NCBI GenBank assembly: GCA_020725335.1
Contig: DYFF01000007.1
Coordinates: forward strand, 1-64,000
Source of the DNA: Thermodesulfovibrio sp.
GTDB lineage: Bacteria; Nitrospirota; Thermodesulfovibrionia; Thermodesulfovibrionales; Thermodesulfovibrionaceae
Direction of reading: 5' to 3'
Length of the DNA stretch: 64,000 nucleotides
This document shows positions 1 to 64,000 of this stretch, piece by piece. Each line of letters opens with the position of its first letter. Position 1 is the first letter of the stretch. Both the position numbers and the translations under genes were made by a program. Below the pieces are notes generated by a model. That model worked only from the letters and a program-made list of their open reading frames with translations. It did no database searches and was not told the origin of the DNA.

Positions 1-646
<646 letters not shown>

Positions 647-694
647 CTCTTTTACTTCTTCTTGAAATAAAATTCTTAACTTTTTAGAACTTTT

Positions 695-730
695 AAAAGA
701 GAGGAAGGGGGTTCCCTTTCTCTCTTTTAT
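695..730 (+). terminator. Intrinsic terminator of the rRNA operon
   Basis: A 15-bp stem is formed by 695-709 and 714-728, with one G-T pair, a 4-nt loop and a T-rich 3' arm. It lies about 50 bases after the 23S end and before rpoD, so it probably ends the rRNA transcript. Confidence 0.85.
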
Positions 731-833
731 TTATATTTAATAAATATTTTAATTTTTAAAGGGTTGAATTTTTTAAAAAAATTGGTAAGATTAAAATATA
801 AATATAAAATATAAAGAATGAGGTTTAAGGGAG

Positions 834-2270
834 ATGAAAGAAAGAGATATTTTTGAAGAAATAGTTAATCTCGGGAAAAAAAGAGGTAAGCTTACATATG
901 ATGAAATAAATGAGGCTTTACCTTCAGAATACTTCTCTCCAGATGAATTAGAGGATCTAATAGATGTATTAAGTGATATGGGGGTTAAAGTTGTTGATGA
1001 TGAAGAAGAATTATTCTTGGAAGAAGAGGAGGAATTAGAAGAAGAAGAACACGTAGAAGATTTAGTTCAAGCATACTTTAACTCAATGGGAGATATTCCC
1101 ATATTAACTAAGGATGAAGAAATCGAATTAGCAAAAAAATTACAAGAAGGAAAGTCTATAATAAGAGAAACAGTGTTAGGATTGCTTATTTACAATAAAA
1201 TTTTAGATGAGGTAAATAGCGAAGAGGATTCTGAATCATTAACAGAAGATGAAAAGGCTGAAGAGGCTCTTACAAGAACAATAATTAAATTAGAAAATTT
1301 TATAAATGATATTGTGAAAACAGAAGAAAAAATAAAAAGCTATGGGTCACTTAAGGAGTTAAAAAAGAAAATTAATGATTTAAAAAAATCTGGTGATAAT
1401 GTTAAATCTCTAGAAAATTTATATAAAGAGATATCATCAGATTTAAAAAGAATTGAAAATGAAACAGGTTTAAAAATAGATGAATTAAAAAGTATTTGGA
1501 ATAAAATTTATAAAGCTAAATGCCTTGTTGAGGAAACGAAGAATGAACTTATTACGAGAAATTTAAGATTAGTAGTAAACATAGCAAAAAATTATGTGGG
1601 AAGAGGATTGCCTCTCCTTGATTTAATTGAAGAAGGCAATATAGGCTTAATGAAAGCCGTTGATAAATTCAAATATGAGAAGGGCTTTAAATTTTCTACT
1701 TATGCTACATGGTGGATAAGACAGGCAATCACAAGGGCACTCATTGATCAAACAAAAACAATTAGAGTGCCTGTTCACATGATGGAATTTTATAATAGAG
1801 TAACAAAGGCCTCTCGTGAACTAACTCAGCAACTGGGCAGAGAACCAAGCAATGAAGAGATTGCAGAAAAACTTGGCGTACCAGTTAGAAAAGTAGAAGA
1901 AGTCTTTAGGGCAATTCAAGATCCTATAGGTTTACAAACTCCGATAGGTGATGAAGATACAGAACTTGAGGACTTTATTGGGGATAAAACATCTCCATCT
2001 CCGGTTTCTGAGGCAGAAAGGACTGAGTTAAGTGAACATATTCAAAGAATTCTAAAGACTCTTACACCTAAAGAAGAAAAAGTTATTAAGATGAGATTTG
2101 GTATAGGAGAAGACAGAGATCATACTCTCGAAGAAGTGGGAAGATATTTATCAATTACAAGAGAAAGAGTTAGGCAGATAGAAACAAAAGCACTAAGAAA
2201 ACTTAAGCATCCAAGTAGACTCAGATTGTTAAAAATGCTCCTTAGTGACACTGCTGATATAAGAAAGTGA
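834..2270 (+). CDS. rpoD: RNA polymerase primary sigma factor (sigma-70)
   Basis: This is the housekeeping sigma factor that directs RNA polymerase to -35/-10 promoters. The 478-aa protein shows an acidic N-terminal region 1.1 and then region 1.2 (VEDLVQAYFNSMGDIP). Region 2, at roughly residues 242-312, has RNLRLVVNIAKNYVGRGL and the -10 recognition segment YATWWIRQAITRAL. Regions 3 and 4 follow, with the HTH near the C-terminus (SITRERVRQIETKALRKL). The spacer between regions 1.2 and 2 is lysine- and glutamate-rich, as in other group 1 sigmas. The ATG has an AAGGGAG ribosome site just upstream. The stop overlaps the GTG of the next gene (GTGA), so the two are translationally coupled. A -35/-10-like TTGAAT...TAAGAT sits at about 764-791 but is only weakly supported. 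Confidence 0.97.
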   Translation: MKERDIFEEIVNLGKKRGKLTYDEINEALPSEYFSPDELEDLIDVLSDMGVKVVDDEEELFLEEEEELEEEEHVEDLVQAYFNSMGDIPILTKDEEIELAKKLQEGKSIIRETVLGLLIYNKILDEVNSEEDSESLTEDEKAEEALTRTIIKLENFINDIVKTEEKIKSYGSLKELKKKINDLKKSGDNVKSLENLYKEISSDLKRIENETGLKIDELKSIWNKIYKAKCLVEETKNELITRNLRLVVNIAKNYVGRGLPLLDLIEEGNIGLMKAVDKFKYEKGFKFSTYATWWIRQAITRALIDQTKTIRVPVHMMEFYNRVTKASRELTQQLGREPSNEEIAEKLGVPVRKVEEVFRAIQDPIGLQTPIGDEDTELEDFIGDKTSPSPVSEAERTELSEHIQRILKTLTPKEEKVIKMRFGIGEDRDHTLEEVGRYLSITRERVRQIETKALRKLKHPSRLRLLKMLLSDTADIRK

Positions 2271-4087
2271 AAGATTTACATGAATTATCTAAGCTCTTAA
2301 GATTATATATTCTTGAATCAACAACTCGAGCAGGTTCAGGGCATCCCACAACCTGTCTTTCATCAGTAGAACTCATGGTAAGCCTCCTTTTCGGAGGCTT
2401 TTTTCATTTTGATGCAGATAATCCCAATGCTCCAAATAATGATAGACTAATATTTTCAAAAGGACATGCTGCCCCACTTCTTTATTCTCTCTGGACAGTG
2501 ACAGGCAAACTTACCGAGGAAGAGCTTCTAACTTTAAGAAAATTCGGCTCACCCCTTGAAGGTCATCCAGTAAGGGCATTTCCATACTCAGAGGCTGCAA
2601 CAGGCTCCCTTGGTCAGGGGCTTTCAATAGGAGTTGGAATGGCAATAAATGGAAAATATCTTGACAGGCTTCCTTACAAAGTATTTGTTTTGCTTGGTGA
2701 TAGTGAAATGGCAGAAGGCTCTGTGTGGGAGGCTATTCAACTTGCATCATATTATAAACTTGATAATCTCATCGGGATAATTGATGTGAATAGATTAGGT
2801 CAGCGCGGCGAGACAATGTATGGACATGACCTTGATGCCTATGGAAAAAGAATTTCAGCTTTTGGATGGAAGGCAATATGCATTGATGGTCACGAATTTA
2901 GTCAGATTTTTAAAGCCTATGAAGAAGCTTTAAAAAGTGACACTCCCGTAATGATAATTGCAAAAACAATCAAGGGTAAAGGAGTTTCTTTTCTTGAGGA
3001 TAAAGAGGGTAGACATGGTGTGGCACTTAATGAAACGGAGTTTAAAGAAGCTATTAAAGAACTTGGTGAAGTAAAGAAAGTTACGGCTTCAGTAAAAAAG
3101 CCTAAAGCCTTAAGCCCTAATCCTCAACCATTAGAAATAAAAGAATTTAGTAAAAAATACAACATTAGTGAGATGGTCCCTACAAGGCGTGCCTATGGTG
3201 AGGCTTTGGTTAAGATATTTTCAGAATTTCCTAATATCGTTGTTTTAGATGCAGAGGTTAGCAATTCCACTTATACAGAGATATTTAAAAAATATTTTCC
3301 TGAAAGATTCTTTGAATGTTTTGTGGCTGAACAGAATATGGTTGGTATGGCGGTGGGGCTTGCGCTCAGAGGAAAGATTCCGTTTGTCTCCACTTTCGCA
3401 GCCTTTCTTACCCGTGCATTTGATCATATAAGAATGGCTCAATACAGTGAGGCAAATATCAAGTTTGTGGGTTCCCATGCAGGTGTCTCCATTGGACAGG
3501 ATGGGCCAAGCCAGATGGGGCTTGAAGACATTGCGATGATGCGTAGTATTCTTAATAGCGTGGTGCTTTATCCAAGCGATGCAGTATCGACGGAAAAGCT
3601 TGTGAGAGAAGCAGCTAAACATAAAGGAATTGTTTACATAAGAACTACACGCTCTGCAACACCTGTGATTTACGATTATAATGAAGAAATTCCGATTGGA
3701 GGGTCAAAAGTTTTGAAAGCATCAGATAAAGATTTATTTACAGTTGTAGGAGCAGGAATTACACTACATGAGGCATTGAAGGCTTATGAAGAATTAAAAG
3801 GACAAGGCATTCATATTAGAGTTATTGATTTATACAGCATAAAACCCTTAGATTTGGTAACCTTAAGAAAGGCATTATCCGATACAAAGGCAATAATAAC
3901 AGTTGAAGACCACTATCCAGCAGGAGGCATTGGAGAAGCTGTAAAATCTGAAATAGGCTCTGATAGAGTTTATAGCCTTGCTTGCAGAAAAAGTCCCAAA
4001 AGTGGCACCCCAGAAGAACTGCTTGATTATGAAGAAATTTCAGCAAAGCATATTACTGATTTGATTATAAAGTTGAGCCTACTGTAG
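2267..4087 (+). CDS. tkt: Transketolase, single chain
   Basis: Transketolase moves two-carbon ketol units between sugar phosphates using thiamine diphosphate, linking the pentose phosphate pathway and glycolysis. The 606-aa chain carries the N-terminal ThDP-binding half (GSGHPTTCLSSVELM near residue 23; GDSEMAEGSVWEA from about residue 144). The pyrimidine-binding half follows, with the catalytic-glutamate segment ECFVAEQNMVGMA, and then a C-terminal transketolase domain. Some anaerobes and archaea split it into two genes; here it is one chain, a little shorter than the roughly 660-aa E. coli type. It starts with GTG, overlapping the rpoD stop by 4 bases. Confidence 0.94.
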   Translation: MKDLHELSKLLRLYILESTTRAGSGHPTTCLSSVELMVSLLFGGFFHFDADNPNAPNNDRLIFSKGHAAPLLYSLWTVTGKLTEEELLTLRKFGSPLEGHPVRAFPYSEAATGSLGQGLSIGVGMAINGKYLDRLPYKVFVLLGDSEMAEGSVWEAIQLASYYKLDNLIGIIDVNRLGQRGETMYGHDLDAYGKRISAFGWKAICIDGHEFSQIFKAYEEALKSDTPVMIIAKTIKGKGVSFLEDKEGRHGVALNETEFKEAIKELGEVKKVTASVKKPKALSPNPQPLEIKEFSKKYNISEMVPTRRAYGEALVKIFSEFPNIVVLDAEVSNSTYTEIFKKYFPERFFECFVAEQNMVGMAVGLALRGKIPFVSTFAAFLTRAFDHIRMAQYSEANIKFVGSHAGVSIGQDGPSQMGLEDIAMMRSILNSVVLYPSDAVSTEKLVREAAKHKGIVYIRTTRSATPVIYDYNEEIPIGGSKVLKASDKDLFTVVGAGITLHEALKAYEELKGQGIHIRVIDLYSIKPLDLVTLRKALSDTKAIITVEDHYPAGGIGEAVKSEIGSDRVYSLACRKSPKSGTPEELLDYEEISAKHITDLIIKLSLL

Positions 4088-4116
4088 GTTTGTTTTTCTT
4101 TTATAAAAGTGTCATC

Positions 4117-5307
4117 TCATAAATATTTTGTCTTATCTTTTATCTCAATGTCGAAATTGGACTTGATAATTTTTAACAAATGCATGATATTTTCAAAGAC
4201 CTCATGCTTTTTATCCTCTTTATCGCTAAATTCTGTATAAAAAAGTTGATATACTCTACCATTTTTTAATCTTGCATCCACATGGAATATGAAAGTGCCT
4301 GTTCTTCTTGAAAGTTGATCTGATAGCTCAATTTGATAAATTTGTGATATAGGAAATGAATAAGAAAAAAATAACTTCTTTACTTTAACGATGCCTCTTA
4401 ATTTGTCAATGCTTGTCTCCATGGGACTGATGATTCTTCGGACTAAATATACTATGAAAATATAGACTAAAAGTACTACCACTACAGGGATGTATGAGCC
4501 TGGATTTTTTGCCATAAAGGCCAAGACGAATAGAGCTGGAAATATTAAGAATACGAAAAGAAGTCGCATGATGTCGTAGAAATTTGGTCTCTTATAAAGT
4601 GAAATTTTTGCCTCCGATAGCTCTCTTATTGTCAAGTTTGGGATTTTAATGTCCCTGATTTTTTCTCTATGATCTTCATTCTCAAATTTTATCTCCCTAT
4701 GAAAATCATCAATATAAAACTTTCCCTCTGAGGATTTAGTAAATGAAACTCTGTAGCTTGATACTCCTCTGTTTGCTGTATAACTTTTAAAGCCTATGAT
4801 TACTGCAAGATTCATCAGAATCCCGCTCAACCTTTCATGAAAATTAGATGACTCAAGTGAAAAACGAAAGCTTATTTTTTCTCCATTGAACTTTGCTATT
4901 TCCATCTTTACAATGTTTTGAGACTTAGTATCTATAATATTGATTAACGCTTTATCAATTAAGTTGCAGGCTATTCCTTCAGTTGATTTAAATATCAAAT
5001 TTCTTCTCCATACAAGCTCAAGTTCACCCTTTGCTTTTGAAGCCTTTAAAATTATTAGCTTAGGTGGAGAGGTAAGGAAAATCAGGATAAAAACTCCCAG
5101 TAAAAGGGCTAAGAAAGCAAGAGAAAAAAACAAAAAATTTAAATCCGAGGAAGAAAGTTTTTTAAGAAGTAGCAGAATAATAGGAGTTTCAACAATTACA
5201 ATAACAAATATTAAAATTATTGCAATAACATCCTTTGTAAAAAAGCTTCCTTTGTAACCAATCTCTACTTTTTCACCCCAAATGTTATCAAGGACTGTTA
5301 ATTTCAT
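4117..5307 (-). CDS. Membrane protein with two paired-helix/PH-like repeats
   Basis: Function not recognised. The 396-aa protein seems to be an internal duplication. Each half has two closely spaced transmembrane helices (about residues 25-77 and 245-305) followed by a beta-rich cytoplasmic segment ending in an amphipathic helix (FHERLSGILMNLAVIIG in the first half, HEVFENIMHLLKIIKSN in the second). That helix-pair plus beta-barrel plan resembles bacterial PH-domain (DUF304-like) membrane proteins, but the match is by pattern only. It stands alone on the minus strand, convergent with tkt. No catalytic motif is visible. The gap downstream to the next gene (5308-5471) shows nothing definite. 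Confidence 0.6.
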   Translation of the reverse strand: MKLTVLDNIWGEKVEIGYKGSFFTKDVIAIILIFVIVIVETPIILLLLKKLSSSDLNFLFFSLAFLALLLGVFILIFLTSPPKLIILKASKAKGELELVWRRNLIFKSTEGIACNLIDKALINIIDTKSQNIVKMEIAKFNGEKISFRFSLESSNFHERLSGILMNLAVIIGFKSYTANRGVSSYRVSFTKSSEGKFYIDDFHREIKFENEDHREKIRDIKIPNLTIRELSEAKISLYKRPNFYDIMRLLFVFLIFPALFVLAFMAKNPGSYIPVVVVLLVYIFIVYLVRRIISPMETSIDKLRGIVKVKKLFFSYSFPISQIYQIELSDQLSRRTGTFIFHVDARLKNGRVYQLFYTEFSDKEDKKHEVFENIMHLLKIIKSNFDIEIKDKTKYL

Positions 5308-5471
5308 AGGTCATTGTTTCTAAATATTTTGCTTCTCCCTTTTCGGAGATCATTCATGCAATTATATCCAAACAAATCATAACTTATCTACCCATATATT
5401 TAGCATAAGCATTAAGAGAGTTATAAGAATTGAATTGATTGACATAACTTTACGAAAATTTTGATGAGTAG

Positions 5472-7427
5472 TTAAATGTAAAGTATTTTTCTACTTAGTT
5501 GAAGGGTAAGTTCTTTTAATCTTAATAACGCAATTGGGCTTTCCTGTATGTCTTCCACAAGCAATTTTAATGCAGGAGGTATGAATTTTAGAAAGTTTCT
5601 TTTACCTCGTTTTAATGATAAGAAACCGTATGCACCGAGTGCTTGCATATGTCTTTGGATTCTGCAGAGGGAGAGTTCCTCAAGAAAGGCTGAAGGGTTT
5701 AGACTAAAAAATTTCAAAGATTTTTCAATATAATAATGCACAAGCTTTTGTCTTATGTAATTATTTAACTCTACATAAGGGTCCCAGAGTAAAGAGGCTA
5801 AGTCATATGCTGCTGGTCCCCATCGTGCTGATTGATAGTCAACAAAGTAGACTTTATAATTGAAAGAAGATTTCTCGGCATTTTGTGTCTCGAAATGACC
5901 GGAATTGAGTGGCTTAAGCATTATGTTTTGGCTTTGTAAGTCTCTGTGAAGAATAACTTTTTTTGACTTTGTAAGCTTTTCTGCAATTATATGAAGTTCT
6001 TGTTGTAGCTCAGGTAGAAATGTATCTCCAACGGTTGATAAATTGAGTTTAAAAAACCCTTCTACGCATTCCTTCAAGAAATAATCACTTTCCCATCTAA
6101 AATAGGCATAGTCAAATTCTGGCAAAATTCCTTCCAATTCCTTTGCTTCAGAGGATATTTTCCAATGAAGAGTTGCAACATATTCAATTATTTTTTTGTA
6201 TAAATTGAGTATTTCTTCGCTGTTTCTTTTACATTGTAAAAAGCTGTAAAGGGTTAGATCTCCTAAGTCTTCAAGAACGATTAATTTTTTCTCTTTTCTT
6301 GCGTCAATTATATCAGCAACAGGCATACCCTTTTGTTTTAGAAACTTTCCAAGGGTTACAGTTTTATCAAACTCTTGATTTATATCATGCCATAGGCAGA
6401 AGACTTTATTATCTTTTCTAAAGTAATTTCGGGTAGAGCCTCCATGAGTGAGTATCTCCTTTTCTCCCTGCCAGCCTGCGAAGGAAAGTATAAAATCTTT
6501 ACCTACTATGCAGTCTGAAATCAAGGGATTTTCGGATGAAAATTCTGTCTCAGGCATAATGATAATATTTTTACCTGTGAAGTTTTTTTTGATTCTTACA
6601 TCTCTCTCAATTACTATGTTCCCAAGTGGTTCTATTAGTTCACATCCTATGGAAGTAGGATGAACATACAGGGAAGTAAAATTTCTTTTTAATTTATCAA
6701 AGACTGCACGGGCATATCCTTTAGGAGTACCACTGTCATACCAAAAAGAGTATTTTATAGGAAAGACCTTAATTTTCAATCCCTGAGCCTTAGTTTTGAG
6801 CCATAAATCTATAACTGATGAATGACCTTCTGGTAGCAGCTCTAAAACATCAGGGTTGTATATAGCTACTCCTGTGAAGGCAAGAGATTTAATAGAGGAT
6901 GATGGCTTGAGGCTAAAGGTTGAAGGATAGATTCCAATTAAATTGTCTTTTTCATCAACAATTAGCTTATTGTCTGGTGGATAATCATGAACTAAAAGAG
7001 TGATGTGGTTTTCTGAATCTATATGCCATTTGATTGCTTCTTTTATATTTCCATCCCAGTAAATATCGGAGTTATGAACGATGAAAGTGCTGTCTTTCAG
7101 AAAATCCCTTGCATTGTAAAGAGCTCCCCCAGTATTTAAAATTTCCTTTTCATGGAAAAAAGTAAGCGGAAATCCTCGGTTTTTTATATATTTTTCAATT
7201 TCTTCTGCTTTATAGTGAAGATTAATTCCTATGTGCTCTATTCCAGAAGACTTTAAAAGATTGTAGACATAATCAAGTAAAACCTCACCTACAATCGGAA
7301 GTAAGGGTTTTGGAATATGTTCAGTAATGGGTCTTAGTCTTTTTGAAAATCCGGCAGCAAGAATGAAGCCTTTAATGCATTGAGTTAAGAATTCGCTGTC
7401 TTTCGCTCCTGAGATATCTTTTGACAT
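5472..7427 (-). CDS. MurNAc-1-P uridylyltransferase / amino-sugar anomeric kinase fusion (murU-amgK-like)
   Basis: This 651-aa fusion has an N-terminal sugar-1-phosphate nucleotidyltransferase (LAAGFSKRLRP at 23-33, NTGGAL, and NSD as metal/nucleotide ligands). A short hexapeptide-like beta-helical stretch lies at about 253-320, and a C-terminal aminoglycoside-phosphotransferase-fold kinase starts near residue 330 (GGSTRNYFRK). The kinase has an EDLGD hinge, catalytic H494-R-D-L-Q-S-Q-N501 and metal-binding D530 in FVDYQ. In Pseudomonas, separate AmgK (MurNAc/GlcNAc anomeric kinase) and MurU perform consecutive steps giving UDP-MurNAc. The EDLGD hinge and the namZ neighbour make that role likely here. 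Other sugar-1-phosphate or choline kinase/cytidylyltransferase pairs are possible. A repeat-derived segment (about residues 506-522) separates the two kinase motifs. The first 19 residues precede the conserved fold and the exact start is uncertain. Confidence 0.8.
   Translation of the reverse strand: MSKDISGAKDSEFLTQCIKGFILAAGFSKRLRPITEHIPKPLLPIVGEVLLDYVYNLLKSSGIEHIGINLHYKAEEIEKYIKNRGFPLTFFHEKEILNTGGALYNARDFLKDSTFIVHNSDIYWDGNIKEAIKWHIDSENHITLLVHDYPPDNKLIVDEKDNLIGIYPSTFSLKPSSSIKSLAFTGVAIYNPDVLELLPEGHSSVIDLWLKTKAQGLKIKVFPIKYSFWYDSGTPKGYARAVFDKLKRNFTSLYVHPTSIGCELIEPLGNIVIERDVRIKKNFTGKNIIIMPETEFSSENPLISDCIVGKDFILSFAGWQGEKEILTHGGSTRNYFRKDNKVFCLWHDINQEFDKTVTLGKFLKQKGMPVADIIDARKEKKLIVLEDLGDLTLYSFLQCKRNSEEILNLYKKIIEYVATLHWKISSEAKELEGILPEFDYAYFRWESDYFLKECVEGFFKLNLSTVGDTFLPELQQELHIIAEKLTKSKKVILHRDLQSQNIMLKPLNSGHFETQNAEKSSFNYKVYFVDYQSARWGPAAYDLASLLWDPYVELNNYIRQKLVHYYIEKSLKFFSLNPSAFLEELSLCRIQRHMQALGAYGFLSLKRGKRNFLKFIPPALKLLVEDIQESPIALLRLKELTLQLSRKILYI
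5863..5912 (-). repeat. Repeat-derived in-frame insert inside the kinase domain
   Basis: On the plus strand this segment reads AGATTTCTCG ... CTCGAAATGACC, the arrangement GATT(T/C)CTC...GAAATGAC also seen twice in hypF. It encodes about 16 polar residues (GHFETQNAEKSS and flanks) between HRDLQSQN and the FVDYQ motif, where related kinases have only a few residues. Read as a short palindromic interspersed repeat accommodated in frame. Confidence 0.5.
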
Positions 7428-7567
7428 TTCTAAACTCTCTCCGCTAAAGTAGCAAAACTCTCCTTTCAGGCTCAGACAGTTGCGACTGTTTTACGCTCTG
7501 CTCGTTAAGAAATGTTACCAAAAAATATCTAAAGTCGCTCAAGCTATCTCATCCTTTATAGCCATGC
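7428..7567 (-). other. Intergenic spacer with small dyads, possibly a repeat
   Basis: This is the only sizeable gap in the tol-namZ-murU/amgK gene row. It contains a small hairpin (cagttgcgactg) and GC-richer runs such as acgctctgctcg that differ from the AT-rich surroundings. A GGAGAG ribosome site for the fusion gene lies at its left end. It looks like an interspersed repeat or an RNA-processing spacer. No second copy was found in this window. Confidence 0.3.
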
Positions 7568-8737
7568 TCAATCATAAAGCAAATACTGTTTTCTAATTTT
7601 TTCAAAAGCTTTAGTCTCTTGTTTCCACCAATATTCAATATCTTTCAGATAATTGCCATTTTCAATATTCTTTCTCAGTCTCTCTGACCCAGCAAGGATG
7701 TCAAATGGAAGTTTTTCAAATTCATATTCATAGGGAGGTTGCCTCCATAGTTTAACCTCTGGATAAAGTTCACGTATGGCAAGTAAAATCGCAACAGAAG
7801 TTTTAAAGGGTTTAAATCTCTCTCTTTCAATAACATGTATCTGAGCACCTCCGCATAGTTCTCCTGAGAATTTATTGAATGTGGGAGTAAAGTAAAGAGG
7901 TCTGAAGATTACACCTTTTAGATTGAAATCCTTAAGCCTCCGCACAAGTTTTTCAGGTTGAATAAAGGGTGCACCAAAAATCTCAAAAGGTCTTGTTGTT
8001 CCTCTTCCCTCGCTTATTATTGTTCCTTCAAACAAGCACATGCCAGGATAAACTGTTGCTGTATCAATTGTTGGCATATTTGGAGATGGCATTATCCAGG
8101 GTAAACCTGTCTCATCAAACCATTGAGAACGTTTCCACCCTTTCAAGGGGATTATCGTGAGGTCAAGTTTTTGATAGAATTTATCCTTAAAATATAAGGC
8201 AATCTCACAGATTGTCATCCCATGTCTTACAGGTAAAGGATGAAGTCCTACAAAGGATTTAAACTCTTGCTTTAATAGAGGTCCTTCGTTTAAATGTCCT
8301 CCAATAGGATTTACTCTGTCAAAAACTACCACAGGAATCCCTTTCTGTTCACAGGCTTCCATACAAAGTGCCATTGTCCAGATAAATGTATAATATCTTG
8401 AGCCTACATCTTGAAGGTCTATAATTAAAAGATCAATGTTATTAAGCATCTCTTGAGTTGGTTTCCTTGTTTTTCCATAAAGACTATATACCGGTATCCC
8501 GATTTTTCTGTCAAAAAATCCTTCCCATTCAATCATGTTATCCTGAGTGTTACCAAATATTCCATGTTGTGGACCGAATAAAGCTGTTATTCTTATTTTT
8601 TTGCTTTTAAGTAGAATATCCTTGGTGTGAATAAGTTTTCTATTCACAGAGGCAGGATGGATGAGCAAGCCAGCTTTAAGTCCGTAAAATCTCTTTGGAA
8701 GAATTTTTTCAAATCGGTCTATTCCTGAATTAATCAT
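7568..8737 (-). CDS. namZ: DUF1343 protein, exo-beta-N-acetylmuramidase (NamZ-like)
   Basis: DUF1343 proteins include Bacillus subtilis NamZ (YbbC, GH171), which removes MurNAc from the non-reducing ends of peptidoglycan fragments. The 389 residues match the family along their length: LFGPQHGIFGNTQDN, IPVYSLYGKTRKPTQEML, LIIDLQDVGSRYYTFIW, VFDRVNPIGG, and VGLHPLPVRHGMTICEIA. There is no signal peptide, and the tolB stop lies 3 bases before the ATG, so an upstream start is not available and the product is probably cytoplasmic, unlike the secreted Bacillus enzyme. It sits where pal usually follows tolB and precedes the murU/amgK fusion, which would use the MurNAc it releases. The enzymatic role is inferred from the family and context. 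Confidence 0.85.
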   Translation of the reverse strand: MINSGIDRFEKILPKRFYGLKAGLLIHPASVNRKLIHTKDILLKSKKIRITALFGPQHGIFGNTQDNMIEWEGFFDRKIGIPVYSLYGKTRKPTQEMLNNIDLLIIDLQDVGSRYYTFIWTMALCMEACEQKGIPVVVFDRVNPIGGHLNEGPLLKQEFKSFVGLHPLPVRHGMTICEIALYFKDKFYQKLDLTIIPLKGWKRSQWFDETGLPWIMPSPNMPTIDTATVYPGMCLFEGTIISEGRGTTRPFEIFGAPFIQPEKLVRRLKDFNLKGVIFRPLYFTPTFNKFSGELCGGAQIHVIERERFKPFKTSVAILLAIRELYPEVKLWRQPPYEYEFEKLPFDILAGSERLRKNIENGNYLKDIEYWWKQETKAFEKIRKQYLLYD

Positions 8738-8740
8738 TTC

Positions 8741-9928
8741 TTATCGTGTGCAGTAGGGCAAATATCCTGTTGTTAAGGATTTTTGAACCAATCCATTTGA
8801 GCTTATTAAATTAATCTCCTTCTTTCCCTTTCGGTCAGACATAATAGTAAGAAAGTGACCGTCAGGGCAAAAGGAAGGTTGTTCATTGTTACCTTCTTTT
8901 GTTATTTGAGTTTGTATGCCTGAAGCTAAATCAAGAACATAAATCTGAAAACCTCCAACAAGTGAGGAAAAAGCAAGTTTACTACCGTCAGGACTTAAGG
9001 AAGGCTCGGTATTGTATCGACCTTGGTATGTAACTCTCTGAGGAGAAGCACCCTCCTGAGTATAGTATATCTGTGGGGAACCGGCTCTATTGGAAACAAA
9101 AAAAATTCGAGAACCATACCACCGAGGAGAAGATTCTACCCAACGAGATGATGATACAGTTTTGCTTCTTCCTGAGAAATCGCTTATTTTGATTTCAGAT
9201 ACGTCTCCATCATTATAAAGATAAATAAATTGAGAATCGCCTATCATATCTCCTAACTGAAGCAGTGCTTTGCTTTTTATAATTTCCTTATTTATTTTTG
9301 TTGTAAGGTCAAATAGTTCTATTCGCCAGAATCTACCTTGAAGCGAAGAATAAAGAATTTTGTTCCCCTTTAAAACTGCTCTTGAAATAATCTCCCTTCG
9401 TATGCCCGTATCATGTATACTTTTGCCGTTCCAGTTACTTATGAAGAGTCTAGAAGTTTCTTTAAATTTTTTTATGAATATTATACGATTGAAAAAGGGT
9501 GACTCTTTACCAGTCAAAGCTTTATAAATATCAGAAGCTATTATGTGTCCTATATATTCATTATTTTGAAAATTATACTCTTTTGTAAAAAAAGGTAAAT
9601 TACTTGAAAGAGTAAAAAATTTTGTTTGTATTTTATTAGTAATCTTAGCCTGCACAACAATATCCACATTAGATGACTGCCAGAAACGGGGTTGAAAATT
9701 TTCATCTTTAGAGGGAAATGGCCCATAAATTTCGAAATATTCGGTAAATTCCAAGTCTTCTTTAATTGTAGTGAATACTTTATCAATTTTATCAAAACCC
9801 TCTAAAGCAAGATGGATTTTTTTTATTCCTGGTTGAGTTATGTCAAGATAAATTTTTTCTGCGAAAGATAATTTTCCAGAGGATAATAAATAGAAAGTTA
9901 TTAAAATTAAAAATATAATTTTTTTCAT
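8741..9928 (-). CDS. tolB: Tol-Pal system beta-propeller protein TolB
   Basis: TolB is the periplasmic Tol-Pal component that binds Pal and supports outer-membrane constriction during division. The 395-aa protein has a signal peptide (LILITFYLLSSGKLSFA), an N-terminal TolB domain (LDITQPGIKKI, TEYFEIYGPF), then WD40/PD40-type propeller blades (VSNRAGSPQIYYT, SLSPDGSKLAFSSLVGGFQIY, SFCPDGHFLTIMSDRKGKKEI). The ATG overlaps the tolA stop by 4 bases. No pal gene follows in this window; namZ takes the position. Confidence 0.94.
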   Translation of the reverse strand: MKKIIFLILITFYLLSSGKLSFAEKIYLDITQPGIKKIHLALEGFDKIDKVFTTIKEDLEFTEYFEIYGPFPSKDENFQPRFWQSSNVDIVVQAKITNKIQTKFFTLSSNLPFFTKEYNFQNNEYIGHIIASDIYKALTGKESPFFNRIIFIKKFKETSRLFISNWNGKSIHDTGIRREIISRAVLKGNKILYSSLQGRFWRIELFDLTTKINKEIIKSKALLQLGDMIGDSQFIYLYNDGDVSEIKISDFSGRSKTVSSSRWVESSPRWYGSRIFFVSNRAGSPQIYYTQEGASPQRVTYQGRYNTEPSLSPDGSKLAFSSLVGGFQIYVLDLASGIQTQITKEGNNEQPSFCPDGHFLTIMSDRKGKKEINLISSNGLVQKSLTTGYLPYCTR

Positions 9929-10575
9929 GGTTTGAATCTTAATCCAACAATAATTTCTTTAGTTGGTCTGGGTAAGGGTGTAGAATTATTAATTGCTCTT
10001 ATTACTGATGAATCAAATAAAGCATTACCAGATTTTTTCTCAAATCCTTCAATTATTGCTTGTCCATTAGGGAGAATTTTTATTGTTACTATCGCCTCAA
10101 GATTTTTTGGAACAGTCTCAGGTAAGTTCCATTTTTCTTTTATTAGCCCTGATATTAGAGATAAATAACTCTGTGATACTCCGGTTTCCATACTTTGTCG
10201 GGCGTTAGCTGAATCTAAATTTCCAGCATTAGACTTTGATATTGATATTTTTGCGCTTTCCATAATTTTCTTTTTTGCCTGTAGGGCTGAGATTCTTTCC
10301 TCTAATATTTTGTCATTATCTTTTATAGAAGACGTTGATTTTTCAATTGTTTTAGTTGGTAATTCTTTAGTTTTAATTGGTTGTTTTATGTTGCTCAAAT
10401 TTTTATTAGAATTGGAGTCTGAAGGTAAAGCAACTCCCTTTTCTTCGATTAAATTTACATAAGTAATACTTTTAATATCAGTAATTGAATTACGGATAGT
10501 TAGAATTAAAAGGAGGAAAATTAAACTGTGAATAAATATTGATAAAAAAATATAGTTATAAATATATTTTGTCAT
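9925..10575 (-). CDS. tolA: TolA/TonB-type energy-transducing protein
   Basis: The 216-aa protein has one N-terminal membrane helix (about residues 7-28), a Lys/Glu/Ser-rich periplasmic linker and a C-terminal TonB/TolA fold (SGLIKEKWNLPETVPKN, VTIKILPNGQAIIEGFEKKS, FDSSVIRAINNSTPLPRP). It would couple the TolQ-TolR motor to the outer membrane. Sequence alone does not separate TolA from TonB, but the neighbours tolQ, tolR and tolB point to TolA. It is shorter than E. coli TolA (421 aa) because the linker is short. It overlaps both neighbours by 4 bases. Confidence 0.85.
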   Translation of the reverse strand: MTKYIYNYIFLSIFIHSLIFLLLILTIRNSITDIKSITYVNLIEEKGVALPSDSNSNKNLSNIKQPIKTKELPTKTIEKSTSSIKDNDKILEERISALQAKKKIMESAKISISKSNAGNLDSANARQSMETGVSQSYLSLISGLIKEKWNLPETVPKNLEAIVTIKILPNGQAIIEGFEKKSGNALFDSSVIRAINNSTPLPRPTKEIIVGLRFKP

Positions 10576-10976
10576 CTAAGTTCTTTTGGTTCAGTAATCA
10601 TGCCAATTCTTTCTATTCCTGCAGCTTTAATTTCACCCATAACTTCTGCAACCAATCCATACGGAACATCTCTGTCTGCTTTAAGTAATACTGTGGGATT
10701 TGATTCTTTAAATGCCGAAAGCATTGCTTGGAGTTCTGATATTTTTGAGAGTTTATCGTTTACATAAATTTTCCCTTCTTTTGTTAGGACTATATTAATT
10801 TTTTCTGCTTCTTCTATGCTTTTTCCTTTTGCTTTTGGTAGATTTACATCAATCCCTTGTTGAAGCATAGGCGCAGTTATCATAAAGATTATTAATAAAA
10901 CGAGCATTATATCAACTAAAGGTACAACATTGATTTCTGCTAAAACAGATTTTCTACGAGGGACTAATCCTGCCAT
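10572..10976 (-). CDS. tolR: TolR/ExbD biopolymer transport protein
   Basis: The 134-aa product has the TolR/ExbD plan: a short cytoplasmic tail, one transmembrane helix with the proton-path aspartate (INVVPLVDIMLVLLIIFMIT), and a periplasmic domain ending in VPYGLVAEVMGEIKAAGIE. It forms the proton-driven motor with TolQ. The start overlaps the tolQ end by 13 bases and the stop overlaps the tolA start by 4 bases, so translation is probably coupled through the whole cluster. Confidence 0.93.
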   Translation of the reverse strand: MAGLVPRRKSVLAEINVVPLVDIMLVLLIIFMITAPMLQQGIDVNLPKAKGKSIEEAEKINIVLTKEGKIYVNDKLSKISELQAMLSAFKESNPTVLLKADRDVPYGLVAEVMGEIKAAGIERIGMITEPKELR

Positions 10977-11605
10977 GGATACTTTAGAAGGGTTTCAGAA
11001 AAATCATGTAATTCTGCTATAAATTTATTTGCCTGATTTGTGAAATAATTATAAGCTATAACAGCAGGGATAGCGGCAAATAGTCCTGCTGCTGTAGTGA
11101 TCAAAGCTTCTGCTATGCCAGGAGCAACAACAGCTAAAGAGGCAGAACCTTTTATCCCAATATGTCTGAATGCATCCATTATGCCCCATACTGTACCGAA
11201 AAGTCCTATGAATGGGGTTGTAGATGCAGTTGTTGCAAGGAATCCAAGATAGCTCTGGATTTTCCCTACTTCTTCAGAAGAATATTTTTTTGAGATAATT
11301 TCAAGATTCAGAGGATTTTTATTTTGAATATCTTGCTTACCATTTATTTCCGAAAATATTCCCATAAAAAGAGATGCCATAGGACTAATCTCAAATCTTT
11401 TAGATAAAGAAAAAACTTCCTTTGCTCCTTTAGAACTAATAAAAATGTCGAAAAATCTGTCATTTTCCTTTTTCATTTTCCTATAAATTTTGATTTTATA
11501 AAAAATAACTGCCCAAGAAAATATTGAGAAGAAAAGTAAAATTATAAGAACTGTTTTTACAACTATTCCTGTTTGTTTTATAAGATCTATAACAGTAAGT
11601 TCCAT
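10964..11605 (-). CDS. tolQ: TolQ/ExbB/MotA family proton channel protein
   Basis: The 213-aa inner-membrane protein has three helices: near residues 8-36, then the conserved pair GFLATTASTTPFIGLFGTVWG and AEALITTAAGLFAAIPAVIA, which line the proton channel in TolQ/ExbB. It is the first gene of the tolQRAB-namZ-murU/amgK row. The 89 bases between it and the divergent ugd gene must hold both promoters. Assignment as TolQ rather than ExbB rests on tolB downstream. Confidence 0.93.
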   Translation of the reverse strand: MELTVIDLIKQTGIVVKTVLIILLFFSIFSWAVIFYKIKIYRKMKKENDRFFDIFISSKGAKEVFSLSKRFEISPMASLFMGIFSEINGKQDIQNKNPLNLEIISKKYSSEEVGKIQSYLGFLATTASTTPFIGLFGTVWGIMDAFRHIGIKGSASLAVVAPGIAEALITTAAGLFAAIPAVIAYNYFTNQANKFIAELHDFSETLLKYPWQD

Positions 11606-11694
11606 AAGTTAAATAATAAAATAGCCAACTTTTAAATGTCAAATAAATGTTTGATTTTGGTTATAATAAAAAATCAATATTTTTAGGAGGAAAG

Positions 11695-12999
11695 ATGCAC
11701 ATATCAATAATTGGAACAGGCTATGTTGGATTAGTTACAGGAGCTTGTTTTGCTGAGTTTGGAATTTTTGTAACTTGCGTAGATAAAGATAAAAATAAAA
11801 TTGAAAAACTAAAAAAGGGACATATTCCTTTCTATGAACCGGGCTTAGAAGATTTAGTAAAGAGAAATACAAAAGAGGGTAGATTAAAATTTACTACCAA
11901 GATAGAAAAAGCTGTTGAAGATTCTCTTGTAATTTTCATAGCAGTTGGAACTCCTCCAAGAGGTGATGGTTCAGCAAATTTAGACTATGTAGAAGACGTT
12001 GCGAAAGAAATAGCAAAAAGTATGAACAGTTATAAAGTAATTGTAACTAAAAGCACAGTTCCTGTTGGGACAGGCTTCAAAATCAGAGAAATAATTAATA
12101 AAAATCTTCATAAAAAAATTAATTTTGATATCGTTTCAAACCCTGAATTTCTAAGAGAAGGCTCAGCTGTTGATGATTTTATGAGACCCAATAGAGTTGT
12201 TATAGGAGCAGAAAGTGAACAGGCGATAGCAATTATGAAAGACCTCTATAGACCTTTATATTTACTTGAGACTCCCTTTGTAATAACTGATATACCAACG
12301 GCTGAATTAATTAAATATGCCACAAATAGTTTTCTTGCTACTAAGATATCATTTATAAATGAGATATCAGCTCTTTGCGAAGCAGTTGGAGCAAATATAA
12401 ATACTGTTGCAAAAGCTATGGGACTTGATGGAAGAATAGGGCCTAAATTTCTTCATGCAGGCATAGGTTTTGGTGGTTCCTGTTTACCAAAGGATACAAG
12501 AGCCTTGGTAAAAATCGCTGAGGAGAAAGGTGTATACTTGCGAATTGTAAATGCTGCGATAGAAGCTAATGAGAACCAAAAGGAGAGATTAACAAAAAAG
12601 ATAATAGATGCATTTGATGGAAAAATAGAGAACAAAACTATAGGCATACTTGGTCTCTCTTTCAAGCCTAATACAGATGATATAAGAGAATCTCCTGCCT
12701 TATTTATAATAAATAGGCTAATTGAGGAAAAGGCGAATATAAAGGCATTTGACCCCGCAGCAATAGAAAATACAAAGAATGTTTTCCCTACTATAGTATA
12801 CTGCAAAGATGCTTACTCTGTAGCAGAAGATGCTGATGCTATTGTTATAGTTACCGAATGGAATCAGTTTAGAAACCTTGATCTCTCAAAGATAAAAAAA
12901 CTCATGAAAGATGAATTTTTCTTTGATTTTAGGAATATCTATGAACCGGAAAAGGTTAGGAATATAGGATTTAGATATTTTAGTGTAGGAAGAATATAA
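11695..12999 (+). CDS. ugd: UDP-glucose 6-dehydrogenase
   Basis: This enzyme oxidises UDP-glucose to UDP-glucuronate in two NAD-dependent steps, feeding polysaccharide synthesis. The 434-aa protein begins with the Rossmann motif IIGTGYVGLVTGACFAEFG and carries the family signature of the catalytic cysteine (FGGSCLPKDTRAL) and the C-terminal domain (LGLSFKPNTDDIRESPA). A start at 11695 is chosen because AGGAGG lies 4 bases upstream and the fold begins at MHISIIG; an in-frame ATG at 11647 would add 16 residues without a clear ribosome site. It is divergent from tolQ, and no other capsule genes are nearby. Confidence 0.94.
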   Translation: MHISIIGTGYVGLVTGACFAEFGIFVTCVDKDKNKIEKLKKGHIPFYEPGLEDLVKRNTKEGRLKFTTKIEKAVEDSLVIFIAVGTPPRGDGSANLDYVEDVAKEIAKSMNSYKVIVTKSTVPVGTGFKIREIINKNLHKKINFDIVSNPEFLREGSAVDDFMRPNRVVIGAESEQAIAIMKDLYRPLYLLETPFVITDIPTAELIKYATNSFLATKISFINEISALCEAVGANINTVAKAMGLDGRIGPKFLHAGIGFGGSCLPKDTRALVKIAEEKGVYLRIVNAAIEANENQKERLTKKIIDAFDGKIENKTIGILGLSFKPNTDDIRESPALFIINRLIEEKANIKAFDPAAIENTKNVFPTIVYCKDAYSVAEDADAIVIVTEWNQFRNLDLSKIKKLMKDEFFFDFRNIYEPEKVRNIGFRYFSVGRI

Positions 13000-13006
13000 A
13001 AAATTA

Positions 13007-14038
13007 TTATTCCTTTGCAAGTTTTTCTAATTTTAAAAGATTGTCAGTTTGCCCTAATACAATTAATGTATCTCCTTCTTTGATTATTGTTTGAGAGTTA
13101 GGGTTAAATTTCATCCTTCCATCAGCTCTTCTTATTCCTATTATTATTATGCCTAAATCTTTACCTATACCAATCTGTGATATAGATTTTCCAATCAAAG
13201 AGGATTTAGGCGAAATATCAATTTCTTCAATTTGAATTTCTACATATTCTGAACTCGTTGCAAATTCTAAAAAATCAACAACATTTGGTCTTAATACAGT
13301 ATGGGCAATTCTTAGCCCTCCGATAAAGTATGGTGATACAACTCTATTAGCACCTGCTCTTTTGAGTTTTGGTTCTGCTTCTTTTTCTACTGCTCTTGCC
13401 ACTATAAATAAATCTTTATTCAATTCTCTTGCGCTTAAAACTACATATAGATTCTCAGCATCTGAGGGTAAAACGGTTATAAGTCCTTTTGCCCTCTCGA
13501 TACCCGCTGATTTTAGGATTTCATCATTTGTTGCATCTCCTACAAAATAAGTGATGTTGTCATTATCCGGTAAATTTAAAGCATTTTTTTCAATTATAAC
13601 AATGGGCATTTTATTTGCTAATAATTCCTTAACTATAATGCTTCCCATTCTCCCATATCCACATACAATATAATGTCCTGATAACGCCTCTACTTTTTTT
13701 CTCATTTTTCTTTTTTTAAAAACCTCCTTTATTTCTCCTTCTATTATTATTCTCGCTCCTATTGTAAGAGCGTATGTAAAAACACCAAAGCCGCTTAATA
13801 TAAGAACTATAGTAAAAATTTTACCTGCTTCCGATAGGTCTTTTACTTCTCTAAAACCGACAGTTGCAAGAGTGATTACTGTCATGTAGAGGGCATCAAT
13901 TAATGTCATTTCTTCAATTATTATATAACCAATTGTTCCAGCAAGTAAGATTATAAATAGAAGAAGGGGAATAAAAAAAATTTTCTTATGTAATAAGCTC
14001 ATAAATGTTATGTAGAATACACTCAACATTATTTTCAA
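13007..14038 (-). CDS. Potassium channel with TrkA-N/TrkA-C (RCK) domains
   Basis: The 343-aa protein has two N-terminal helices around a pore loop (TLATVGFREV, filter residues about 59-64), then a cytoplasmic NAD-binding RCK domain (IVCGYGRMGSIIVKELL, FVGDATNDEIL) and a C-terminal TrkA-C domain (IGKDLGIIIIGIRRADG). This is the architecture of MthK/Kch-like ligand-gated K+ channels. The filter reads TVGFRE where classical channels have TVGYGD, a variant I recall in this subfamily, so conductance is still expected. The start may also be the ATG at residue 13. It is convergent with ugd, 7 bases away. Confidence 0.88.
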   Translation of the reverse strand: MKIMLSVFYITFMSLLHKKIFFIPLLLFIILLAGTIGYIIIEEMTLIDALYMTVITLATVGFREVKDLSEAGKIFTIVLILSGFGVFTYALTIGARIIIEGEIKEVFKKRKMRKKVEALSGHYIVCGYGRMGSIIVKELLANKMPIVIIEKNALNLPDNDNITYFVGDATNDEILKSAGIERAKGLITVLPSDAENLYVVLSARELNKDLFIVARAVEKEAEPKLKRAGANRVVSPYFIGGLRIAHTVLRPNVVDFLEFATSSEYVEIQIEEIDISPKSSLIGKSISQIGIGKDLGIIIIGIRRADGRMKFNPNSQTIIKEGDTLIVLGQTDNLLKLEKLAKE

Positions 14039-14155
14039 AGAATTATATCAGAATAGTTTTTTTACAGTAAAGCATTATAAAGTTTAAGTTGCATTTATTG
14101 TGTTAAATGTAATATATTTAAAAGTTAAAGGATTAATACTTATTGGAGGTAGAAA

Positions 14156-14392
14156 TTGGTTAGAATAAGACTAATGAGGTTGGGAGCAAAGAAAAAACCC
14201 TTCTACAGAGTCGTGGTAGCTGATGCAAAAGCCAGAAGAAACGGACCTTTCATTGAAATTGTAGGTACTTATAATCCAAAGACAGAACCTGCAGAAATTA
14301 ATCTTGATATGGAAAAGGTTAAATACTGGCTTGGAAAGGGTGCACAGCCTTCAGAAACTGTAAAAAAATTAATTGAACGTGTTTCTGCTTAA
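14156..14392 (+). CDS. rpsP: 30S ribosomal protein S16
   Basis: S16 is a small-subunit assembly protein. The 78-aa product matches the family ([30 protein letters not shown]-like segment, [22 protein letters not shown]). The start is TTG, preceded by TTGGAGGT; no ATG is in frame near it. It opens the widespread rpsP-khpA-(rimM)-trmD-rplS order. rimM, often present between khpA and trmD, is absent here. Confidence 0.95.
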
Positions 14393-14437
14393 CATACCCA
14401 GTGGGGTATTTACTACTCTTTGCACGGAGGTTAGAAC

Positions 14438-14674
14438 ATGAGCATGAAGACACTCATTGAGACAATGGCTAAGTCATTGGTGGACAAACCAGAGGAGGTC
14501 AAGGTTACAGAAATTGAGGGAGAGAAAACCACTGTTTATGAACTCAGAGTTGCTCCTAGCGATCTTGGTAAAGTTATCGGAAAGCAAGGTAAAACTGCGA
14601 GGGCTATGAGGACAATCTTAGGTGCAGCTGGAACTAAAGTTGGCAAAAGATGTGTCCTTGAAATCTTAGAATAG
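14438..14674 (+). CDS. khpA: KH-domain RNA-binding protein KhpA
   Basis: The 78-aa protein is a single KH domain with the GxxG loop in [16 protein letters not shown]. KhpA (YlqC) binds RNA, forms a complex with KhpB in Gram-positives and affects cell division and envelope genes. It lies between rpsP and trmD, its usual place. The ATG has a GGAGG site 6-7 bases upstream. Confidence 0.92.
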
Positions 14675-14694
14675 TCCATTAAAAAGAATTAAAT

Positions 14695-14724
14695 AAAGGG
14701 CGTGAATTTCACGCCCTTTTCTTT
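14695..14724 (+). terminator. Intrinsic terminator between khpA and trmD
   Basis: An 11-bp perfect stem (14695-14705 with 14709-14719) with a 3-nt loop and a T-rich tail follows khpA by about 20 bases. It would lower transcription into trmD-rplS, or trmD has its own promoter in the 30 AT-rich bases after it. Confidence 0.85.
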
Positions 14725-14747
14725 TGATTAAATTTATAAATATATAT

Positions 14748-15515
14748 ATGAAATTTGAAATTTTGACAATATTCCCTGAAGTAATTGAATGTTATATTAA
14801 ACATGGTGTTGTTGGGAAAGCTTTAGAAAAAGGGATTGCTGAGGTAAAGATATACAATTTAAGAAATTATACAAGGGACAAGCATAAAAAAGTTGATGAT
14901 TATCCCTATGGTGGTGGCGTTGGAATGGTTATGCAGATAGAGCCTTTTTATAATGCTTTAAAACAGATAAAAAAAGACAGAAAACCAAGAAAGGTGATAC
15001 TATTATCTCCTCAAGGAAAAAGATTTACGCAAGGAGTTGCTAAGGATTTTTTAGAGGAAGGTAAGGGAATTGTTTTGATTTGTGGCAGATACGAAGGAAT
15101 TGATGATAGGATTAAAACGCTTATTGACGAAGAAATCTCTATAGGTGATTACGTTTTAAGTGGTGGAGAACTACCAGCTTTGGTTATAATAGATAGTATT
15201 TTAAGATTAATCCCAGGAGCATTAGGAGATGATTTGTCAGCTAAAGAGGATTCTTTTATGAAAGGAGTTTTAGACTATCCTCATTATACGAGACCTGATG
15301 AGTTTAAAGGTATGAGGGTGCCGGAAGTTCTAATAAGTGGTGATCATAAAAAGATAGCATTGTGGAGAAGAAAAGAAGCTTTGAGAAGCACGCTTAATAG
15401 TAGACCGGATTTATTAAAAAATTTATCAACAGATGATATGAAAATTCTCAAAGAGCTTTGCTCTGAAATAAATAAAAAAATTCTGGAGGGATCTCATGAA
15501 CCAGTTAATTATTAG
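14748..15515 (+). CDS. trmD: tRNA (guanine-37 N1) methyltransferase TrmD
   Basis: TrmD makes m1G37 in tRNAs reading CNN and some other codons, preventing +1 frameshifts. The 255-aa protein has the SPOUT knot motifs: [24 protein letters not shown], and [18 protein letters not shown]. An ATG at 14748 ([14 protein letters not shown]) is preferred because TrmD normally begins there; an in-frame start at 14724 adds eight residues inside the terminator tail. No good ribosome site is visible before either. The 3' end overlaps rplS by 20 bases. Confidence 0.95.
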
Positions 15516-15858
15516 AGCTATAGAGGAAAGATTTAAAAAGAGTGATATCCCTGAGTTCAAGCCAGGTGATACTGTAAAGGTTCATGTAAAAGTAAAAGAA
15601 GGAGACAAAGAGAGAATTCAGGTTTTTGAAGGCCTTGTTATTTCCCGAAGAGGTGGTGGATTAAAGGAAACCTTTACAGTAAGAAAAATTTCTTTTGGAG
15701 TTGGTGTGGAGCGTGTATTTCCTATTCATAGCCCTATAATTGACAAGATTGAAGTGGTAAGAAGAGGAGATGTAAGAAGGGCAAAACTTTACTATATCAG
15801 AACAAAGAAAGGTAAAGAGGCAAAGGTTAAAGAAAAGACAGATTATCAGAAGGCATGA
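15496..15858 (+). CDS. rplS: 50S ribosomal protein L19
   Basis: L19 lies at the interface between subunits. The 120-aa protein matches the family: [52 protein letters not shown], and RRAKLYYIR. The start lies inside trmD with GGAGGGAT upstream of the ATG. The stop overlaps the rnhB ATG by 4 bases, giving a coupled trmD-rplS-rnhB unit. Confidence 0.96.
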
Positions 15859-16460
15859 GCCTTTTTGCCTTTGATGAGGCTTTTATTGCTCAAGGATACA
15901 GAAGCATTGCTGGAATAGATGAGGCTGGAAGAGGTTGTCTTGCAGGACCTGTTGTTGCAGCCTGTGTGAGTTTCAGAGATAAAATTTTAATTGATGGCAT
16001 AAAGGATTCAAAAGAATTAACTGCTAAGCAAAGAGAAAAACTTTTTGATGAAATAATTAGCAACGCTTTTGTAGGAATTGGCATTATTGATGTAGCACTC
16101 ATTGACAAAATAAACATACTTGAGGCAACTCGCCTTGCAATGAAGAAAGCCTATGAAAACCTTGGCAAAGAAGTAGAACTTTTACTAATAGATGCAGTTT
16201 ATTTATCAGATTTAAAAGTTTCGCAGAGAGCGATAATCAAAGGAGACAAAAAGAGTGCATCAATTGCCTCTGCGAGTATTATAGCAAAGGTAACAAGAGA
16301 CAGAATCATGAGGCAATATCATGAGACTTACCCCAATTATGGGTTTAAAAAACATAAAGGATATGCAACAAAAGAGCACCTCTTTGCTTTAAAAAAATTT
16401 GGTCCTTGCCCAATTCACAGAAAAAGTTTTTCACCTTTAAGAGAGTTAATGTTATTCTAA
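15855..16460 (+). CDS. rnhB: Ribonuclease HII
   Basis: RNase HII cuts RNA in RNA-DNA hybrids, including single ribonucleotides in DNA. The 201-aa protein has the active-site motif [19 protein letters not shown], the second acidic residue in LLIDAVYL, and the [13 protein letters not shown] segment. In most RNase HII proteins the VYL tail reads D-x-L/N; here D is retained. It is the last gene of the trmD-rplS-rnhB row and is followed 3 bases later by hypF. Confidence 0.95.
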
Positions 16461-16463
16461 TAC

Positions 16464-18887
16464 ATGAAGCGCCTTCATATTGAAGTTAAGGGAGTAGTTC
16501 AGGGAGTAGGTTTCAGACCATTTGTTTATAATCTTGCAAAAAGCTTTAATCTAAAAGGCTTTGTTACTAATACCTCAAAAGGTGTAATAATTGAAATAGA
16601 GGGTGAAAGAGTTGAGGAGTTTATGAGTAAACTTCAAAATAACCCTCCTCCGCTTGCTAAGATTTACTCCATTGAAAAAGCAGAACTTCCACCAAATAAC
16701 TATAAAATTTTTGAAATTATTGAAAGCATTGATGAGGCAGGATTTACCCATGTCTCAGAGGATGTATCAATATGTGAGGATTGTCTGAGAGAGCTTTTTA
16801 CGCCTACTGACAGGAGATATCTTTATCCTTTCATAAACTGCACAAACTGTGGTCCAAGATATACAATTACTATCAAAGTTCCCTATGACAGACCAAATAC
16901 AACCATGGCAGTGTTTAAAATGTGTCCAGAATGTTTAAGTGAGTATAAAGACCCAAATAATAGAAGATTTCATGCTCAACCAAATGCATGCCCAGTTTGT
17001 GGCCCTCAGGTAAGGCTTTTTACAATGACAGATAAGGGATTAAAGGAGCTTAATAATCCAGTTTCAGAGACTATAAAGCTCATAAAAGAAGGAAAGATTC
17101 TTGCTATAAGAGGACTCGGAGGATTTCACCTCTGCTGTGATGCAAAAAATGAAGAGGCAGTTGAAGAATTGCGAAAGAGAAAAAAAAGAAGTAATAAGCC
17201 TTTTGCCCTCATATCTCCAACTGTTGAGGCTATTGAAAAATTCTGCTTAGTAAGTGATGAGGAAAGAAAAATTCTTACTTCAAAAATGCGACCAATAGTG
17301 CTATTAAGAAAAAAGCCTGAATGCAACTTTCCAGGGTCTCTCGCACCTAATAATGCCTATCTTGGGTTTATGTTACCCTATACACCACTTCATTATTTAC
17401 TGTTTTATTATCCTGTTCAAAAAGGGGATTCCTCGTCGTTTTCACTCCTCGGAATGACAGAGGAGGAGATTCTTCACAGACCCTTCGCCTTCGGCTCAGG
17501 GCTATGCTTTGCTTCGGCTCAGAATGACAGCTTAACTCAACTTCAGCCTCACTTTGATGCTCTTGTTATGACAAGTGGAAATATTTCTGAAGAGCCTATC
17601 ATTACAAAGAATGAAGAAGCATTTGAAAAACTCAGCAATGTTGCAGATGCTTTTCTTATTCACAATAGAGATATATTCATGAGAGTTGATGACTCTGTCG
17701 TAAGAGAACTTGAAGGAAGAATTTATTTCATTAGAAGGGCAAGGGGATTTGTTCCGAAGGCAATACCCTTGAAAGAGGAGTTGCCTGAAGTTTTGGGTGC
17801 TGGAGCTGACTTGAAGAATACTTTTACGCTTATAAAATCAGACTATGCAATAATGAGCCAGCATATTGGAGATATGGAAAACCTTGAAACAATACAGTTT
17901 TATGAGGAGGTTCTAAATAATCTTAAATCAGTTTATCGCACAGAGCCATCTGCAGTTGGACATGATTTTCATCCCTTGTATTTTTCAACAACTTGGGCAA
18001 AAGAATATGCTGAAAAAAGAGGAATTCCTGCATTTGCCCTTCAGCATCACTACTGCCATATTGCTTCCTTAATGGTAGAACACGGACTGGATGAGCTTTT
18101 CGGCATTGCTTTTGATGGAACAGGCTATGGAACAGACGAAACAATTTGGGGAAGTGAGTTTTTATACTGCACAGTGACTGATTTTCAGAGACTTGCCCAT
18201 CTAAGACCTATCAGCCTACCAGGAGGTGAGAATGCTATAAAAGAATGTTCAAGAATCGCCCTTTCATTAATTGATGATTCCTTTGGTAAAGATATGGATT
18301 TAATAAAGAGACTACCTCTTTATAAGGTAGTTTCAGAAGAAAAAATCAGGCAAATATTAAAAATAAAGAACTTTTCTCAATTCAGCCCTCTTTCATCAGG
18401 TATGGGAAGGCTTTTTGATGGTATCTCTTCCTTGATTGGTTTATGCCACTACAACACACATGAAGCAGAAGCAGCAATCGCCCTTGAAAGTTTGATAGAG
18501 CAGGGTATGGAGTTTTCAGAGAAAGAGAGTTACGCTTTTGGATTAAACTTTAATTCAGATATCATAATAATTGATTGGGCAAATATGATAAAAGCAGTTT
18601 TAGATGACTTTTTAAATAGAAAGTTATTATCTTATATTTCGTGGAAATTTCATAATACAATCATAAAAATTATCCTTGAACTCACTGAGTATTTCAGAGC
18701 AAAATTTGGCTTTGACACAGTTGGCTTAAGCGGTGGAGTTTTTCAGAATGCTTACTTAATAAGGGAAACAATAAAATCCCTAAGAAAACTTGGGATAAAA
18801 CCTCTATATCACTTAAATGTTCCAAGTAATGATGCCTGTATATCTTTGGGTCAGGCCTACATTGTGGGTAAGAGACTTAAAATTTAA
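16464..18887 (+). CDS. hypF: Hydrogenase maturation carbamoyltransferase HypF
   Basis: HypF turns carbamoyl phosphate into the carbamoyl group passed to HypE for the CN ligands of [NiFe]-hydrogenases. The 807-aa chain has, in order, an acylphosphatase domain (VVQGVGFRPFVYNLA), two zinc fingers (CEDC...CTNCGPRY and CPEC...CPVCGP), a YrdC-like domain (ALVMTSGNISEEPI) and a Kae1-like C-terminal domain (FALQHHYCHIASLMVEH, FDGTGYGTDETIWGSEF, GLSGGVFQNAYL). No other hyp gene is near. Residues about 318-358 come from repeat DNA inserted between PYTPLHYLLFYYP and FDALVMTSGN. The reading frame is intact, so the gene is probably functional. Confidence 0.95.
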   Translation: MKRLHIEVKGVVQGVGFRPFVYNLAKSFNLKGFVTNTSKGVIIEIEGERVEEFMSKLQNNPPPLAKIYSIEKAELPPNNYKIFEIIESIDEAGFTHVSEDVSICEDCLRELFTPTDRRYLYPFINCTNCGPRYTITIKVPYDRPNTTMAVFKMCPECLSEYKDPNNRRFHAQPNACPVCGPQVRLFTMTDKGLKELNNPVSETIKLIKEGKILAIRGLGGFHLCCDAKNEEAVEELRKRKKRSNKPFALISPTVEAIEKFCLVSDEERKILTSKMRPIVLLRKKPECNFPGSLAPNNAYLGFMLPYTPLHYLLFYYPVQKGDSSSFSLLGMTEEEILHRPFAFGSGLCFASAQNDSLTQLQPHFDALVMTSGNISEEPIITKNEEAFEKLSNVADAFLIHNRDIFMRVDDSVVRELEGRIYFIRRARGFVPKAIPLKEELPEVLGAGADLKNTFTLIKSDYAIMSQHIGDMENLETIQFYEEVLNNLKSVYRTEPSAVGHDFHPLYFSTTWAKEYAEKRGIPAFALQHHYCHIASLMVEHGLDELFGIAFDGTGYGTDETIWGSEFLYCTVTDFQRLAHLRPISLPGGENAIKECSRIALSLIDDSFGKDMDLIKRLPLYKVVSEEKIRQILKIKNFSQFSPLSSGMGRLFDGISSLIGLCHYNTHEAEAAIALESLIEQGMEFSEKESYAFGLNFNSDIIIIDWANMIKAVLDDFLNRKLLSYISWKFHNTIIKIILELTEYFRAKFGFDTVGLSGGVFQNAYLIRETIKSLRKLGIKPLYHLNVPSNDACISLGQAYIVGKRLKI
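17424..17530 (+). repeat. Two adjacent palindromic repeat units inside hypF
   Basis: Unit 1 (about 17427-17460) begins GATTCCTC and ends CGGAATGACAG; unit 2 (about 17468-17530) begins GATTCTTC and ends CAGAATGACAG, with the inverted motif cttcggctcag repeated inside. The units share the same ends and polarity. They resemble the dispersed GATTC(T/C)TC...GAATGACA palindromes of many bacterial genomes. Together they add about 36 codons without breaking the frame. Confidence 0.75.
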
Positions 18888-18926
18888 ATATTTTATGTTT
18901 TTAAAAAATTGTGTGAGGGAAGGGTG

Positions 18927-18955
18927 TTGACAAGAATAAAAATTATTTTTAGAAT
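18927..18955 (+). promoter_or_regulatory. Sigma-70-type promoter for the 19-kb leader
   Basis: TTGACA at 18927-18932 and TAGAAT at 18950-18955 are separated by exactly 17 bases. Transcription would start near 18962, about 105 bases before the methyltransferase gene. Confidence 0.75.
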
Positions 18956-18961
18956 ATAAAA

Positions 18962-19066
18962 ACTTAGTCAGAAGACTAATTTTTAAAGCCTATAGAATAA
19001 ATTAGAAAATTTAGTGGTCATGAAGGCCACAGTTTAGGAGAGAACTCCTGAACTGTGGCCTTTTTT
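18962..19066 (+). ncRNA. Structured leader RNA or small RNA ending in a terminator
   Basis: Between the promoter and the methyltransferase start is a roughly 105-nt RNA. Its 5' end holds a 6-bp hairpin (18964-18969 with 18974-18979, loop AGAA). Near its 3' end GTGGTC (19014-19019) can pair with GGCCAC (19025-19030), which are also the first bases of the terminator stem, so the two structures exclude one another. This is the expected geometry of a riboswitch or attenuator. It matches no riboswitch class I can recognise; a free-standing small RNA is the alternative. Confidence 0.6.
19023..19066 (+). terminator. Strong intrinsic terminator before the methyltransferase gene
   Basis: An 18-bp stem (19023-19040 with 19045-19062, one T-G pair), loop AGAA, then six T. 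The downstream ORF begins within 12 bases of it, so expression of that gene needs readthrough. Confidence 0.9.
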
Positions 19067-19068
19067 AT

Positions 19069-19779
19069 TTGAGTATGATAGCCAATGAAATAAAGAAAGT
19101 TTCTTACTGGAATGAATATGCTCGCTGGTATAAGCTTTGGAGAGAGCACAACAGTTATCATGAACCGATAAAGAATTTTCTTTTTAGCATGATTCATAAA
19201 GATATTAAAGTTTTGGATATAGGCGCTGGAGACGGTGTCCTTAGCTTCCCTTTGATAGAGAGAGGCTGTCACGTTACAGCTCTTGAACCTTCATCTGCTA
19301 TGCGCGATTATATGTTGAGGGAAGCTTTTGATAAGGGATTTTTTTTTGATATTGACTGTAGAAGATTTGAGGAATTAGATATTTTTGAATTAAAGCGATA
19401 TGACCTTGCTTTAGCCTGCAATAGTCTTCATCTTACCGAGGAAGGAATTGAAGCTGCAATGGATAAAATATTTAGTTCCGAAATAGAAAGTGTATTTCTT
19501 GTGACTGAGAAAAGTATTTCTATACGTAGGCTTTTATCAAAATTCCCACAGTATAAGCTTATATTTAATTATTCCTACTTTTGTGAAAGTTCATTTGCAT
19601 ATCACGATAAAGAGGAGATTTTTGATCACTGGCACATTAGGAAAAAGGTAAATATTTTTGACTGGAATATTGAAAAAATCCTGCGAAGCCTGGTCTATGA
19701 AAAAGGACACTTTTGGTTAAAAGAGTATGTGAATGTAAAAATATTTTATTGGAGGAGGGAGAAATTATTCAAAATTTAA
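19069..19779 (+). CDS. Class I SAM-dependent methyltransferase
   Basis: The 236-aa protein has a Rossmann methyltransferase core: motif I VLDIGAGDGVLSFPLIERG near residues 48-66, the acidic adenosine-binding segment VTALEPSSAMRDYM, and motif IV-like YDLALACNSLHL. The substrate is unknown. Possible starts are TTG at 19069 or ATG at 19075; neither has a clear ribosome site, because the terminator hairpin occupies the upstream bases. It is followed directly by a decayed TonB-dependent receptor, so it may once have belonged to a metal or corrinoid uptake locus. That link is inference. Confidence 0.75.
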   Translation: MSMIANEIKKVSYWNEYARWYKLWREHNSYHEPIKNFLFSMIHKDIKVLDIGAGDGVLSFPLIERGCHVTALEPSSAMRDYMLREAFDKGFFFDIDCRRFEELDIFELKRYDLALACNSLHLTEEGIEAAMDKIFSSEIESVFLVTEKSISIRRLLSKFPQYKLIFNYSYFCESSFAYHDKEEIFDHWHIRKKVNIFDWNIEKILRSLVYEKGHFWLKEYVNVKIFYWRREKLFKI

Positions 19780-20446
19780 TTTTAATAGTGTGTGTATCAT
19801 TTATGACCTCAATAACTTATGCAAGGAAAATATCTAAACTATATCGGCTTGACGAAATTACGGTATATGAGGAAAAAATCAAATAAGAGAAAGATATATC
19901 CAACTAATCAGTCATGATTCCTAAACTTCTTCTTTAGGGTATAATTTCAAGTCTTGAGGGAGTAATGCTGAGACATTCTGGGGTTTATGTTAAGAAACTT
20001 TAGCAGGATAGCGGGTGCTTTTGATGATGACTCTATTAAAAACAGAGATTTTGGAGCAAGAAGAATTGCTCTTGCCTATGATGGAAGACTTCTTAATACT
20101 ATAGGAACTGCCGCTTGCTATTTTATTGACTTGACTACTTTCCTCTTTCAAATATTGAAAAAATCTTTTTCATTAAGGGAGTTTCAGAACCAAGATATGG
20201 AAATACTCTTGGAGGAGTTATAAATCTAATACCTAAAAGACCAAAAAAGATGGAGATTGAGTTTCAGGATATGAAGGCAAGGTATCATACAGACAAATTT
20301 AGTTTTTTCTATTTATAGAAACCTTCTCAGTTTGAGTATTCAATAAGTGGAAACCATCTAAAAAGTGATGGTTATCTAATAAATGAAGATTTTGAGGTAA
20401 AAATTTTAAATTTCTATGTTGGTTACAATGTTTTTCAAAATTTATA
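19764..20446 (+). pseudogene. TonB-dependent outer-membrane receptor, decayed
   Basis: Pieces of one receptor lie in different frames. At about 19755-19885 is a signal peptide and receptor N-terminus (LILIVCVSFMTSITYA, then RLDEITVYEEKIK and a stop). Next come RIAGAFDDDSIKNRDFGARR with ALAYDGRLLNTIG, a plug-domain segment at about 19990-20130. The continuation in another frame reads IKGVSEPRYGNTLGGVINLI at about 20170-20235, followed by a beta-strand piece (FEYSISGNHLKSDGYLI). Frameshifts, stops and loss of most of the barrel (600-700 aa usual) show it is dead. The ORF at 19987-20223 is only one fragment. Confidence 0.85.
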
Positions 20447-20450
20447 ACTA

Positions 20451-21110
20451 TTAGGGCATTTCAGTAAGTCTCTGACTGTTATCTTTGAACCAAGTCATGA
20501 AACAAAGTTCTACCGCTCTATAACCTGTTTCTTTCGCAAGGTATTCAACTTTATGAATAAATTCCATATCATCATATACGGGCTTTTCGCCTGTCTTTAT
20601 AAGGATTTCATTTATCACTTTTTTTACAATTTTATCTGGCATAACTGTGTCAATCCCACCCATCATTCTTAAATACTGATAGGTAATTAGTCCGACACCT
20701 TTGATTTTTCCAATAGGGTCTTTTGTCCATTCTTTAAGAGAAGAGCTTTTTGCCCATGTTCTTAAAGCTTCTCTGTCATCCTTTGAAAGAGTTGAAAGAT
20801 AGCTTGAAATTTCCCTTGCAACCTGCCAGGATCTCTTATTTTTCCATATATGGAAGGCTTCTTCATAATTAAACTTGGCTAAAGATTCTAAAGAAGTAAT
20901 CTTTTTAGTTTTTATAAATTCTTTTTCAAAAGTTTTAACCTTCGGAATTACTACTTGAAAATAATTGATTCCTACAGAAGTGATAGCTGCATCGAGGACC
21001 ATTAGGGATACATTCCCATCCCATCTTTGAGTATTAATACATTTACTACAAATCTTGTTAAGATTATTTATCTTTTCTAAAATGTGATTGAGCTCATTTA
21101 CAATTAACAT
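20451..21110 (-). CDS. Conserved protein with a helix-hairpin-helix-like segment
   Basis: Function uncertain. The 219-aa mostly helical protein contains KIKGVGLITYQYLRMMGG followed by IDTVMPDKIVKKVINEI at about residues 137-172. This resembles the helix-hairpin-helix and catalytic-Asp region of HhH-GPD DNA glycosylases (LPGVG...D...V). The rest lacks an iron-sulfur cluster motif and is shorter at the N-terminus than EndoIII/MutY. It could be a glycosylase-like DNA-binding protein. It ends next to the receptor pseudogene and starts with ATG, alone on its strand. Confidence 0.55.
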   Translation of the reverse strand: MLIVNELNHILEKINNLNKICSKCINTQRWDGNVSLMVLDAAITSVGINYFQVVIPKVKTFEKEFIKTKKITSLESLAKFNYEEAFHIWKNKRSWQVAREISSYLSTLSKDDREALRTWAKSSSLKEWTKDPIGKIKGVGLITYQYLRMMGGIDTVMPDKIVKKVINEILIKTGEKPVYDDMEFIHKVEYLAKETGYRAVELCFMTWFKDNSQRLTEMP

Positions 21111-21210
21111 TAATAAAATTATAACTTTAATATTTAATTAAATGATATTGAACTTCTTATTTTTATTGTTTTTATGTTAATATTTTTTAAGCCTTTAAAG
21201 GAGGGAAATA

Positions 21211-21516
21211 ATGATTGTTCAGTTTAGTATAGTTCCCTTAGGTGTCGGTGTAAGCGTGAGCGAATATGTTGCTAAAGTAATAAAGATTGTTGATGAAAGC
21301 GGACTTTCATATAAACTTCATGCAATGGGAACCATAGTGGAAGGAGAGTGGGACGAAATAATGGATTTAATAAAAAAATGTAGAGACGAACTATTTAAGG
21401 AGACAGAGAGATTAATAATAGATATAAAGATTGATGATAGAAAAGGATTTTCAGGAAGAATTGAAGGAAAAGTTTTATCAGTAGAGAGAAAGATTGGGAA
21501 GGAGATAAAAAAATGA
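21211..21516 (+). CDS. MTH1187/YkoF-like thiamine-binding family protein
   Basis: This 101-aa protein matches the DUF77/MTH1187 family: IVQFSIVPLGVGVSVSEYVA, YKLHAMGTIVEGEWDEIM. Members form ferredoxin-like tetramers, and some bind thiamine or related compounds. The family role in this organism is unknown. The ATG has a strong AAAGGAGGG site. The stop overlaps the next ATG by 4 bases (ATGA), tying it to the universal stress protein downstream. Confidence 0.85.
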   Translation: MIVQFSIVPLGVGVSVSEYVAKVIKIVDESGLSYKLHAMGTIVEGEWDEIMDLIKKCRDELFKETERLIIDIKIDDRKGFSGRIEGKVLSVERKIGKEIKK

Positions 21517-22352
21517 TTTATCCTGACAAGATAATCGTAGGGATAGATTTAAAAAAATTAACTAATGCTGTTATTTCTTACTCAATCTGGCTTGCGAAAG
21601 TTTTTAATTGTAAAAATTTGTCCTTTTTTCATATACTCGAATATAATTTAACACCTCCATCATATTTAATTCCTTATATAAATAAAGAAAAGGAAAAAAT
21701 CAGAGATAAAATAGCTTTGTTAGCAGAGAAAGTTAAAAAATATTCTATAGATGTGGAAATAAAAGTTTTATTTGGAAGATTGATAGAGAGTATAAACAAA
21801 GTATCTAAGGAAGTAAATACCTTTATGGTTTTAGGTTTTATAAGCCATGTTACAAGACCTTCTACTTCTGAAAGAATACTGAGAGGAGTAAAAATCCCTG
21901 TATTAGTAGTTAAATCAGAAGAGTTTCCAGAAATAACACCAGAAAAGATTAATATATCTAAAATTCTTTGCCCTATTGATTTTTCTGACAATTCTTTGCG
22001 AGCATTACAGGTAGCTAAAGAGATTTCTGATAAGATAGGAGCTAAGTTGTTGATTATACATATTATTCCTGAAAATAAGGTAAAGGCAATTATAGAAGAA
22101 CCTATAGAGTTAAGTAAATATCTTGAATATCTTAAAGAAGAAGCAAAAAATGAGATAGAGAAAATAGCAAAAGGATATGAATATGAGATTATTGTTGGAA
22201 TACCATCAGAAGAAATTTTAGAGAAGGCTAAAGATGTAGATTTAATAGTTATTGGTTCAAAAGGCAGGTCATATACAGAAGCCGTTATTGTTGGCAGTGT
22301 TGCAGAGGCTGTTATAGAAAGTTCAAATAATCCTGTCATACTCATTCCATAA
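21513..22352 (+). CDS. Tandem universal stress protein (UspA) domains
   Basis: The 279-aa protein contains two UspA folds. The first (residues 1-130) is diverged and ends LRGVKIPVLVVKSEE. The second begins KILCPIDFSDNSLRALQVAKEI and ends IGSKGRSYTEAVIVGSVAEAVIESSNNPVILI, with the ATP-type G-x2-G-x9-G(S/T) arrangement. Tandem Usp proteins respond to stress in diverse prokaryotes; the specific signal is not known. It is translationally coupled to the MTH1187-like gene, and 234 bases without a clear gene follow. Confidence 0.88.
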   Translation: MIYPDKIIVGIDLKKLTNAVISYSIWLAKVFNCKNLSFFHILEYNLTPPSYLIPYINKEKEKIRDKIALLAEKVKKYSIDVEIKVLFGRLIESINKVSKEVNTFMVLGFISHVTRPSTSERILRGVKIPVLVVKSEEFPEITPEKINISKILCPIDFSDNSLRALQVAKEISDKIGAKLLIIHIIPENKVKAIIEEPIELSKYLEYLKEEAKNEIEKIAKGYEYEIIVGIPSEEILEKAKDVDLIVIGSKGRSYTEAVIVGSVAEAVIESSNNPVILIP

Positions 22353-22586
22353 ATACACTAATTCAAATAAAAAAATGACAGATAAAATTATTTCTTCTAA
22401 TGTAAGTCAAAATAAAGTGACTATAAAGATTCCAGTTTTATAAGTAGAGATGATTGAAAAATATTTATAAAAATTTCTCATTAAGCGTTAAATATTTAAA
22501 GTAGCAGGTATTATACAATTCCCCAGAAGTTTTTTTAATAGGTTTAAATATAGGTATAATAAAAATTATTGAAGAGGTGAATATGT

Positions 22587-23072
22587 ATGAAAAAATATAC
22601 AGTTGCTATTATTACCGTTTCAGATAAAGGGTCAAGGGGAGAAAGAGAAGATAAAAGTGGTAAAGTTATTGAAGAGTTATTAAAAACATGGGCTGAGATA
22701 GTTTCTTATTCTATCATTCCCGATGAAAAGGAAGATATAAAAAAAGAATTGATAGCTAATGTGGATAAGGTTGATTTAATCTTAACAAACGGTGGCACAG
22801 GGTTGCATCCACGCGATGTTACTCCAGAGGCAACCCTTGAGATAATAGATAAAGAAGTTCCCGGGATAGCTGAAGTGATGAGGATGGAAGGTTTTAAGAA
22901 AACTAAACAAGCCATATTGTCAAGAGCAGTGGCTGGGATAAAAGGGAAAACTCTTATAATAAATCTTCCGGGAAGTCCTAAAGCAGTAAGGGAATCTCTT
23001 GAAGTTATATTAGAGGCTTTACCCCATGCAATTGATAAAATCAAAGGCGACCCATCTGAGTGTGCTCAATGA
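22587..23072 (+). CDS. mogA: Molybdopterin adenylyltransferase, MogA/MoaB family
   Basis: The enzyme adenylates molybdopterin before molybdate insertion. The 161-aa protein shows TVSDKGSRGEREDKSG, the MPT-binding loop LTNGGTGLHPRDVTPEAT, and LIINLPGSPKAVRESLE. MogA and MoaB cannot be separated by sequence alone. A possible -10 (TATAAT near 22555) lies upstream. It overlaps ccdA by ATGA, an unusual partner for a molybdenum cofactor gene. Confidence 0.88.
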   Translation: MKKYTVAIITVSDKGSRGEREDKSGKVIEELLKTWAEIVSYSIIPDEKEDIKKELIANVDKVDLILTNGGTGLHPRDVTPEATLEIIDKEVPGIAEVMRMEGFKKTKQAILSRAVAGIKGKTLIINLPGSPKAVRESLEVILEALPHAIDKIKGDPSECAQ

Positions 23073-23743
23073 ATGAAATTGGAATTACCACTGCTTTTAT
23101 AGGTGGTATGCTTAGTTTTTTTTCACCATGCATACTGCCTTTACTTCCTGTTTATATTTCCCTTTTCACAGGGCTTTCTTCCACTGAAATATCTAAAGGG
23201 AGTTCAAGACTTCGCATTTTATTTCACACCTTAATGTTTGTTTTCGGTTTTTCAACTGTTTATTTAGCAATGGGAGCTGGGAGCTCAATTATTGGAAGTA
23301 TTTTCTTTGATTATCAGGATATTTGGAGAATTATAGGGGGACTTATCCTAATTTTATTTGGCATTCTTTTAATTGGATTGATTAGAAGTGGTATTCTTAT
23401 GAGGGAGTTTAGGCTTAATATTAAAGTTCAAAGAATGGGAACCCCTGTGGGAGCGTATCTTGTAGGTATAGGCTTTGCAGCAGGATGGTCTCCCTGTATC
23501 GGCCCTATTTTAGGAAGTATTCTTGTCTATTCAAGTATTAGCGGAAACGTTTTAGAAGGAATGAAGATGCTCGGAGCTTACTCTTTGGGTATAGCAATTC
23601 CTTTTATTATATCCTCTATGTTGATTGATACAGCAATGAGGTATGTAAGAAAATATATGAAACTATTCCGCTGGATAAATTATATATTAGGAATGGTTCT
23701 AATAATATTAGGATTATTAATGCTTTTAGGCTTGTTTATATGA
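23069..23743 (+). CDS. ccdA: Cytochrome c biogenesis protein CcdA
   Basis: CcdA carries reducing equivalents across the membrane from thioredoxin to periplasmic thiols for haem attachment. The 224-aa protein has six hydrophobic segments with the paired redox cysteines in FFSPCILPLLPVY and GWSPCIGPILGS. ATG at 23069 overlaps the mogA stop by 4 bases; a GTG three codons earlier is possible. No other cytochrome maturation gene is adjacent. Confidence 0.92.
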   Translation: MNEIGITTAFIGGMLSFFSPCILPLLPVYISLFTGLSSTEISKGSSRLRILFHTLMFVFGFSTVYLAMGAGSSIIGSIFFDYQDIWRIIGGLILILFGILLIGLIRSGILMREFRLNIKVQRMGTPVGAYLVGIGFAAGWSPCIGPILGSILVYSSISGNVLEGMKMLGAYSLGIAIPFIISSMLIDTAMRYVRKYMKLFRWINYILGMVLIILGLLMLLGLFI

Positions 23744-23800
23744 TATTTACATTGATAAAATTTACTTTTTCAAAATGAATATGATAGAATTTTTCAATTT

Positions 23801-25888
23801 ATGATTGATGCCATATTTAATCCCTCTTCAATTGCGGTAATTGGAGCTTCTGCTGAGGAAAAAAAAGTAGGATATGCTGTTTTAAAAAATCTTATAGATG
23901 ACTATAAAGGTAAAATTTATCCTGTTAATCCAGGAAGACAGGAAATTTTATCCCTTCCATGTTATCCAGCAGTTTCATCAATTCCTGATAGAGTTGATCT
24001 TGCAGTAATAGTGATACCTGCAAAGTTTGTATCTGAGGCTTTAACAGACTGTGCGAAAGCAGGTGTTAAAGGAGTTGTTGTTATTACAGCAGGTTTCAAA
24101 GAGGTTGGGGGAGAGGGTATTAATAGGGAGAAACAAATTGTTGAAATAGTAAGAAATGCAGGGATGAGAATGGTAGGACCTAACTGCCTTGGAGTTATGA
24201 ATACGAAGATAAAAATGAATGCTTCTTTTGCAGCCGAGATGCCTCCAGAGGGACGAGTAGCATTTTTTTCCCAATCCGGCGCATTAGGAGTAGCAATTAT
24301 AGATTGGGCGTTGGAAAATAATTTTGGTTTTTCAAAATTTGTTAGTTTTGGAAATAAGGGCGATCTAAACGAGACGGATTTCCTTGAATATTTTGCAAAA
24401 GATCTAGATACAGATGTTATTCTTGGCTACATTGAAGATGTAGTAGATGGTAAGAGATTTTTAGAAATTTCGAAAGAGGTTACAAAAATTAAACCAGTTA
24501 TATTAATCAAATCAGGTGCTACCGAAGCAGGTGCAAGAGCTGCTTCCTCTCATACAGGAGCTCTTGCAGGTTCTGATAGAGCTTTCACTGAGGCTTTCAG
24601 AAAAGCAGGAATAATCAGGGCTCAAGGCATCCAAGAATTATTCGATATAGCTGAAATGTTTATTTCTAATAAAAAACCTAAGGGTAGGAGACTCTTGATA
24701 GTTACTAATGCAGGAGGACCGGGAATTATCGCTGCTGATACTGCTGATAGGTTAGGAATAAAATTAGATCCTATGAGTAGAGCTTCTATAGATAATATTG
24801 CTGAAAAGCTTCCCTCTAATGCTTCCCTTTATAATCCTGTTGACATAATAGGAGACGCAACCTCTGAAAGGTATAAAGTTGTTTTGGAGCAGGCATTAAA
24901 AGACGAAATTGCTCAAGGTATATGTGTTATATTAACTCCTCAAGCAATGACGGATGTAGATAATATCGCTGATGTTGTAATTTCAGCTTCCAAAAATACT
25001 GAAAAACCGATTTTTACAACTTTTATTGGAGGGCAGAGAATAAAAAATGCAATAAAGAGATTAAAGGCTAATAATATACCTAATTTTACCGATCCTTCTG
25101 TGGCAATTAATGCATATAGAAAACTTATAAATTTTGTGGAACTCATAAATAGAGAAACTCAGGAAGGTGATTCTATAGAAATACCATCAATGAATATTAA
25201 TAGAGCAAAGGATATCCTTGAGAGATTAAAATCTTCAGGAATTTCTGAAATAGGTGGTGAAGAGGCATTAGAAATTTTATCTTTATATGGTTTTTCTTTT
25301 CCAGATAGAGCCCTTGCAAAAACTCCAATGGAGGCTGTTGCTATTGCTGAGAGAATAGGTTATCCCGTAGTAATGAAAGTCTCGTCTCCTCATATACTTC
25401 ATAAAACTGATGTAGGTGGGGTTAAATTAAATTTAACAAATGAGAAAGCAGTATACAACGCTTTTGTAGAAATTACATCTAATGTTCAAAGAGTTATGCC
25501 GGATGCTTTCATTGAAGGTGTGATGGTGTATGAGATGGTAACTGGAGGGAAAGAAATAATACTTGGAGTTAGTTATGATAAAACTTTCGGACATATGATA
25601 ATGTTTGGATTAGGAGGCATTTATGTGGAGGTTTTAAAAGATGTATCCTTTAGAATAATTCCTGTATCGGAACAGGAGGCATATGAAATGATTAATGAAA
25701 TAAAGGCAAGCCGAATACTTGATGGCGTGAGAGGAGAAAAACCTTATGATAAAAAGGATATAGTAAATTGTATAAGAAAACTTTCTAAATTAGTTCAAGA
25801 TTTTCCAATAATAAAGGAAGTAGATATAAATCCATATCTTGTAATGAATAACGGTGGAATAGGTTTAGATGCAAGGATAATAATTTAG
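23801..25888 (+). CDS. ADP-forming acetyl-CoA synthetase (fused alpha-beta)
   Basis: The 695-aa protein carries a CoA-binding domain (IAVIGASAEEKKVGYAVLKN), a succinyl-CoA-ligase-like domain with the phospho-histidine loop AASSHTGALAGSD (H251), and a C-terminal ATP-grasp domain (VVMKVSSPHILHKTDVGGV). Such enzymes make ATP, acetate and CoA from acetyl-CoA, ADP and Pi, or the reverse, in anaerobes and archaea. The acyl specificity cannot be read off, and it could also be a Pat-like protein if an acetyltransferase domain were present; none is. The next gene is a Pta-type regulatory-domain protein, suggesting shared acetate metabolism. Confidence 0.88.
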   Translation: MIDAIFNPSSIAVIGASAEEKKVGYAVLKNLIDDYKGKIYPVNPGRQEILSLPCYPAVSSIPDRVDLAVIVIPAKFVSEALTDCAKAGVKGVVVITAGFKEVGGEGINREKQIVEIVRNAGMRMVGPNCLGVMNTKIKMNASFAAEMPPEGRVAFFSQSGALGVAIIDWALENNFGFSKFVSFGNKGDLNETDFLEYFAKDLDTDVILGYIEDVVDGKRFLEISKEVTKIKPVILIKSGATEAGARAASSHTGALAGSDRAFTEAFRKAGIIRAQGIQELFDIAEMFISNKKPKGRRLLIVTNAGGPGIIAADTADRLGIKLDPMSRASIDNIAEKLPSNASLYNPVDIIGDATSERYKVVLEQALKDEIAQGICVILTPQAMTDVDNIADVVISASKNTEKPIFTTFIGGQRIKNAIKRLKANNIPNFTDPSVAINAYRKLINFVELINRETQEGDSIEIPSMNINRAKDILERLKSSGISEIGGEEALEILSLYGFSFPDRALAKTPMEAVAIAERIGYPVVMKVSSPHILHKTDVGGVKLNLTNEKAVYNAFVEITSNVQRVMPDAFIEGVMVYEMVTGGKEIILGVSYDKTFGHMIMFGLGGIYVEVLKDVSFRIIPVSEQEAYEMINEIKASRILDGVRGEKPYDKKDIVNCIRKLSKLVQDFPIIKEVDINPYLVMNNGGIGLDARIII

Positions 25889-25911
25889 AAAAGAAACTTA
25901 TGGAGGGCAAA

Positions 25912-26970
25912 ATGATACCCATTTTTATAATATCAAATCGAGCGTTTACAGGAAAAAATTTTTTTGCTTTAGGTTTAGCATTAACTTTAAAAGATAAAGG
26001 ATATAATGTTGGATATATGAGACCACTGGGTAGAATACCTATAAAAAAGGGAGAGGAAATTTTTGATGAAGAGGCTTTTTTCATTAAAGAGATGTTAGGT
26101 CTTAATGACCCTTTAAATGTAATTTCTCCTTTTGTATTTACCTATGAAGCCCAATACAGATTATTGAATGGAGAGGACTTAGGAATTAAAGAGAGAGTGA
26201 AAGAAGCCTTTTTAAAACAACAAGAAAAGGATTTTTTAATAATTGTTGGACCAAATAATATTTTTGAGGGATATTCTTTGGGTATAGATTCTGTAAGACT
26301 AATAGAGGAGATGGATGGAAGAGTTATTGCAATACAGCATTGGGATAGTGATCTTGCGATGGATGATATCTTGGGAATAAAAGATCTTACTAAAAATAGA
26401 TTTATTGGAGCAGTAATTAATAAAGTTCCCTCGGAACAATTTCATCATGTAAAGGAAAAAGTAGTTCCCTTCATGGAAGGAAAGGGTGCAAAAATTTTAG
26501 GTATATTTAAAAAAGATAAAATTTTAGAATCTGTTACAGTAAGAAGACTAATGGAGTCTATAAATGGTGGATTAGTTTGTTGTGAGGACAAATTAGATGA
26601 ATTTGTCGAGAATTTGTCAATAGGCGCAATGGATCCTGAAACAGCCTTATCTTACTTCCTTAGAATTCCAAATAAAGCTGTCATTACTGGTATCCATAGA
26701 ACTGATATTCAGATAGTAGCCATGGAAACATCTACAAAATGTCTTATTCTTACTGGCGGTATGCATGTTAATGAGACTGTTACAGGTATAGCAAAGGCAA
26801 AAGGAATTCCAATAATAGTTACTGCTTTAGATACTTTTACAGCAGTTGATAGGATGGAAAAACTTATGGGGAAAGCTGTTATTAGAGAAAAAAATAAAGC
26901 AATGAAATCTAAAGAAGTCATAAGTACCGATTTTGATATAGAGGAATTTCTAAGAAGGATAAAAAAATGA
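25912..26970 (+). CDS. BioD/Pta N-terminal-like P-loop protein with DRTGG domain
   Basis: The 352-aa protein matches the N-terminal regulatory half of long phosphotransacetylases. It has a dethiobiotin-synthetase-like P-loop domain (SNRAFTGKNFFALGLALTL, KPLGRIP-like RPLGRIP, AIQHWDSDLAMDD), then a DRTGG domain (VITGIHRTDIQIVAMETSTK and LILTGGMHVNETV). It lacks the catalytic PTA domain. The P-loop is degenerate (TGKN where T/S is usual after K). It lies between the ADP-forming acetyl-CoA synthetase and argB and may act as a sensor. The ATG at 25912 has GGAGGG just upstream; an in-frame ATG four codons earlier has no such site. Confidence 0.8.
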   Translation: MIPIFIISNRAFTGKNFFALGLALTLKDKGYNVGYMRPLGRIPIKKGEEIFDEEAFFIKEMLGLNDPLNVISPFVFTYEAQYRLLNGEDLGIKERVKEAFLKQQEKDFLIIVGPNNIFEGYSLGIDSVRLIEEMDGRVIAIQHWDSDLAMDDILGIKDLTKNRFIGAVINKVPSEQFHHVKEKVVPFMEGKGAKILGIFKKDKILESVTVRRLMESINGGLVCCEDKLDEFVENLSIGAMDPETALSYFLRIPNKAVITGIHRTDIQIVAMETSTKCLILTGGMHVNETVTGIAKAKGIPIIVTALDTFTAVDRMEKLMGKAVIREKNKAMKSKEVISTDFDIEEFLRRIKK

Positions 26971-27842
26971 ATGAATTAGAATTAGAAACTATTGAAAAGG
27001 CAAAAATACTTGTTGAAGCTCTCCCTTATATAAGGAAATTTTATGGAAAAACTTTTGTAATAAAATACGGTGGAGCTGCTCAAAAGGAAAGTCATCTCAA
27101 AAACTCTTTTGCCCAAGATATAGTTTTACTAAACTTTATAGGTATAAAAACAATTGTTGTTCACGGTGGAGGACCTAAAATTACGGAGTTAATGAGGAAA
27201 CTCGGTAAAGAACCACATTTCATTCATGGGCATAGAGTTACAGATAAAGAAACCATGGAAATTGTTGAAATGGTTCTTGGGGGTATTATTAACAAGGAGA
27301 TAGTTCAACTGATAAACTCTCATGGTGGGAAAGCTATTGGTTTAACAGGTAAAGACGGGAATCTTCTGAAAGCAAAGAAGCGGTTCATGAAAGTCAATGA
27401 GGAAGATACAGATATAGGTTTTGTTGGAGAAATAGAAGAAGTAACAACGGAACTGCTTGAAAATTTACAAAAAGATAGCTTTATACCAATAATTGCACCA
27501 ATTGGTTTTGATAAACAAGGTAATAGCTATAATATAAATGCTGACACTGTTGCCTCAAGTATTGCTGTTTCAATCAGAGCTGAAAAATTAATACTTCTTA
27601 CAGACGTAAAGGGAATTGCAGATGAAAAGGGAGAACATATCCCTACATTAAAAATTGATGAGGCATTAAAGCTTATAGAGGAAAATATTATAAGTGGAGG
27701 CATGATACCTAAAGTTTATGCTTGTCTTAATGCATTAACAGGTGGAGTTAAAAAAACTCATATAATAGACGGAAGAATTCCTCATAGCCTTCTTCTGGAA
27801 ATTTTCACTAAAAAAGGTATCGGAACAGAAATAATTCTTTAG
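26967..27842 (+). CDS. argB: Acetylglutamate kinase
   Basis: ArgB phosphorylates N-acetylglutamate in arginine synthesis. The 291-aa product has FVIKYGGAAQKE, the substrate loop VVHGGGPKI, LVSGK-type GLTGKDGNL, ADTVASSIAVS and LLTDVKGI, all in family order. Its start overlaps the preceding gene by ATGA. No other arg gene is adjacent; rsmE begins two bases after its stop. Confidence 0.95.
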   Translation: MNELELETIEKAKILVEALPYIRKFYGKTFVIKYGGAAQKESHLKNSFAQDIVLLNFIGIKTIVVHGGGPKITELMRKLGKEPHFIHGHRVTDKETMEIVEMVLGGIINKEIVQLINSHGGKAIGLTGKDGNLLKAKKRFMKVNEEDTDIGFVGEIEEVTTELLENLQKDSFIPIIAPIGFDKQGNSYNINADTVASSIAVSIRAEKLILLTDVKGIADEKGEHIPTLKIDEALKLIEENIISGGMIPKVYACLNALTGGVKKTHIIDGRIPHSLLLEIFTKKGIGTEIIL

Positions 27843-27844
27843 TA

Positions 27845-28597
27845 ATGTCAGAAATCAGACTAATTATTAATTACGCAGAAGTTTCCTCTGGGAAAATAAT
27901 TGAATTATCAAAAGGAGATAAAAGGTATTTATTTAATGTTTTAAGATGTGCAGAGGGAGAAAATATTTTAATATTGGATGGTATGGGTAGAAGTTTTAGT
28001 GCAAAGATTGTAGATAAAAATCATATTGAAATTTTAGAGGAAAATGAACAGCTAAAGGAGGATAAACTTAACTTAATTCTATGTCAGGCTCTTCTTAAAG
28101 GTGAAAAAATGGATTTTATAATACAAAAAGCCACAGAGCTTGGAGTTTTAAAAATTATTCCTTTTATAAGTGAAAGATGCGTAATCAAAAAAACAAATAA
28201 GATTGAAAGATGGAGAAGAATTGCAAAAGAAGCTTCAGAACAATCTGGAAGATTGACTATTCCAGATATAGATTCTATAAAAAACTTTGATGAATTGTTA
28301 GCTTCTATAAATAATGGTATACTTTTTTGGGAGAAAGCAAAAATATCTTTAGTTGATGTTTTTTTTGAGTTAAGTCTCTCAGAACCAATATTTTTAATAG
28401 TAGGTCCTGAGGGTGGTTTTTCCTCAGATGAAGTAAGTAGAGCCTTAAAAAAGGAGATTAAAATAGCCTCATTGGGAAACAGAATTCTTAGAGCTGATAC
28501 AGCTGCTATTGTTTCTTTATCTTTGGTGAGTTTTTTATGTGAAAATTATGTTATAATTAAAAAAAATGAGTATAACATCGAAGGAAAAAGCTTTTAA
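27845..28597 (+). CDS. rsmE: 16S rRNA m3U1498 methyltransferase RsmE
   Basis: RsmE methylates U1498 in 16S rRNA. The 250-aa SPOUT protein has an N-terminal PUA-like domain and the C-terminal knot motifs LIVGPEGGFSSDEV and SLGNRILRADTAAI. The KATELGV segment is also present (ATELGVLKIIPFISERC). It overlaps the rsfS start by 32 bases in a different frame, a sign of tight co-translation. Confidence 0.93.
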   Translation: MSEIRLIINYAEVSSGKIIELSKGDKRYLFNVLRCAEGENILILDGMGRSFSAKIVDKNHIEILEENEQLKEDKLNLILCQALLKGEKMDFIIQKATELGVLKIIPFISERCVIKKTNKIERWRRIAKEASEQSGRLTIPDIDSIKNFDELLASINNGILFWEKAKISLVDVFFELSLSEPIFLIVGPEGGFSSDEVSRALKKEIKIASLGNRILRADTAAIVSLSLVSFLCENYVIIKKNEYNIEGKSF

Positions 28598-28949
28598 AAT
28601 AGCTAAATTTTTAGACGATAAAAAAGCCTTAGATATCAAAATCCTTGAATTAAAAGATCTAACCGTTATAACAGACTACTTTATAATTTCCTCTGCAGAA
28701 AGTACCACACAGGTCAAAGCTCTTACAGAATATGTTGAAGAGCAAATGAAAAAAAATGGCTTTAACCCTCTTAGCATAGAAGGATTTGAGTATGCTCACT
28801 GGGTACTCATAGATTATGGAGATGTAATTGTTCATATATTTTTAGAAGAAACAAGGCATTACTATGACCTTGAACGTTTATGGCTTGATGCACCAAGAAT
28901 TCCTTTTCAGGAATCTATCTTAGATAAAAACCTCGCAACGTATAAATAA
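28566..28949 (+). CDS. rsfS: Ribosomal silencing factor RsfS
   Basis: RsfS binds L14 and blocks subunit joining in starvation. The 127-aa protein matches DUF143: DIKILELKDLTVITDYFII, SAESTTQVKALTEYVEE, and EGFEYAHWVLIDYGDVIVH. The ATG is inside the rsmE end. The last 35 bases overlap, tail to tail, with the tonB-like gene on the other strand. Confidence 0.94.
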   Translation: MSITSKEKAFKIAKFLDDKKALDIKILELKDLTVITDYFIISSAESTTQVKALTEYVEEQMKKNGFNPLSIEGFEYAHWVLIDYGDVIVHIFLEETRHYYDLERLWLDAPRIPFQESILDKNLATYK

Positions 28950-29667
28950 AATGTCCTGTGATAGTTAAACTTTCTTTTTGCCAATCTTCAGGCAATGGCC
29001 AAAATGGTTGTGCATCTTTTAAGGCTTTTATAGCTGCATCGTCAAGCATTCTATACCCTGAGGTTCTAATTAGTTCAATATTTATCAATTTCCCTTTTTT
29101 ATCAATACTGAATTTTATATAGAGGTCTCCGTATATTCCTCGTTCAGCTGCCTGGGGAGGATATTGCCATACTCTTTCTATCTTTTCCTTTAGTCTTTGC
29201 AAGTATCCCCAATCATTAAATTCTTTGGTTGAAAAGCTTAATCCTTGAGAACTTTCAATTTCTTTATTTACCGCTTTATTTCTTGATAATTTTGAGATTA
29301 CATCCCTATCAAATATATCTGGTTCTTTGCTTGTTTTTTCAAATGATTTTAGTGATTTTATTGAATCGAATTTATTTTTTTCTTTATCATCTGCATCTTG
29401 CTTAGCTAACGGCACATTAGTACTTCCTTTAGGAATAGAATAAAACTTTTTAGGTTCTTGAGCTTTTTTAATAGGAGGAATTTTTTCTATTTTCCTTGTC
29501 TGTTTTTGCTTTTCTTGTTTTTCAAAAAATTTTTGTTGAGGTGGTAGAATTAAGACAGATACCGTATCTTCCAAATTTTTGACCGGTTTTAAGGTTTTTT
29601 GAATTAATGTAAGCAAACTGAAAATCAAAAGATGAAAAATTAATGAATATATGATAGCTTTTTTCAC
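28915..29667 (-). CDS. tonB: TonB-family energy transducer
   Basis: The 250-aa protein has an N-terminal helix (IIYSLIFHLLIFSLLTLI), a long Lys/Pro/Gln linker and a C-terminal TonB fold (LKEKIERVWQYPPQAAERG, LYIKFSIDKKGKLINIELI, ALKDAQPFWPLP). It would energise the outer-membrane receptors such as the BtuB-like protein at 47.3 kb. It is a second TonB/TolA-type transducer, separate from the tol locus. No exbB/exbD genes are beside it, so it may use the motor of another locus. It follows the geranylgeranyl-reductase-like gene with a 4-base overlap. Confidence 0.85.
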   Translation of the reverse strand: MKKAIIYSLIFHLLIFSLLTLIQKTLKPVKNLEDTVSVLILPPQQKFFEKQEKQKQTRKIEKIPPIKKAQEPKKFYSIPKGSTNVPLAKQDADDKEKNKFDSIKSLKSFEKTSKEPDIFDRDVISKLSRNKAVNKEIESSQGLSFSTKEFNDWGYLQRLKEKIERVWQYPPQAAERGIYGDLYIKFSIDKKGKLINIELIRTSGYRMLDDAAIKALKDAQPFWPLPEDWQKESLTITGHFIYTLRGFYLR

Positions 29668-30815
29668 ATATTTATTTTAACCTGTGTGAGAGCTATTCTT
29701 GAAATTAAACTTCCGAAGGCTTTTAAATATAGGGGAATCAAATTTTTACTTTTTTCTTTTCTTAGCCATAATGCCATAGCAAGCTCTTGAATATGAGGAT
29801 TTCTGTGTATGTTTAGCCATTTTTCTATTCTATTATCATTCCCGAACATATAGTCTTGAAATTTTTTCATAATTGAAAATTGTCTTCTAAATCTATCATT
29901 CCACAGTTTTTCATAAAGTTCCAATTTTTTTTGTTTAATAGCTTCAGAGGCAAATTGAGCAGATTTCATGGCATAATAAATTCCCTCAAATGAAACGGGC
30001 ATAACCGTGCCAAGAGCATCTCCACATAGAATTATATTTTTTTTATGAAAGCTGCCTTTGTTCCAACGAGGTATTTTAAAGGCTCTAAATTTTATTTTTG
30101 ATATATCTAAATAAGAAAATCTTTTTTTTATGAAATTATTAATTAAACTTTTAAGTATATTAACCTTTTCTGCTCCAGTTCCGATAGATAAATAATTACA
30201 ACCAGGGAAAACCCATGAATAAAAAAAGGATGCTTGAGAACTTCCAAACCAAAATTCGCAACAATCTGTTTTAAGTTCATTAGTTGAAGGTATTTGAAAG
30301 CTTATAGTCCAGAAATAGTTAGGCTTATTGATGTCTGCTAATGAACATACTCTTGAATTAACTCCATCAGCGCCGATTAAATACTTGCAATGAATTGTTT
30401 TTATATTACCATTTTTTGTTTTAATTATAGCCTTTATAATTTTGCCTTCTTCTAAACTAACAAGTTCTCCTTCAATAATATTTGCACCATTTTTTTTAGC
30501 TAATTGCCTAAGAAAAGAATCAAATTCGAGTCTATTAAAAATTAAAATTTCACCATTCTTAAATTCAACTTCGATAGGTTCTGAAAAAGGGGGTGTAATA
30601 GTTACTTTTTTTATAGAGTTAAATTTAAGTTCTTTAACAATTTCATCCAAGAGTTCAAGGTCTTTTAGCCCTGCGGAAGGGATACCACCTCCGCAAGGCT
30701 TATTAAATTCCAAATTCCTTTCAATTAAACAAGTCTCAATACCTTCTTTAACTAAAAAGTTAGCAGATGTTGCCCCTGCAGGGCCTCCACCAACTACTAA
30801 AACTTCATAATCCAT
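29664..30815 (-). CDS. Geranylgeranyl reductase family flavoprotein
   Basis: The 383-aa protein has an N-terminal FAD-binding dinucleotide motif (VLVVGGGPAGATSANFLVKEG), the CGGGIP loop (NKPCGGGIPSAGL), and a second FAD contact IILCGDALGTVMPVSFEGIY. The family reduces isoprenoid chains of lipids, quinones or chlorophyll, or works on other unsaturated lipids. The substrate is not evident here. It sits between a universal stress protein gene and tonB, in the minus-strand run from the MBL hydrolase to tonB. Confidence 0.85.
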   Translation of the reverse strand: MDYEVLVVGGGPAGATSANFLVKEGIETCLIERNLEFNKPCGGGIPSAGLKDLELLDEIVKELKFNSIKKVTITPPFSEPIEVEFKNGEILIFNRLEFDSFLRQLAKKNGANIIEGELVSLEEGKIIKAIIKTKNGNIKTIHCKYLIGADGVNSRVCSLADINKPNYFWTISFQIPSTNELKTDCCEFWFGSSQASFFYSWVFPGCNYLSIGTGAEKVNILKSLINNFIKKRFSYLDISKIKFRAFKIPRWNKGSFHKKNIILCGDALGTVMPVSFEGIYYAMKSAQFASEAIKQKKLELYEKLWNDRFRRQFSIMKKFQDYMFGNDNRIEKWLNIHRNPHIQELAMALWLRKEKSKNLIPLYLKAFGSLISRIALTQVKINM

Positions 30816-30817
30816 TA

Positions 30818-31258
30818 TTATTTTTTAGTTACCACCAATACTGGACAAGGAGCATTTCTTATAATTCTTTGAGTTGTGCTGCCTACGAAAAATCTTTCTA
30901 CGCCACTTCTTGGTAATGTTCCAATAATTATTAAATCAATCCCCTTTTCATCAGCAAATTTTATAACTTCTTCATAAGGTATCCCTCTTTTTACAACTGA
31001 TTCTACTTCTTTTAATCCTTCACGAATATCAATACCGAAGGAATCAAGATTTCTTTTTGCATGGCTTTCTAAATCTTTATAAAGTTCTGTTATTGATGGA
31101 TGAGGAATATGAAGGTTTGAAGCTTTTTCGATGTCATAAATAACATGAAGAAGATATAATTTGGCATTAAACAATTTTGCTAAATCAACTGCATAAGACA
31201 GAGCATACAATGATTCATCTGAAAAATCCGTTGGTAAAAGAATTTTTTGAAACTTCAT
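30818..31258 (-). CDS. Universal stress protein (UspA family)
   Basis: This 146-aa single UspA domain has the start FQKILLPTDFSDESLYALSYA and the ATP-binding end IIGTLPRSGVERFFVGSTTQRIIRNAPCPVLVV (shown in pieces: G-x2-G-x9-G-S/T). Such proteins bind ATP and support survival under stress. It lies two bases from the flavoprotein gene and nine from coaX, in one gene row. Confidence 0.92.
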   Translation of the reverse strand: MKFQKILLPTDFSDESLYALSYAVDLAKLFNAKLYLLHVIYDIEKASNLHIPHPSITELYKDLESHAKRNLDSFGIDIREGLKEVESVVKRGIPYEEVIKFADEKGIDLIIIGTLPRSGVERFFVGSTTQRIIRNAPCPVLVVTKK

Positions 31259-31267
31259 GGCTACCTC

Positions 31268-32014
31268 CTAATTTTTAATGTTTTTTAAGTATATCAATCT
31301 CATGCCTTCAATTACAAGATGTGGCTCTAAATAATGAAAAAAACTTAAGTATTTGGATAACAGAAGAGCATTACCCCCTGTTAGTATAGGAGTTAATTTA
31401 AACTTAATAGATTTTTCAATTTCTTTGATAATTCCTTTTATTGCGTAGACAGTGCCTAAAATTATACCACTCCTGATTGCTGATTCAGTGTCTGTACCTA
31501 AGGCCGAGGTTGGTTTGTTAATTTTTATGATAGGTAATGCTGCTGTTTTTTCATTTAAAGAATAATTCATCGTCTGGAGTCCAGGCATTATTGAACCACC
31601 AAGAATTTCTCCTTTATTTGTTACAATAGTAATAGTAGTGGCAGTGCCTGCATCAATGATTGCTAAATTTTCCTTATATTTTTCATAAGCTGCTACAGAA
31701 CAAGTAAGTCTATCAACACCAAATTTTTCTGGATTTTTAACTTTTATACTTAGTCCTGTATGAAGTTTACTATTTATAATTAAAAAACTTGCAAATAATG
31801 ATTGATAATTTTGCATAAAATTTTTTGTAAGTTCAGGAACAACAGAACAAACTATACAGTCTATTCCCTTATATTGATAAGCTATATTATTTAGTTCATT
31901 CCAATTTAAATTCTTAATTCCCTTATCAAATATAATGGAAAATTTTTCCTTTTCAGGATTATTAAATTTAGCAAGACTTAAAGTAGAATTTCCAATTTTA
32001 ACAGCTAATAGCAT
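31268..32014 (-). CDS. coaX: Type III pantothenate kinase
   Basis: CoaX phosphorylates pantothenate, the first step of coenzyme A synthesis. The 248-aa ASKHA protein has the P-loop-like N-terminus AVKIGNSTLSLAKF, GVDRLTCSVAAYEK, AIIDAGTATTITIV and ILGGSIMPGLQTMNYSL. It begins at the last base of the birA stop (TAATG), so translation of the two is coupled. Confidence 0.94.
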   Translation of the reverse strand: MLLAVKIGNSTLSLAKFNNPEKEKFSIIFDKGIKNLNWNELNNIAYQYKGIDCIVCSVVPELTKNFMQNYQSLFASFLIINSKLHTGLSIKVKNPEKFGVDRLTCSVAAYEKYKENLAIIDAGTATTITIVTNKGEILGGSIMPGLQTMNYSLNEKTAALPIIKINKPTSALGTDTESAIRSGIILGTVYAIKGIIKEIEKSIKFKLTPILTGGNALLLSKYLSFFHYLEPHLVIEGMRLIYLKNIKN

Positions 32015-32814
32015 TATTTAGTTCTTAGCAAAGTAACATCTCCAGCACTTATTTTTTCATAAGTTCCATCCTCAAGTTTCACAATTAATCTTCCTTCTTC
32101 GTCTATAGCCTCAGCTAAAGCTATTATTTCTCTATCTGTAAGCACAATTTTTACTTGCTTACCAATAGTGCCACTTAATTCCATCCATCTGTCAATTATT
32201 GCTTTCCTATTTTTCTTCTCAAGCAATTGGTACCATTTATCAAATTCTTTTATTATTTCAGCTGCTAACATTATACGTGAAAATTCTTCATCTTTGTATA
32301 TTCTTAGAGATGTAGCTATTTCTTTTATTTCATCTGGAATATCTTCTTCTGTCATATTTATATTTATTCCTATACCTATAACAGCTGCCTTAATTTTTTC
32401 CCCTTCAATTTTCATTTCTGTTAAAATTCCACCAACTTTTTTGTGTCCCACGAGCATATCATTAGGCCATTTAATAAGAACAGGAATTTCAGTGTATCTT
32501 CTCAGAGCAGTTGTGCAAGCTACCACGCTTGTTAGAGTTATTAGCGTAGCATATTTAGGAGGAATCTGTGGTTTAACGGCAAAGCTTATATATAAATTTT
32601 TACCTTGAGGGGAAATCCATTTCCTTCCTAATCTTCCTTTTCCTTTAGTTTGTCTATCTGCTATAACAACTGTTCCTGAAGGATAGCCCTGTTTTAAAAG
32701 TTCATATCCGATGCTGTTAGTTGATTCTACTTCATCATAAACTACTATTTCTTTACCGATTTCTGAAACTTTTGAAGAAATTAATTTTTTTATTTCTTCT
32801 GCTTTAAATTCCAT
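32014..32814 (-). CDS. birA: Biotin-[acetyl-CoA-carboxylase] ligase
   Basis: BirA activates biotin as biotinyl-AMP and attaches it to BCCP-type carriers. The 266-aa protein has the catalytic core (DEVESTNSIGYELLKQG, DRQTKGKGRLGRKWISP, IKWPNDMLVGHKKVGGIL) and the C-terminal SH3-like piece. It lacks the N-terminal HTH of E. coli BirA, so it should be a ligase only. It is grouped with coaX, another cofactor enzyme. Confidence 0.94.
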   Translation of the reverse strand: MEFKAEEIKKLISSKVSEIGKEIVVYDEVESTNSIGYELLKQGYPSGTVVIADRQTKGKGRLGRKWISPQGKNLYISFAVKPQIPPKYATLITLTSVVACTTALRRYTEIPVLIKWPNDMLVGHKKVGGILTEMKIEGEKIKAAVIGIGININMTEEDIPDEIKEIATSLRIYKDEEFSRIMLAAEIIKEFDKWYQLLEKKNRKAIIDRWMELSGTIGKQVKIVLTDREIIALAEAIDEEGRLIVKLEDGTYEKISAGDVTLLRTK

Positions 32815-32818
32815 AACA

Positions 32819-33439
32819 TTACCTCTCCTGTTTAAGTATTATTACATCTATTTTTCCTTTTAGCTTCTCAGCGAAATAATTAGCATCTTTTTCAGAGCCT
32901 ACTATACTTCCGTAATGCATTGGTATAGCTAATTTAGGTTTAATATCTAAGGCTGCTTGTACAGCTTCATCTGCATTCATTACATATGTTCCGGACACAG
33001 GTAGCAAGGCTATATCAATATTTTTTAATGATTTCATTTCAGGGATATAGTCTGTATCACCGGCAAGATAAATTCTTTTACCAGACACTTTGAATATAAA
33101 GCCAAGCCAACCCTTTTCCTTAGGATGGAATTTTTTATTTGTATTATATGATGGAACAGCTTCAATTTCTATCCCTTCAACCTCTATTTTATCTCCTGGT
33201 TTGACAACTATTTCTTTGGCATTGATTTTACCAGAGCAATCTGCTGGCAAAACTAAAACCGTATTGTGACCTAAGAGTTTTTTAATATCTTCAGGGCTAA
33301 AGTGGTCATAATGCTCGTGGGTTATTAGAATAATATCAGCTTTATCAGTTGTTTTAATTTGGTATGGATCCGTATAAATAATCTTTTCCCCTATAATTTT
33401 AAAAGTATCATGTCCAAGCCATTTAATATTGTCAATCAT
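32819..33439 (-). CDS. Metallo-beta-lactamase fold hydrolase (UPF0173-like)
   Basis: The 206-aa protein has the metal site THEHYDHFSPEDI, a second His/Asp site LAGDTDYIPEM and the late LAIPMHYG. This plan is that of the small MBL hydrolases of the UPF0173 type. Its substrate is unknown. It is the first gene of a minus-strand row that runs through birA and coaX to tonB. A GGAGG ribosome site precedes the ATG. Confidence 0.88.
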   Translation of the reverse strand: MIDNIKWLGHDTFKIIGEKIIYTDPYQIKTTDKADIILITHEHYDHFSPEDIKKLLGHNTVLVLPADCSGKINAKEIVVKPGDKIEVEGIEIEAVPSYNTNKKFHPKEKGWLGFIFKVSGKRIYLAGDTDYIPEMKSLKNIDIALLPVSGTYVMNADEAVQAALDIKPKLAIPMHYGSIVGSEKDANYFAEKLKGKIDVIILKQER

Positions 33440-33500
33440 TTTACACCTCCAATATAAGTTTGTGAATATATAATACTAAATTTTGTGAGAACTTAACAAT

Positions 33501-33529
33501 TTGACTTTTTTCAAGGTTTTTTTTTAGAT
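33501..33529 (+). promoter_or_regulatory. Putative promoter of tRNA-Pro
   Basis: TTGACT (33501-33506) and TTAGAT (33524-33529) are 17 bases apart, placing the start a few bases before the tRNA. TATAAT at 33532 is too far from the -35 and too close to the gene to be used with it. Confidence 0.5.
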
Positions 33530-33540
33530 TATATAATTAT

Positions 33541-33615
33541 CGGGGCGTAGCGCAGCTTGGATAGCGCACCTGCCTTGGGAGCAGGGGGTCGGTGGTTCAA
33601 ATCCACTCGCCCCGA
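33541..33615 (+). tRNA. tRNA-Pro (anticodon TGG)
   Basis: A full cloverleaf is present: a 7-bp acceptor stem (33541-33547 with 33608-33614), D arm, anticodon stem CCTGC/GCAGG with loop CTTGGGA (anticodon TGG), and T arm GGTGG-TTCAAAT-CCACT. The discriminator is A. CCA is not encoded. Confidence 0.97.
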
Positions 33616-33689
33616 TTTGATTTTAATCAATATCTGCCACTTTAAATTCCACACATGACAATTTTCACACTACCCACTACAAATCCTAT

Positions 33690-33719
33690 TTGACGGATTG
33701 GTAATTATAATCGTATACT
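33690..33719 (+). promoter_or_regulatory. Promoter of the DEAD-box helicase gene
   Basis: TTGACG (33690-33695) and TATACT (33714-33719) are 18 bases apart. A start near 33727 would give a leader of about 80 nt before the helicase ATG at 33806, containing the hairpin at 33739-33772. Confidence 0.7.
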
Positions 33720-33738
33720 AAATAAGTTGCTATTTCAT

Positions 33739-33772
33739 CCCTCAGGATATTTAGAAACCCTGAGGGTTTTTT
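33739..33772 (+). terminator. Terminator-like hairpin in the helicase leader
   Basis: An 8-bp stem (33739-33746 with 33759-33766), an 11- to 12-nt loop and six T lie between the promoter and the helicase gene, 34 bases before its ATG. It could end transcripts early, as in attenuation or cold-shock leaders. Confidence 0.7.
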
Positions 33773-33805
33773 ATTTAGCTTCAAAAATTTAAGAGAGGTA
33801 AAAGA

Positions 33806-35185
33806 ATGAAGTTTGAAGATTTTTTATTGAGCAAAGAAACTATGAAATCTATTTATGAGATAGGCTTTGAAGAACCCACGCCAATTCAAGTTGCTACAAT
33901 ACCTTTGGTATTAAAAGGTGTAGATTTTATAGGGCAGGCACAGACTGGTACAGGAAAAACTGCTGCTTTTGGTATCCCTATCGTAGAGAAATGTAAGAGA
34001 GGTAAAAAGCCTTTTGCAATTATACTTGAACCAACAAGAGAGCTTGCAGTGCAGGTGTCTTTTGAAATTAGCAATTTAGGCAAATTCAAGAATATTAGAG
34101 TATTACCTGTCTATGGAGGCACTTCTATTGAAAGACAGATAAAGGCATTAAATCGAGGAGTAGATATAATTGTAGGAACACCTGGACGAATTATTGACCA
34201 CATAAATAGAGGGACTCTTATACTGTCGGATATAAAAATTGTTGTTTTAGATGAGGCTGATGAAATGTTAAATATGGGTTTCATAGATGATATAGAAACA
34301 ATTTTAAAAACTATCCCATCTGAGAGACAAACTCTTTTATTTTCAGCCACAATACCTCATCCTATAATGAATATCGCAAATAAATATATGAAAAATCCTG
34401 TAAAAGCAGGCGTGAACACAAAGGATATTATCGTGCCAAAGATAAAGCAGGTTTTTTATGAGGTTAGAGAGGAAGATAAACTTGATGCTCTTTCAAGGCT
34501 TATAGATGTTGAGAATCCTCAGCTTGCAATCGTATTCTGTCATACAAAAAATAAAGTTGACGAGGTTTCAAAGAGGCTTAACCAGATGGGATATAATACA
34601 GGTGCTCTTCATGGAGACTTTACGCAGGCAAGAAGAGAAGAAGTAATGGGTAAATTTAGAAAAGGCAGTATTGATATACTTGTTGCAACTGATGTTGCAG
34701 CAAGGGGTCTCGATATACAAAATGTAACCCATGTTATTAATTATGATATTCCTCAGAATCCTGAAGGCTATATACACAGAATAGGAAGGACAGGAAGGGC
34801 TGGGAAATCGGGAATTGCTATTACCTTTGTTACACCCAGAGAATACAGGCATTTGAGACTTATCGAGAAAACTGCTAAAACGATTATAGATAGAAAGAGA
34901 TTGCCTTCAGTTGCAGAAGTTATCAAGGCTAAAGAAAAGAGTATTATCAAGGACATAGAAAAAATAATAAGAGAGAATAAACATTTAAGTTATGCACCTA
35001 TGGTCAAAGCTTTATCTGAGCAATACTGCTTGGTAGATATTGCAGAAGCATCACTTTATGCTGCTTACGGAGATGTAAAAGAAGTTCCTGAGAAAGTAGT
35101 TCATTCAACTGATGACATGAATAAAAGTACAAAAAAGATTAAAACAAAGAACGAAAGGATCACAAAAAAAAGTACAAATTATTAA
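33806..35185 (+). CDS. DEAD-box ATP-dependent RNA helicase
   Basis: The 459-aa protein has the helicase core with Q motif (GFEEPTPIQ), Walker A AQTGTGKTAAFG, PTRELAVQ, VLDEADEML, SATI, then the second RecA domain (IVFCHTKNKVDEV, VATDVAARGLDIQ, HRIGRTGRAGKSG). The C-terminus (about 90 aa) is Lys-rich. It is a general RNA helicase of the CshA/DeaD group, useful in ribosome assembly or RNA turnover. The ATG follows AGAGAGGT. It has its own promoter and hairpin leader. Confidence 0.93.
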   Translation: MKFEDFLLSKETMKSIYEIGFEEPTPIQVATIPLVLKGVDFIGQAQTGTGKTAAFGIPIVEKCKRGKKPFAIILEPTRELAVQVSFEISNLGKFKNIRVLPVYGGTSIERQIKALNRGVDIIVGTPGRIIDHINRGTLILSDIKIVVLDEADEMLNMGFIDDIETILKTIPSERQTLLFSATIPHPIMNIANKYMKNPVKAGVNTKDIIVPKIKQVFYEVREEDKLDALSRLIDVENPQLAIVFCHTKNKVDEVSKRLNQMGYNTGALHGDFTQARREEVMGKFRKGSIDILVATDVAARGLDIQNVTHVINYDIPQNPEGYIHRIGRTGRAGKSGIAITFVTPREYRHLRLIEKTAKTIIDRKRLPSVAEVIKAKEKSIIKDIEKIIRENKHLSYAPMVKALSEQYCLVDIAEASLYAAYGDVKEVPEKVVHSTDDMNKSTKKIKTKNERITKKSTNY

Positions 35186-35416
35186 TATCATACAATGAAG
35201 AAAGACACATAGTAGGAAGTCTTCTTATGGTAAGACAATGATGCAGACATATAGAGATACTATTCATCTTGCAAAGGAAAAAATGATTGGGTATGGTTTA
35301 AAAAAGCTTAAAAAATAAAATGTCAGAATAAGTATTAACTACTGCGTTAATAATTATAATTACATTTGCGTTTAATAATGACTTAGAAATTATGATAAAA
35401 TCGAAGCATACAAAAA

Positions 35417-36271
35417 TTGAAAAAAATGATAACTAAGGAAGAAGAATTATATACCCTTTCAAGAGCATATATCCCTGAACACATTCCTAAGATGATGTCG
35501 TTTTTATCGGGTGGTGAACCGTTTTTAATTGACAAGAAGTATTTGATGTTTCAAGGAAATAATTTTATAATTTTTATTGGATATCCTCTAAATTCTTTAA
35601 ATGAAGATGTTGAGATAGAAAAATATGTTAATATGGTCGCTAAAAATTTCAATCATTCAAATTTATATATATTAACAGGTATGGATGCATTAAAATTTTT
35701 TAAGAAATTCAAAAAGATTGATGAAGACTTTTATTATATACTTGATATTGAAAGAATTTCATTAGATAAAAAACTTCTCAAAATGGTTGAAAAAGTTCAA
35801 AAAAAACTTAATATAAAAATTGAAAGAGAAACAACAGAGCAACATAAAAAACTTACAGAAGAATTCCTTGCAAGAAAAAATCTTCCAATACAAATAATGG
35901 AATTATACAGAAGGCTCCCCGAATACATGAATTTTTCAGAGGAAATATTTTATCTTAGTGCATACAAAGAGGATGGAATGCTTACGGGCTATTATGTTGT
36001 TGAGACAGAAGCAAAGAATTTTTTAGCCTATATGATAGGTTGTATTTCTAAATTAAATTATGTGCCTCATACATCGGACTATCTAATGTTTGAATTAATC
36101 AGATTAGGTCAGCAGTTAGGAAAAAAATATATAAATCTTGGAATCGGTGTTAATGAAGGAATAAGAAGATTTAAAGAAAAATGGGGCGCTTTTAAATCTT
36201 TCAAATATAATGTTTATCAATATCAAAATAGGTCTTCATTGTTAGTTAATCTTTTTAGAGGTAAATTTTAA
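35417..36271 (+). CDS. GNAT/FemABX-like protein, paralogue 1
   Basis: Function not recognised. The 284-aa protein and the one at 37083-37940 are paralogues: both have AYIPEH, (G/A)EPF, FIGYPLN, YY(I/V)LDI and the C-terminal block (YVP..SD.LM.E.I and KKYINLGIGVNEGIRRFKEK). The C-terminal block resembles the acceptor-binding half of GNAT-fold or FemABX acyltransferases. No signal peptide or membrane helix is seen. The start could be TTG at 35417 or ATG at 35426; no ribosome site is clear. It is followed one base later by the TraB/GumN-like gene. Confidence 0.65.
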   Translation: MKKMITKEEELYTLSRAYIPEHIPKMMSFLSGGEPFLIDKKYLMFQGNNFIIFIGYPLNSLNEDVEIEKYVNMVAKNFNHSNLYILTGMDALKFFKKFKKIDEDFYYILDIERISLDKKLLKMVEKVQKKLNIKIERETTEQHKKLTEEFLARKNLPIQIMELYRRLPEYMNFSEEIFYLSAYKEDGMLTGYYVVETEAKNFLAYMIGCISKLNYVPHTSDYLMFELIRLGQQLGKKYINLGIGVNEGIRRFKEKWGAFKSFKYNVYQYQNRSSLLVNLFRGKF

Positions 36272-36272
36272 G

Positions 36273-37109
36273 ATGCTTAGTTTTATAAAGCAAAGAAAAA
36301 TAAAAATGGCATGGAAGATATCTAAGAATGATAAAGAGTCTTATTTGATAGGTACCACTCATATGTTTGCTTATAGATTTACTTCATCCCTTCAAAAGTT
36401 TATAAATTGTTCAGATAGAGTGATTTTAGAATGCTCTCTCGAACCAGAGACTTTTAATAGAATAATTTTAGCAGGAATAGGAAGTTCCAAAATATTTATC
36501 TATGACCGGATAGATAAAACTATTATTGATAACCTTGCTGAAAGTTTTGTAAATGTTACCTTCAAAGGGAATTTATTTGACACAGGAGATTTAACAATAG
36601 ACATTCTCAAAAGAGCCTATTTTGAAGATATTGAGAGAATACTTAAAAGTCGTTCTCATTGGGCTGCTTTTTTTACTCTATGGTATAATTTTTTGGAACT
36701 TATTAATTGGAAATACTCGATGGATTTAGAAGTCCAAGTTTTAGCCCAGCAAATGAAAAAGGAATTAATCTTTTTAGAAAAACCAGATGAACAAATTGAG
36801 GCAATGGAAGGAATTCCTCTGGAGAGGATGATTAACTTTCTTAAAGAAGCTCCTAATTGGGAAAGTTATACAGAAAAATATGCTAAACTCTATTTGAAAG
36901 GAAAATTTCAGGAATTGATAGCTGCTACTTCAATTTTCCCAACTCGTTGCGAGTCTATAATAGATAAAAGAGATCCTATTTTTTTCGAAAGAATGTTACC
37001 TTATATTGAAATTGGTAAATCTTCAATTTTTGTTGGAATAACCCACATTCCCGGTCTAATTGGCTTAATAGAAAGAGAAGGATTAAAAATTTCGCCTTAT
37101 TATGGATAG
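36273..37109 (+). CDS. TraB/GumN family protein
   Basis: The 278-aa protein has the two family motifs: GTTH (27-30) in SYLIGTTHMF near the N-terminus and the late VGITHIPGLIGLIEREG. The middle block SMDLEVQVLAQQMKKELIFLEKP is the usual D...A...LE element. TraB/GumN proteins (related to Tiki-type metalloproteases) are of mostly unknown role in bacteria. This copy lacks a signal peptide, so it would be cytoplasmic. It lies between two paralogous GNAT-like genes and shares its last 27 bases, tail to tail, with the second. ATG at 36306 is an alternative start. Confidence 0.8.
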   Translation: MLSFIKQRKIKMAWKISKNDKESYLIGTTHMFAYRFTSSLQKFINCSDRVILECSLEPETFNRIILAGIGSSKIFIYDRIDKTIIDNLAESFVNVTFKGNLFDTGDLTIDILKRAYFEDIERILKSRSHWAAFFTLWYNFLELINWKYSMDLEVQVLAQQMKKELIFLEKPDEQIEAMEGIPLERMINFLKEAPNWESYTEKYAKLYLKGKFQELIAATSIFPTRCESIIDKRDPIFFERMLPYIEIGKSSIFVGITHIPGLIGLIEREGLKISPYYG

Positions 37110-37940
37110 AATTTTGTTTAGGAGAGATGTTGTATCTTTATGAATTATTTTGTAAGTAAATTGATAATTTAAAAAGATTTTCCCACCCCATTTTTTTTTA
37201 AAAAAAATTATTCCTTTATTTATTCCTAATCCTAAATTAAGGAATTTCTTTCCTTCCCTATTTGCTATTTTTATCATTTCATACATTAATAAATCTGAAA
37301 CTCCTGGAACATACATTTTTTTTGATATAAAGTTAAACATATAGAAAGCATATCGATAAGACCCTAAATCTAAAATATTGAATCCAACAATAGAGCCATC
37401 CTTTGCCTTAGCATTTATGATAAAAGAAGTTGTTGACTTACAAATATAATCAGGGACTTTAGAAAAAATATATTTTGTATAACTATCAAATCGTTCCATT
37501 CTCAGATACTCATCTATTATCCTATTATGCTCAGAATTAAAATCTCTCGTTATTTCAATTGTTATGTCTCTACTTGCTCTATGTAGAGAGTTTTTTAATT
37601 TTCTATTTATTGATACAGAGGAGATGTCAAGCACGTAATAATTATCAGAATTCTCAATTAATGTATCACCCTTTAATTCAGGCTTTCTTTCTCCAATTAC
37701 TGCAATACTCTTAATTCTATGTTTTAATATAATCTCTCTTAAAATATCATTAGGGCTTGTTGCTCTAAATAGTCTATTTAAGGGATATCCAATGAAAATT
37801 AAATGATTTTGCTTAAGAAAATAAAGATAATCCTCATAAAAAAAAGGCTCTGCATCTGAGATACTACATACATATTCTACCAGATGCTCTGGTATATAGG
37901 CTTTTTCAAATAAGACCTCCTTTTCTTTTGAATTTAACAT
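37083..37940 (-). CDS. GNAT/FemABX-like protein, paralogue 2
   Basis: The 285-aa protein is a paralogue of the product at 35417. It has AYIPEHLVEYV, AEPFFYEDYLY, LIFIGYPLNRLF, YYVLDISSVSINRKL, and YVPGVSDLLMYEMIKIA followed by NLGLGINKGIIFFKKKWGG. The sequence differences are large, so the duplication is old. It is transcribed against the TraB-like gene and overlaps its end by 27 bases. The function is unknown, and an acyl- or aminoacyl-transferase fold is inferred from the C-terminal block only. No convincing ribosome site precedes the ATG. Confidence 0.65.
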   Translation of the reverse strand: MLNSKEKEVLFEKAYIPEHLVEYVCSISDAEPFFYEDYLYFLKQNHLIFIGYPLNRLFRATSPNDILREIILKHRIKSIAVIGERKPELKGDTLIENSDNYYVLDISSVSINRKLKNSLHRASRDITIEITRDFNSEHNRIIDEYLRMERFDSYTKYIFSKVPDYICKSTTSFIINAKAKDGSIVGFNILDLGSYRYAFYMFNFISKKMYVPGVSDLLMYEMIKIANREGKKFLNLGLGINKGIIFFKKKWGGKIFLNYQFTYKIIHKDTTSLLNKILSIIRRNF

Positions 37941-38141
37941 GGGATTTTATACTCATATTTTGACATAAGAGAGTAAATAAAACTATCTATCATGTATTTA
38001 TTATTAGTATATTTTAAAAGGATGAAGCAAATAAGTTATAATTAAAGAAAGTTTAGTATTTTATAACGAGCAGGTATTAATATAAAAATTGACAGTAGTT
38101 TAAAATTTGTGATATTTTTAAATGTAACAAATTGAAGCACT

Positions 38142-38170
38142 TTGAAAAAGATATAAAAAATAGTTAAAAT
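38142..38170 (+). promoter_or_regulatory. Promoter of tRNA-Gly, tRNA-Cys and nfo
   Basis: TTGAAA (38142-38147) and TAAAAT (38165-38170) are 17 bases apart, with a predicted start near 38177, about 38 bases before tRNA-Gly. The rest of the 274-base gap from 37941 shows no gene. Confidence 0.6.
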
Positions 38171-38214
38171 TACTAATAAATGCTCTTTATAAGGTAGAAT
38201 TTTTCATAATTAAT

Positions 38215-38287
38215 GCGGGTGTAGCTCAGCTGGTAGAGCACAACCTTGCCAAGGTTGGGGTCGCGGGTTCAAATCCCGTCGCCCGCT
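38215..38287 (+). tRNA. tRNA-Gly (anticodon GCC)
   Basis: Cloverleaf with acceptor 38215-38221 pairing with 38280-38286 (one T-G), anticodon stem CAACC/GGTTG and loop TTGCCAA (GCC). T arm GCGGG-TTCAAAT-CCCGT. CCA is not encoded. Confidence 0.97.
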
Positions 38288-38295
38288 TTTTTATT

Positions 38296-38368
38296 GGCGA
38301 CGTACCCAAGTGGCTAAGGGAGCGGTCTGCAAAACCGCCATTCGCCGGTTCGAATCCGGCCGTCGCCT
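38296..38368 (+). tRNA. tRNA-Cys (anticodon GCA)
   Basis: Acceptor GGCGACG (38296-38302) pairs with 38361-38367. Anticodon stem GCGGT/ACCGC holds loop CTGCAAA (GCA). It follows tRNA-Gly by 8 bases and is probably in the same transcript. CCA is not encoded. Confidence 0.97.
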
Positions 38369-38377
38369 TTTTTATTT

Positions 38378-39220
38378 ATGAGACCATTAGGTGTTCATAC
38401 ATCAATAAAAAATACTCTATTAAATTCAATTGCTGAGGCAGTTGAATTAAAATGCACAACTTTTCAAATTTTTCTTCATAGCCCGCAAGTATGGAAGATT
38501 CCAGAGTTCGAGCAGTCACTAATTGAAGAATTTAGAAAACAAAGGGAGTATTATGCATTGAATCCTCTTGTGGTTCACGCCTCTTATCTAATAAATCTCA
38601 TATCATCAAATCCTAAAACTATTGCTTCATCAAGATTTCTCCTAAAGAGAGAGGTTCTTGCTTCTGACTCTATTGGAGCTGACTATTATGTAATACATCT
38701 GAAAGATAATAAAGATATGAATAAGGATGAGATTTACACTAAAACAAAGGAAGGATTCGACAAAATAGAGTTCCTTTCAAATTGTAAAATTCTATTAGAA
38801 AATACTGCTAAAAGTAAGATTACAGCAAGAATACCAGATTTGTTTGAAACCTTTGAAAGAGTGAGAAATAATAATATAGCTGGAGTATGCATTGATACTT
38901 GCCATCTTTTCGCTGCAGGATATGATTTAGGTAAGGATGAAGGCATTGAAAGTTTTATTAACGACATGGAGAAATACGGTGATTTTACTCTCATAAAAAT
39001 GATTCATCTAAATGATTCTAAAACTTCTTCTGGTTCTGGCATTGATAGACATGAACATATAGGAAAGGGATACATAGGAGAGGCTGGATTTATTAAATTT
39101 TTAAAAATCCAAGCTCTCTCCTCCCTACCTCTTATTCTTGAAACTCCCAAGAAAAGTTTACAGGATGATTTAAAAAATCTTTCTGTTGTTAGAGCTATTC
39201 TCAGGAAGTTAAAATCCTGA
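38378..39220 (+). CDS. nfo: Endonuclease IV (AP endonuclease)
   Basis: Nfo cuts DNA at abasic sites in base-excision repair. The 280-aa TIM barrel has [28 protein letters not shown], the metal ligands in [56 protein letters not shown] and LILETPKK. The ATG begins only 9 bases after tRNA-Cys, with no Shine-Dalgarno site, so tRNA processing would leave an almost leaderless message. The 3' end overlaps purC tail to tail by 20 bases. Confidence 0.94.
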
Positions 39221-40082
39221 AAATCTCCTCATATCTTTCTGCTGTCTTCTGCACTATCTCATCAGGAAGTACAGGTGCAGGTGGCTTTTTATCCCATTTT
39301 ATTGAAATTAAATAATCTCTCACTATCTGTTTATCGTAACTGTCTTGTGATTTACCAGGTTTGTAATCTTTCTTTGACCAAAATCTTGATGAGTCAGGTG
39401 TGAGAAGTTCATCAATGAGAATGAGTTTTCCATTATAAAAACCGAACTCCATTTTAGTATCAGCAATTATAATTCCCTTTTTTTCGGCAATTTCTGAGGC
39501 TCTTTTATAAATAGAGATAGTTAAATCTTTAACTTTCTTAGCTGTTTCCTCGCCAAGCACTTTAATTGTTTCCTCAAAACTGATGTTTATATCATGTCCC
39601 TCTTCAGCTTTTGTGCTGGGAGTGTATATTGGTTCTGGAAGTTTTTGAGATTCGACAAGTCCTTCTGGTAGTTTTATTCCACATACACTTCCTGTTTTTT
39701 GATAATCTTTCCACCCAGAACCTGTAATATATCCACGAACAATACATTCTACAGGAAGAGGCTTTGCCTTTTTCACAAGCATACTTCTTCCCGCAAGTAT
39801 ATCTCTGTATTTATTCAAAGGTGAAGGGAATTCCTCAACATTTGCTGATACAATATGATTTTCGACTAAATCTCTTACTTGATTGAACCAGAATAAGGAA
39901 ATCTGTGTTAATACTTTACCTTTACCTGGAATTCCATTTGGTAAAACCACATCGAAGGCAGAGACTCTATCTGTAGCAACAATTAGGAAATAATCATCGA
40001 TTTCATAAATATCCCTTACTTTTCCACTTCTTAGAAATTTTACCCCTTCAAGATTTGTCTTCAAAACAACTTTCTCTTCCAT
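39201..40082 (-). CDS. purC: SAICAR synthase (phosphoribosylaminoimidazole-succinocarboxamide synthase)
   Basis: PurC joins aspartate to CAIR in purine synthesis. The 293-aa protein shows [23 protein letters not shown], the SAICAR-synthase signature in [18 protein letters not shown], and [19 protein letters not shown] plus DTKMEFG and [14 protein letters not shown] (each quoted in part). It is longer than the compact type of about 235 aa, and matches the longer family form. No other purine gene is adjacent. It is 20 bases downstream of thiD on the minus strand. Confidence 0.93.
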
Positions 40083-40102
40083 CTTTTTACCTCCTTCGCT
40101 AT

Positions 40103-40867
40103 TTATATTTTTAATAAATACATACCCTTACCGAGTTTTAAGGCATTTCTAATTGCATTTTTTACAAAATTTTTTGAAGCATTCAAAGCTTCTTTTGATT
40201 CGTAGCCAAGACATAAAAAGGCAACAAAAGCAGAGGAAAAAGCACATCCTGTTCCATGATAATTTCCTGAAAATCTCGTTCCTTCCGCAATGTAGATATT
40301 TTTACCATCGTATAGAAAATCTGAAGAATTTTGTTTTAGGTGTCCACCTTTTATTATAACTGCCTCTGTTCCCATTTGATGAATAATCTTAGCAGCTTCA
40401 ATTAAGCTATCCTCTGAATCTATAGTTATTCCTGATAGAATCTCTGCTTCAAGAATATTGGGTGTTACTGCCTTTGACATGGGAATTAGTTCTTCTTTAA
40501 GTTTTACTAAGGCGTCCTTTTTTATCAACTTTGTTCCTGTAGAGGAATTAATAACAGGATCAATTACAAGATTTTTGACTTTATATTTTTTTAGGTTTTT
40601 AACTATACATTCAACAGCTTCTTTGCTGTAAATCATACCTGTTTTAGCTCCGTATGGATTTATGTCTTTGAGAAGGGTATTAAATTGAATATTAATCAAT
40701 TCTGGATGTAGAGGATAAATTTTTTTAACAATATTTGTATTCTGAGCAGTAAGTGCTGTTATCACACTTATTCCATAAACGCCAAGAGCTTGAAAAACTT
40801 TAAGATCCATCTGAATACCTGCTCCTGAGGTAGGATCTGAACCACCTATTGTTAATGCTACTTTCAT
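40103..40867 (-). CDS. thiD: Hydroxymethylpyrimidine/phosphomethylpyrimidine kinase
   Basis: ThiD phosphorylates HMP twice in thiamine synthesis or salvage. The 254-aa ribokinase-fold protein has [49 protein letters not shown] and the catalytic [19 protein letters not shown]. It overlaps the YihY gene by 4 bases. No thiamine riboswitch is seen in the row. Confidence 0.93.
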
Positions 40868-41664
40868 TTTTTCCTCTCAAGATTATTTATTAATTCTGCT
40901 CCATAAAGAAAAACTGCCCAGGCATAAAATAACCACATTAAAAGGGCAAGAAAAGTTGACAACGAACCATAAAGAGTGCTTATTTTTAATACTTCAGAAA
41001 CATAAAAGGCAAATATGTATTTTGCTATTTCTATTAATATGGTTGTAATAGATGTTCCAATAAGAATTGATGATATTTTTATTTTCTTATTGGGTAAAAA
41101 TTTATATAAAGACCCGATAATTATAAAAATTAAGATAAAAGTAACACCATATTTTACAAAAAATCTTAAAATCGCATTCAATTCAGCTATCATATTAGAG
41201 CCCCATAATCTTAATAAATAGGAAATAGCAAAAGAAGCACCTACTGCCACTATTATAAAAAATACAATGAAAGAAGAAAGCATAAGGGATAGAAAAAAAT
41301 GTCTTTTTTTAGGAGCCTTAAAAATTTTATTTAATGAAAATTCTATAGCTGTAAAAAGTTGAATGGAAAAAATTCCATAAAGTATAAGCGAGATTTCACT
41401 TATTCCCTTAAGTAAAAGAAGTTTCTTTATTTCCTTTATCATCTGGATTTCTATATCTGGGAGAAGAAAAGTTAGTTTATTATATACAAACTTAATTATA
41501 GTCTCTTCGCCTGTAAATGTTATAAGAACATTGACAATAAACATACTTAAAGGTAAGATTGAAAGGATTGAAAAAAATGCGAGAGCAGAACTTAAAAAAA
41601 TGCCCTCGTCTTTATAGAAATCCCTAAAGCTTAAAATGATTGATCTGGGGATTTTAATAATCAT
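40864..41664 (-). CDS. YihY family inner-membrane protein
   Basis: The 266-aa protein has about six hydrophobic segments in the YihY/RBN arrangement. The first begins SALAFFSILSILPLSMFIV, and the C-terminal part has LYGSLSTFLALLMWLFYAWAV and ends near [10 protein letters not shown]. Members were wrongly called ribonuclease BN and are now mostly of unknown function, probably envelope transport. It overlaps both neighbours by 4 bases (ATGA). Confidence 0.85.
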   Translation of the reverse strand: MIIKIPRSIILSFRDFYKDEGIFLSSALAFFSILSILPLSMFIVNVLITFTGEETIIKFVYNKLTFLLPDIEIQMIKEIKKLLLLKGISEISLILYGIFSIQLFTAIEFSLNKIFKAPKKRHFFLSLMLSSFIVFFIIVAVGASFAISYLLRLWGSNMIAELNAILRFFVKYGVTFILIFIIIGSLYKFLPNKKIKISSILIGTSITTILIEIAKYIFAFYVSEVLKISTLYGSLSTFLALLMWLFYAWAVFLYGAELINNLERKK

Positions 41665-42455
41665 GTTATCCTTAGAAGTTTTTGAGCGTTGGTATAAAAG
41701 ATTTTGTTAAGAAGTTCTTCTCTAAAAGCCAATTTTTTTAAATTTTCTATTTCTCTACATTGGTCTGCCCATGGGGAGTCAGTTCCAAAAAGGATGAAAT
41801 CTGAAGGATGTATAAGAAGGAATTCTTTTATCTTTTCATCGGGCAACCATCCGAATGAAAATGAAATTTCCATATAAATTTCTTTTCCTAAGATGAGTTT
41901 TTCTACTTCATCCCATTGTTTCCAAGCTCCAAGATGTGTGGTGACAAATTTAAGCTCAGGAAATTTATTAATTACACTTATAATTCTTTCAGGAGAAGCT
42001 ATATCCCATTCTGGAAAACTTATATCATATCCACAGTGCATTACAATAAAAAGATTGTTTTCAATTAAGGCTTCATAAATTTTAAAAACTTTTTCATCAT
42101 CAATTGAAAAATTCTGGTAAAAAGGATGCATCTTTATTCCTAAGAAACCTTCTTCTTTTATTATCTTTATATGTTCTTTAATTTCATTATCTAAAGGATG
42201 AACTGAAGGAAGAGGGATAATTCTTTCAGAGCGAACCTTTTTGCTCCATTTAAGTATTGGATTAAATTGTTCAGGTCTTGTAGCAATATTACATAAAACT
42301 GATTTTGTTATACCACACTTATCCATTGATTTTAGAAGGGAATTCAATGTTCCATCTAATACAGCTTTCACTACACATTCCTCTTGAAGCTTTGTCATAG
42401 CTTTGTCAGCTATTTCATCAGGAAAAGCATGTGTATGAAAATCAATTATGGGCAT
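41661..42455 (-). CDS. Amidohydrolase 2 family TIM-barrel hydrolase
   Basis: The 264-aa protein starts with the metal motif IIDFHTHAFPDEI and has the barrel motifs KMHPFYQNF, VMHCGYDI, VTTHLGAWK and the late ILFGTDSPWADQ. The family includes decarboxylases and amide or lactone hydrolases; the substrate here is unknown. It leads a minus-strand row with YihY, thiD and purC. Confidence 0.85.
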   Translation of the reverse strand: MPIIDFHTHAFPDEIADKAMTKLQEECVVKAVLDGTLNSLLKSMDKCGITKSVLCNIATRPEQFNPILKWSKKVRSERIIPLPSVHPLDNEIKEHIKIIKEEGFLGIKMHPFYQNFSIDDEKVFKIYEALIENNLFIVMHCGYDISFPEWDIASPERIISVINKFPELKFVTTHLGAWKQWDEVEKLILGKEIYMEISFSFGWLPDEKIKEFLLIHPSDFILFGTDSPWADQCREIENLKKLAFREELLNKIFYTNAQKLLRIT

Positions 42456-42559
42456 TGAGATATTTTAGCTATAATCAAATTTAATTATCAAATTTTGTTT
42501 TCTATAAAACATCCTTTTTTGTTATTATTAATTTAATTGTTCTTTTTTAGGAGGCTTTC

Positions 42560-43762
42560 ATGGATATATCTCAACTTATTCAAAAAAATAATACAAAGAT
42601 AGTTTTCATTATTCTTGATGGAGTAGGTGGCTTGCCAATAAATGGTAAAACTGAACTGGAAACAGCAGAGAAACCTTATTTAGATAGTCTTGCCCAGACT
42701 TCAGCCTGTGGAATGCATATCCCCGTTGGTTATGGAATCACTCCAGGAAGCGGTCCAGGGCATTTTGGAGTTTTTGGATATGATCCATTAAAGTACGAAA
42801 TAGGTAGAGGAGTATTAGAAGCATTAGGGCTTGAAATAGAATTGCAAAAGACTGACGTAGCAATTAGATGTAATTATTCAACTATAAAAGATGGTTTAAT
42901 TGTTGATAGACGTGCTGGAAGAATACCTACAGAAAAAAATATTGAACTTACAACTATATTGTCAGAGAAAATAAATGAAATAGATGGTGTTAAGATTATA
43001 CTAAAACCAGGGAAAGAACATAGGTTTTGCCTTGTTCTTCGATTTAAAGAAAATATTTTAGAAAATGAGGCAATGGTAAAAGATACGGACCCTCAAAAGG
43101 AAGGTAAGCCTCCTCTGGATCCAGAACCTTTAAATAGTGAATCTGCAAAGGTTGCTGAAATAGCCAAGAAGTTTATAAATCAGGCAAAGGATATTTTAAA
43201 GAATGAAGAAAAAGCTAATTATGTTTTACTAAGAGGCTTCTCTGCATTACCCCATATCCCTACCTTTGAAGAAAAATATGGACTCAGAGCTTGTTCTATT
43301 GCTGTTTATCCTATGTATAGGGGTATAACAAAGCTTCTTGGTATGGAAACATTAAAAGTGGAAGGTGACATTAAGGAAGAAGTTGAATTATTAAAAAAAG
43401 TTTATAAAGATTATGATTTTATTTTTTTACATATTAAAAAGATAGATTCCTTTGGTGAAGATGGCAATTTCGAGGGTAAAGTTAAAAAAATTGAAGAATT
43501 TGATTCCTATTTACCAGAGATTACTTCTTTAAATCCTGAAGTGCTTTTAATTACTGGGGATCACAGCACTCCAGCCTTATTAAAAGCACATAGTTGGCAT
43601 CCGGTTCCACTACTTTTAAAATCTTCTTATGTTCTTGGAGGACTCTCTAAGGCATTTACTGAGAGAGAATGCCTAAGAGGAGAAATAGGTATAATACCAG
43701 CTACATCAATAATGACTCTTGTTTTAGCAAATTCTTTAAGGTTGAGGAAATTTGGTGCATGA
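42560..43762 (+). CDS. apgM: 2,3-bisphosphoglycerate-independent phosphoglycerate mutase, archaeal type
   Basis: ApgM interconverts 3- and 2-phosphoglycerate. The 400-aa protein has the metal and serine segments FIILDGVGGLPINGKTELE, GSGPGHFGVFGYDP (quoted in parts), GRIPTEKN, and the C-terminal metal ligands VLLITGDHSTPALLKAHSWH (20). It is the short iPGM form of archaea and some thermophilic bacteria. AGGAGG lies before the ATG. The stop overlaps the next ATG (ATGA). Confidence 0.93.
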   Translation: MDISQLIQKNNTKIVFIILDGVGGLPINGKTELETAEKPYLDSLAQTSACGMHIPVGYGITPGSGPGHFGVFGYDPLKYEIGRGVLEALGLEIELQKTDVAIRCNYSTIKDGLIVDRRAGRIPTEKNIELTTILSEKINEIDGVKIILKPGKEHRFCLVLRFKENILENEAMVKDTDPQKEGKPPLDPEPLNSESAKVAEIAKKFINQAKDILKNEEKANYVLLRGFSALPHIPTFEEKYGLRACSIAVYPMYRGITKLLGMETLKVEGDIKEEVELLKKVYKDYDFIFLHIKKIDSFGEDGNFEGKVKKIEEFDSYLPEITSLNPEVLLITGDHSTPALLKAHSWHPVPLLLKSSYVLGGLSKAFTERECLRGEIGIIPATSIMTLVLANSLRLRKFGA

Positions 43763-45108
43763 TTGATAGTCATTGCCATCTTGAAATGTTTGAAGGCAAA
43801 GAAGAGGAGATAATAAGAAGAGCCTATGACGCTGGGGTTACTGCTATTATTACAATTAGTTCAGATAAGGAAAGTATAGAGCAAGCTATAAAAATAGCTG
43901 AAAAATATCCTATGGTTTATGCTGCAATTGGAATTCATCCTCATGATGCTGTTCAATTAGATGATGATGTGCTTAAGTATATCTTTGAAAAAAGTCGACA
44001 CCCTAAGGTCATAGCGATAGGAGAAATAGGACTGGATTATCATTATAATCATTCGCCAAAAGATATACAGATAAAGGCTTTTAAAGAACAGCTTAACTTG
44101 GCAAAAGAAATTGGATTGCCTGTTATCGTGCATTCAAGAGAAGCTTTTGAAGATACTTATAACATTTTAAAAGAATCTCAAGTAAAAACCGGAGTTATGC
44201 ATTGTTTTAGCGGCAATGTATATCAAGCAAAAAAATTTATAGAACTTGGATTTTTTATATCAATTTCAGGGGTAATTACCTTTAAAAATGCTAATAAAAT
44301 TAAAGAAGTGGCAACTTCTATCCCTGACGAACAAATTATTATTGAAACTGATGCTCCCTATCTTGCCCCTGAACCTATGCGTGGTAAAAAGAATGAACCC
44401 GCCTATCTTATTTATATAGCAGAGGCTTTAGCGAAATTAAGAGGAGTAACATTAGAAGATATTGATAGGATTACGACTGTAAATACAAAAAGACTTTTTA
44501 AAATAGGAGAATTACCTGAAGGAGAAATAAGTTATAAAATAAGAGATACGCTGTATTTAAACATCACTAATAAATGTACCAATGTATGTAAATTTTGTGT
44601 TAGGTTCCATACAGATTATGTTAAAGGACATAACCTAAGATTAAAAAAAGAACCAACTGCTGAAGAACTAATTGAAACAATCGGAGAGCCTAAAAACTAT
44701 AAAGAGATTGTTTTTTGTGGTTATGGTGAGCCCTTTTTAAGGTTTGACTTAATAAAAGATGTTGCTAAATGGATAAAAGAAAAAGGTGGAAAAGTTAGGA
44801 TTAATACAAATGGACACGGAAATCTCATACATGGCAGAAGAATATTAGAAGAACTAAAAGGACTTATAGATTCCATATCTATAAGTTTGAATGCTCATGA
44901 CAGAGAAACTTACAGTAAAATTTGTAATCCCCTTTATTTGGATGCTTATGATGGTGTTATTGAATTTATAAAGGATGCAAAAAAATATATACCTTATGTT
45001 CAGGTAACAGTAGTTAATGTAGAAGGTGTTGACATTAAAAAATGTGAAGAAATAGCTAATTCATTAGGAGTTAAATTGAAAGTTAGAAATCTCAATCAGG
45101 TAGGATAA
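43759..45108 (+). CDS. TatD-family nuclease fused to a radical SAM domain
   Basis: The 449-aa protein joins two enzymes. Residues 1-255 are a TatD metallo-nuclease (DSHCHLEMFE, IGEIGLDYHY, VIVHSREAF, GVMHCFSGNV, ETDAPYLAPEP). Residues about 260-449 are a radical SAM domain with the cluster motif C273-TNV-C277-KF-C280 and GYGEPFLRFDLI. A TatD-associated radical SAM protein is known as a separate neighbour in many genomes; here they are one chain. The start at 43759 overlaps the apgM stop; a longer upstream reading is inside apgM and unlikely. The radical SAM substrate is unknown. Confidence 0.9.
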   Translation: MIDSHCHLEMFEGKEEEIIRRAYDAGVTAIITISSDKESIEQAIKIAEKYPMVYAAIGIHPHDAVQLDDDVLKYIFEKSRHPKVIAIGEIGLDYHYNHSPKDIQIKAFKEQLNLAKEIGLPVIVHSREAFEDTYNILKESQVKTGVMHCFSGNVYQAKKFIELGFFISISGVITFKNANKIKEVATSIPDEQIIIETDAPYLAPEPMRGKKNEPAYLIYIAEALAKLRGVTLEDIDRITTVNTKRLFKIGELPEGEISYKIRDTLYLNITNKCTNVCKFCVRFHTDYVKGHNLRLKKEPTAEELIETIGEPKNYKEIVFCGYGEPFLRFDLIKDVAKWIKEKGGKVRINTNGHGNLIHGRRILEELKGLIDSISISLNAHDRETYSKICNPLYLDAYDGVIEFIKDAKKYIPYVQVTVVNVEGVDIKKCEEIANSLGVKLKVRNLNQVG

Positions 45109-45112
45109 AACT

Positions 45113-45421
45113 ATGATTGATATTATAAAAAAAGATTTAATAAATGGATTTAAGACCTTCAAATTGTGGGCACAAACTCTTTCCGATAGAATAAAGATTG
45201 AAATAAATATTCTTAAACTTTTGTCGGAAATAAATAAATTAACCGATGAAAAAAACAAATTATTAATAGACTTAGGTATGGAGCTATACAAATCTGGTAA
45301 AACTACTATTAACCTATCAGAAGAGGAAAAGTTTTTGTCAATTCTTAGAAAATTGAAAGAGATAGAAACCGAGATAGAGAGCAAAAAGAAGAAAATCAAT
45401 GAACTTGGAGCAGTTGACTAA
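45113..45421 (+). CDS. Small coiled-coil protein
   Basis: Function unknown. The 102-aa protein is almost entirely helical and charged, with long heptad-like stretches (ILKLLSEINKLTDEKNKLLI and ILRKLKEIETEIESKKKKIN). It lies between the TatD-radical SAM gene and the prepilin peptidase gene, whose ATG overlaps its stop by one base (TAATG). It has no signal peptide. A role as a partner of pilus or envelope machinery is only a guess from position. Confidence 0.6.
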   Translation: MIDIIKKDLINGFKTFKLWAQTLSDRIKIEINILKLLSEINKLTDEKNKLLIDLGMELYKSGKTTINLSEEEKFLSILRKLKEIETEIESKKKKINELGAVD

Positions 45422-46164
45422 TGGAAATTGCCATAATATTAGTGTTGGGTCTTATTATTGGTTCTTTTATGAATGTTTGCATATATCGAATTCCCAGAAA
45501 ATTATCAGTAATAAAACCCTTATCCTTTTGTCCAAAATGCAGAAATACAATAAAACCTTGGCATAACATTCCTATATTTAGTTATATATTTCTTGGAGGA
45601 AAATGCTCTTATTGTGGAGAAAAAATTAATCTCAGATATCCTATTGTAGAGGGTATTAATGGAATATTATATATATTAGCTTATATATATTTCGGTTTTG
45701 ATATTGTATTACCTTTTGTTCTATTTTTTATATCTTCATTGATTGTAATTTCCTTTATTGATCTTGACTTCCAAATAATTCCAGATATAATTTCCATTTC
45801 GCTTATTTTAGCTGGTCTATTACTTTCGGTTTTACCCCATTCTACTTATAATCTTGTGGCTGACTTTAAAGAATCTTTTTTGGGCATTCTTGTGGGTGGC
45901 GGAAGCCTTCTTATAATAGCTCTATTAAGTAAAGGTGGAATGGGTGGTGGTGACATTAAACTTAATGCTGGAATTGGTGCTTTTTTAGGCTGGCAGAATG
46001 CTCTTTTAACCATATTTATAGGCAGTTTTGTAGGAGCAATAGTAGGACTAATAATTCTGAAAAAAACAGGGAATAGGAAAATTCCCTTTGGCCCTTTTCT
46101 ATCAATAGGCTCTATTGTAAGTCTTTTTTGGGGAAGAGAAATACTAAGACTTTATCTTGGATGA
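45421..46164 (+). CDS. pilD: Prepilin leader peptidase / N-methyltransferase
   Basis: PilD cuts the leader of type IV prepilins and pseudopilins and methylates the new N-terminus. The 247-aa membrane protein has the N-terminal zinc-type cysteine pairs (FCPKCRNTIKPWHNIPIFSY and CSYCGEKINLRYP), the aspartic-peptidase sites ISFIDLDFQIIPD and KGGMGGGDIKLNAGIG, and about seven helices. No pilin gene is beside it. It overlaps the coiled-coil gene by one base. Confidence 0.94.
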   Translation: MEIAIILVLGLIIGSFMNVCIYRIPRKLSVIKPLSFCPKCRNTIKPWHNIPIFSYIFLGGKCSYCGEKINLRYPIVEGINGILYILAYIYFGFDIVLPFVLFFISSLIVISFIDLDFQIIPDIISISLILAGLLLSVLPHSTYNLVADFKESFLGILVGGGSLLIIALLSKGGMGGGDIKLNAGIGAFLGWQNALLTIFIGSFVGAIVGLIILKKTGNRKIPFGPFLSIGSIVSLFWGREILRLYLG

Positions 46165-46167
46165 ATA

Positions 46168-46536
46168 TTAATTACAACATTCTTCTATTAAATCTTTAAT
46201 TATATACGCTAATTTTTCACTGTTTCCAATAGGCTTTGAACATATTATTTGAACTTTTGGATATTGTTTTTGAAAGTCCTCTATCATTTTTGGAATATCA
46301 AAAGATACATGGCTACCTGTAGATAGAAAAAAAGGATGAATTATTATTTTTTGTGCACCTTTTTTTATGTAATCTAAAATTGCTTCTTGCGCTAATGGCT
46401 TGCCATACTTTAGATAGGCAATTTTTACATCCTCTGTGTTTTTACCTAAAATTAAGGCAAGTTTGTTAGCAATATGAGTTAAATTGTTCGCTTCTTTTTT
46501 AGGGCTTCCATGAGCTATTATAACTATTTTTTCCAT
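46168..46536 (-). CDS. cbiX: Short CbiX-type sirohydrochlorin cobaltochelatase
   Basis: The 122-aa protein matches the short CbiX type that inserts cobalt into sirohydrochlorin: IVIIAHGSPKKEANN with the active-site histidine, and the second His region IIHPFFLSTGSHVSFDIP. It could also act on nickel or iron as relatives do. The start lies 38 bases inside btuF, consistent with translation coupling in the riboswitch-controlled btuB-btuF-cbiX row. Confidence 0.88.
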   Translation of the reverse strand: MEKIVIIAHGSPKKEANNLTHIANKLALILGKNTEDVKIAYLKYGKPLAQEAILDYIKKGAQKIIIHPFFLSTGSHVSFDIPKMIEDFQKQYPKVQIICSKPIGNSEKLAYIIKDLIEECCN

Positions 46537-47314
46537 TCACCATTTCTCTTATTCCCTCAATTATTCGGGGACTTAAATGATATATCTTATCACTTATTAT
46601 AAATACTTTACCATTCTTTACAGCGTTTGTATCTTTTAATTTTTCTATTATTTTCCCATTGATTATACCATTGTGTCCACTACCTATGAATATAATGTCT
46701 GGATTCTTCTTGATTATATCTTCTATGTTTTGTTGAAAATATGTAGAGGATTTATTAGCAATGTTTTTTAACCCTAAGAATTTCATAATCTCACCAATAT
46801 GAGATTGTTCACCTGCTACTGTTAAGTTTTCTGCCCAGATTATAAATAGGGCTTTTTGTCCATTGAAAATATTTTTAAATTCTTTTAATTCTCTTTGGAA
46901 TTTTTCATTAAAAAATTTAGCTTTATGATCTCCCCCTAAATATTTAGCAAGTTTTGTTATTTCTGATGGTAAGTCAGATAATCCTTTTGGATTGAATACA
47001 TAAACTTTAAGACCAAGAGCAACAAATCTTTGATAAACTTCTATTGGTGTTCCGTCCTTAGAAATGATAATCAGGTCAGGTTTAAGGGATAAAATTTTTT
47101 CAAAAGAGGGATTGAGCATCCCTCCTACTCTTATTTTATCTTTTACCTCTTCAGGCCAGTTGCAGTAATCGGAAATAGCAATTATTTTATCTCCAACCCC
47201 AAGATAATATAATGTTTCGGTTACGCTGGGTGACAGCGAAATTATCCTTTGTGGTTCAGCATAAGCTACTGATAGGAGAAAAAAAACGATAAATAGAGCT
47301 CTTAAAATAACCAT
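46499..47314 (-). CDS. btuF: ABC transporter vitamin B12-binding protein BtuF
   Basis: The 271-aa periplasmic binding protein has a signal peptide (LFIVFFLLSVAYA) and the BtuF/FepB-like fold (RIISLSPSVTETLYYLGVGD, VGGMLNPSFEKILSLKPDLI in parts). The position after a BtuB-like receptor and under a cobalamin riboswitch supports B12 or corrinoid binding. The permease and ATPase genes (btuC, btuD) are not here. It overlaps btuB by 13 bases and cbiX by 38. Confidence 0.85.
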   Translation of the reverse strand: MVILRALFIVFFLLSVAYAEPQRIISLSPSVTETLYYLGVGDKIIAISDYCNWPEEVKDKIRVGGMLNPSFEKILSLKPDLIIISKDGTPIEVYQRFVALGLKVYVFNPKGLSDLPSEITKLAKYLGGDHKAKFFNEKFQRELKEFKNIFNGQKALFIIWAENLTVAGEQSHIGEIMKFLGLKNIANKSSTYFQQNIEDIIKKNPDIIFIGSGHNGIINGKIIEKLKDTNAVKNGKVFIISDKIYHLSPRIIEGIREMVNGKNSYNSSWKP

Positions 47315-49230
47315 TTCATCCCAGCAGTAATTGTTCTTCTTGGCATAGGATGATCGGGAACATACTCATAAGCTCTGTCAAGAAGATTTTCTATCCCTAA
47401 ACTAAATTCAAGCTCCTTTATCGGTTTGTAGAGAGCTTTGAAATTAACAACAGTAAAGTCTGATTTTTTTATGATTTTTGATTGCCATGTAATTGGATTG
47501 AAATAGTTAACATTTTCATCACCTATATAATTTGCAATCAATCTTGTATACCAGTTTTTACCATGGGCACGAATTCCAAAGGCACCAAGCCATTTAGGAG
47601 TTGCCAAAAGTGGTTTTCCATCTGAATCAGAGAATCTTGTATGATAGGTAATATTTGTGAAGGGTTCAAGTGAGAAATTAATCCCTAAAAGATTTTTTAA
47701 ATCATAAGAGAGATTTAGTTCCCATCCTTGAATTGTTGCTGTATCAGAGTTTTTATAACTATAGGCATTCAAGTTAGTGTCAAAGTAACTTGATATTTTA
47801 TCTTTGAATTTAGAGTGAAAGAAAGCAAAATTTCCATTTAAATCGGATTGATAGAAGTTAATGCCAACTTCATAGTTTATATTTTTTTCAGGTTTTAAGG
47901 AGGGATTACCTACATATCTTGTTCCCCATAGTATATACTCTCCAGCATACTCATCAGGTGAAGGAGCTCGAAAGCCTGTGCCTGCATTTGCACGAAGAGT
48001 CAAGAAATCATTTAGTTTATATAATGCGCCTCCTCTTACTGTTAAATGATCAAGAGTTTCTTTTTTAGCAGTCATTGTCATTCCTGGGGTTGAGATTAGT
48101 TCATTTTCAAAGTAGTCATATCTTGCACCTAAGGAGAGAGTTAAATCTTTTGTTATCTGAATCTTACCCTCTGAAAATATACTAAAGTTGTCATACTTTG
48201 AATTTGGCTGAAAAGGTGGTGGAGGGTTATTTTCGTTTTTAAGCTCAACTCTATTCCACTCCCCACCTATTATTATTCTGTGTTCATTAAAGTTGAAAAC
48301 TTTCTGAATAGATAAACCTTGAGAGTCTGTCTTATAAAGATAAATTCCACCCCAACCGTCAGATAGATCATCGTGAAACTCATATCTTCTTTTTGATAAA
48401 TAATAGGCTGCCTTAAATGATTTAGTCTCATAAGTAAAATCGATAGAATCAAGAGAATGATCAACATAGTCTTTTTCCGTAGGTGATAAAAGAGAACCTG
48501 GTGAGCCAATTCCCCAACCTCTGTAATGTTTAAATCCAATAGAAAATCTATTATCTTTTAAAAACTCATATCCAACATTTAACGATAAATTTTCCTCATT
48601 ATAGCCGGTGTTTTTATATCTTCCATACTTACTATCATAATCATCTCCATCAGATCGACTCAGAGAGAGATACGCATCAAAATTTGATTTTTTGAATTGA
48701 AATTCTCCGGCAGCTTTTCTTCTACTCCATGAGCCACCCTCTACTCCAACATATCCATGAAATCCCTCTTCACTTGCTCTTTTTGTTATTATATTTATCA
48801 CTCCACCCATTGCATTTGAACCATAGAGAACAGAGGCAGGACCTTTCACTATTTCAATTCTTTCAATATCATCGACTGGAATTAAGGCAATATTTGCTGT
48901 GGCAGTTCTTAATCCATTAATTAGTAAAAGAGTTCTTGAATCGAGAGGACTTAGTCCACTGATTCCAAAGCCTCTTAGATAAAATGTGGTTAATGCACCC
49001 GGCTGTTTACTTACATGCCCAATTGCTGATTCAACAATCAAGTCGCCTACATCCTTTGCAACAGAGCTTTTAATATCCTCCTTAGTGATTACTTGAACGG
49101 AGTAGGGTACATCTTTTTTTGGTTCTTCAACTCTTGTTGCAGTTACAACAATCTCATCAAACTTTGTCTCAACTGCTGGTACTTGATTGAAAGACAAAAG
49201 AAGGATTAAAAGAAGAAATAAAATTAACAT
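47302..49230 (-). CDS. btuB: TonB-dependent cobalamin receptor BtuB-like
   Basis: The 642-aa outer-membrane receptor has a signal peptide (LILFLLLILLLSFNQVPA), a TonB box (DEIVVTATRVEEP), a plug domain (PGALTTFYLRGFGISGLS, VKGPASVLYGSNAMGGVINI in part) and a 22-strand barrel ending with a terminal aromatic (TITAGMKWLF). ATG at 49230 is chosen because GGGAGGAG lies 6-8 bases upstream and the signal peptide follows directly; an in-frame start 11 codons upstream would run through the riboswitch hairpin. Cobalamin or corrinoid specificity is inferred from the riboswitch and btuF. Confidence 0.9.
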   Translation of the reverse strand: MLILFLLLILLLSFNQVPAVETKFDEIVVTATRVEEPKKDVPYSVQVITKEDIKSSVAKDVGDLIVESAIGHVSKQPGALTTFYLRGFGISGLSPLDSRTLLLINGLRTATANIALIPVDDIERIEIVKGPASVLYGSNAMGGVINIITKRASEEGFHGYVGVEGGSWSRRKAAGEFQFKKSNFDAYLSLSRSDGDDYDSKYGRYKNTGYNEENLSLNVGYEFLKDNRFSIGFKHYRGWGIGSPGSLLSPTEKDYVDHSLDSIDFTYETKSFKAAYYLSKRRYEFHDDLSDGWGGIYLYKTDSQGLSIQKVFNFNEHRIIIGGEWNRVELKNENNPPPPFQPNSKYDNFSIFSEGKIQITKDLTLSLGARYDYFENELISTPGMTMTAKKETLDHLTVRGGALYKLNDFLTLRANAGTGFRAPSPDEYAGEYILWGTRYVGNPSLKPEKNINYEVGINFYQSDLNGNFAFFHSKFKDKISSYFDTNLNAYSYKNSDTATIQGWELNLSYDLKNLLGINFSLEPFTNITYHTRFSDSDGKPLLATPKWLGAFGIRAHGKNWYTRLIANYIGDENVNYFNPITWQSKIIKKSDFTVVNFKALYKPIKELEFSLGIENLLDRAYEYVPDHPMPRRTITAGMKWLF

Positions 49231-49234
49231 ATAA

Positions 49235-49420
49235 TCTCCTCCCGCGAGGAATTTGGAAGCCAAAGGCTTCCGGCTGGATAGGTCTTCCGGCTTAGGGCTT
49301 AAGTTGCCTACTTGCCCACCTTCCCAGAGACATTGTCTCCAGTGGCTATTCGGGCTTTTGTTCCCAACACGGCTGCGGGGCAGCGGGGGATTTTCACCCC
49401 TCTTCCCTTAATTCCAGCTG
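49235..49420 (-). promoter_or_regulatory. Cobalamin riboswitch controlling btuB-btuF-cbiX
   Basis: On the minus strand the leader has the class signatures: GGGGTGAAAATCCCC with GCTGCCCCGCAGCCGT, the box AGCCACTGG at about 49336-49345, GGGAAGGTGGG and GCCGGAAGACC. The predicted aptamer is about 49270-49420. The last part before btuB holds a hairpin 49255-49261/49265-49271 and a small hairpin (TCCTC-GCGG-GAGGA) that covers the btuB Shine-Dalgarno. This suggests B12 binding blocks translation. Boundaries are approximate. Confidence 0.93.
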
Positions 49421-49426
49421 ATTGAA

Positions 49427-49456
49427 AGTATAGCAAAAACTGCTAAAATATTTCAA
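49427..49456 (-). promoter_or_regulatory. Promoter of the btuB riboswitch transcript
   Basis: On the minus strand TTGAAA (49456-49451) and TATACT (49432-49427) are 18 bases apart, giving a start near 49420, just before the aptamer. Confidence 0.65.
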
Positions 49457-49499
49457 AATTCGTTATAATTAATCAAAAATCTTATTTAGGAGGTGTTTA

Positions 49500-49982
49500 A
49501 TGGAAATCAAAAATGTCAAAATCGAAATTCCTGAAGGTTGTAATATTATTCTTGGTCAGACTCACTTTATTAAAACAGCAGAAGATTTATTCGAAATTTT
49601 ATCAACTCATATCCCCCATGCAAAGTTTGCAATAGCCTTTACTGAAGCATCAGGACCTTGTTTGATTCGTTCAGAAGGCAATGATGAAGAATTAAGACAG
49701 ATATGTATTAAAAATCTTCAAAATATTGGAGCAGGCCATGTTTTCTGTATACTTATGAAGGGAGCATTTCCTATCAGTGTTTTAAATGCCGTTAAGATGT
49801 GTCAAGAAGTTTGTAATATATACTGTGCCACCGCAAATCCACTGGAAGTTATAGTAGCAGAGACCGATCTTGGCAAAGGGATTTTAGGAGTAATTGATGG
49901 GTTTTCACCAAAGGGAGTTGAAAAGGAAGAAGACCGTAAATATAGAAAGGAATTTCTCAGAAAAATTAACTATAAACTTTAA
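49500..49982 (+). CDS. Adenosine-specific kinase (DUF355)
   Basis: The 160-aa protein matches the archaeal and thermophile DUF355 family, one member of which was structurally shown to bind and probably phosphorylate adenosine. Visible blocks are ILGQTHFIKTAEDLFEIL, AIAFTEASGPCLIRSEG, NIGAGHVFCILMKGAFP and NPLEVIVAETDLGKGILGVIDG in part. AGGAGG lies before the ATG. It is followed by a terminator and a tail-to-tail neighbour. Confidence 0.85.
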   Translation: MEIKNVKIEIPEGCNIILGQTHFIKTAEDLFEILSTHIPHAKFAIAFTEASGPCLIRSEGNDEELRQICIKNLQNIGAGHVFCILMKGAFPISVLNAVKMCQEVCNIYCATANPLEVIVAETDLGKGILGVIDGFSPKGVEKEEDRKYRKEFLRKINYKL

Positions 49983-50989
49983 GGTAGTCCAATACCTTCT
50001 ATTAGAGTCCCGCAGTTTAAACAGCGGGACTTTTTTATGTTTATTTTATTGATAAAAAACCCGAATCTTTCAATAACAAGATTTTTACAATTGGGGCAGT
50101 AACTGTTTTCTCCTCCTTCTCCAGGAATATTTCCTGTATAAACAAATTTTAATCCTTCCTTAAATCCTATTTCTCTTGCTTTTTTTAGTGTATCAACAGG
50201 TGTTCTTGGTTTATCTACAAGTTGATAAGTAGGATAAAATTGAGTTACATGCCATGGAATTGCAGGGTCTATTGATACAAGAAAACGAGCAGTATTTCTT
50301 AAGAATTCTTCAGAATCGTTTAATTCTGGGATAATTAAGGTAGTAACCTCAACCCATATCCCAAGTTCTTTTAGTAATTTGATATTTTTCATTACAGGCT
50401 CAACTCTTGCTCCACATATCTTTTTATAAAAATCATCATCACCTTTTAAATCAACATTGATTGCATCAAGATATGGAGAAATAAATCTCAATGCCTCCTC
50501 TGACATGTATCCATTACTTACAAAAACATTTTTTATGCCTTCTCTATGTGCAAGAACCATACAATCATAGGCAAACTCAAGAAATATTGTTGGTTCAGTA
50601 TAGGTATAGGATATGCTTTTACATCCACTTGCTCTTCCCTCTTTTACAACATCTTCGGGTGTAAAATCCTCACCAGGTATGTCCTTATAAAGCTTGGGAT
50701 ACTGAGAAATTGTATGGTTCTGACAGTGAAGACACCTAAAGTTACATCCTACAGAGGCAATTGAATATGAAACTGACCCAGGGTAGAAATGAAAAAGTGG
50801 TTTTTTTTCAATAGGGTCAACATGATAAGCTATTACTTTACCATAAACAAGACTATATAACTTTCCATCTTTATTTTCTCTTACTCCGCAAATTCCTCTT
50901 TTATTAGGTGATATTAAACAGTTATTATTGCAAAGTCTGCATTTAGCCTTGCTGTCAGAAAGTTTGTCATAAAACAAAGCTTCTTTCAT
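49979..50989 (-). CDS. amrS: AmmeMemoRadiSam-system radical SAM enzyme
   Basis: The 336-aa protein has an N-terminal Cys-rich piece (CRLCNNNCLISPNKRGICGV), the radical SAM cluster motif CNFRCLHCQNH, a (T/S)YTEPT site (SISYTYTEPTIFLEFAYD in part), and a C-terminal zinc-ribbon-like pair (CPNCK, CLNCG). This composition fits the AmmeMemoRadiSam enzymes found with Memo and AMMECR1 proteins; neither partner is near. The 3' end overlaps the adenosine kinase gene by 4 bases. A role in RNA or protein modification is known only tentatively. Confidence 0.87.
   Translation of the reverse strand: MKEALFYDKLSDSKAKCRLCNNNCLISPNKRGICGVRENKDGKLYSLVYGKVIAYHVDPIEKKPLFHFYPGSVSYSIASVGCNFRCLHCQNHTISQYPKLYKDIPGEDFTPEDVVKEGRASGCKSISYTYTEPTIFLEFAYDCMVLAHREGIKNVFVSNGYMSEEALRFISPYLDAINVDLKGDDDFYKKICGARVEPVMKNIKLLKELGIWVEVTTLIIPELNDSEEFLRNTARFLVSIDPAIPWHVTQFYPTYQLVDKPRTPVDTLKKAREIGFKEGLKFVYTGNIPGEGGENSYCPNCKNLVIERFGFFINKINIKKSRCLNCGTLIEGIGLP
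50006..50036 (+). terminator. Terminator of the adenosine-specific kinase gene
   Basis: An 8-bp stem (50006-50013 with 50024-50031), 10-base loop and T-tract. It lies inside the last codons of the convergent radical SAM gene, so the same bases serve as terminator on one strand and zinc-type Cys codons on the other. Confidence 0.8.
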
Positions 50990-51279
50990 TATTTTTTAGT
51001 TTTTCTCGGAGTCTTTTTAGTTTTTGCTTTACCCTTTTTTGATGTAGAGGCTTTTTTAGGAGTCTTGGTTTTGCATTCTGTCTTCTTTCTTTTTTTAACT
51101 TCTTTTACTTCAGATTCTACATTAGCTTCTTCCCTTTTAATTAAACCGTATCTTTCTAAAACTATTCTTTCTGCTTGAAGCCAGTTATCTATATCTCTAC
51201 CAGGAAGGCATCCGCTATGAACATAAATTTCATAAGCAACCTGTCTGATTTCTTCTTCTATTCTATCTCTATCAACCAT
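50989..51279 (-). CDS. DUF2934 protein with lysine-rich tail
   Basis: The 96-aa product begins with a DUF2934 domain (EIRQVAYEIYVHSGCLPGRD, NWLQAERIVLERYG), then switches at about residue 46 to a Lys/Thr/Pro-rich tail (KKTECKTKTPKKASTSKKGK) resembling histone H1-like tails. It may bind nucleic acid; this is inference. A start at 51279 (MVDRDRIEEE) is preferred because GGAGGTGAG is just upstream; a longer frame to 51342 has no site. Its stop overlaps amrS by one base. Confidence 0.75.
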   Translation of the reverse strand: MVDRDRIEEEIRQVAYEIYVHSGCLPGRDIDNWLQAERIVLERYGLIKREEANVESEVKEVKKRKKTECKTKTPKKASTSKKGKAKTKKTPRKTKK

Positions 51280-51416
51280 AATTCTCACCTCCATTCTTTG
51301 ATAAACTATATTTTTTGATACGTTATATTTTAAGTATATCACAAAATTATATGTGAAATTTTCAAGGGTTGACTCTTCTTGCTTCTACGATACTCTTTTA
51401 TTCATAATATGTTGTT

Positions 51417-52880
51417 ATGAGGGAACTCAGGGAAACTATACTTAGTCTTATTATTGCAAGACTTGATGGTGATAAGATTTCTGACAAAAATTATATTAAG
51501 CAAATAGAAAGCTTATTAAATGACGGTATAGGAGGTTTTGTTCTTTTTGGAGGTCAGTATGAGGAAATAAAAGAGTTTTTATTCTCTATTCAAAACAAAA
51601 CTTCTAAACCTCTTATCATTGCTTCAGATATTGAAAGAGGGGTAGGGCAACAAATAAAGCATGGAACTCTCATTCCATCACAGATGGGTATTGCAGCAGG
51701 ATTTGATATTCAAAAAAATAAATCTGAGCTTAAAGATTTATACTCTATTGTAGTAAATGAAGCTCTTGATTTAGGATTAAATCTTGCACTTATTCCTGTG
51801 TTGGATGTAAACACTGAGAAGGAAAATCCGATCATATGCACAAGAGCTTTTTCAGATAATCCTGAAATTGTTTCAGAATTCGGAAAGTTTGTTATTAAAA
51901 TCTTTAAATCTTATGGTTTAGCTACTTGTGGAAAACACTTCCCAGGTCATGGTTCAACAAAAATAGACTCTCACCTTGCTCTCCCCCTTGTCTATGAAGA
52001 CATTAATCCACATCTTAAACCTTTTGCTAAAGCGATAAAAGAAGGTGTTCCAACAATTATGGTTGGCCATCTCCTTTTACCTCAACTGGATACAAAACCA
52101 GCAACGCTCTCTGACAACATAATAAATAAATTGCTTAAAAGAGATTTAGCATTTAGAGGTTTAGTTCTTACAGATGCTATGAATATGAAAGCCCTAAAGG
52201 ATTATTCTTATCCTAACGCCTTAGCTCTCAAAGCAGGTGCAGATATAATACTTCATCCAGATGACCCTTATGATGCTTTAAAGGAAATAGTAAATGCCTG
52301 TAAAAAAGGATTAATCAATGAAAAAATTATACAAGAAGCGGTAAAGAAAGTAGATGACTTTAGAATAAAATTAAAGAATAAAGTTATTACTCCTCAGCAG
52401 TTAGCTAATAAGAATTTTAATGTTCATATGGCATTTAAGAAAACTATTACAGTTTTAAAAAATGAACTTAATGGACTTAAATCAAAAAAAATTATTCCCT
52501 ATTTATCTGGTTCTTACAGTGAAAATTTAAAAAAATTGTTTGAAAACCAATTCGGCTCTGCTTTTGATATAAAAAATTTCAAATTAACAGATTCTATACC
52601 TCTCATAGCCCTATTTACAAATGTTAAAGCTGCGGGAAAAGAATATGAAATTAGACCAGAGGAAAAAGATATAATAAACAATATTATTTCAAAACAAGAC
52701 ACTATTTTAATTTCCTTCGGAAATCCTTACGCTATAAGCAAATTATCGATCAGAAAAGCAAAAACTGTTGTTTTGATATATGATTCAAATGAACCAGCAG
52801 TAATGGCATTTTTAGATTTATTCAATGAGGGACTGAAAAGTTTTGGAAAACCTCCAATAAAAATAGATATTGATCAATGA
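51417..52880 (+). CDS. nagZ: Beta-N-acetylglucosaminidase NagZ (GH3)
   Basis: NagZ removes GlcNAc from GlcNAc-anhydroMurNAc peptides in the cytoplasm. The 487-aa protein has the GH3 TIM barrel with the NagZ loop GKHFPGHGSTKIDSHLALP (about residues 171-190, holding the His/Asp acid-base dyad) and the nucleophile D253 in VLTDAMNM. It is longer than E. coli NagZ (341 aa) by a C-terminal domain of about 150 residues, as in the two-domain NagZ of Bacillus. No signal peptide is seen. It overlaps ampG by 4 bases, giving a recycling operon. No Shine-Dalgarno is obvious. Confidence 0.9.
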   Translation: MRELRETILSLIIARLDGDKISDKNYIKQIESLLNDGIGGFVLFGGQYEEIKEFLFSIQNKTSKPLIIASDIERGVGQQIKHGTLIPSQMGIAAGFDIQKNKSELKDLYSIVVNEALDLGLNLALIPVLDVNTEKENPIICTRAFSDNPEIVSEFGKFVIKIFKSYGLATCGKHFPGHGSTKIDSHLALPLVYEDINPHLKPFAKAIKEGVPTIMVGHLLLPQLDTKPATLSDNIINKLLKRDLAFRGLVLTDAMNMKALKDYSYPNALALKAGADIILHPDDPYDALKEIVNACKKGLINEKIIQEAVKKVDDFRIKLKNKVITPQQLANKNFNVHMAFKKTITVLKNELNGLKSKKIIPYLSGSYSENLKKLFENQFGSAFDIKNFKLTDSIPLIALFTNVKAAGKEYEIRPEEKDIINNIISKQDTILISFGNPYAISKLSIRKAKTVVLIYDSNEPAVMAFLDLFNEGLKSFGKPPIKIDIDQ

Positions 52881-54088
52881 ATAAAAGAAACAAAGATATT
52901 TTAGTTGTTACTATGCTTGGTTTTGCCTCCGGGCTTCCTTTTCCTCTTGTAAGTGGGACACTGCAGGCATGGCTTACATCAGAGGGAGTTGATATAAAAA
53001 CAATAGGAATACTAACCTTTCTTACCTTCCCCTACAGTTTTAAGTTCTTATGGTCAGCTTTATTTGACAGATACAGCATCCCAAAGCTTGGCAGAAGAAA
53101 AGGCTGGATTTTGATATGTCAGATACTCATTTTAGCTGGTATTTTCATGATGATTGCTATTACTCCTCATTATCTTATTTTTTTCAGTATATTGGCAGCT
53201 TTAGTGGCTTTTTTCTCAGCTTCTCAGGACATTTCCATAGATGCTTACAGAACAGAAATACTTAAACCTAAGGATAGAGGTTTAGGTGCATCCTTTGCTG
53301 TAACTGCATATAGAATTGCTCTTATTATTGCAGGAGGACTATGTCTATTGCTTGCAGACTATTTAGGATGGCAGATAGCTTTGTTAATTGTGAGTTCTCT
53401 TTTACTTATAGGAGTATTTTCAACTTTATTTGCAGAAGAACCAGAAGGGATAAAAAAACCTATAACCCTAAAAGAGTCTTTTATTGAACCATTTAGAGAT
53501 TTACTAAGCAGAGAAAAAAGCTTAATTCTTTTATTGTTCATAGTCCTTTATAAACTTGGTGATGCCTATGCCAGTTCCCTTAGCACAGCTTTTTTTATAA
53601 GAGGCATTGGGTTTTCACTCACTGAAGTAGGCACTGTTAACAAAATTGGAGGACTTATTTCAGCAATTCTTGGTGCTCTATTAGGTGGCGTTCTTTTAAC
53701 TAAGATAAGTCTTTACAGAGCTCTGATTCTTTTCGGTTTTTTTCAAGCTATATCAAATCTCATGTTTATGGCTCTTGCAATGTTAGGAAAAAATTTTGCA
53801 TTTTTCGTTTCGACAGTAATAATTGAGAATTTTACGGGCGGAATGGGCACAACAGCTTTTTTAGCTCTTTTAATGGGAATTTGCAATCGTAGTTTTGCAG
53901 CCACTCAGTATGCCTTACTATCATCCTTGGCATCCTTAGGAAGGGTAATAATAAGTCCATCTTCAGGCTTTGTTGTTGAAAGTATTGGCTGGGCTGCTTT
54001 TTATTTTGTAACCTTTGTAATATCAATCCCCGGATTAGTATTAATTTTTATTTTAAAAAAAGTTATATTAGATGCATCAGAAAAATAA
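52877..54088 (+). CDS. ampG: Muropeptide permease AmpG
   Basis: AmpG imports GlcNAc-anhydroMurNAc muropeptides. The 403-aa major-facilitator protein has about 12 helices and AmpG-like N-terminal blocks (LGFASGLPFPLVSGTLQAWL and FKFLWSALFDRYSIPKLGRR), plus FFSASQDISIDAYRTE. It is coupled to nagZ, which acts on its cargo. Its presence with namZ and a murU/amgK fusion elsewhere in the window suggests complete recycling. Confidence 0.9.
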   Translation: MNKRNKDILVVTMLGFASGLPFPLVSGTLQAWLTSEGVDIKTIGILTFLTFPYSFKFLWSALFDRYSIPKLGRRKGWILICQILILAGIFMMIAITPHYLIFFSILAALVAFFSASQDISIDAYRTEILKPKDRGLGASFAVTAYRIALIIAGGLCLLLADYLGWQIALLIVSSLLLIGVFSTLFAEEPEGIKKPITLKESFIEPFRDLLSREKSLILLLFIVLYKLGDAYASSLSTAFFIRGIGFSLTEVGTVNKIGGLISAILGALLGGVLLTKISLYRALILFGFFQAISNLMFMALAMLGKNFAFFVSTVIIENFTGGMGTTAFLALLMGICNRSFAATQYALLSSLASLGRVIISPSSGFVVESIGWAAFYFVTFVISIPGLVLIFILKKVILDASEK

Positions 54089-54343
54089 ATTATTCCATCT
54101 TTTTCTGTATTTTAAGTCTATACTTCTTTCAGAATATTTAACTATTCATATATTTTCCTACTATTTTATTGATGACTGAAATAATGGGAGATAATGGATA
54201 GTTACCCCTTTTGTCAATTTTGTGGAAACAATACCTTTTCAGCGAGATTATTTTTGAGGAAAGGCGGGAGAATTGATTTTAATTAAATTTTTTGTTAAAC
54301 TACTTTCATTTTTTGGGGTTGAAAAAATCTTGAGGGGGAAAGT

Positions 54344-55672
54344 ATGAGGAAATTATCTATTTTTACTATTTTTTTGTCTTTATTAACATTTTTTTCTTTT
54401 AGTAGTAATGCTAATGCAGCAGGTTTTGCACTTATTGAACAAGGTGTAAGCGGACTTGGAAACGCATATGCTGGTGGTGCTGCCCAAGCAGAAGATGCGA
54501 CAACTATATTTTATAATCCAGCAGGGTTAACAAGATTAAATAAACCCGAGTTTATTGCTGCAGGCCATGTAATTATTCCCAATGCAAAATTTCATAATGA
54601 AGGCTCAACTCATGCATTACAAGCCATTACAGGTATCCCATTAAGAGGTGGAAATGGAGGAGATGCAGGTGTTACAGTGTTTGTTCCTAACTTGTATTTC
54701 TCCTATCCCTTTACTGAAAAGTTCCATTTTGGTTTAGGAATCAATGCACCTTTCGGACTACAAACTGAATATGAAAAAGATTGGGTTGGAAGATATCATG
54801 CAATTAAATCAAGAGTTATGACTGTAAATGTAAATCCAACAATAGCATACAAATTCACTGACAACTTAAGCGTAGGAGTTGGATTAAACATTCAATACAT
54901 TGAGGCAGAGTTAACAAATGCCGTAGACTTTGGCACTATTGCTGCTATAAGAGGAATTCCAGGGTTACTACCTCAAATGAATGATGGCTTTGCGAGGCTT
55001 AAAGGTGATAGTTTATCAGCTGGATTTAATTTTGGAGTTTTATACGAGTTTACAAAAGACACAAGAATAGGTTTTTCATATCGCTCTAAGATTAGACACA
55101 AATTAAGGGGAGAAGCAAACTTTTCAGATGTTCCCTCTGCTCTTAGTTCACTTTTCAAAGACAGCGATGCTAATGCTCGTTTAGTGTTACCAGATATGGC
55201 ATCTTTTAGCTTATATCATGATTTTAATGAAAAATGGGCAGTTATGGCTGATGTAACATGGACTGGCTGGAAAAGTTTTAATGAATTAAGGATAAAATAT
55301 GAATCAGGTATGCCTGATACAGTTATTACTACAAGTTGGAAAAATTCAATGAGGTACTCCTTGGGTGTGTCTTATAAACCAATAGATAAATTAACTCTAA
55401 GAGCCGGGGTTGCCTATGATGAGACACCCGTTCCTGATGCGAAACACAGAACACCGAGAATTCCTGATACGGACAGAACATGGATTGCTTTTGGACTGGG
55501 CTATAAGGTATCTGATAAAATAGTTTTTGATTTTGGTTATGCACATCTTTTCTTTAAGACTTCTCATATAGATAAAGATCCTGTTGAAGAGGACAGACTT
55601 CGTGGCGGTTTAAAAGGACATTATAAGGGACATGTTGATATAATGAGCTTACAATTTACATACAGGTTTTAG
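54344..55672 (+). CDS. fadL: FadL/OMPP1 outer-membrane transport protein
   Basis: The 442-aa protein has a signal peptide ending in NANA-AGF, and the FadL N-terminal hatch: GFALIEQGVSGLGNAYAGGA, DATTIFYNPAGLTRL. It continues as a beta-barrel (LGINAPFGLQTEYEKDWVGR) and ends in RFTYRF-like LQFTYRF. Such porins admit long-chain fatty acids or other hydrophobic compounds. The ATG follows GAGGGGGAAAG. An acyl-activating enzyme gene begins three bases after its stop, supporting a lipid role. Confidence 0.92.
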   Translation: MRKLSIFTIFLSLLTFFSFSSNANAAGFALIEQGVSGLGNAYAGGAAQAEDATTIFYNPAGLTRLNKPEFIAAGHVIIPNAKFHNEGSTHALQAITGIPLRGGNGGDAGVTVFVPNLYFSYPFTEKFHFGLGINAPFGLQTEYEKDWVGRYHAIKSRVMTVNVNPTIAYKFTDNLSVGVGLNIQYIEAELTNAVDFGTIAAIRGIPGLLPQMNDGFARLKGDSLSAGFNFGVLYEFTKDTRIGFSYRSKIRHKLRGEANFSDVPSALSSLFKDSDANARLVLPDMASFSLYHDFNEKWAVMADVTWTGWKSFNELRIKYESGMPDTVITTSWKNSMRYSLGVSYKPIDKLTLRAGVAYDETPVPDAKHRTPRIPDTDRTWIAFGLGYKVSDKIVFDFGYAHLFFKTSHIDKDPVEEDRLRGGLKGHYKGHVDIMSLQFTYRF

Positions 55673-55675
55673 AAA

Positions 55676-57203
55676 ATGTTATTGCACGAAAAATTTATAT
55701 ATACAGCACGACAGTTTCCCGATAAGATAGCTTTTATTGATAGGTATTCTGATAGAAAGGTTACATACGCAAAATCTGTAATTGCAAGCCTGGTTCTTTC
55801 CAAAAAAAATAAAAAGTCTCCAAGAAAAACTTATTGGAATTATGATTCCCACTTCTGCAGGATGTGCTTTTTCAATAATCGGAACATTAATGGCTGGAAA
55901 AGTTCCTGTGATGATTAATTATTCGACAGGCGCTGAAAACAATGTTAAATATGCTCAGAATAAATGCGATTTCCAGACAGTAATAACTTCAAAGGCACTT
56001 ATTGAAAAGATAAATTGCCCGATTGTTGAAGGAATGATTTTTATTGAAGACATAATAGATAGTGTAAGCATAAAGGACAAATTAGTAGCTGCTGCTATAT
56101 CAAAGATGCCCCTTAAGTTTTTACTCAGGCATTGCAACTGTGATGAAGATGATGAAAAAACATCGGTTATTCTTTTTACTTCCGGGAGTGAAAAGGATCC
56201 TAAAGCAGTCGAGTTGAGTCATAAAAATATCATCAGCAACATTGAAGGGTTCAGTGAAATGGCTGAATTAAATGATAAAGATATAATCTTTGCAAATCTT
56301 CCCTATTTTCATGTTTTCGGATTAACTGTAAATCTATGGACTCCTCTTTATCATGGAATGACTATTGTATCCTATGCTAATCCACTTGAATATCAAAGAA
56401 TATGTCAAATAATAAGAGAAGAAAAACCCACAGTTATGGCTGCAACCCCCAGCTTTTGGTGGGGATATCTAAAAAAATCAGAAAAGGGAGATTTTGATAG
56501 CCTAAGATTAATGATAAGTGGTGCAGATAAATGCCCGCAAGCATTAAGAGATGGATTTATTGAAAAACATAATAAAGTTTTATTAGAAGGTTACGGAACT
56601 ACTGAAACCTCCCCGGCAATTTCTGCAAATATGCCTAAAGCAAATAAACCAGGTAGTATTGGTAAGCCTTTACCTAATGTAAAAGTGAGAATTGAAAATT
56701 ACAAAACAGGTGAAGAATGTAAACCTAATGAAGTTGGAAGAATTCTTGTACAAGGTGATAGTGTTATGAAGGGCTATTACGATGAAATAGAAGAAACGGC
56801 CATGAGAATTCGTCACGGATGGTATGATACAGGAGATATGGGTTATTTAGATGAAGATGGATATCTTTGGCATGCGGGAAGGCTTAAAAGATTTGTAAAA
56901 ATAGGTGGCGAGATGGTCTCTCTGGTTAAGGTCGAGGAAGAAGTTGAAAAACTTCTTCCTAAAAATGTGGAATGTTGCGTTGTAGAAGTGCCCGATGAAC
57001 TCAAAGGTGCTAAAATAGCTGTTGCGGTTACAGAAAATATTGATGAAAAGAGAATTCTTAAATCTTTATCCCGCACTTTACCAAATATTGCAATGCCAAA
57101 ATACTTTATAGTTATGGAAGACCTTCCCAAAATGGGTAGTGGAAAAATCGATTTTCGAAAAGTTACAGAACTTGTAAAAGAAAAGATGAAGAAAAAATTT
57201 TAA
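55676..57203 (+). pseudogene. Frameshifted AMP-forming acyl-CoA/ACP ligase
   Basis: Two overlapping frames encode one adenylate-forming enzyme. Frame 1 covers 55676 to about 55803 (FIYTARQFPDKIAFIDRYSD); frame 2 continues from about 55804 to 57203 (LIGIMIPTSAGCAFSIIGTL, VILFTSGSEKDPKAVELSH, YGTTETSPAISANMP, GWYDTGDMGYLDEDGYLWHA, and the C-terminal KMGSGKIDFRKV). The shift falls at a run of eight A near 55803-55810; seven A would join the frames (SKKIKS). It may be a sequencing error, a phase-variable gene or a real break. Joined length would be about 508 aa. With fadL it forms a fatty-acid uptake and activation pair. Confidence 0.85.
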
Positions 57204-57272
57204 AATACTATTGATTGCTTAATATCGTTTGATTTAATATATAAAAACAAAGAACAAAGGAGGAGACAAAGA

Positions 57273-59192
57273 ATTAAGTTAAAAAAAGAGGAAAAAATAG
57301 TAGATTTACCCCCAGAAAAGATAAAAGATTTTTTTAAGGATAACAATGTTATTGCAGTAAAAATAAAGGGAGAGCTAAAAGACTTATCCTTTATTTATTC
57401 ATCTCTTAATGAATTAGATGATGAAATACTTGAAATAGTCACTCTCAAGTCTTCTGAGGGTCTTGAAATTTTAAGACATTCCACAGCTCACATAATGGCA
57501 CACGCAGTAAAAGAATTATTTCCTCAGGTAAAAGTTACAATCGGTCCTGCAATTGAAGAAGGATTTTATTATGACTTTGATAAAGATGAACCCTTTACAG
57601 AAGAGGATTTAAAAAAGATTGAGAAAAAAATGCAGGAAATAATAAAGTCAAAAAAACCGTTTACAAGAAAGGAAATTTCAAAACAAGAGGCTATAAAAAT
57701 TTTTGAATCCATTGGGGAAACTTATAAAGTTGAGATAATTAATGAAATAGAAGATGATAAAGTATCAATATACGAAGAAGACGGATTTATTGATCTTTGT
57801 AGAGGCCCCCATATTCCTCATACAGGCATTGTAAAGGCTTTTAAACTGCTCAGTGTTGCTGGAGCGTATTGGAGAGGTGATGAGAGGAATAAAATGCTTC
57901 AGAGGATATACGGCACTGCTTTCCCTACAAAAGAAGAGCTTGAGGAGTATCTTAAATTTCTTGAAGAGATTAAAAAGAGAGACCACCGGAGACTTGGTAA
58001 ACAGCTTAAGCTTTTTGAAATAAGTGATGAAATAGGTCCTGGTCTAATTATTTGGCTACCCAATGGAGCAATTATTAGAAAGGTTGTGGAAGATTTCTGG
58101 AAGGATGAACATATAAAGGCAGGCTATCAACTACTGTATACACCTCATATTGCTAAGCTTGATTTATGGGGTAAAAGTGGACATCTTGATTTTTATAGAG
58201 AAAACATGTTTTCTTCCATGCAAATTGATGAGGTTGCTTATCAACTTAAGCCAATGAATTGTCCTTTTCATATTCAGGTTTACAAATCAGAACTTCGCAG
58301 TTATAGAGACCTTCCTTTAAGATTTGCAGAACTCGGGACAGTTTATAGATATGAAAGATCTGGAGTTTTACATGGGCTTTTAAGGGTGAGAGGTTTTACA
58401 CAAGATGATGCCCATATTTTCTGCACCGAAGAGAATCTTGAAGAAGAAATTCAAAAAGTGCTTGATTTTACTGTTTTCATCCTTTCTACCTTTGGATTTA
58501 AGGATTACGAAATTTATATTTCCACAAGACCAGAAAAATATGTGGGAACTCTTGAGAACTGGAATAGAGCAACCGATGCTTTAGAGCAGGCACTTAAAAA
58601 GAGAAATTTACCTTATCAAATAGACCCGGGAGAGGGAGTATTTTATGGTCCTAAAATTGATATAAAAATAAAAGATGTTCTAAATAGAGCATGGCAGTGT
58701 AGCACAATTCAGGTTGATTTCAATATCCCTGAGAGATTTGATATTACCTATAGAGGTAGAGACGGGCAGGAACATAGACCTATTATGATTCATAGAGCAT
58801 TGATGGGCTCATTGGAGAGATTTATGGGTGTATTGATAGAACATTACGCAGGTGCATTTCCAACATGGCTTTCACCTGTGCAGGTTGAGGTTATGTCTAT
58901 TTCAGAAAAACATGTAGAGTATTCCAGAAAAGTATATGAAACTTTTTTAAAAGAAGGAATAAGGGCAAAACTTAATATAGAAAATGAAAAAATTGGATAT
59001 AAGATAAGACAAGCAACTTTAGAAAAAATTCCTTATATGGTGATACTTGGAGAAAAAGAAATTGAATCCGGCAAGATTACTGTGAGAAGCAGAAATGGTG
59101 AAAATTTAGAACTTATTGGGATAGAATTTTTCTTGGATTTTATAATTAAAGAAATAAGAGAAAAAAAACAAATTGAGGAGGTGCCCAAATAG
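57273..59192 (+). CDS. thrS: Threonyl-tRNA synthetase, ATT start
   Basis: ThrRS charges tRNA-Thr. The 639-aa protein has a TGS-like domain, the editing/zinc domain with HSTAH ([16 protein letters not shown]), and the class II core ([57 protein letters not shown] in part), then an anticodon-binding domain. The reading frame is open from 57204 but has no ATG, GTG or TTG before 57495, which would delete the TGS domain and half of the HSTAH motif. AGGAGG (57258-57263) lies 9 bases before ATT at 57273, which is therefore the likely start. The stop overlaps the infC start by ATAG. Confidence 0.92.
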
Positions 59193-59695
59193 CAACAAAG
59201 GACATAAGAGTTAATGAAGCCATTAAGGCAAAAGAGGTAAGACTGGTAGATGAAAATGGTAAGCAACTTGGGGTAGTAAGCGTTAGAGAAGCGATAAGCA
59301 TAGCGAAAGAAAGAGGATATGACCTTGTAGAAGTAGCGCCTAATACAAACCCGCCTGTATGTAGAATAATGGACTATGGAAAATACAAATATCAACTTGA
59401 AAAAAAGACCTCTTCTAAAAGAACTGCTACTGTAAAGGAAATTAAGATAAGACCGCAGATTTCAGATCATGATCTCCAATTGAAAGTAAAACATATTAAA
59501 AGATTTATTGAAGATGGTGATAAAACAAGGGTCACGTTGTTTTTTAGAGGGAGAGAAATAGTTCATCAAGAACTTGGAATGAAAGTATTTGACAAAATAA
59601 AAGCCCTTCTTGTAGGTTTCCCGCATAAAATTGAGCAGGAACCACGTCTTGAGGGAAATAATATGAGTATGATTATTGCCCCTGGAAAAGATTGA
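59189..59695 (+). CDS. infC: Translation initiation factor IF-3, ATA start
   Basis: IF-3 screens start codons and keeps subunits apart. The 168-aa protein has the N-domain ([39 protein letters not shown]) and the C-domain ([20 protein letters not shown]). The start is ATA at 59189, 6 bases after GAGGAGG(T); a stop at 59174 and no ATG, GTG or TTG in the open frame before the conserved residues leave no other choice except 59369, which loses the N-domain. E. coli infC uses AUU for IF-3 autoregulation, so a similar control is expected here. It overlaps thrS by 4 bases. Confidence 0.93.
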
Positions 59696-59754
59696 TTAAT
59701 TTTTCAATTTTTTATTAAAATAATTGTCTAAACTTCTGAAGGAGGAGATTAGTT

Positions 59755-59955
59755 ATGCCAAAGCTCAAAACTCACAGAGGAGCTGCTAAAAGGTTTAAAG
59801 TTACTGGAACAGGAAAAATTATGCGGAGAAGGGCAAATAAAAGCCATCTCCTCACAGGCAAATCTTCTAAGAGAACAAGAAATCTAAGACAAGCAGCTTT
59901 AGTTGATGAAACTATTTATAAGTCAATAAAATCGCTTATTCCTTATAAATTTTAG
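59755..59955 (+). CDS. rpmI: 50S ribosomal protein L35
   Basis: The 66-aa protein matches L35 along its length: [48 protein letters not shown] lies before the ATG. It follows infC as usual, but rplT, which normally comes next, is not here. Confidence 0.97.
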
Positions 59956-59967
59956 GGGAGGTAAAAA

Positions 59968-60108
59968 GTGGGCGCTTATACTACCTATAATCCACATAAA
60001 CTCAAGAAAAAAAGAACACACGGATTTTTAAAAAGAATGAGTACTCCGGGTGGAAGAAGAGTAATCAAAAGAAGAAGAGCTAAGGGTAGATGGAGATTAA
60101 CTCCATAA
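59968..60108 (+). CDS. rpmH: 50S ribosomal protein L34
   Basis: The small 46-aa protein has the L34 signature [12 protein letters not shown], and [10 protein letters not shown] at the C-terminus. It has an unusually long N-terminus ([12 protein letters not shown]) compared with E. coli L34. The start is GTG with GGGGAGG 6 bases upstream. rpmH normally sits at the dnaA locus with rnpA after it; here it follows rpmI and is followed directly by yidD. Confidence 0.94.
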
Positions 60109-60314
60109 TATCCAAATTTTTCCTTTTTTCAATAAAAATTTATAGGAGGTTTATTTCTCCTTTTATACCTCCAGCATGTAGATTTTATCCAACCTGTTCA
60201 GAATATGCTGAACAGGCAATAAAAAAATATGGTATTAAGGGAATTTTTCTTGCTACAAAAAGAATTCTTAAATGTCATCCCTTTCATCCGGGAGGATATG
60301 ACCCTTTAAGGTGA
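60090..60314 (+). CDS. yidD: Membrane protein insertion efficiency factor YidD
   Basis: The 74-aa protein has the YidD signature ([38 protein letters not shown]-like) with conserved Cys residues. It helps YidC/Sec insertion. The ATG at 60090 lies within rpmH (19-base overlap) where rnpA would usually start, and yidC follows 4 bases after the stop. Confidence 0.92.
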
Positions 60315-60318
60315 GGTT

Positions 60319-61863
60319 ATGGAAAAAACAGGATTGAGAACTTTATTAGCGGTAATTTTAAGCATGGCTATACTTTTTGGTAGCCAATATTTTTATACAA
60401 AGTATTACCAGCCTAAAAATCAACCTTCTCAGCCAAAGGAGGAAATAAAAAAAGAAGAAAAACCTGTCCCTACTGAACAGATTCAACTTCCTTCGTCAAA
60501 AAAAGATGAACCAAAACAATTAACTAAGGATGCAAATTATAAAGAAGTAAGTATAGAAAACGAAGTATTTAAAGCTATTCTTTCAAATGAAGGTGCTACC
60601 ATTAGATCTGTTGAATTAAAAAAATATAAGGATACAAAGGGGAATTTAATTAAACTTACTTCCTATGGTATTCCAGCTATTTCTATTATTAAAGACAATA
60701 AATTCGATTATTCAAAAATTATATTTAATATTGATGACTCAAAAGCATCTTTTAAGGATTCTAATGAAGCTGTGATTGTTTTTTACTACAGTGATGGAAA
60801 CATTTCAATTAAGAGAAGTTTCATATTTAATAAAACTGATTATGTGATTGATGTAAAAGATGAAATCAGCGGAGTTGGCTCTTATTATGTAACTCTTGGA
60901 AAGAACTTTGGAATTTTTGATAAAGAAGAATCCACGCATTGGGGACCGGTTATTTTACAAGAATCTGACAGGATTGAACTCACTCCATCAAAAATAAAGG
61001 AACCTGTTATATATAAAGAAAGTGTAAAATGGATTGCCCAGGAAGACAAATACTTTTTTTCAGCTATTGTTCCTGTAAGTAAGGCCAATCAATTTGTTGT
61101 GTTACCTTATAATGGAGATGCTCTTACAGCAGTAGAATTTAGCGAAGGTACAAATCATTACAAAGTATTTGCTTCTCCAAAGGATTATAGTTATCTAAAA
61201 AAGTTTAATGTCGGTTTAGAACATATAGTGGATTTTGGTTTCTTTTCACTCATAGCGCTTCCTTTGTTTTGGTTTTTAAAGATTCTTTACGGCGTTGTAA
61301 ATAATTATGGAATTGCCATAATTATTCTTACAATCATTGTAAGGATTCCTTTCATTCCTATAGTTAACAAAGGGCAAAAATCCATGCAAAAATTAAGTGA
61401 ACTTCAACCTAAGTTAATGCAATTGAAAGAACAATATAAAAATGATCCTCAGAGACTTCAGAAAGAAATGATGGAGCTTTATAAAAAATATAAAGTCAAC
61501 CCAATGGGAGGATGTTTACCAATTCTACTGCAGATTCCTGTCTTTTTTGCTCTCTATAAAATTCTTACAATATCTATAGAACTTAGACAAGCTCCTTTCA
61601 TGTTTTGGATACAAGATCTCTCAGTAAAAGATCCTTACTATATTCTTCCTATTTTGATGGGAGCTACAATGCTTATTCAGCAAAAAATGACTCCTTCTAC
61701 TGCAGATCCAACTCAACAGAAGATAATGCTAATATTGCCAATAGTTTTTACATTTCTTTTTCTCAGTTTTCCTTCCGGACTTGTTCTTTATTGGCTTATA
61801 AATAATATTTTTGGAATAGCTCAACAATTTTATATAAATCAAAAAGTTAAAAAAGCTAAGTGA
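60319..61863 (+). CDS. yidC: Membrane protein insertase YidC
   Basis: The 514-aa protein has an N-terminal anchor helix (LLAVILSMAILFGSQYFYT), a large periplasmic domain, and a C-terminal 60KD_IMP domain of five helices beginning GFFSLIALPLFWFLKILYG, with QKSMQKLSELQPKLMQLKEQ, MGGCLPILLQIPVFFALY and FPSGLVLYWLINNIFGIAQQ. It inserts inner-membrane proteins. Its stop overlaps the mnmE GTG. Confidence 0.95.
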   Translation: MEKTGLRTLLAVILSMAILFGSQYFYTKYYQPKNQPSQPKEEIKKEEKPVPTEQIQLPSSKKDEPKQLTKDANYKEVSIENEVFKAILSNEGATIRSVELKKYKDTKGNLIKLTSYGIPAISIIKDNKFDYSKIIFNIDDSKASFKDSNEAVIVFYYSDGNISIKRSFIFNKTDYVIDVKDEISGVGSYYVTLGKNFGIFDKEESTHWGPVILQESDRIELTPSKIKEPVIYKESVKWIAQEDKYFFSAIVPVSKANQFVVLPYNGDALTAVEFSEGTNHYKVFASPKDYSYLKKFNVGLEHIVDFGFFSLIALPLFWFLKILYGVVNNYGIAIIILTIIVRIPFIPIVNKGQKSMQKLSELQPKLMQLKEQYKNDPQRLQKEMMELYKKYKVNPMGGCLPILLQIPVFFALYKILTISIELRQAPFMFWIQDLSVKDPYYILPILMGATMLIQQKMTPSTADPTQQKIMLILPIVFTFLFLSFPSGLVLYWLINNIFGIAQQFYINQKVKKAK

Positions 61864-63242
61864 TTTCTTCGGAGTTTGACACAATTGCTGCAATAAGCAC
61901 CCCTTTGGGTGAAGGTGGCATAGGTATTATTCGTATTAGTGGAACTGAAGCAATCAATATAGCATCAAAAATATTTTATTCATACAAAGGTATAAAGCTA
62001 ACGCAAGTAAAAACCCATACAATTCATTATGGTTTTATAGTGGATCCAGAAACAGATGAAAAAGTTGATGAGGTTCTTGTTTCTGTAATGAGAGCACCCA
62101 ATACCTATACAAGAGAGGATGTGGTAGAGATAAATTGTCATGGTGGATATATTACTTTAAAGAGAATTCTTGATATAGTCATAAGCCAAGGTGCAAGGAT
62201 TGCTGAACCAGGAGAGTTTACAAAAAGGGCTTTTTTGAGGGGTAGAATAGACCTTAGTCAGGCAGAATCAGTTATTGACATAATTAAGGCAAAAACCGAA
62301 GAATCACAAAAAATAGCACTACAGCATCTGAGTGGCAAACTTTCTGAAAAGATAAATGAGTTAAGGAATGCATTAACAAGGGTTTGTGCACATGTGGAAG
62401 CATACATTGATTTCCCTGAAGAAGATATTGATGGAATGACTGGAAAAGAGATTGAAGAAGAGATAATACAAATTAGCGAAGAAATAAGGAAGCTTATTGA
62501 AGGATACGAAGAAGGAAAGATTTATAGAGAAGGTCTTAGAGCAGCAATAGTAGGAAAACCAAATGTGGGAAAATCATCTTTACTTAATGCTCTTTTGATG
62601 AAAGACAGGGCAATAGTAACAGAAATACCAGGAACGACAAGAGATATAATTGAAGAGTATGTAAATATAAAAGGGATGCCATTAAGAATAGTAGATACGG
62701 CTGGTATTAGAGAGTCTCATGACCTTGTAGAAGCAGAAGGGATAAGAAGAACTTTGAAGGCAGTAGATGAAGCAGAATTAGTGCTACTTTTACTTGATAT
62801 GAGCAGAGAGATTGATAGGCTTGATATGGAAATAATTTATAAAGTAAAAGATAAAAAAGTAATAGTTGTTTTAAATAAAAAGGATATAAAAAATAAAGAT
62901 TTTAACCTCCCCGATACAATTAAAGATAAGACAAAGATTGAGATTTCTGCATTGACTGGAGAAGGCATAGAAGAACTAAAAGAAGCGATATTTAATACGG
63001 CAATTTCTGGTAGATACAAACAAGAAGGTCTAATTATAACAAAACTAAGGCATAAGGTTGCCCTCGAAGGTTCCTATTTAGCACTTAAAAATGCTATTGA
63101 GAGTTTTAAAGGAGGTAAGCCCCTTGAGATTACTGCCATGTTTCTCAGAGAGGGGCTCAGTTATTTAGGTCAAATTGTAGGTGTTGTCACTACTGAAGAG
63201 ATATTAAATCTCATATTCAGTGAATTTTGTATCGGTAAATAA
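61860..63242 (+). CDS. mnmE: tRNA modification GTPase MnmE
   Basis: MnmE, with MnmG, makes the cmnm5 group on wobble uridines. The 460-aa protein has the N-terminal formyl-THF fold (TIAAISTPLGEGGIGIIRIS), the helical domain, the Ras-like G domain with GKPNVGKSSLLNALL and DTAGIRE, and ends in the conserved C-terminal CIGK. Its GTG overlaps the yidC stop (GTGA). The order yidD-yidC-mnmE is conserved across bacteria. Confidence 0.95.
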   Translation: MISSEFDTIAAISTPLGEGGIGIIRISGTEAINIASKIFYSYKGIKLTQVKTHTIHYGFIVDPETDEKVDEVLVSVMRAPNTYTREDVVEINCHGGYITLKRILDIVISQGARIAEPGEFTKRAFLRGRIDLSQAESVIDIIKAKTEESQKIALQHLSGKLSEKINELRNALTRVCAHVEAYIDFPEEDIDGMTGKEIEEEIIQISEEIRKLIEGYEEGKIYREGLRAAIVGKPNVGKSSLLNALLMKDRAIVTEIPGTTRDIIEEYVNIKGMPLRIVDTAGIRESHDLVEAEGIRRTLKAVDEAELVLLLLDMSREIDRLDMEIIYKVKDKKVIVVLNKKDIKNKDFNLPDTIKDKTKIEISALTGEGIEELKEAIFNTAISGRYKQEGLIITKLRHKVALEGSYLALKNAIESFKGGKPLEITAMFLREGLSYLGQIVGVVTTEEILNLIFSEFCIGK

Positions 63243-63246
63243 GTAT

Positions 63247-64000
63247 TTATTTTGTGGAGTCACCAGTTTTATTACCTCCGATTAAAGCCTGACTTAACAT
63301 TTCCTGCAAAATCTTTTCATTTATTTCTACTTTATGTTTTTTCTTCAAATCTTCAATATAACTATTAAACCAGTCTTGCTGTTTTTTTGCTTTTAATTGT
63401 TCTATAAGTTGCTGTTTAATCTGTTCAAATTCAATAGGTGTGCCTTTAACGTCAGTAACTTTAAAAATGTAAAGCCCGTCTTTACGATTTACAGGCATGC
63501 TAACCTGTCCTTTTTTTAAACTAAAGGCTAAGTTTTCAATTTGGGATTCAAGCTGTCCTTTTTTAAAAAATCCCATGTCCCCACCACTTGCCTTTGTTTT
63601 ATCGTCCTTTGATAGTTCTTTTGCTATTTTTGCAAAATCTTCTCCTTTATCAACTCTTTCATATACTTTTTTTGCATCATCTTCGCTTTTTACAACAATT
63701 TGGCTAAGTCTAACCTCAGTTGGTTTGATAAATTGGTCTTTATTTTTTTCATAGTAATCCTTTGCATCTTTTTCCGTTACCTGCTGAATATTTTTTAGTT
63801 CCTGTTCAAGTAGCATATTGATGAGAGTTATTTTTTTGAATTCCTCCAATCTTCTTTTGAACTCTTCAGATTTAGCAAGTTCTTTCTTTTTTGCTTCTTC
63901 ATAGAGAACTTCTCTTTTTATTAGTTCATCCTTCAGTCTGTTAATGCCTTCAGGAGATGCAAGAAATGCTTTAGTTTGGGGTGGTAAAGTTTTAAGGTCT
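63247..64000 (-). CDS. Peptidyl-prolyl cis-trans isomerase (PpiC/SurA type), partial
   Basis: The gene runs off the right edge, so its start is missing. The visible about 250 residues have an N-terminal SurA-like helical segment (continuing through the edge as DLKTLPPQTKAFLASPEGIN) and one parvulin domain (EVRLSQIVVKSEDDAKKVYE, SGGDMGFFKKGQL, PVNRKDGLYIFKVTDVKG). Such proteins fold outer-membrane or periplasmic proteins. A TTG inside the frame is not a real start. It is convergent with mnmE, 4 bases away. Confidence 0.85.
   Translation of the reverse strand, partial: DLKTLPPQTKAFLASPEGINRLKDELIKREVLYEEAKKKELAKSEEFKRRLEEFKKITLINMLLEQELKNIQQVTEKDAKDYYEKNKDQFIKPTEVRLSQIVVKSEDDAKKVYERVDKGEDFAKIAKELSKDDKTKASGGDMGFFKKGQLESQIENLAFSLKKGQVSMPVNRKDGLYIFKVTDVKGTPIEFEQIKQQLIEQLKAKKQQDWFNSYIEDLKKKHKVEINEKILQEMLSQALIGGNKTGDSTK

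Follow-up and report, generated by a model that had tools for sequence, protein, structure and literature searches.

A probable dual-hairpin antitermination switch upstream of a methyltransferase gene in Thermodesulfovibrio, with relatives ahead of nickel/cobalt and TonB-system uptake genes

Introduction

NikR and cobalamin riboswitches are the usual explanations offered for nickel and cobalt uptake. The NiCo riboswitch, which belongs to efflux genes, has four stems, and guanidine-II RNAs (mini-ykkC) consist of tandem small hairpins with conserved loops, which must be ACGR, placed near a terminator or a ribosome-binding site. The nikKMLQO genes encode a nickel transporter that is controlled by NikR in delta-proteobacteria (PMC545781). 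In activating cobalamin riboswitches, the P13 hairpin functions as an antiterminator against the terminator of the same RNA (PMC10653944). Dual-hairpin elements of the ANTAR type are the targets of EutV, NasR, and AmiR, and their loops are hexanucleotides in which the first letter is A and the fourth is G (PMC3369931).

The leader described here lies in a stretch of 64,000 nucleotides of Thermodesulfovibrio sp. DNA (the window) and resembles each of these systems in part. As in ANTAR elements, two small tandem hairpins precede a terminator, one of them is mutually exclusive with it, loop letters are conserved, and several operons would be coordinated. However, the window leader and its family have C-G-closed ANGAA or NGNA loops that place A and G one or two letters apart instead of three, and an ANTAR target was therefore rejected; a search for ANTAR-domain proteins gave no match in the genus, its positive control also being without a match anywhere. 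As in the P13 platform, the 3' side of a short hairpin is common with the 5' arm of the terminator, so that stabilization of the hairpin would turn the gene on. In that platform, however, a corrinoid aptamer docks on the hairpin loop, whereas the window leader matches neither the RF00174 aptamer core, found among related sites only upstream of the site L051, nor any other Rfam family. Guanidine-II shares the tandem small hairpins with conserved loops, but its ACGR rule is not followed, AUGAA being about as common as ACGAA, and it was rejected on this ground; Rfam gives no match to it either. The NiCo riboswitch (czcD) and NikR share the theme of nickel/cobalt homeostasis; the former had no match among the leaders run against Rfam, and the latter is a DNA-binding repressor.

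Architecture of the Window Leader

The promoter of the leader (Table 1) ranks first among 18 consensus matches in 4 kb, a number no higher than chance (15.5 expected), and a TTGACA -35 box occupies the equivalent relative position in 11 of the 12 leaders of this type found in the genus. Transcription would start near 18962, and the promoter is followed by a leader of about 105 nt, with the terminator just ahead of the methyltransferase open reading frame. The predicted fold of the transcript reaches -41.4 kcal/mol, versus -18.8 ± 3.2 kcal/mol in shuffled sequences (z -7.2). The terminator stem (19022-19063) comprises 19 pairs including G-U and a 4-nt loop, and is followed by a T-tract that stops a few bases 5' of the ATG at 19075 and is abutted by an in-frame TTG at 19069. 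No Shine-Dalgarno sequence is visible between the terminator and the methyltransferase ATG, either in the window (19064-19075) or in the other genus leaders; orthologs of the methyltransferase in other families of the order, unlike the genus copies, do have one.

Table 1. Features of the window and the six family sites known in its genome
Feature	Position	Strand	Basis or context
Sigma-70-type promoter, TTGACA-17-TAGAAT	18927-18955	+	11 of 12 consensus matches
hp1, UUAGUC-AGAA-GACUAA, 5' end of transcript	18964-18979	+	Fold; covariation
hp2, GUGGUC-AUGAA-GGCCAC, putative antiterminator	19014-19030	+	3' half doubles as 5' terminator arm
Intrinsic terminator with T-tract	19022-19069	+	Stem and T-tract; covariation in genus alignment
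Class I SAM-dependent methyltransferase, regulated gene	19075-19779	+	Pfam Methyltransf_25, E 6.9e-11
Decayed TonB-dependent receptor, stop codons and frame changes	19764-20432	+	tblastn with intact G014 fragment
Cobalamin riboswitch (RF00174) before TonB-receptor-like gene	49261-49447	-	Rfam match
Family site, window leader	C7:19012		
Family site	C7:128661		Receptor operon
Family site	C7:132417		Receptor operon
Family site	C18:195177		Porin gene
Family site	C3:49034		TonB-like gene
Family site	C6:106226		19-aa peptide

The hairpin hp2 has 6 bp and the loop AUGAA, and its energy is -7.4 kcal/mol versus about -30 kcal/mol for the terminator. Since the terminator, which takes the 3' half of hp2 only, is so much more stable, termination would be the default outcome without help. 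The 17-mer of hp2, GUGGUCANGAAGGCCAC, is identical at 16 of its 17 letters in all 12 genus leaders, with a single variable loop letter, and no covariation occurs within these leaders; the pairing of the invariant hp2 is backed only by relatives, such as the four-hairpin leader of G001, in which the equivalent U-G pair is replaced by C-G. The second hairpin, hp1, is missing in 4 of the 12 leaders and covaries where present, with five of its six pairs changed on both sides among 7 distinct sequences. The terminator covaries as well, with 15 cells showing two-sided changes in a genus alignment that includes the L051 sequence, against 4.8 in shuffles. Within the 64 kb, hp1 and hp2 are the only C-(A)NGNA-G hairpins with a stem of at least 5 bp on the + strand, and the leader thus contains two hairpins of this kind, one of which shares sequence with the 5' arm of the terminator.

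A sequence-only reading of this locus had proposed a near-consensus promoter followed by a leader of about 105 nt, in which a GTGGTC-GGCCAC pairing at 19014-19030 competes with an 18-bp terminator ending 2-8 bases before the gene. The consensus scan, the fold, and the energies agree with it, and the covariance search over related genomes that it had suggested found covariation in the terminator and in hp1, a hairpin absent from that reading. With a promoter, two mutually exclusive structures, and a terminator ahead of a gene, the stretch is confirmed as a real regulatory RNA leader of the cis-acting antiterminator/terminator type. Two other candidates were discarded: a leader peptide beginning in hp2 (AUG AAG GCC ...), whose frame is not preserved across genomes and whose AUG is missing in G006b and L051, and a CsrA target, as direct reading of the loops reveals no conserved GGA.

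Association with the Methyltransferase Gene

The methyltransferase is present in 11 of 16 Thermodesulfovibrio genomes, each time with the leader immediately upstream, and one of these genomes has two copies, which gives the 12 leaders. The genes upstream of the leader vary among the genomes and the downstream gene is constant; thus, the leader belongs to the gene that it precedes, which speaks against a separate small RNA. In other families of the order, methyltransferase orthologs (34-43% identity) are also preceded by hairpin-array leaders, in the form called R3 below, and this links the window leader to the R3 family. The link rests on the orthologous downstream genes and the shared architecture, the two types having no alignable sequence apart from the hairpins.

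Elsewhere, the orthologs lead ExbB-ExbD-TonB-receptor-CobN or receptor operons. In G055, where gene names were partly read from the sequences, the order is methyltransferase-exbB-exbD-tonB-receptor-SBP-FecCD-ABC, with CobN further along. At G055:C53:31312-31368 (L252/L221) and at L294, copies of the leader are also found upstream of an ADP-heptose epimerase gene close to the methyltransferase operon; this gene seems to be an outlier in the regulon. In the window, a tblastn search with the intact receptor fragment located behind the G014 methyltransferase identified the next gene as a pseudogene, in agreement with the dead TonB receptor reported from the sequence alone, and its decay implies that the methyltransferase has been retained without the receptor. 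Both the ortholog operons and this receptor remnant place the leader ahead of nickel/cobalt or TonB-uptake genes or their operon partners.

Related Leaders Across the Order

The covariance model R1 detected a second tier of sites in the genus genomes, consisting of leaders of about 118 nt with four hairpins, CCC-A[CA]GAA-GGG, GGUC-AUGAA-GGCC, GACUC-AUGAA-GAGUC, and CUCUC-(A)NGAA-GGGAG, the second of which overlaps the terminator. These leaders, whose alignment had an insertion removed from one row (G001), precede TonB receptors, binding proteins, BtuC-type permeases, CobN, and TrmO-like proteins. Model R2 recovered the four-hairpin leaders of the genus, added one from a different family of the order (G297), and detected weak but architecturally clear relatives. 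Five of these relatives (two porin-nikK, two TonB, and one methyltransferase leader, with no CbiM leader) were used to train model R3. In the R3 form, the whole hairpin AAGCC-AYGAA-GGCUU, in contrast to only the 3' half of hp2 in the window leader, constitutes the 5' arm of the terminator, and AAGCYUUCRUGGCUU constitutes the 3' arm.

At E ≤ 0.05, R3 matched 128 of the 176 genomes in the order, which fall into 62 of its 85 genera; many E-values were below 1e-7. E-values of such short-calibrated models are rough, and matches near the threshold will include chance terminators. Most of the first downstream genes (n = 87) are nickel/cobalt-uptake or TonB-system genes. The counts are 17 CbiM, 16 OprB-like porins, 11 TonB, 11 methyltransferases, 8 outer-membrane proteins (several ahead of cbiM), and 5 receptor plugs. 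In most loci that were read far enough, a nikK-like gene comes after the OprB-like porin. The first genes are mostly CbiM/NikM, porin-nikK operons, TonB/ExbB, TonB receptors, and methyltransferase orthologs; about one fifth of the matches lie ahead of genes without an evident link to metal uptake.

Terminator covariation extends beyond the 12 genus leaders. In the order-wide R3 alignment, the C/U letter of the loop varies together with the opposite letter of the terminator (C-G 69, U-A 56, U-G 3, other 2), some rows being reads of one near-palindromic site from the opposite strand and the alignment having been fitted to the terminator structure. Within the 5' hairpin, G-C pairs change to A-U in 6 rows. 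Between the arms there is a further hairpin, whose stem is free to vary and whose loops, with a closing C-G pair in 63 of 82 cases, are AGAA, AGCA, AUGAA, UGAA, or ACGAA. Leaving out the hairpin demanded by the model, the leaders show a 17-28 fold enrichment of the loops NGAA, AGNA, and ANGAA; of six control loops, four do not occur and two have just 3 cases and 1 case. The covariance searches thus show a larger family of tandem hairpins with C-G-closed (A)NGNA loops, one of them overlapping the 5' arm of the terminator, with the window leader as a short, diverged branch.

A Syntrophobacterales contig from a metagenome-assembled genome (binning taken as given) extends these observations outside the order. 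On it, the 17-mer form follows a cobalamin aptamer at a distance of 150 nt and precedes FecCD-ABC-CobN (L051), and a CUGGUC-AGAA-GGCCAG hairpin with a terminator precedes a nikK-like gene, the model match of the latter alone being weak (E about 1). Neither the window leader nor the R3 leaders, where Rfam was run, match an Rfam 15 covariance model, and no description of the motif was found in the open-access literature searched. The family is thus previously unlisted relative to these sources, in line with the failure of the sequence-only reading to assign a riboswitch class.

In at least 15 of the 16 genus genomes, a site matches a locus with a conserved 19-aa open reading frame, MIKKVSGK[AP]MPTCKCK[GSN]SC (G000:C6:106226; L191, L218), with this sequence in most of the 11 copies read. 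Its leader has a terminator of its own and three AUGAA hairpins, of which the last covers the ribosome-binding site. The peptide may possibly bind metal or RNA.

Some terminators found by R1 in other families were not counted, namely those before cspA, for which the Rfam cspA thermoregulator gives a match below the family cut-off, and those before a different methyltransferase, which lack paired hairpins. Also in other families, L112, L120, L124, L126, and L127 carry a different conserved leader, GCCGUGGCCGGAGG..GAUUCUAUUA..CUGUUA..GGCCACGG plus a terminator, mostly before another methyltransferase (MKWDA..YD type) and with no Rfam match above the cut-off; this leader is a candidate separate regulatory RNA. 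The cobalamin leaders of the order (L069, L071, L081, L083, L086, L087, and others) contain a second conserved block, GGAUGAAGYAAA.CNGGGUGCAAUCC, located some 100 nt past the aptamer and overlapping the terminator 5' arm.

Proposed Mechanism and Alternatives

Computation provides the promoter consensus, the mutual exclusivity of the structures, their conservation and covariation, the loop enrichment, and the membership of the regulon. On this basis, we consider it fairly probable that the leader is a switch of the dual-hairpin antitermination kind and belongs to a regulon for nickel/cobalt (and metal-chelate) uptake, with a putative tip-reading factor that would be on at metal scarcity. The first structures made by RNA polymerase would be a small hairpin or a pair of them, tipped with C-(A)NGNA-G. 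Sequence transcribed next would by default invade one hairpin to form the much stronger terminator, and the methyltransferase would stay off; a factor recognizing the tips, most probably a protein that binds RNA and is active when metal is scarce, would hold the hairpins and permit read-through. Since hairpin and terminator are mutually exclusive and the terminator wins by default, whatever recognizes the loops must act positively. Positive action on uptake genes, in turn, suggests a factor active at metal scarcity, so that an RNA-binding protein is preferred over a metal-sensing aptamer. That the tips are bound, that a protein binds them and responds to nickel or cobalt, and that binding turns the genes on are steps that we infer, and the gene content points to nickel/cobalt as the metal.

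The sign of regulation also weighs on a direct riboswitch, in which the ligand, a metabolite or metal ion (Ni2+, Co2+, or a corrin intermediate), would bind to the tandem hairpins themselves in the manner of guanidine-II. Strongly conserved loops on variable stems and the single nutrient theme of the regulated genes would suit such an RNA, but stabilization of the hairpins by an imported metal would switch its uptake genes on, which is the wrong sign for sensing it; the interchangeability of 4- and 5-letter loops is unusual for an aptamer, and the shortest leader, G006b, has a single hairpin. These points make direct sensing unlikely. In G006b, roughly 14 nt precede GTGGTC, which leaves no room for a conventional aptamer and renders a trans-acting factor, or a ligand reading small hairpins, likelier than a classical aptamer domain.

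Still less probable is a terminator without regulated read-through, which would simply hold the methyltransferase at a low level or mark the end of a short independent RNA. The stability of the terminator relative to hp2 would fit, as would the accumulation expected of a product of about 105 nt and a methyltransferase without a visible ribosome-binding site; nevertheless, the leader travels with the methyltransferase and not with its upstream neighbors, GUGGUC, the upstream half of hp2, never varies even though the terminator can do without it, and the architecture recurs ahead of functionally related genes. A cobalamin riboswitch remnant that has lost its aptamer is very improbable, for although hp1 (AGUCAGAAGAC) resembles the B12 box and L051 lies behind a real aptamer, the hp1 stems covary away from that box, 24 cobalamin leaders of the order have a different platform in which the 17-mer is absent within 4 mismatches, and R3 leaders have no aptamer match where Rfam was run.

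With tip-dependent antitermination as the preferred reading, the switch controlled by a metabolite or a protein that had been suggested from the sequence alone stands as a cis-acting antiterminator/terminator leader, not as a solitary riboswitch, since it is a branch of an order-wide hairpin-array family. Of the ligands then considered (a metal, a cobamide, or a siderophore), metal or cobamide points in the right direction, because the family precedes nickel/cobalt and TonB-dependent uptake genes. A broader proposal, which we hold more tentatively and at somewhat less than even weight, is an order-wide regulon acting after transcription initiation, in which a putative RNA-binding factor would read C-(A)NGNA-G hairpin arrays and coordinate nickel/cobalt acquisition. 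This factor could even be the conserved 19-aa peptide.

Significance

The whole order appears to use a route to nickel/cobalt uptake control other than the usual ones, namely an RNA hairpin code read during transcription. The analysis yields a list of the regulon and a defined RNA motif, it points to a genus that has members in culture as a place to look for the factor, and it ties an uncharacterized methyltransferase family to metal uptake.
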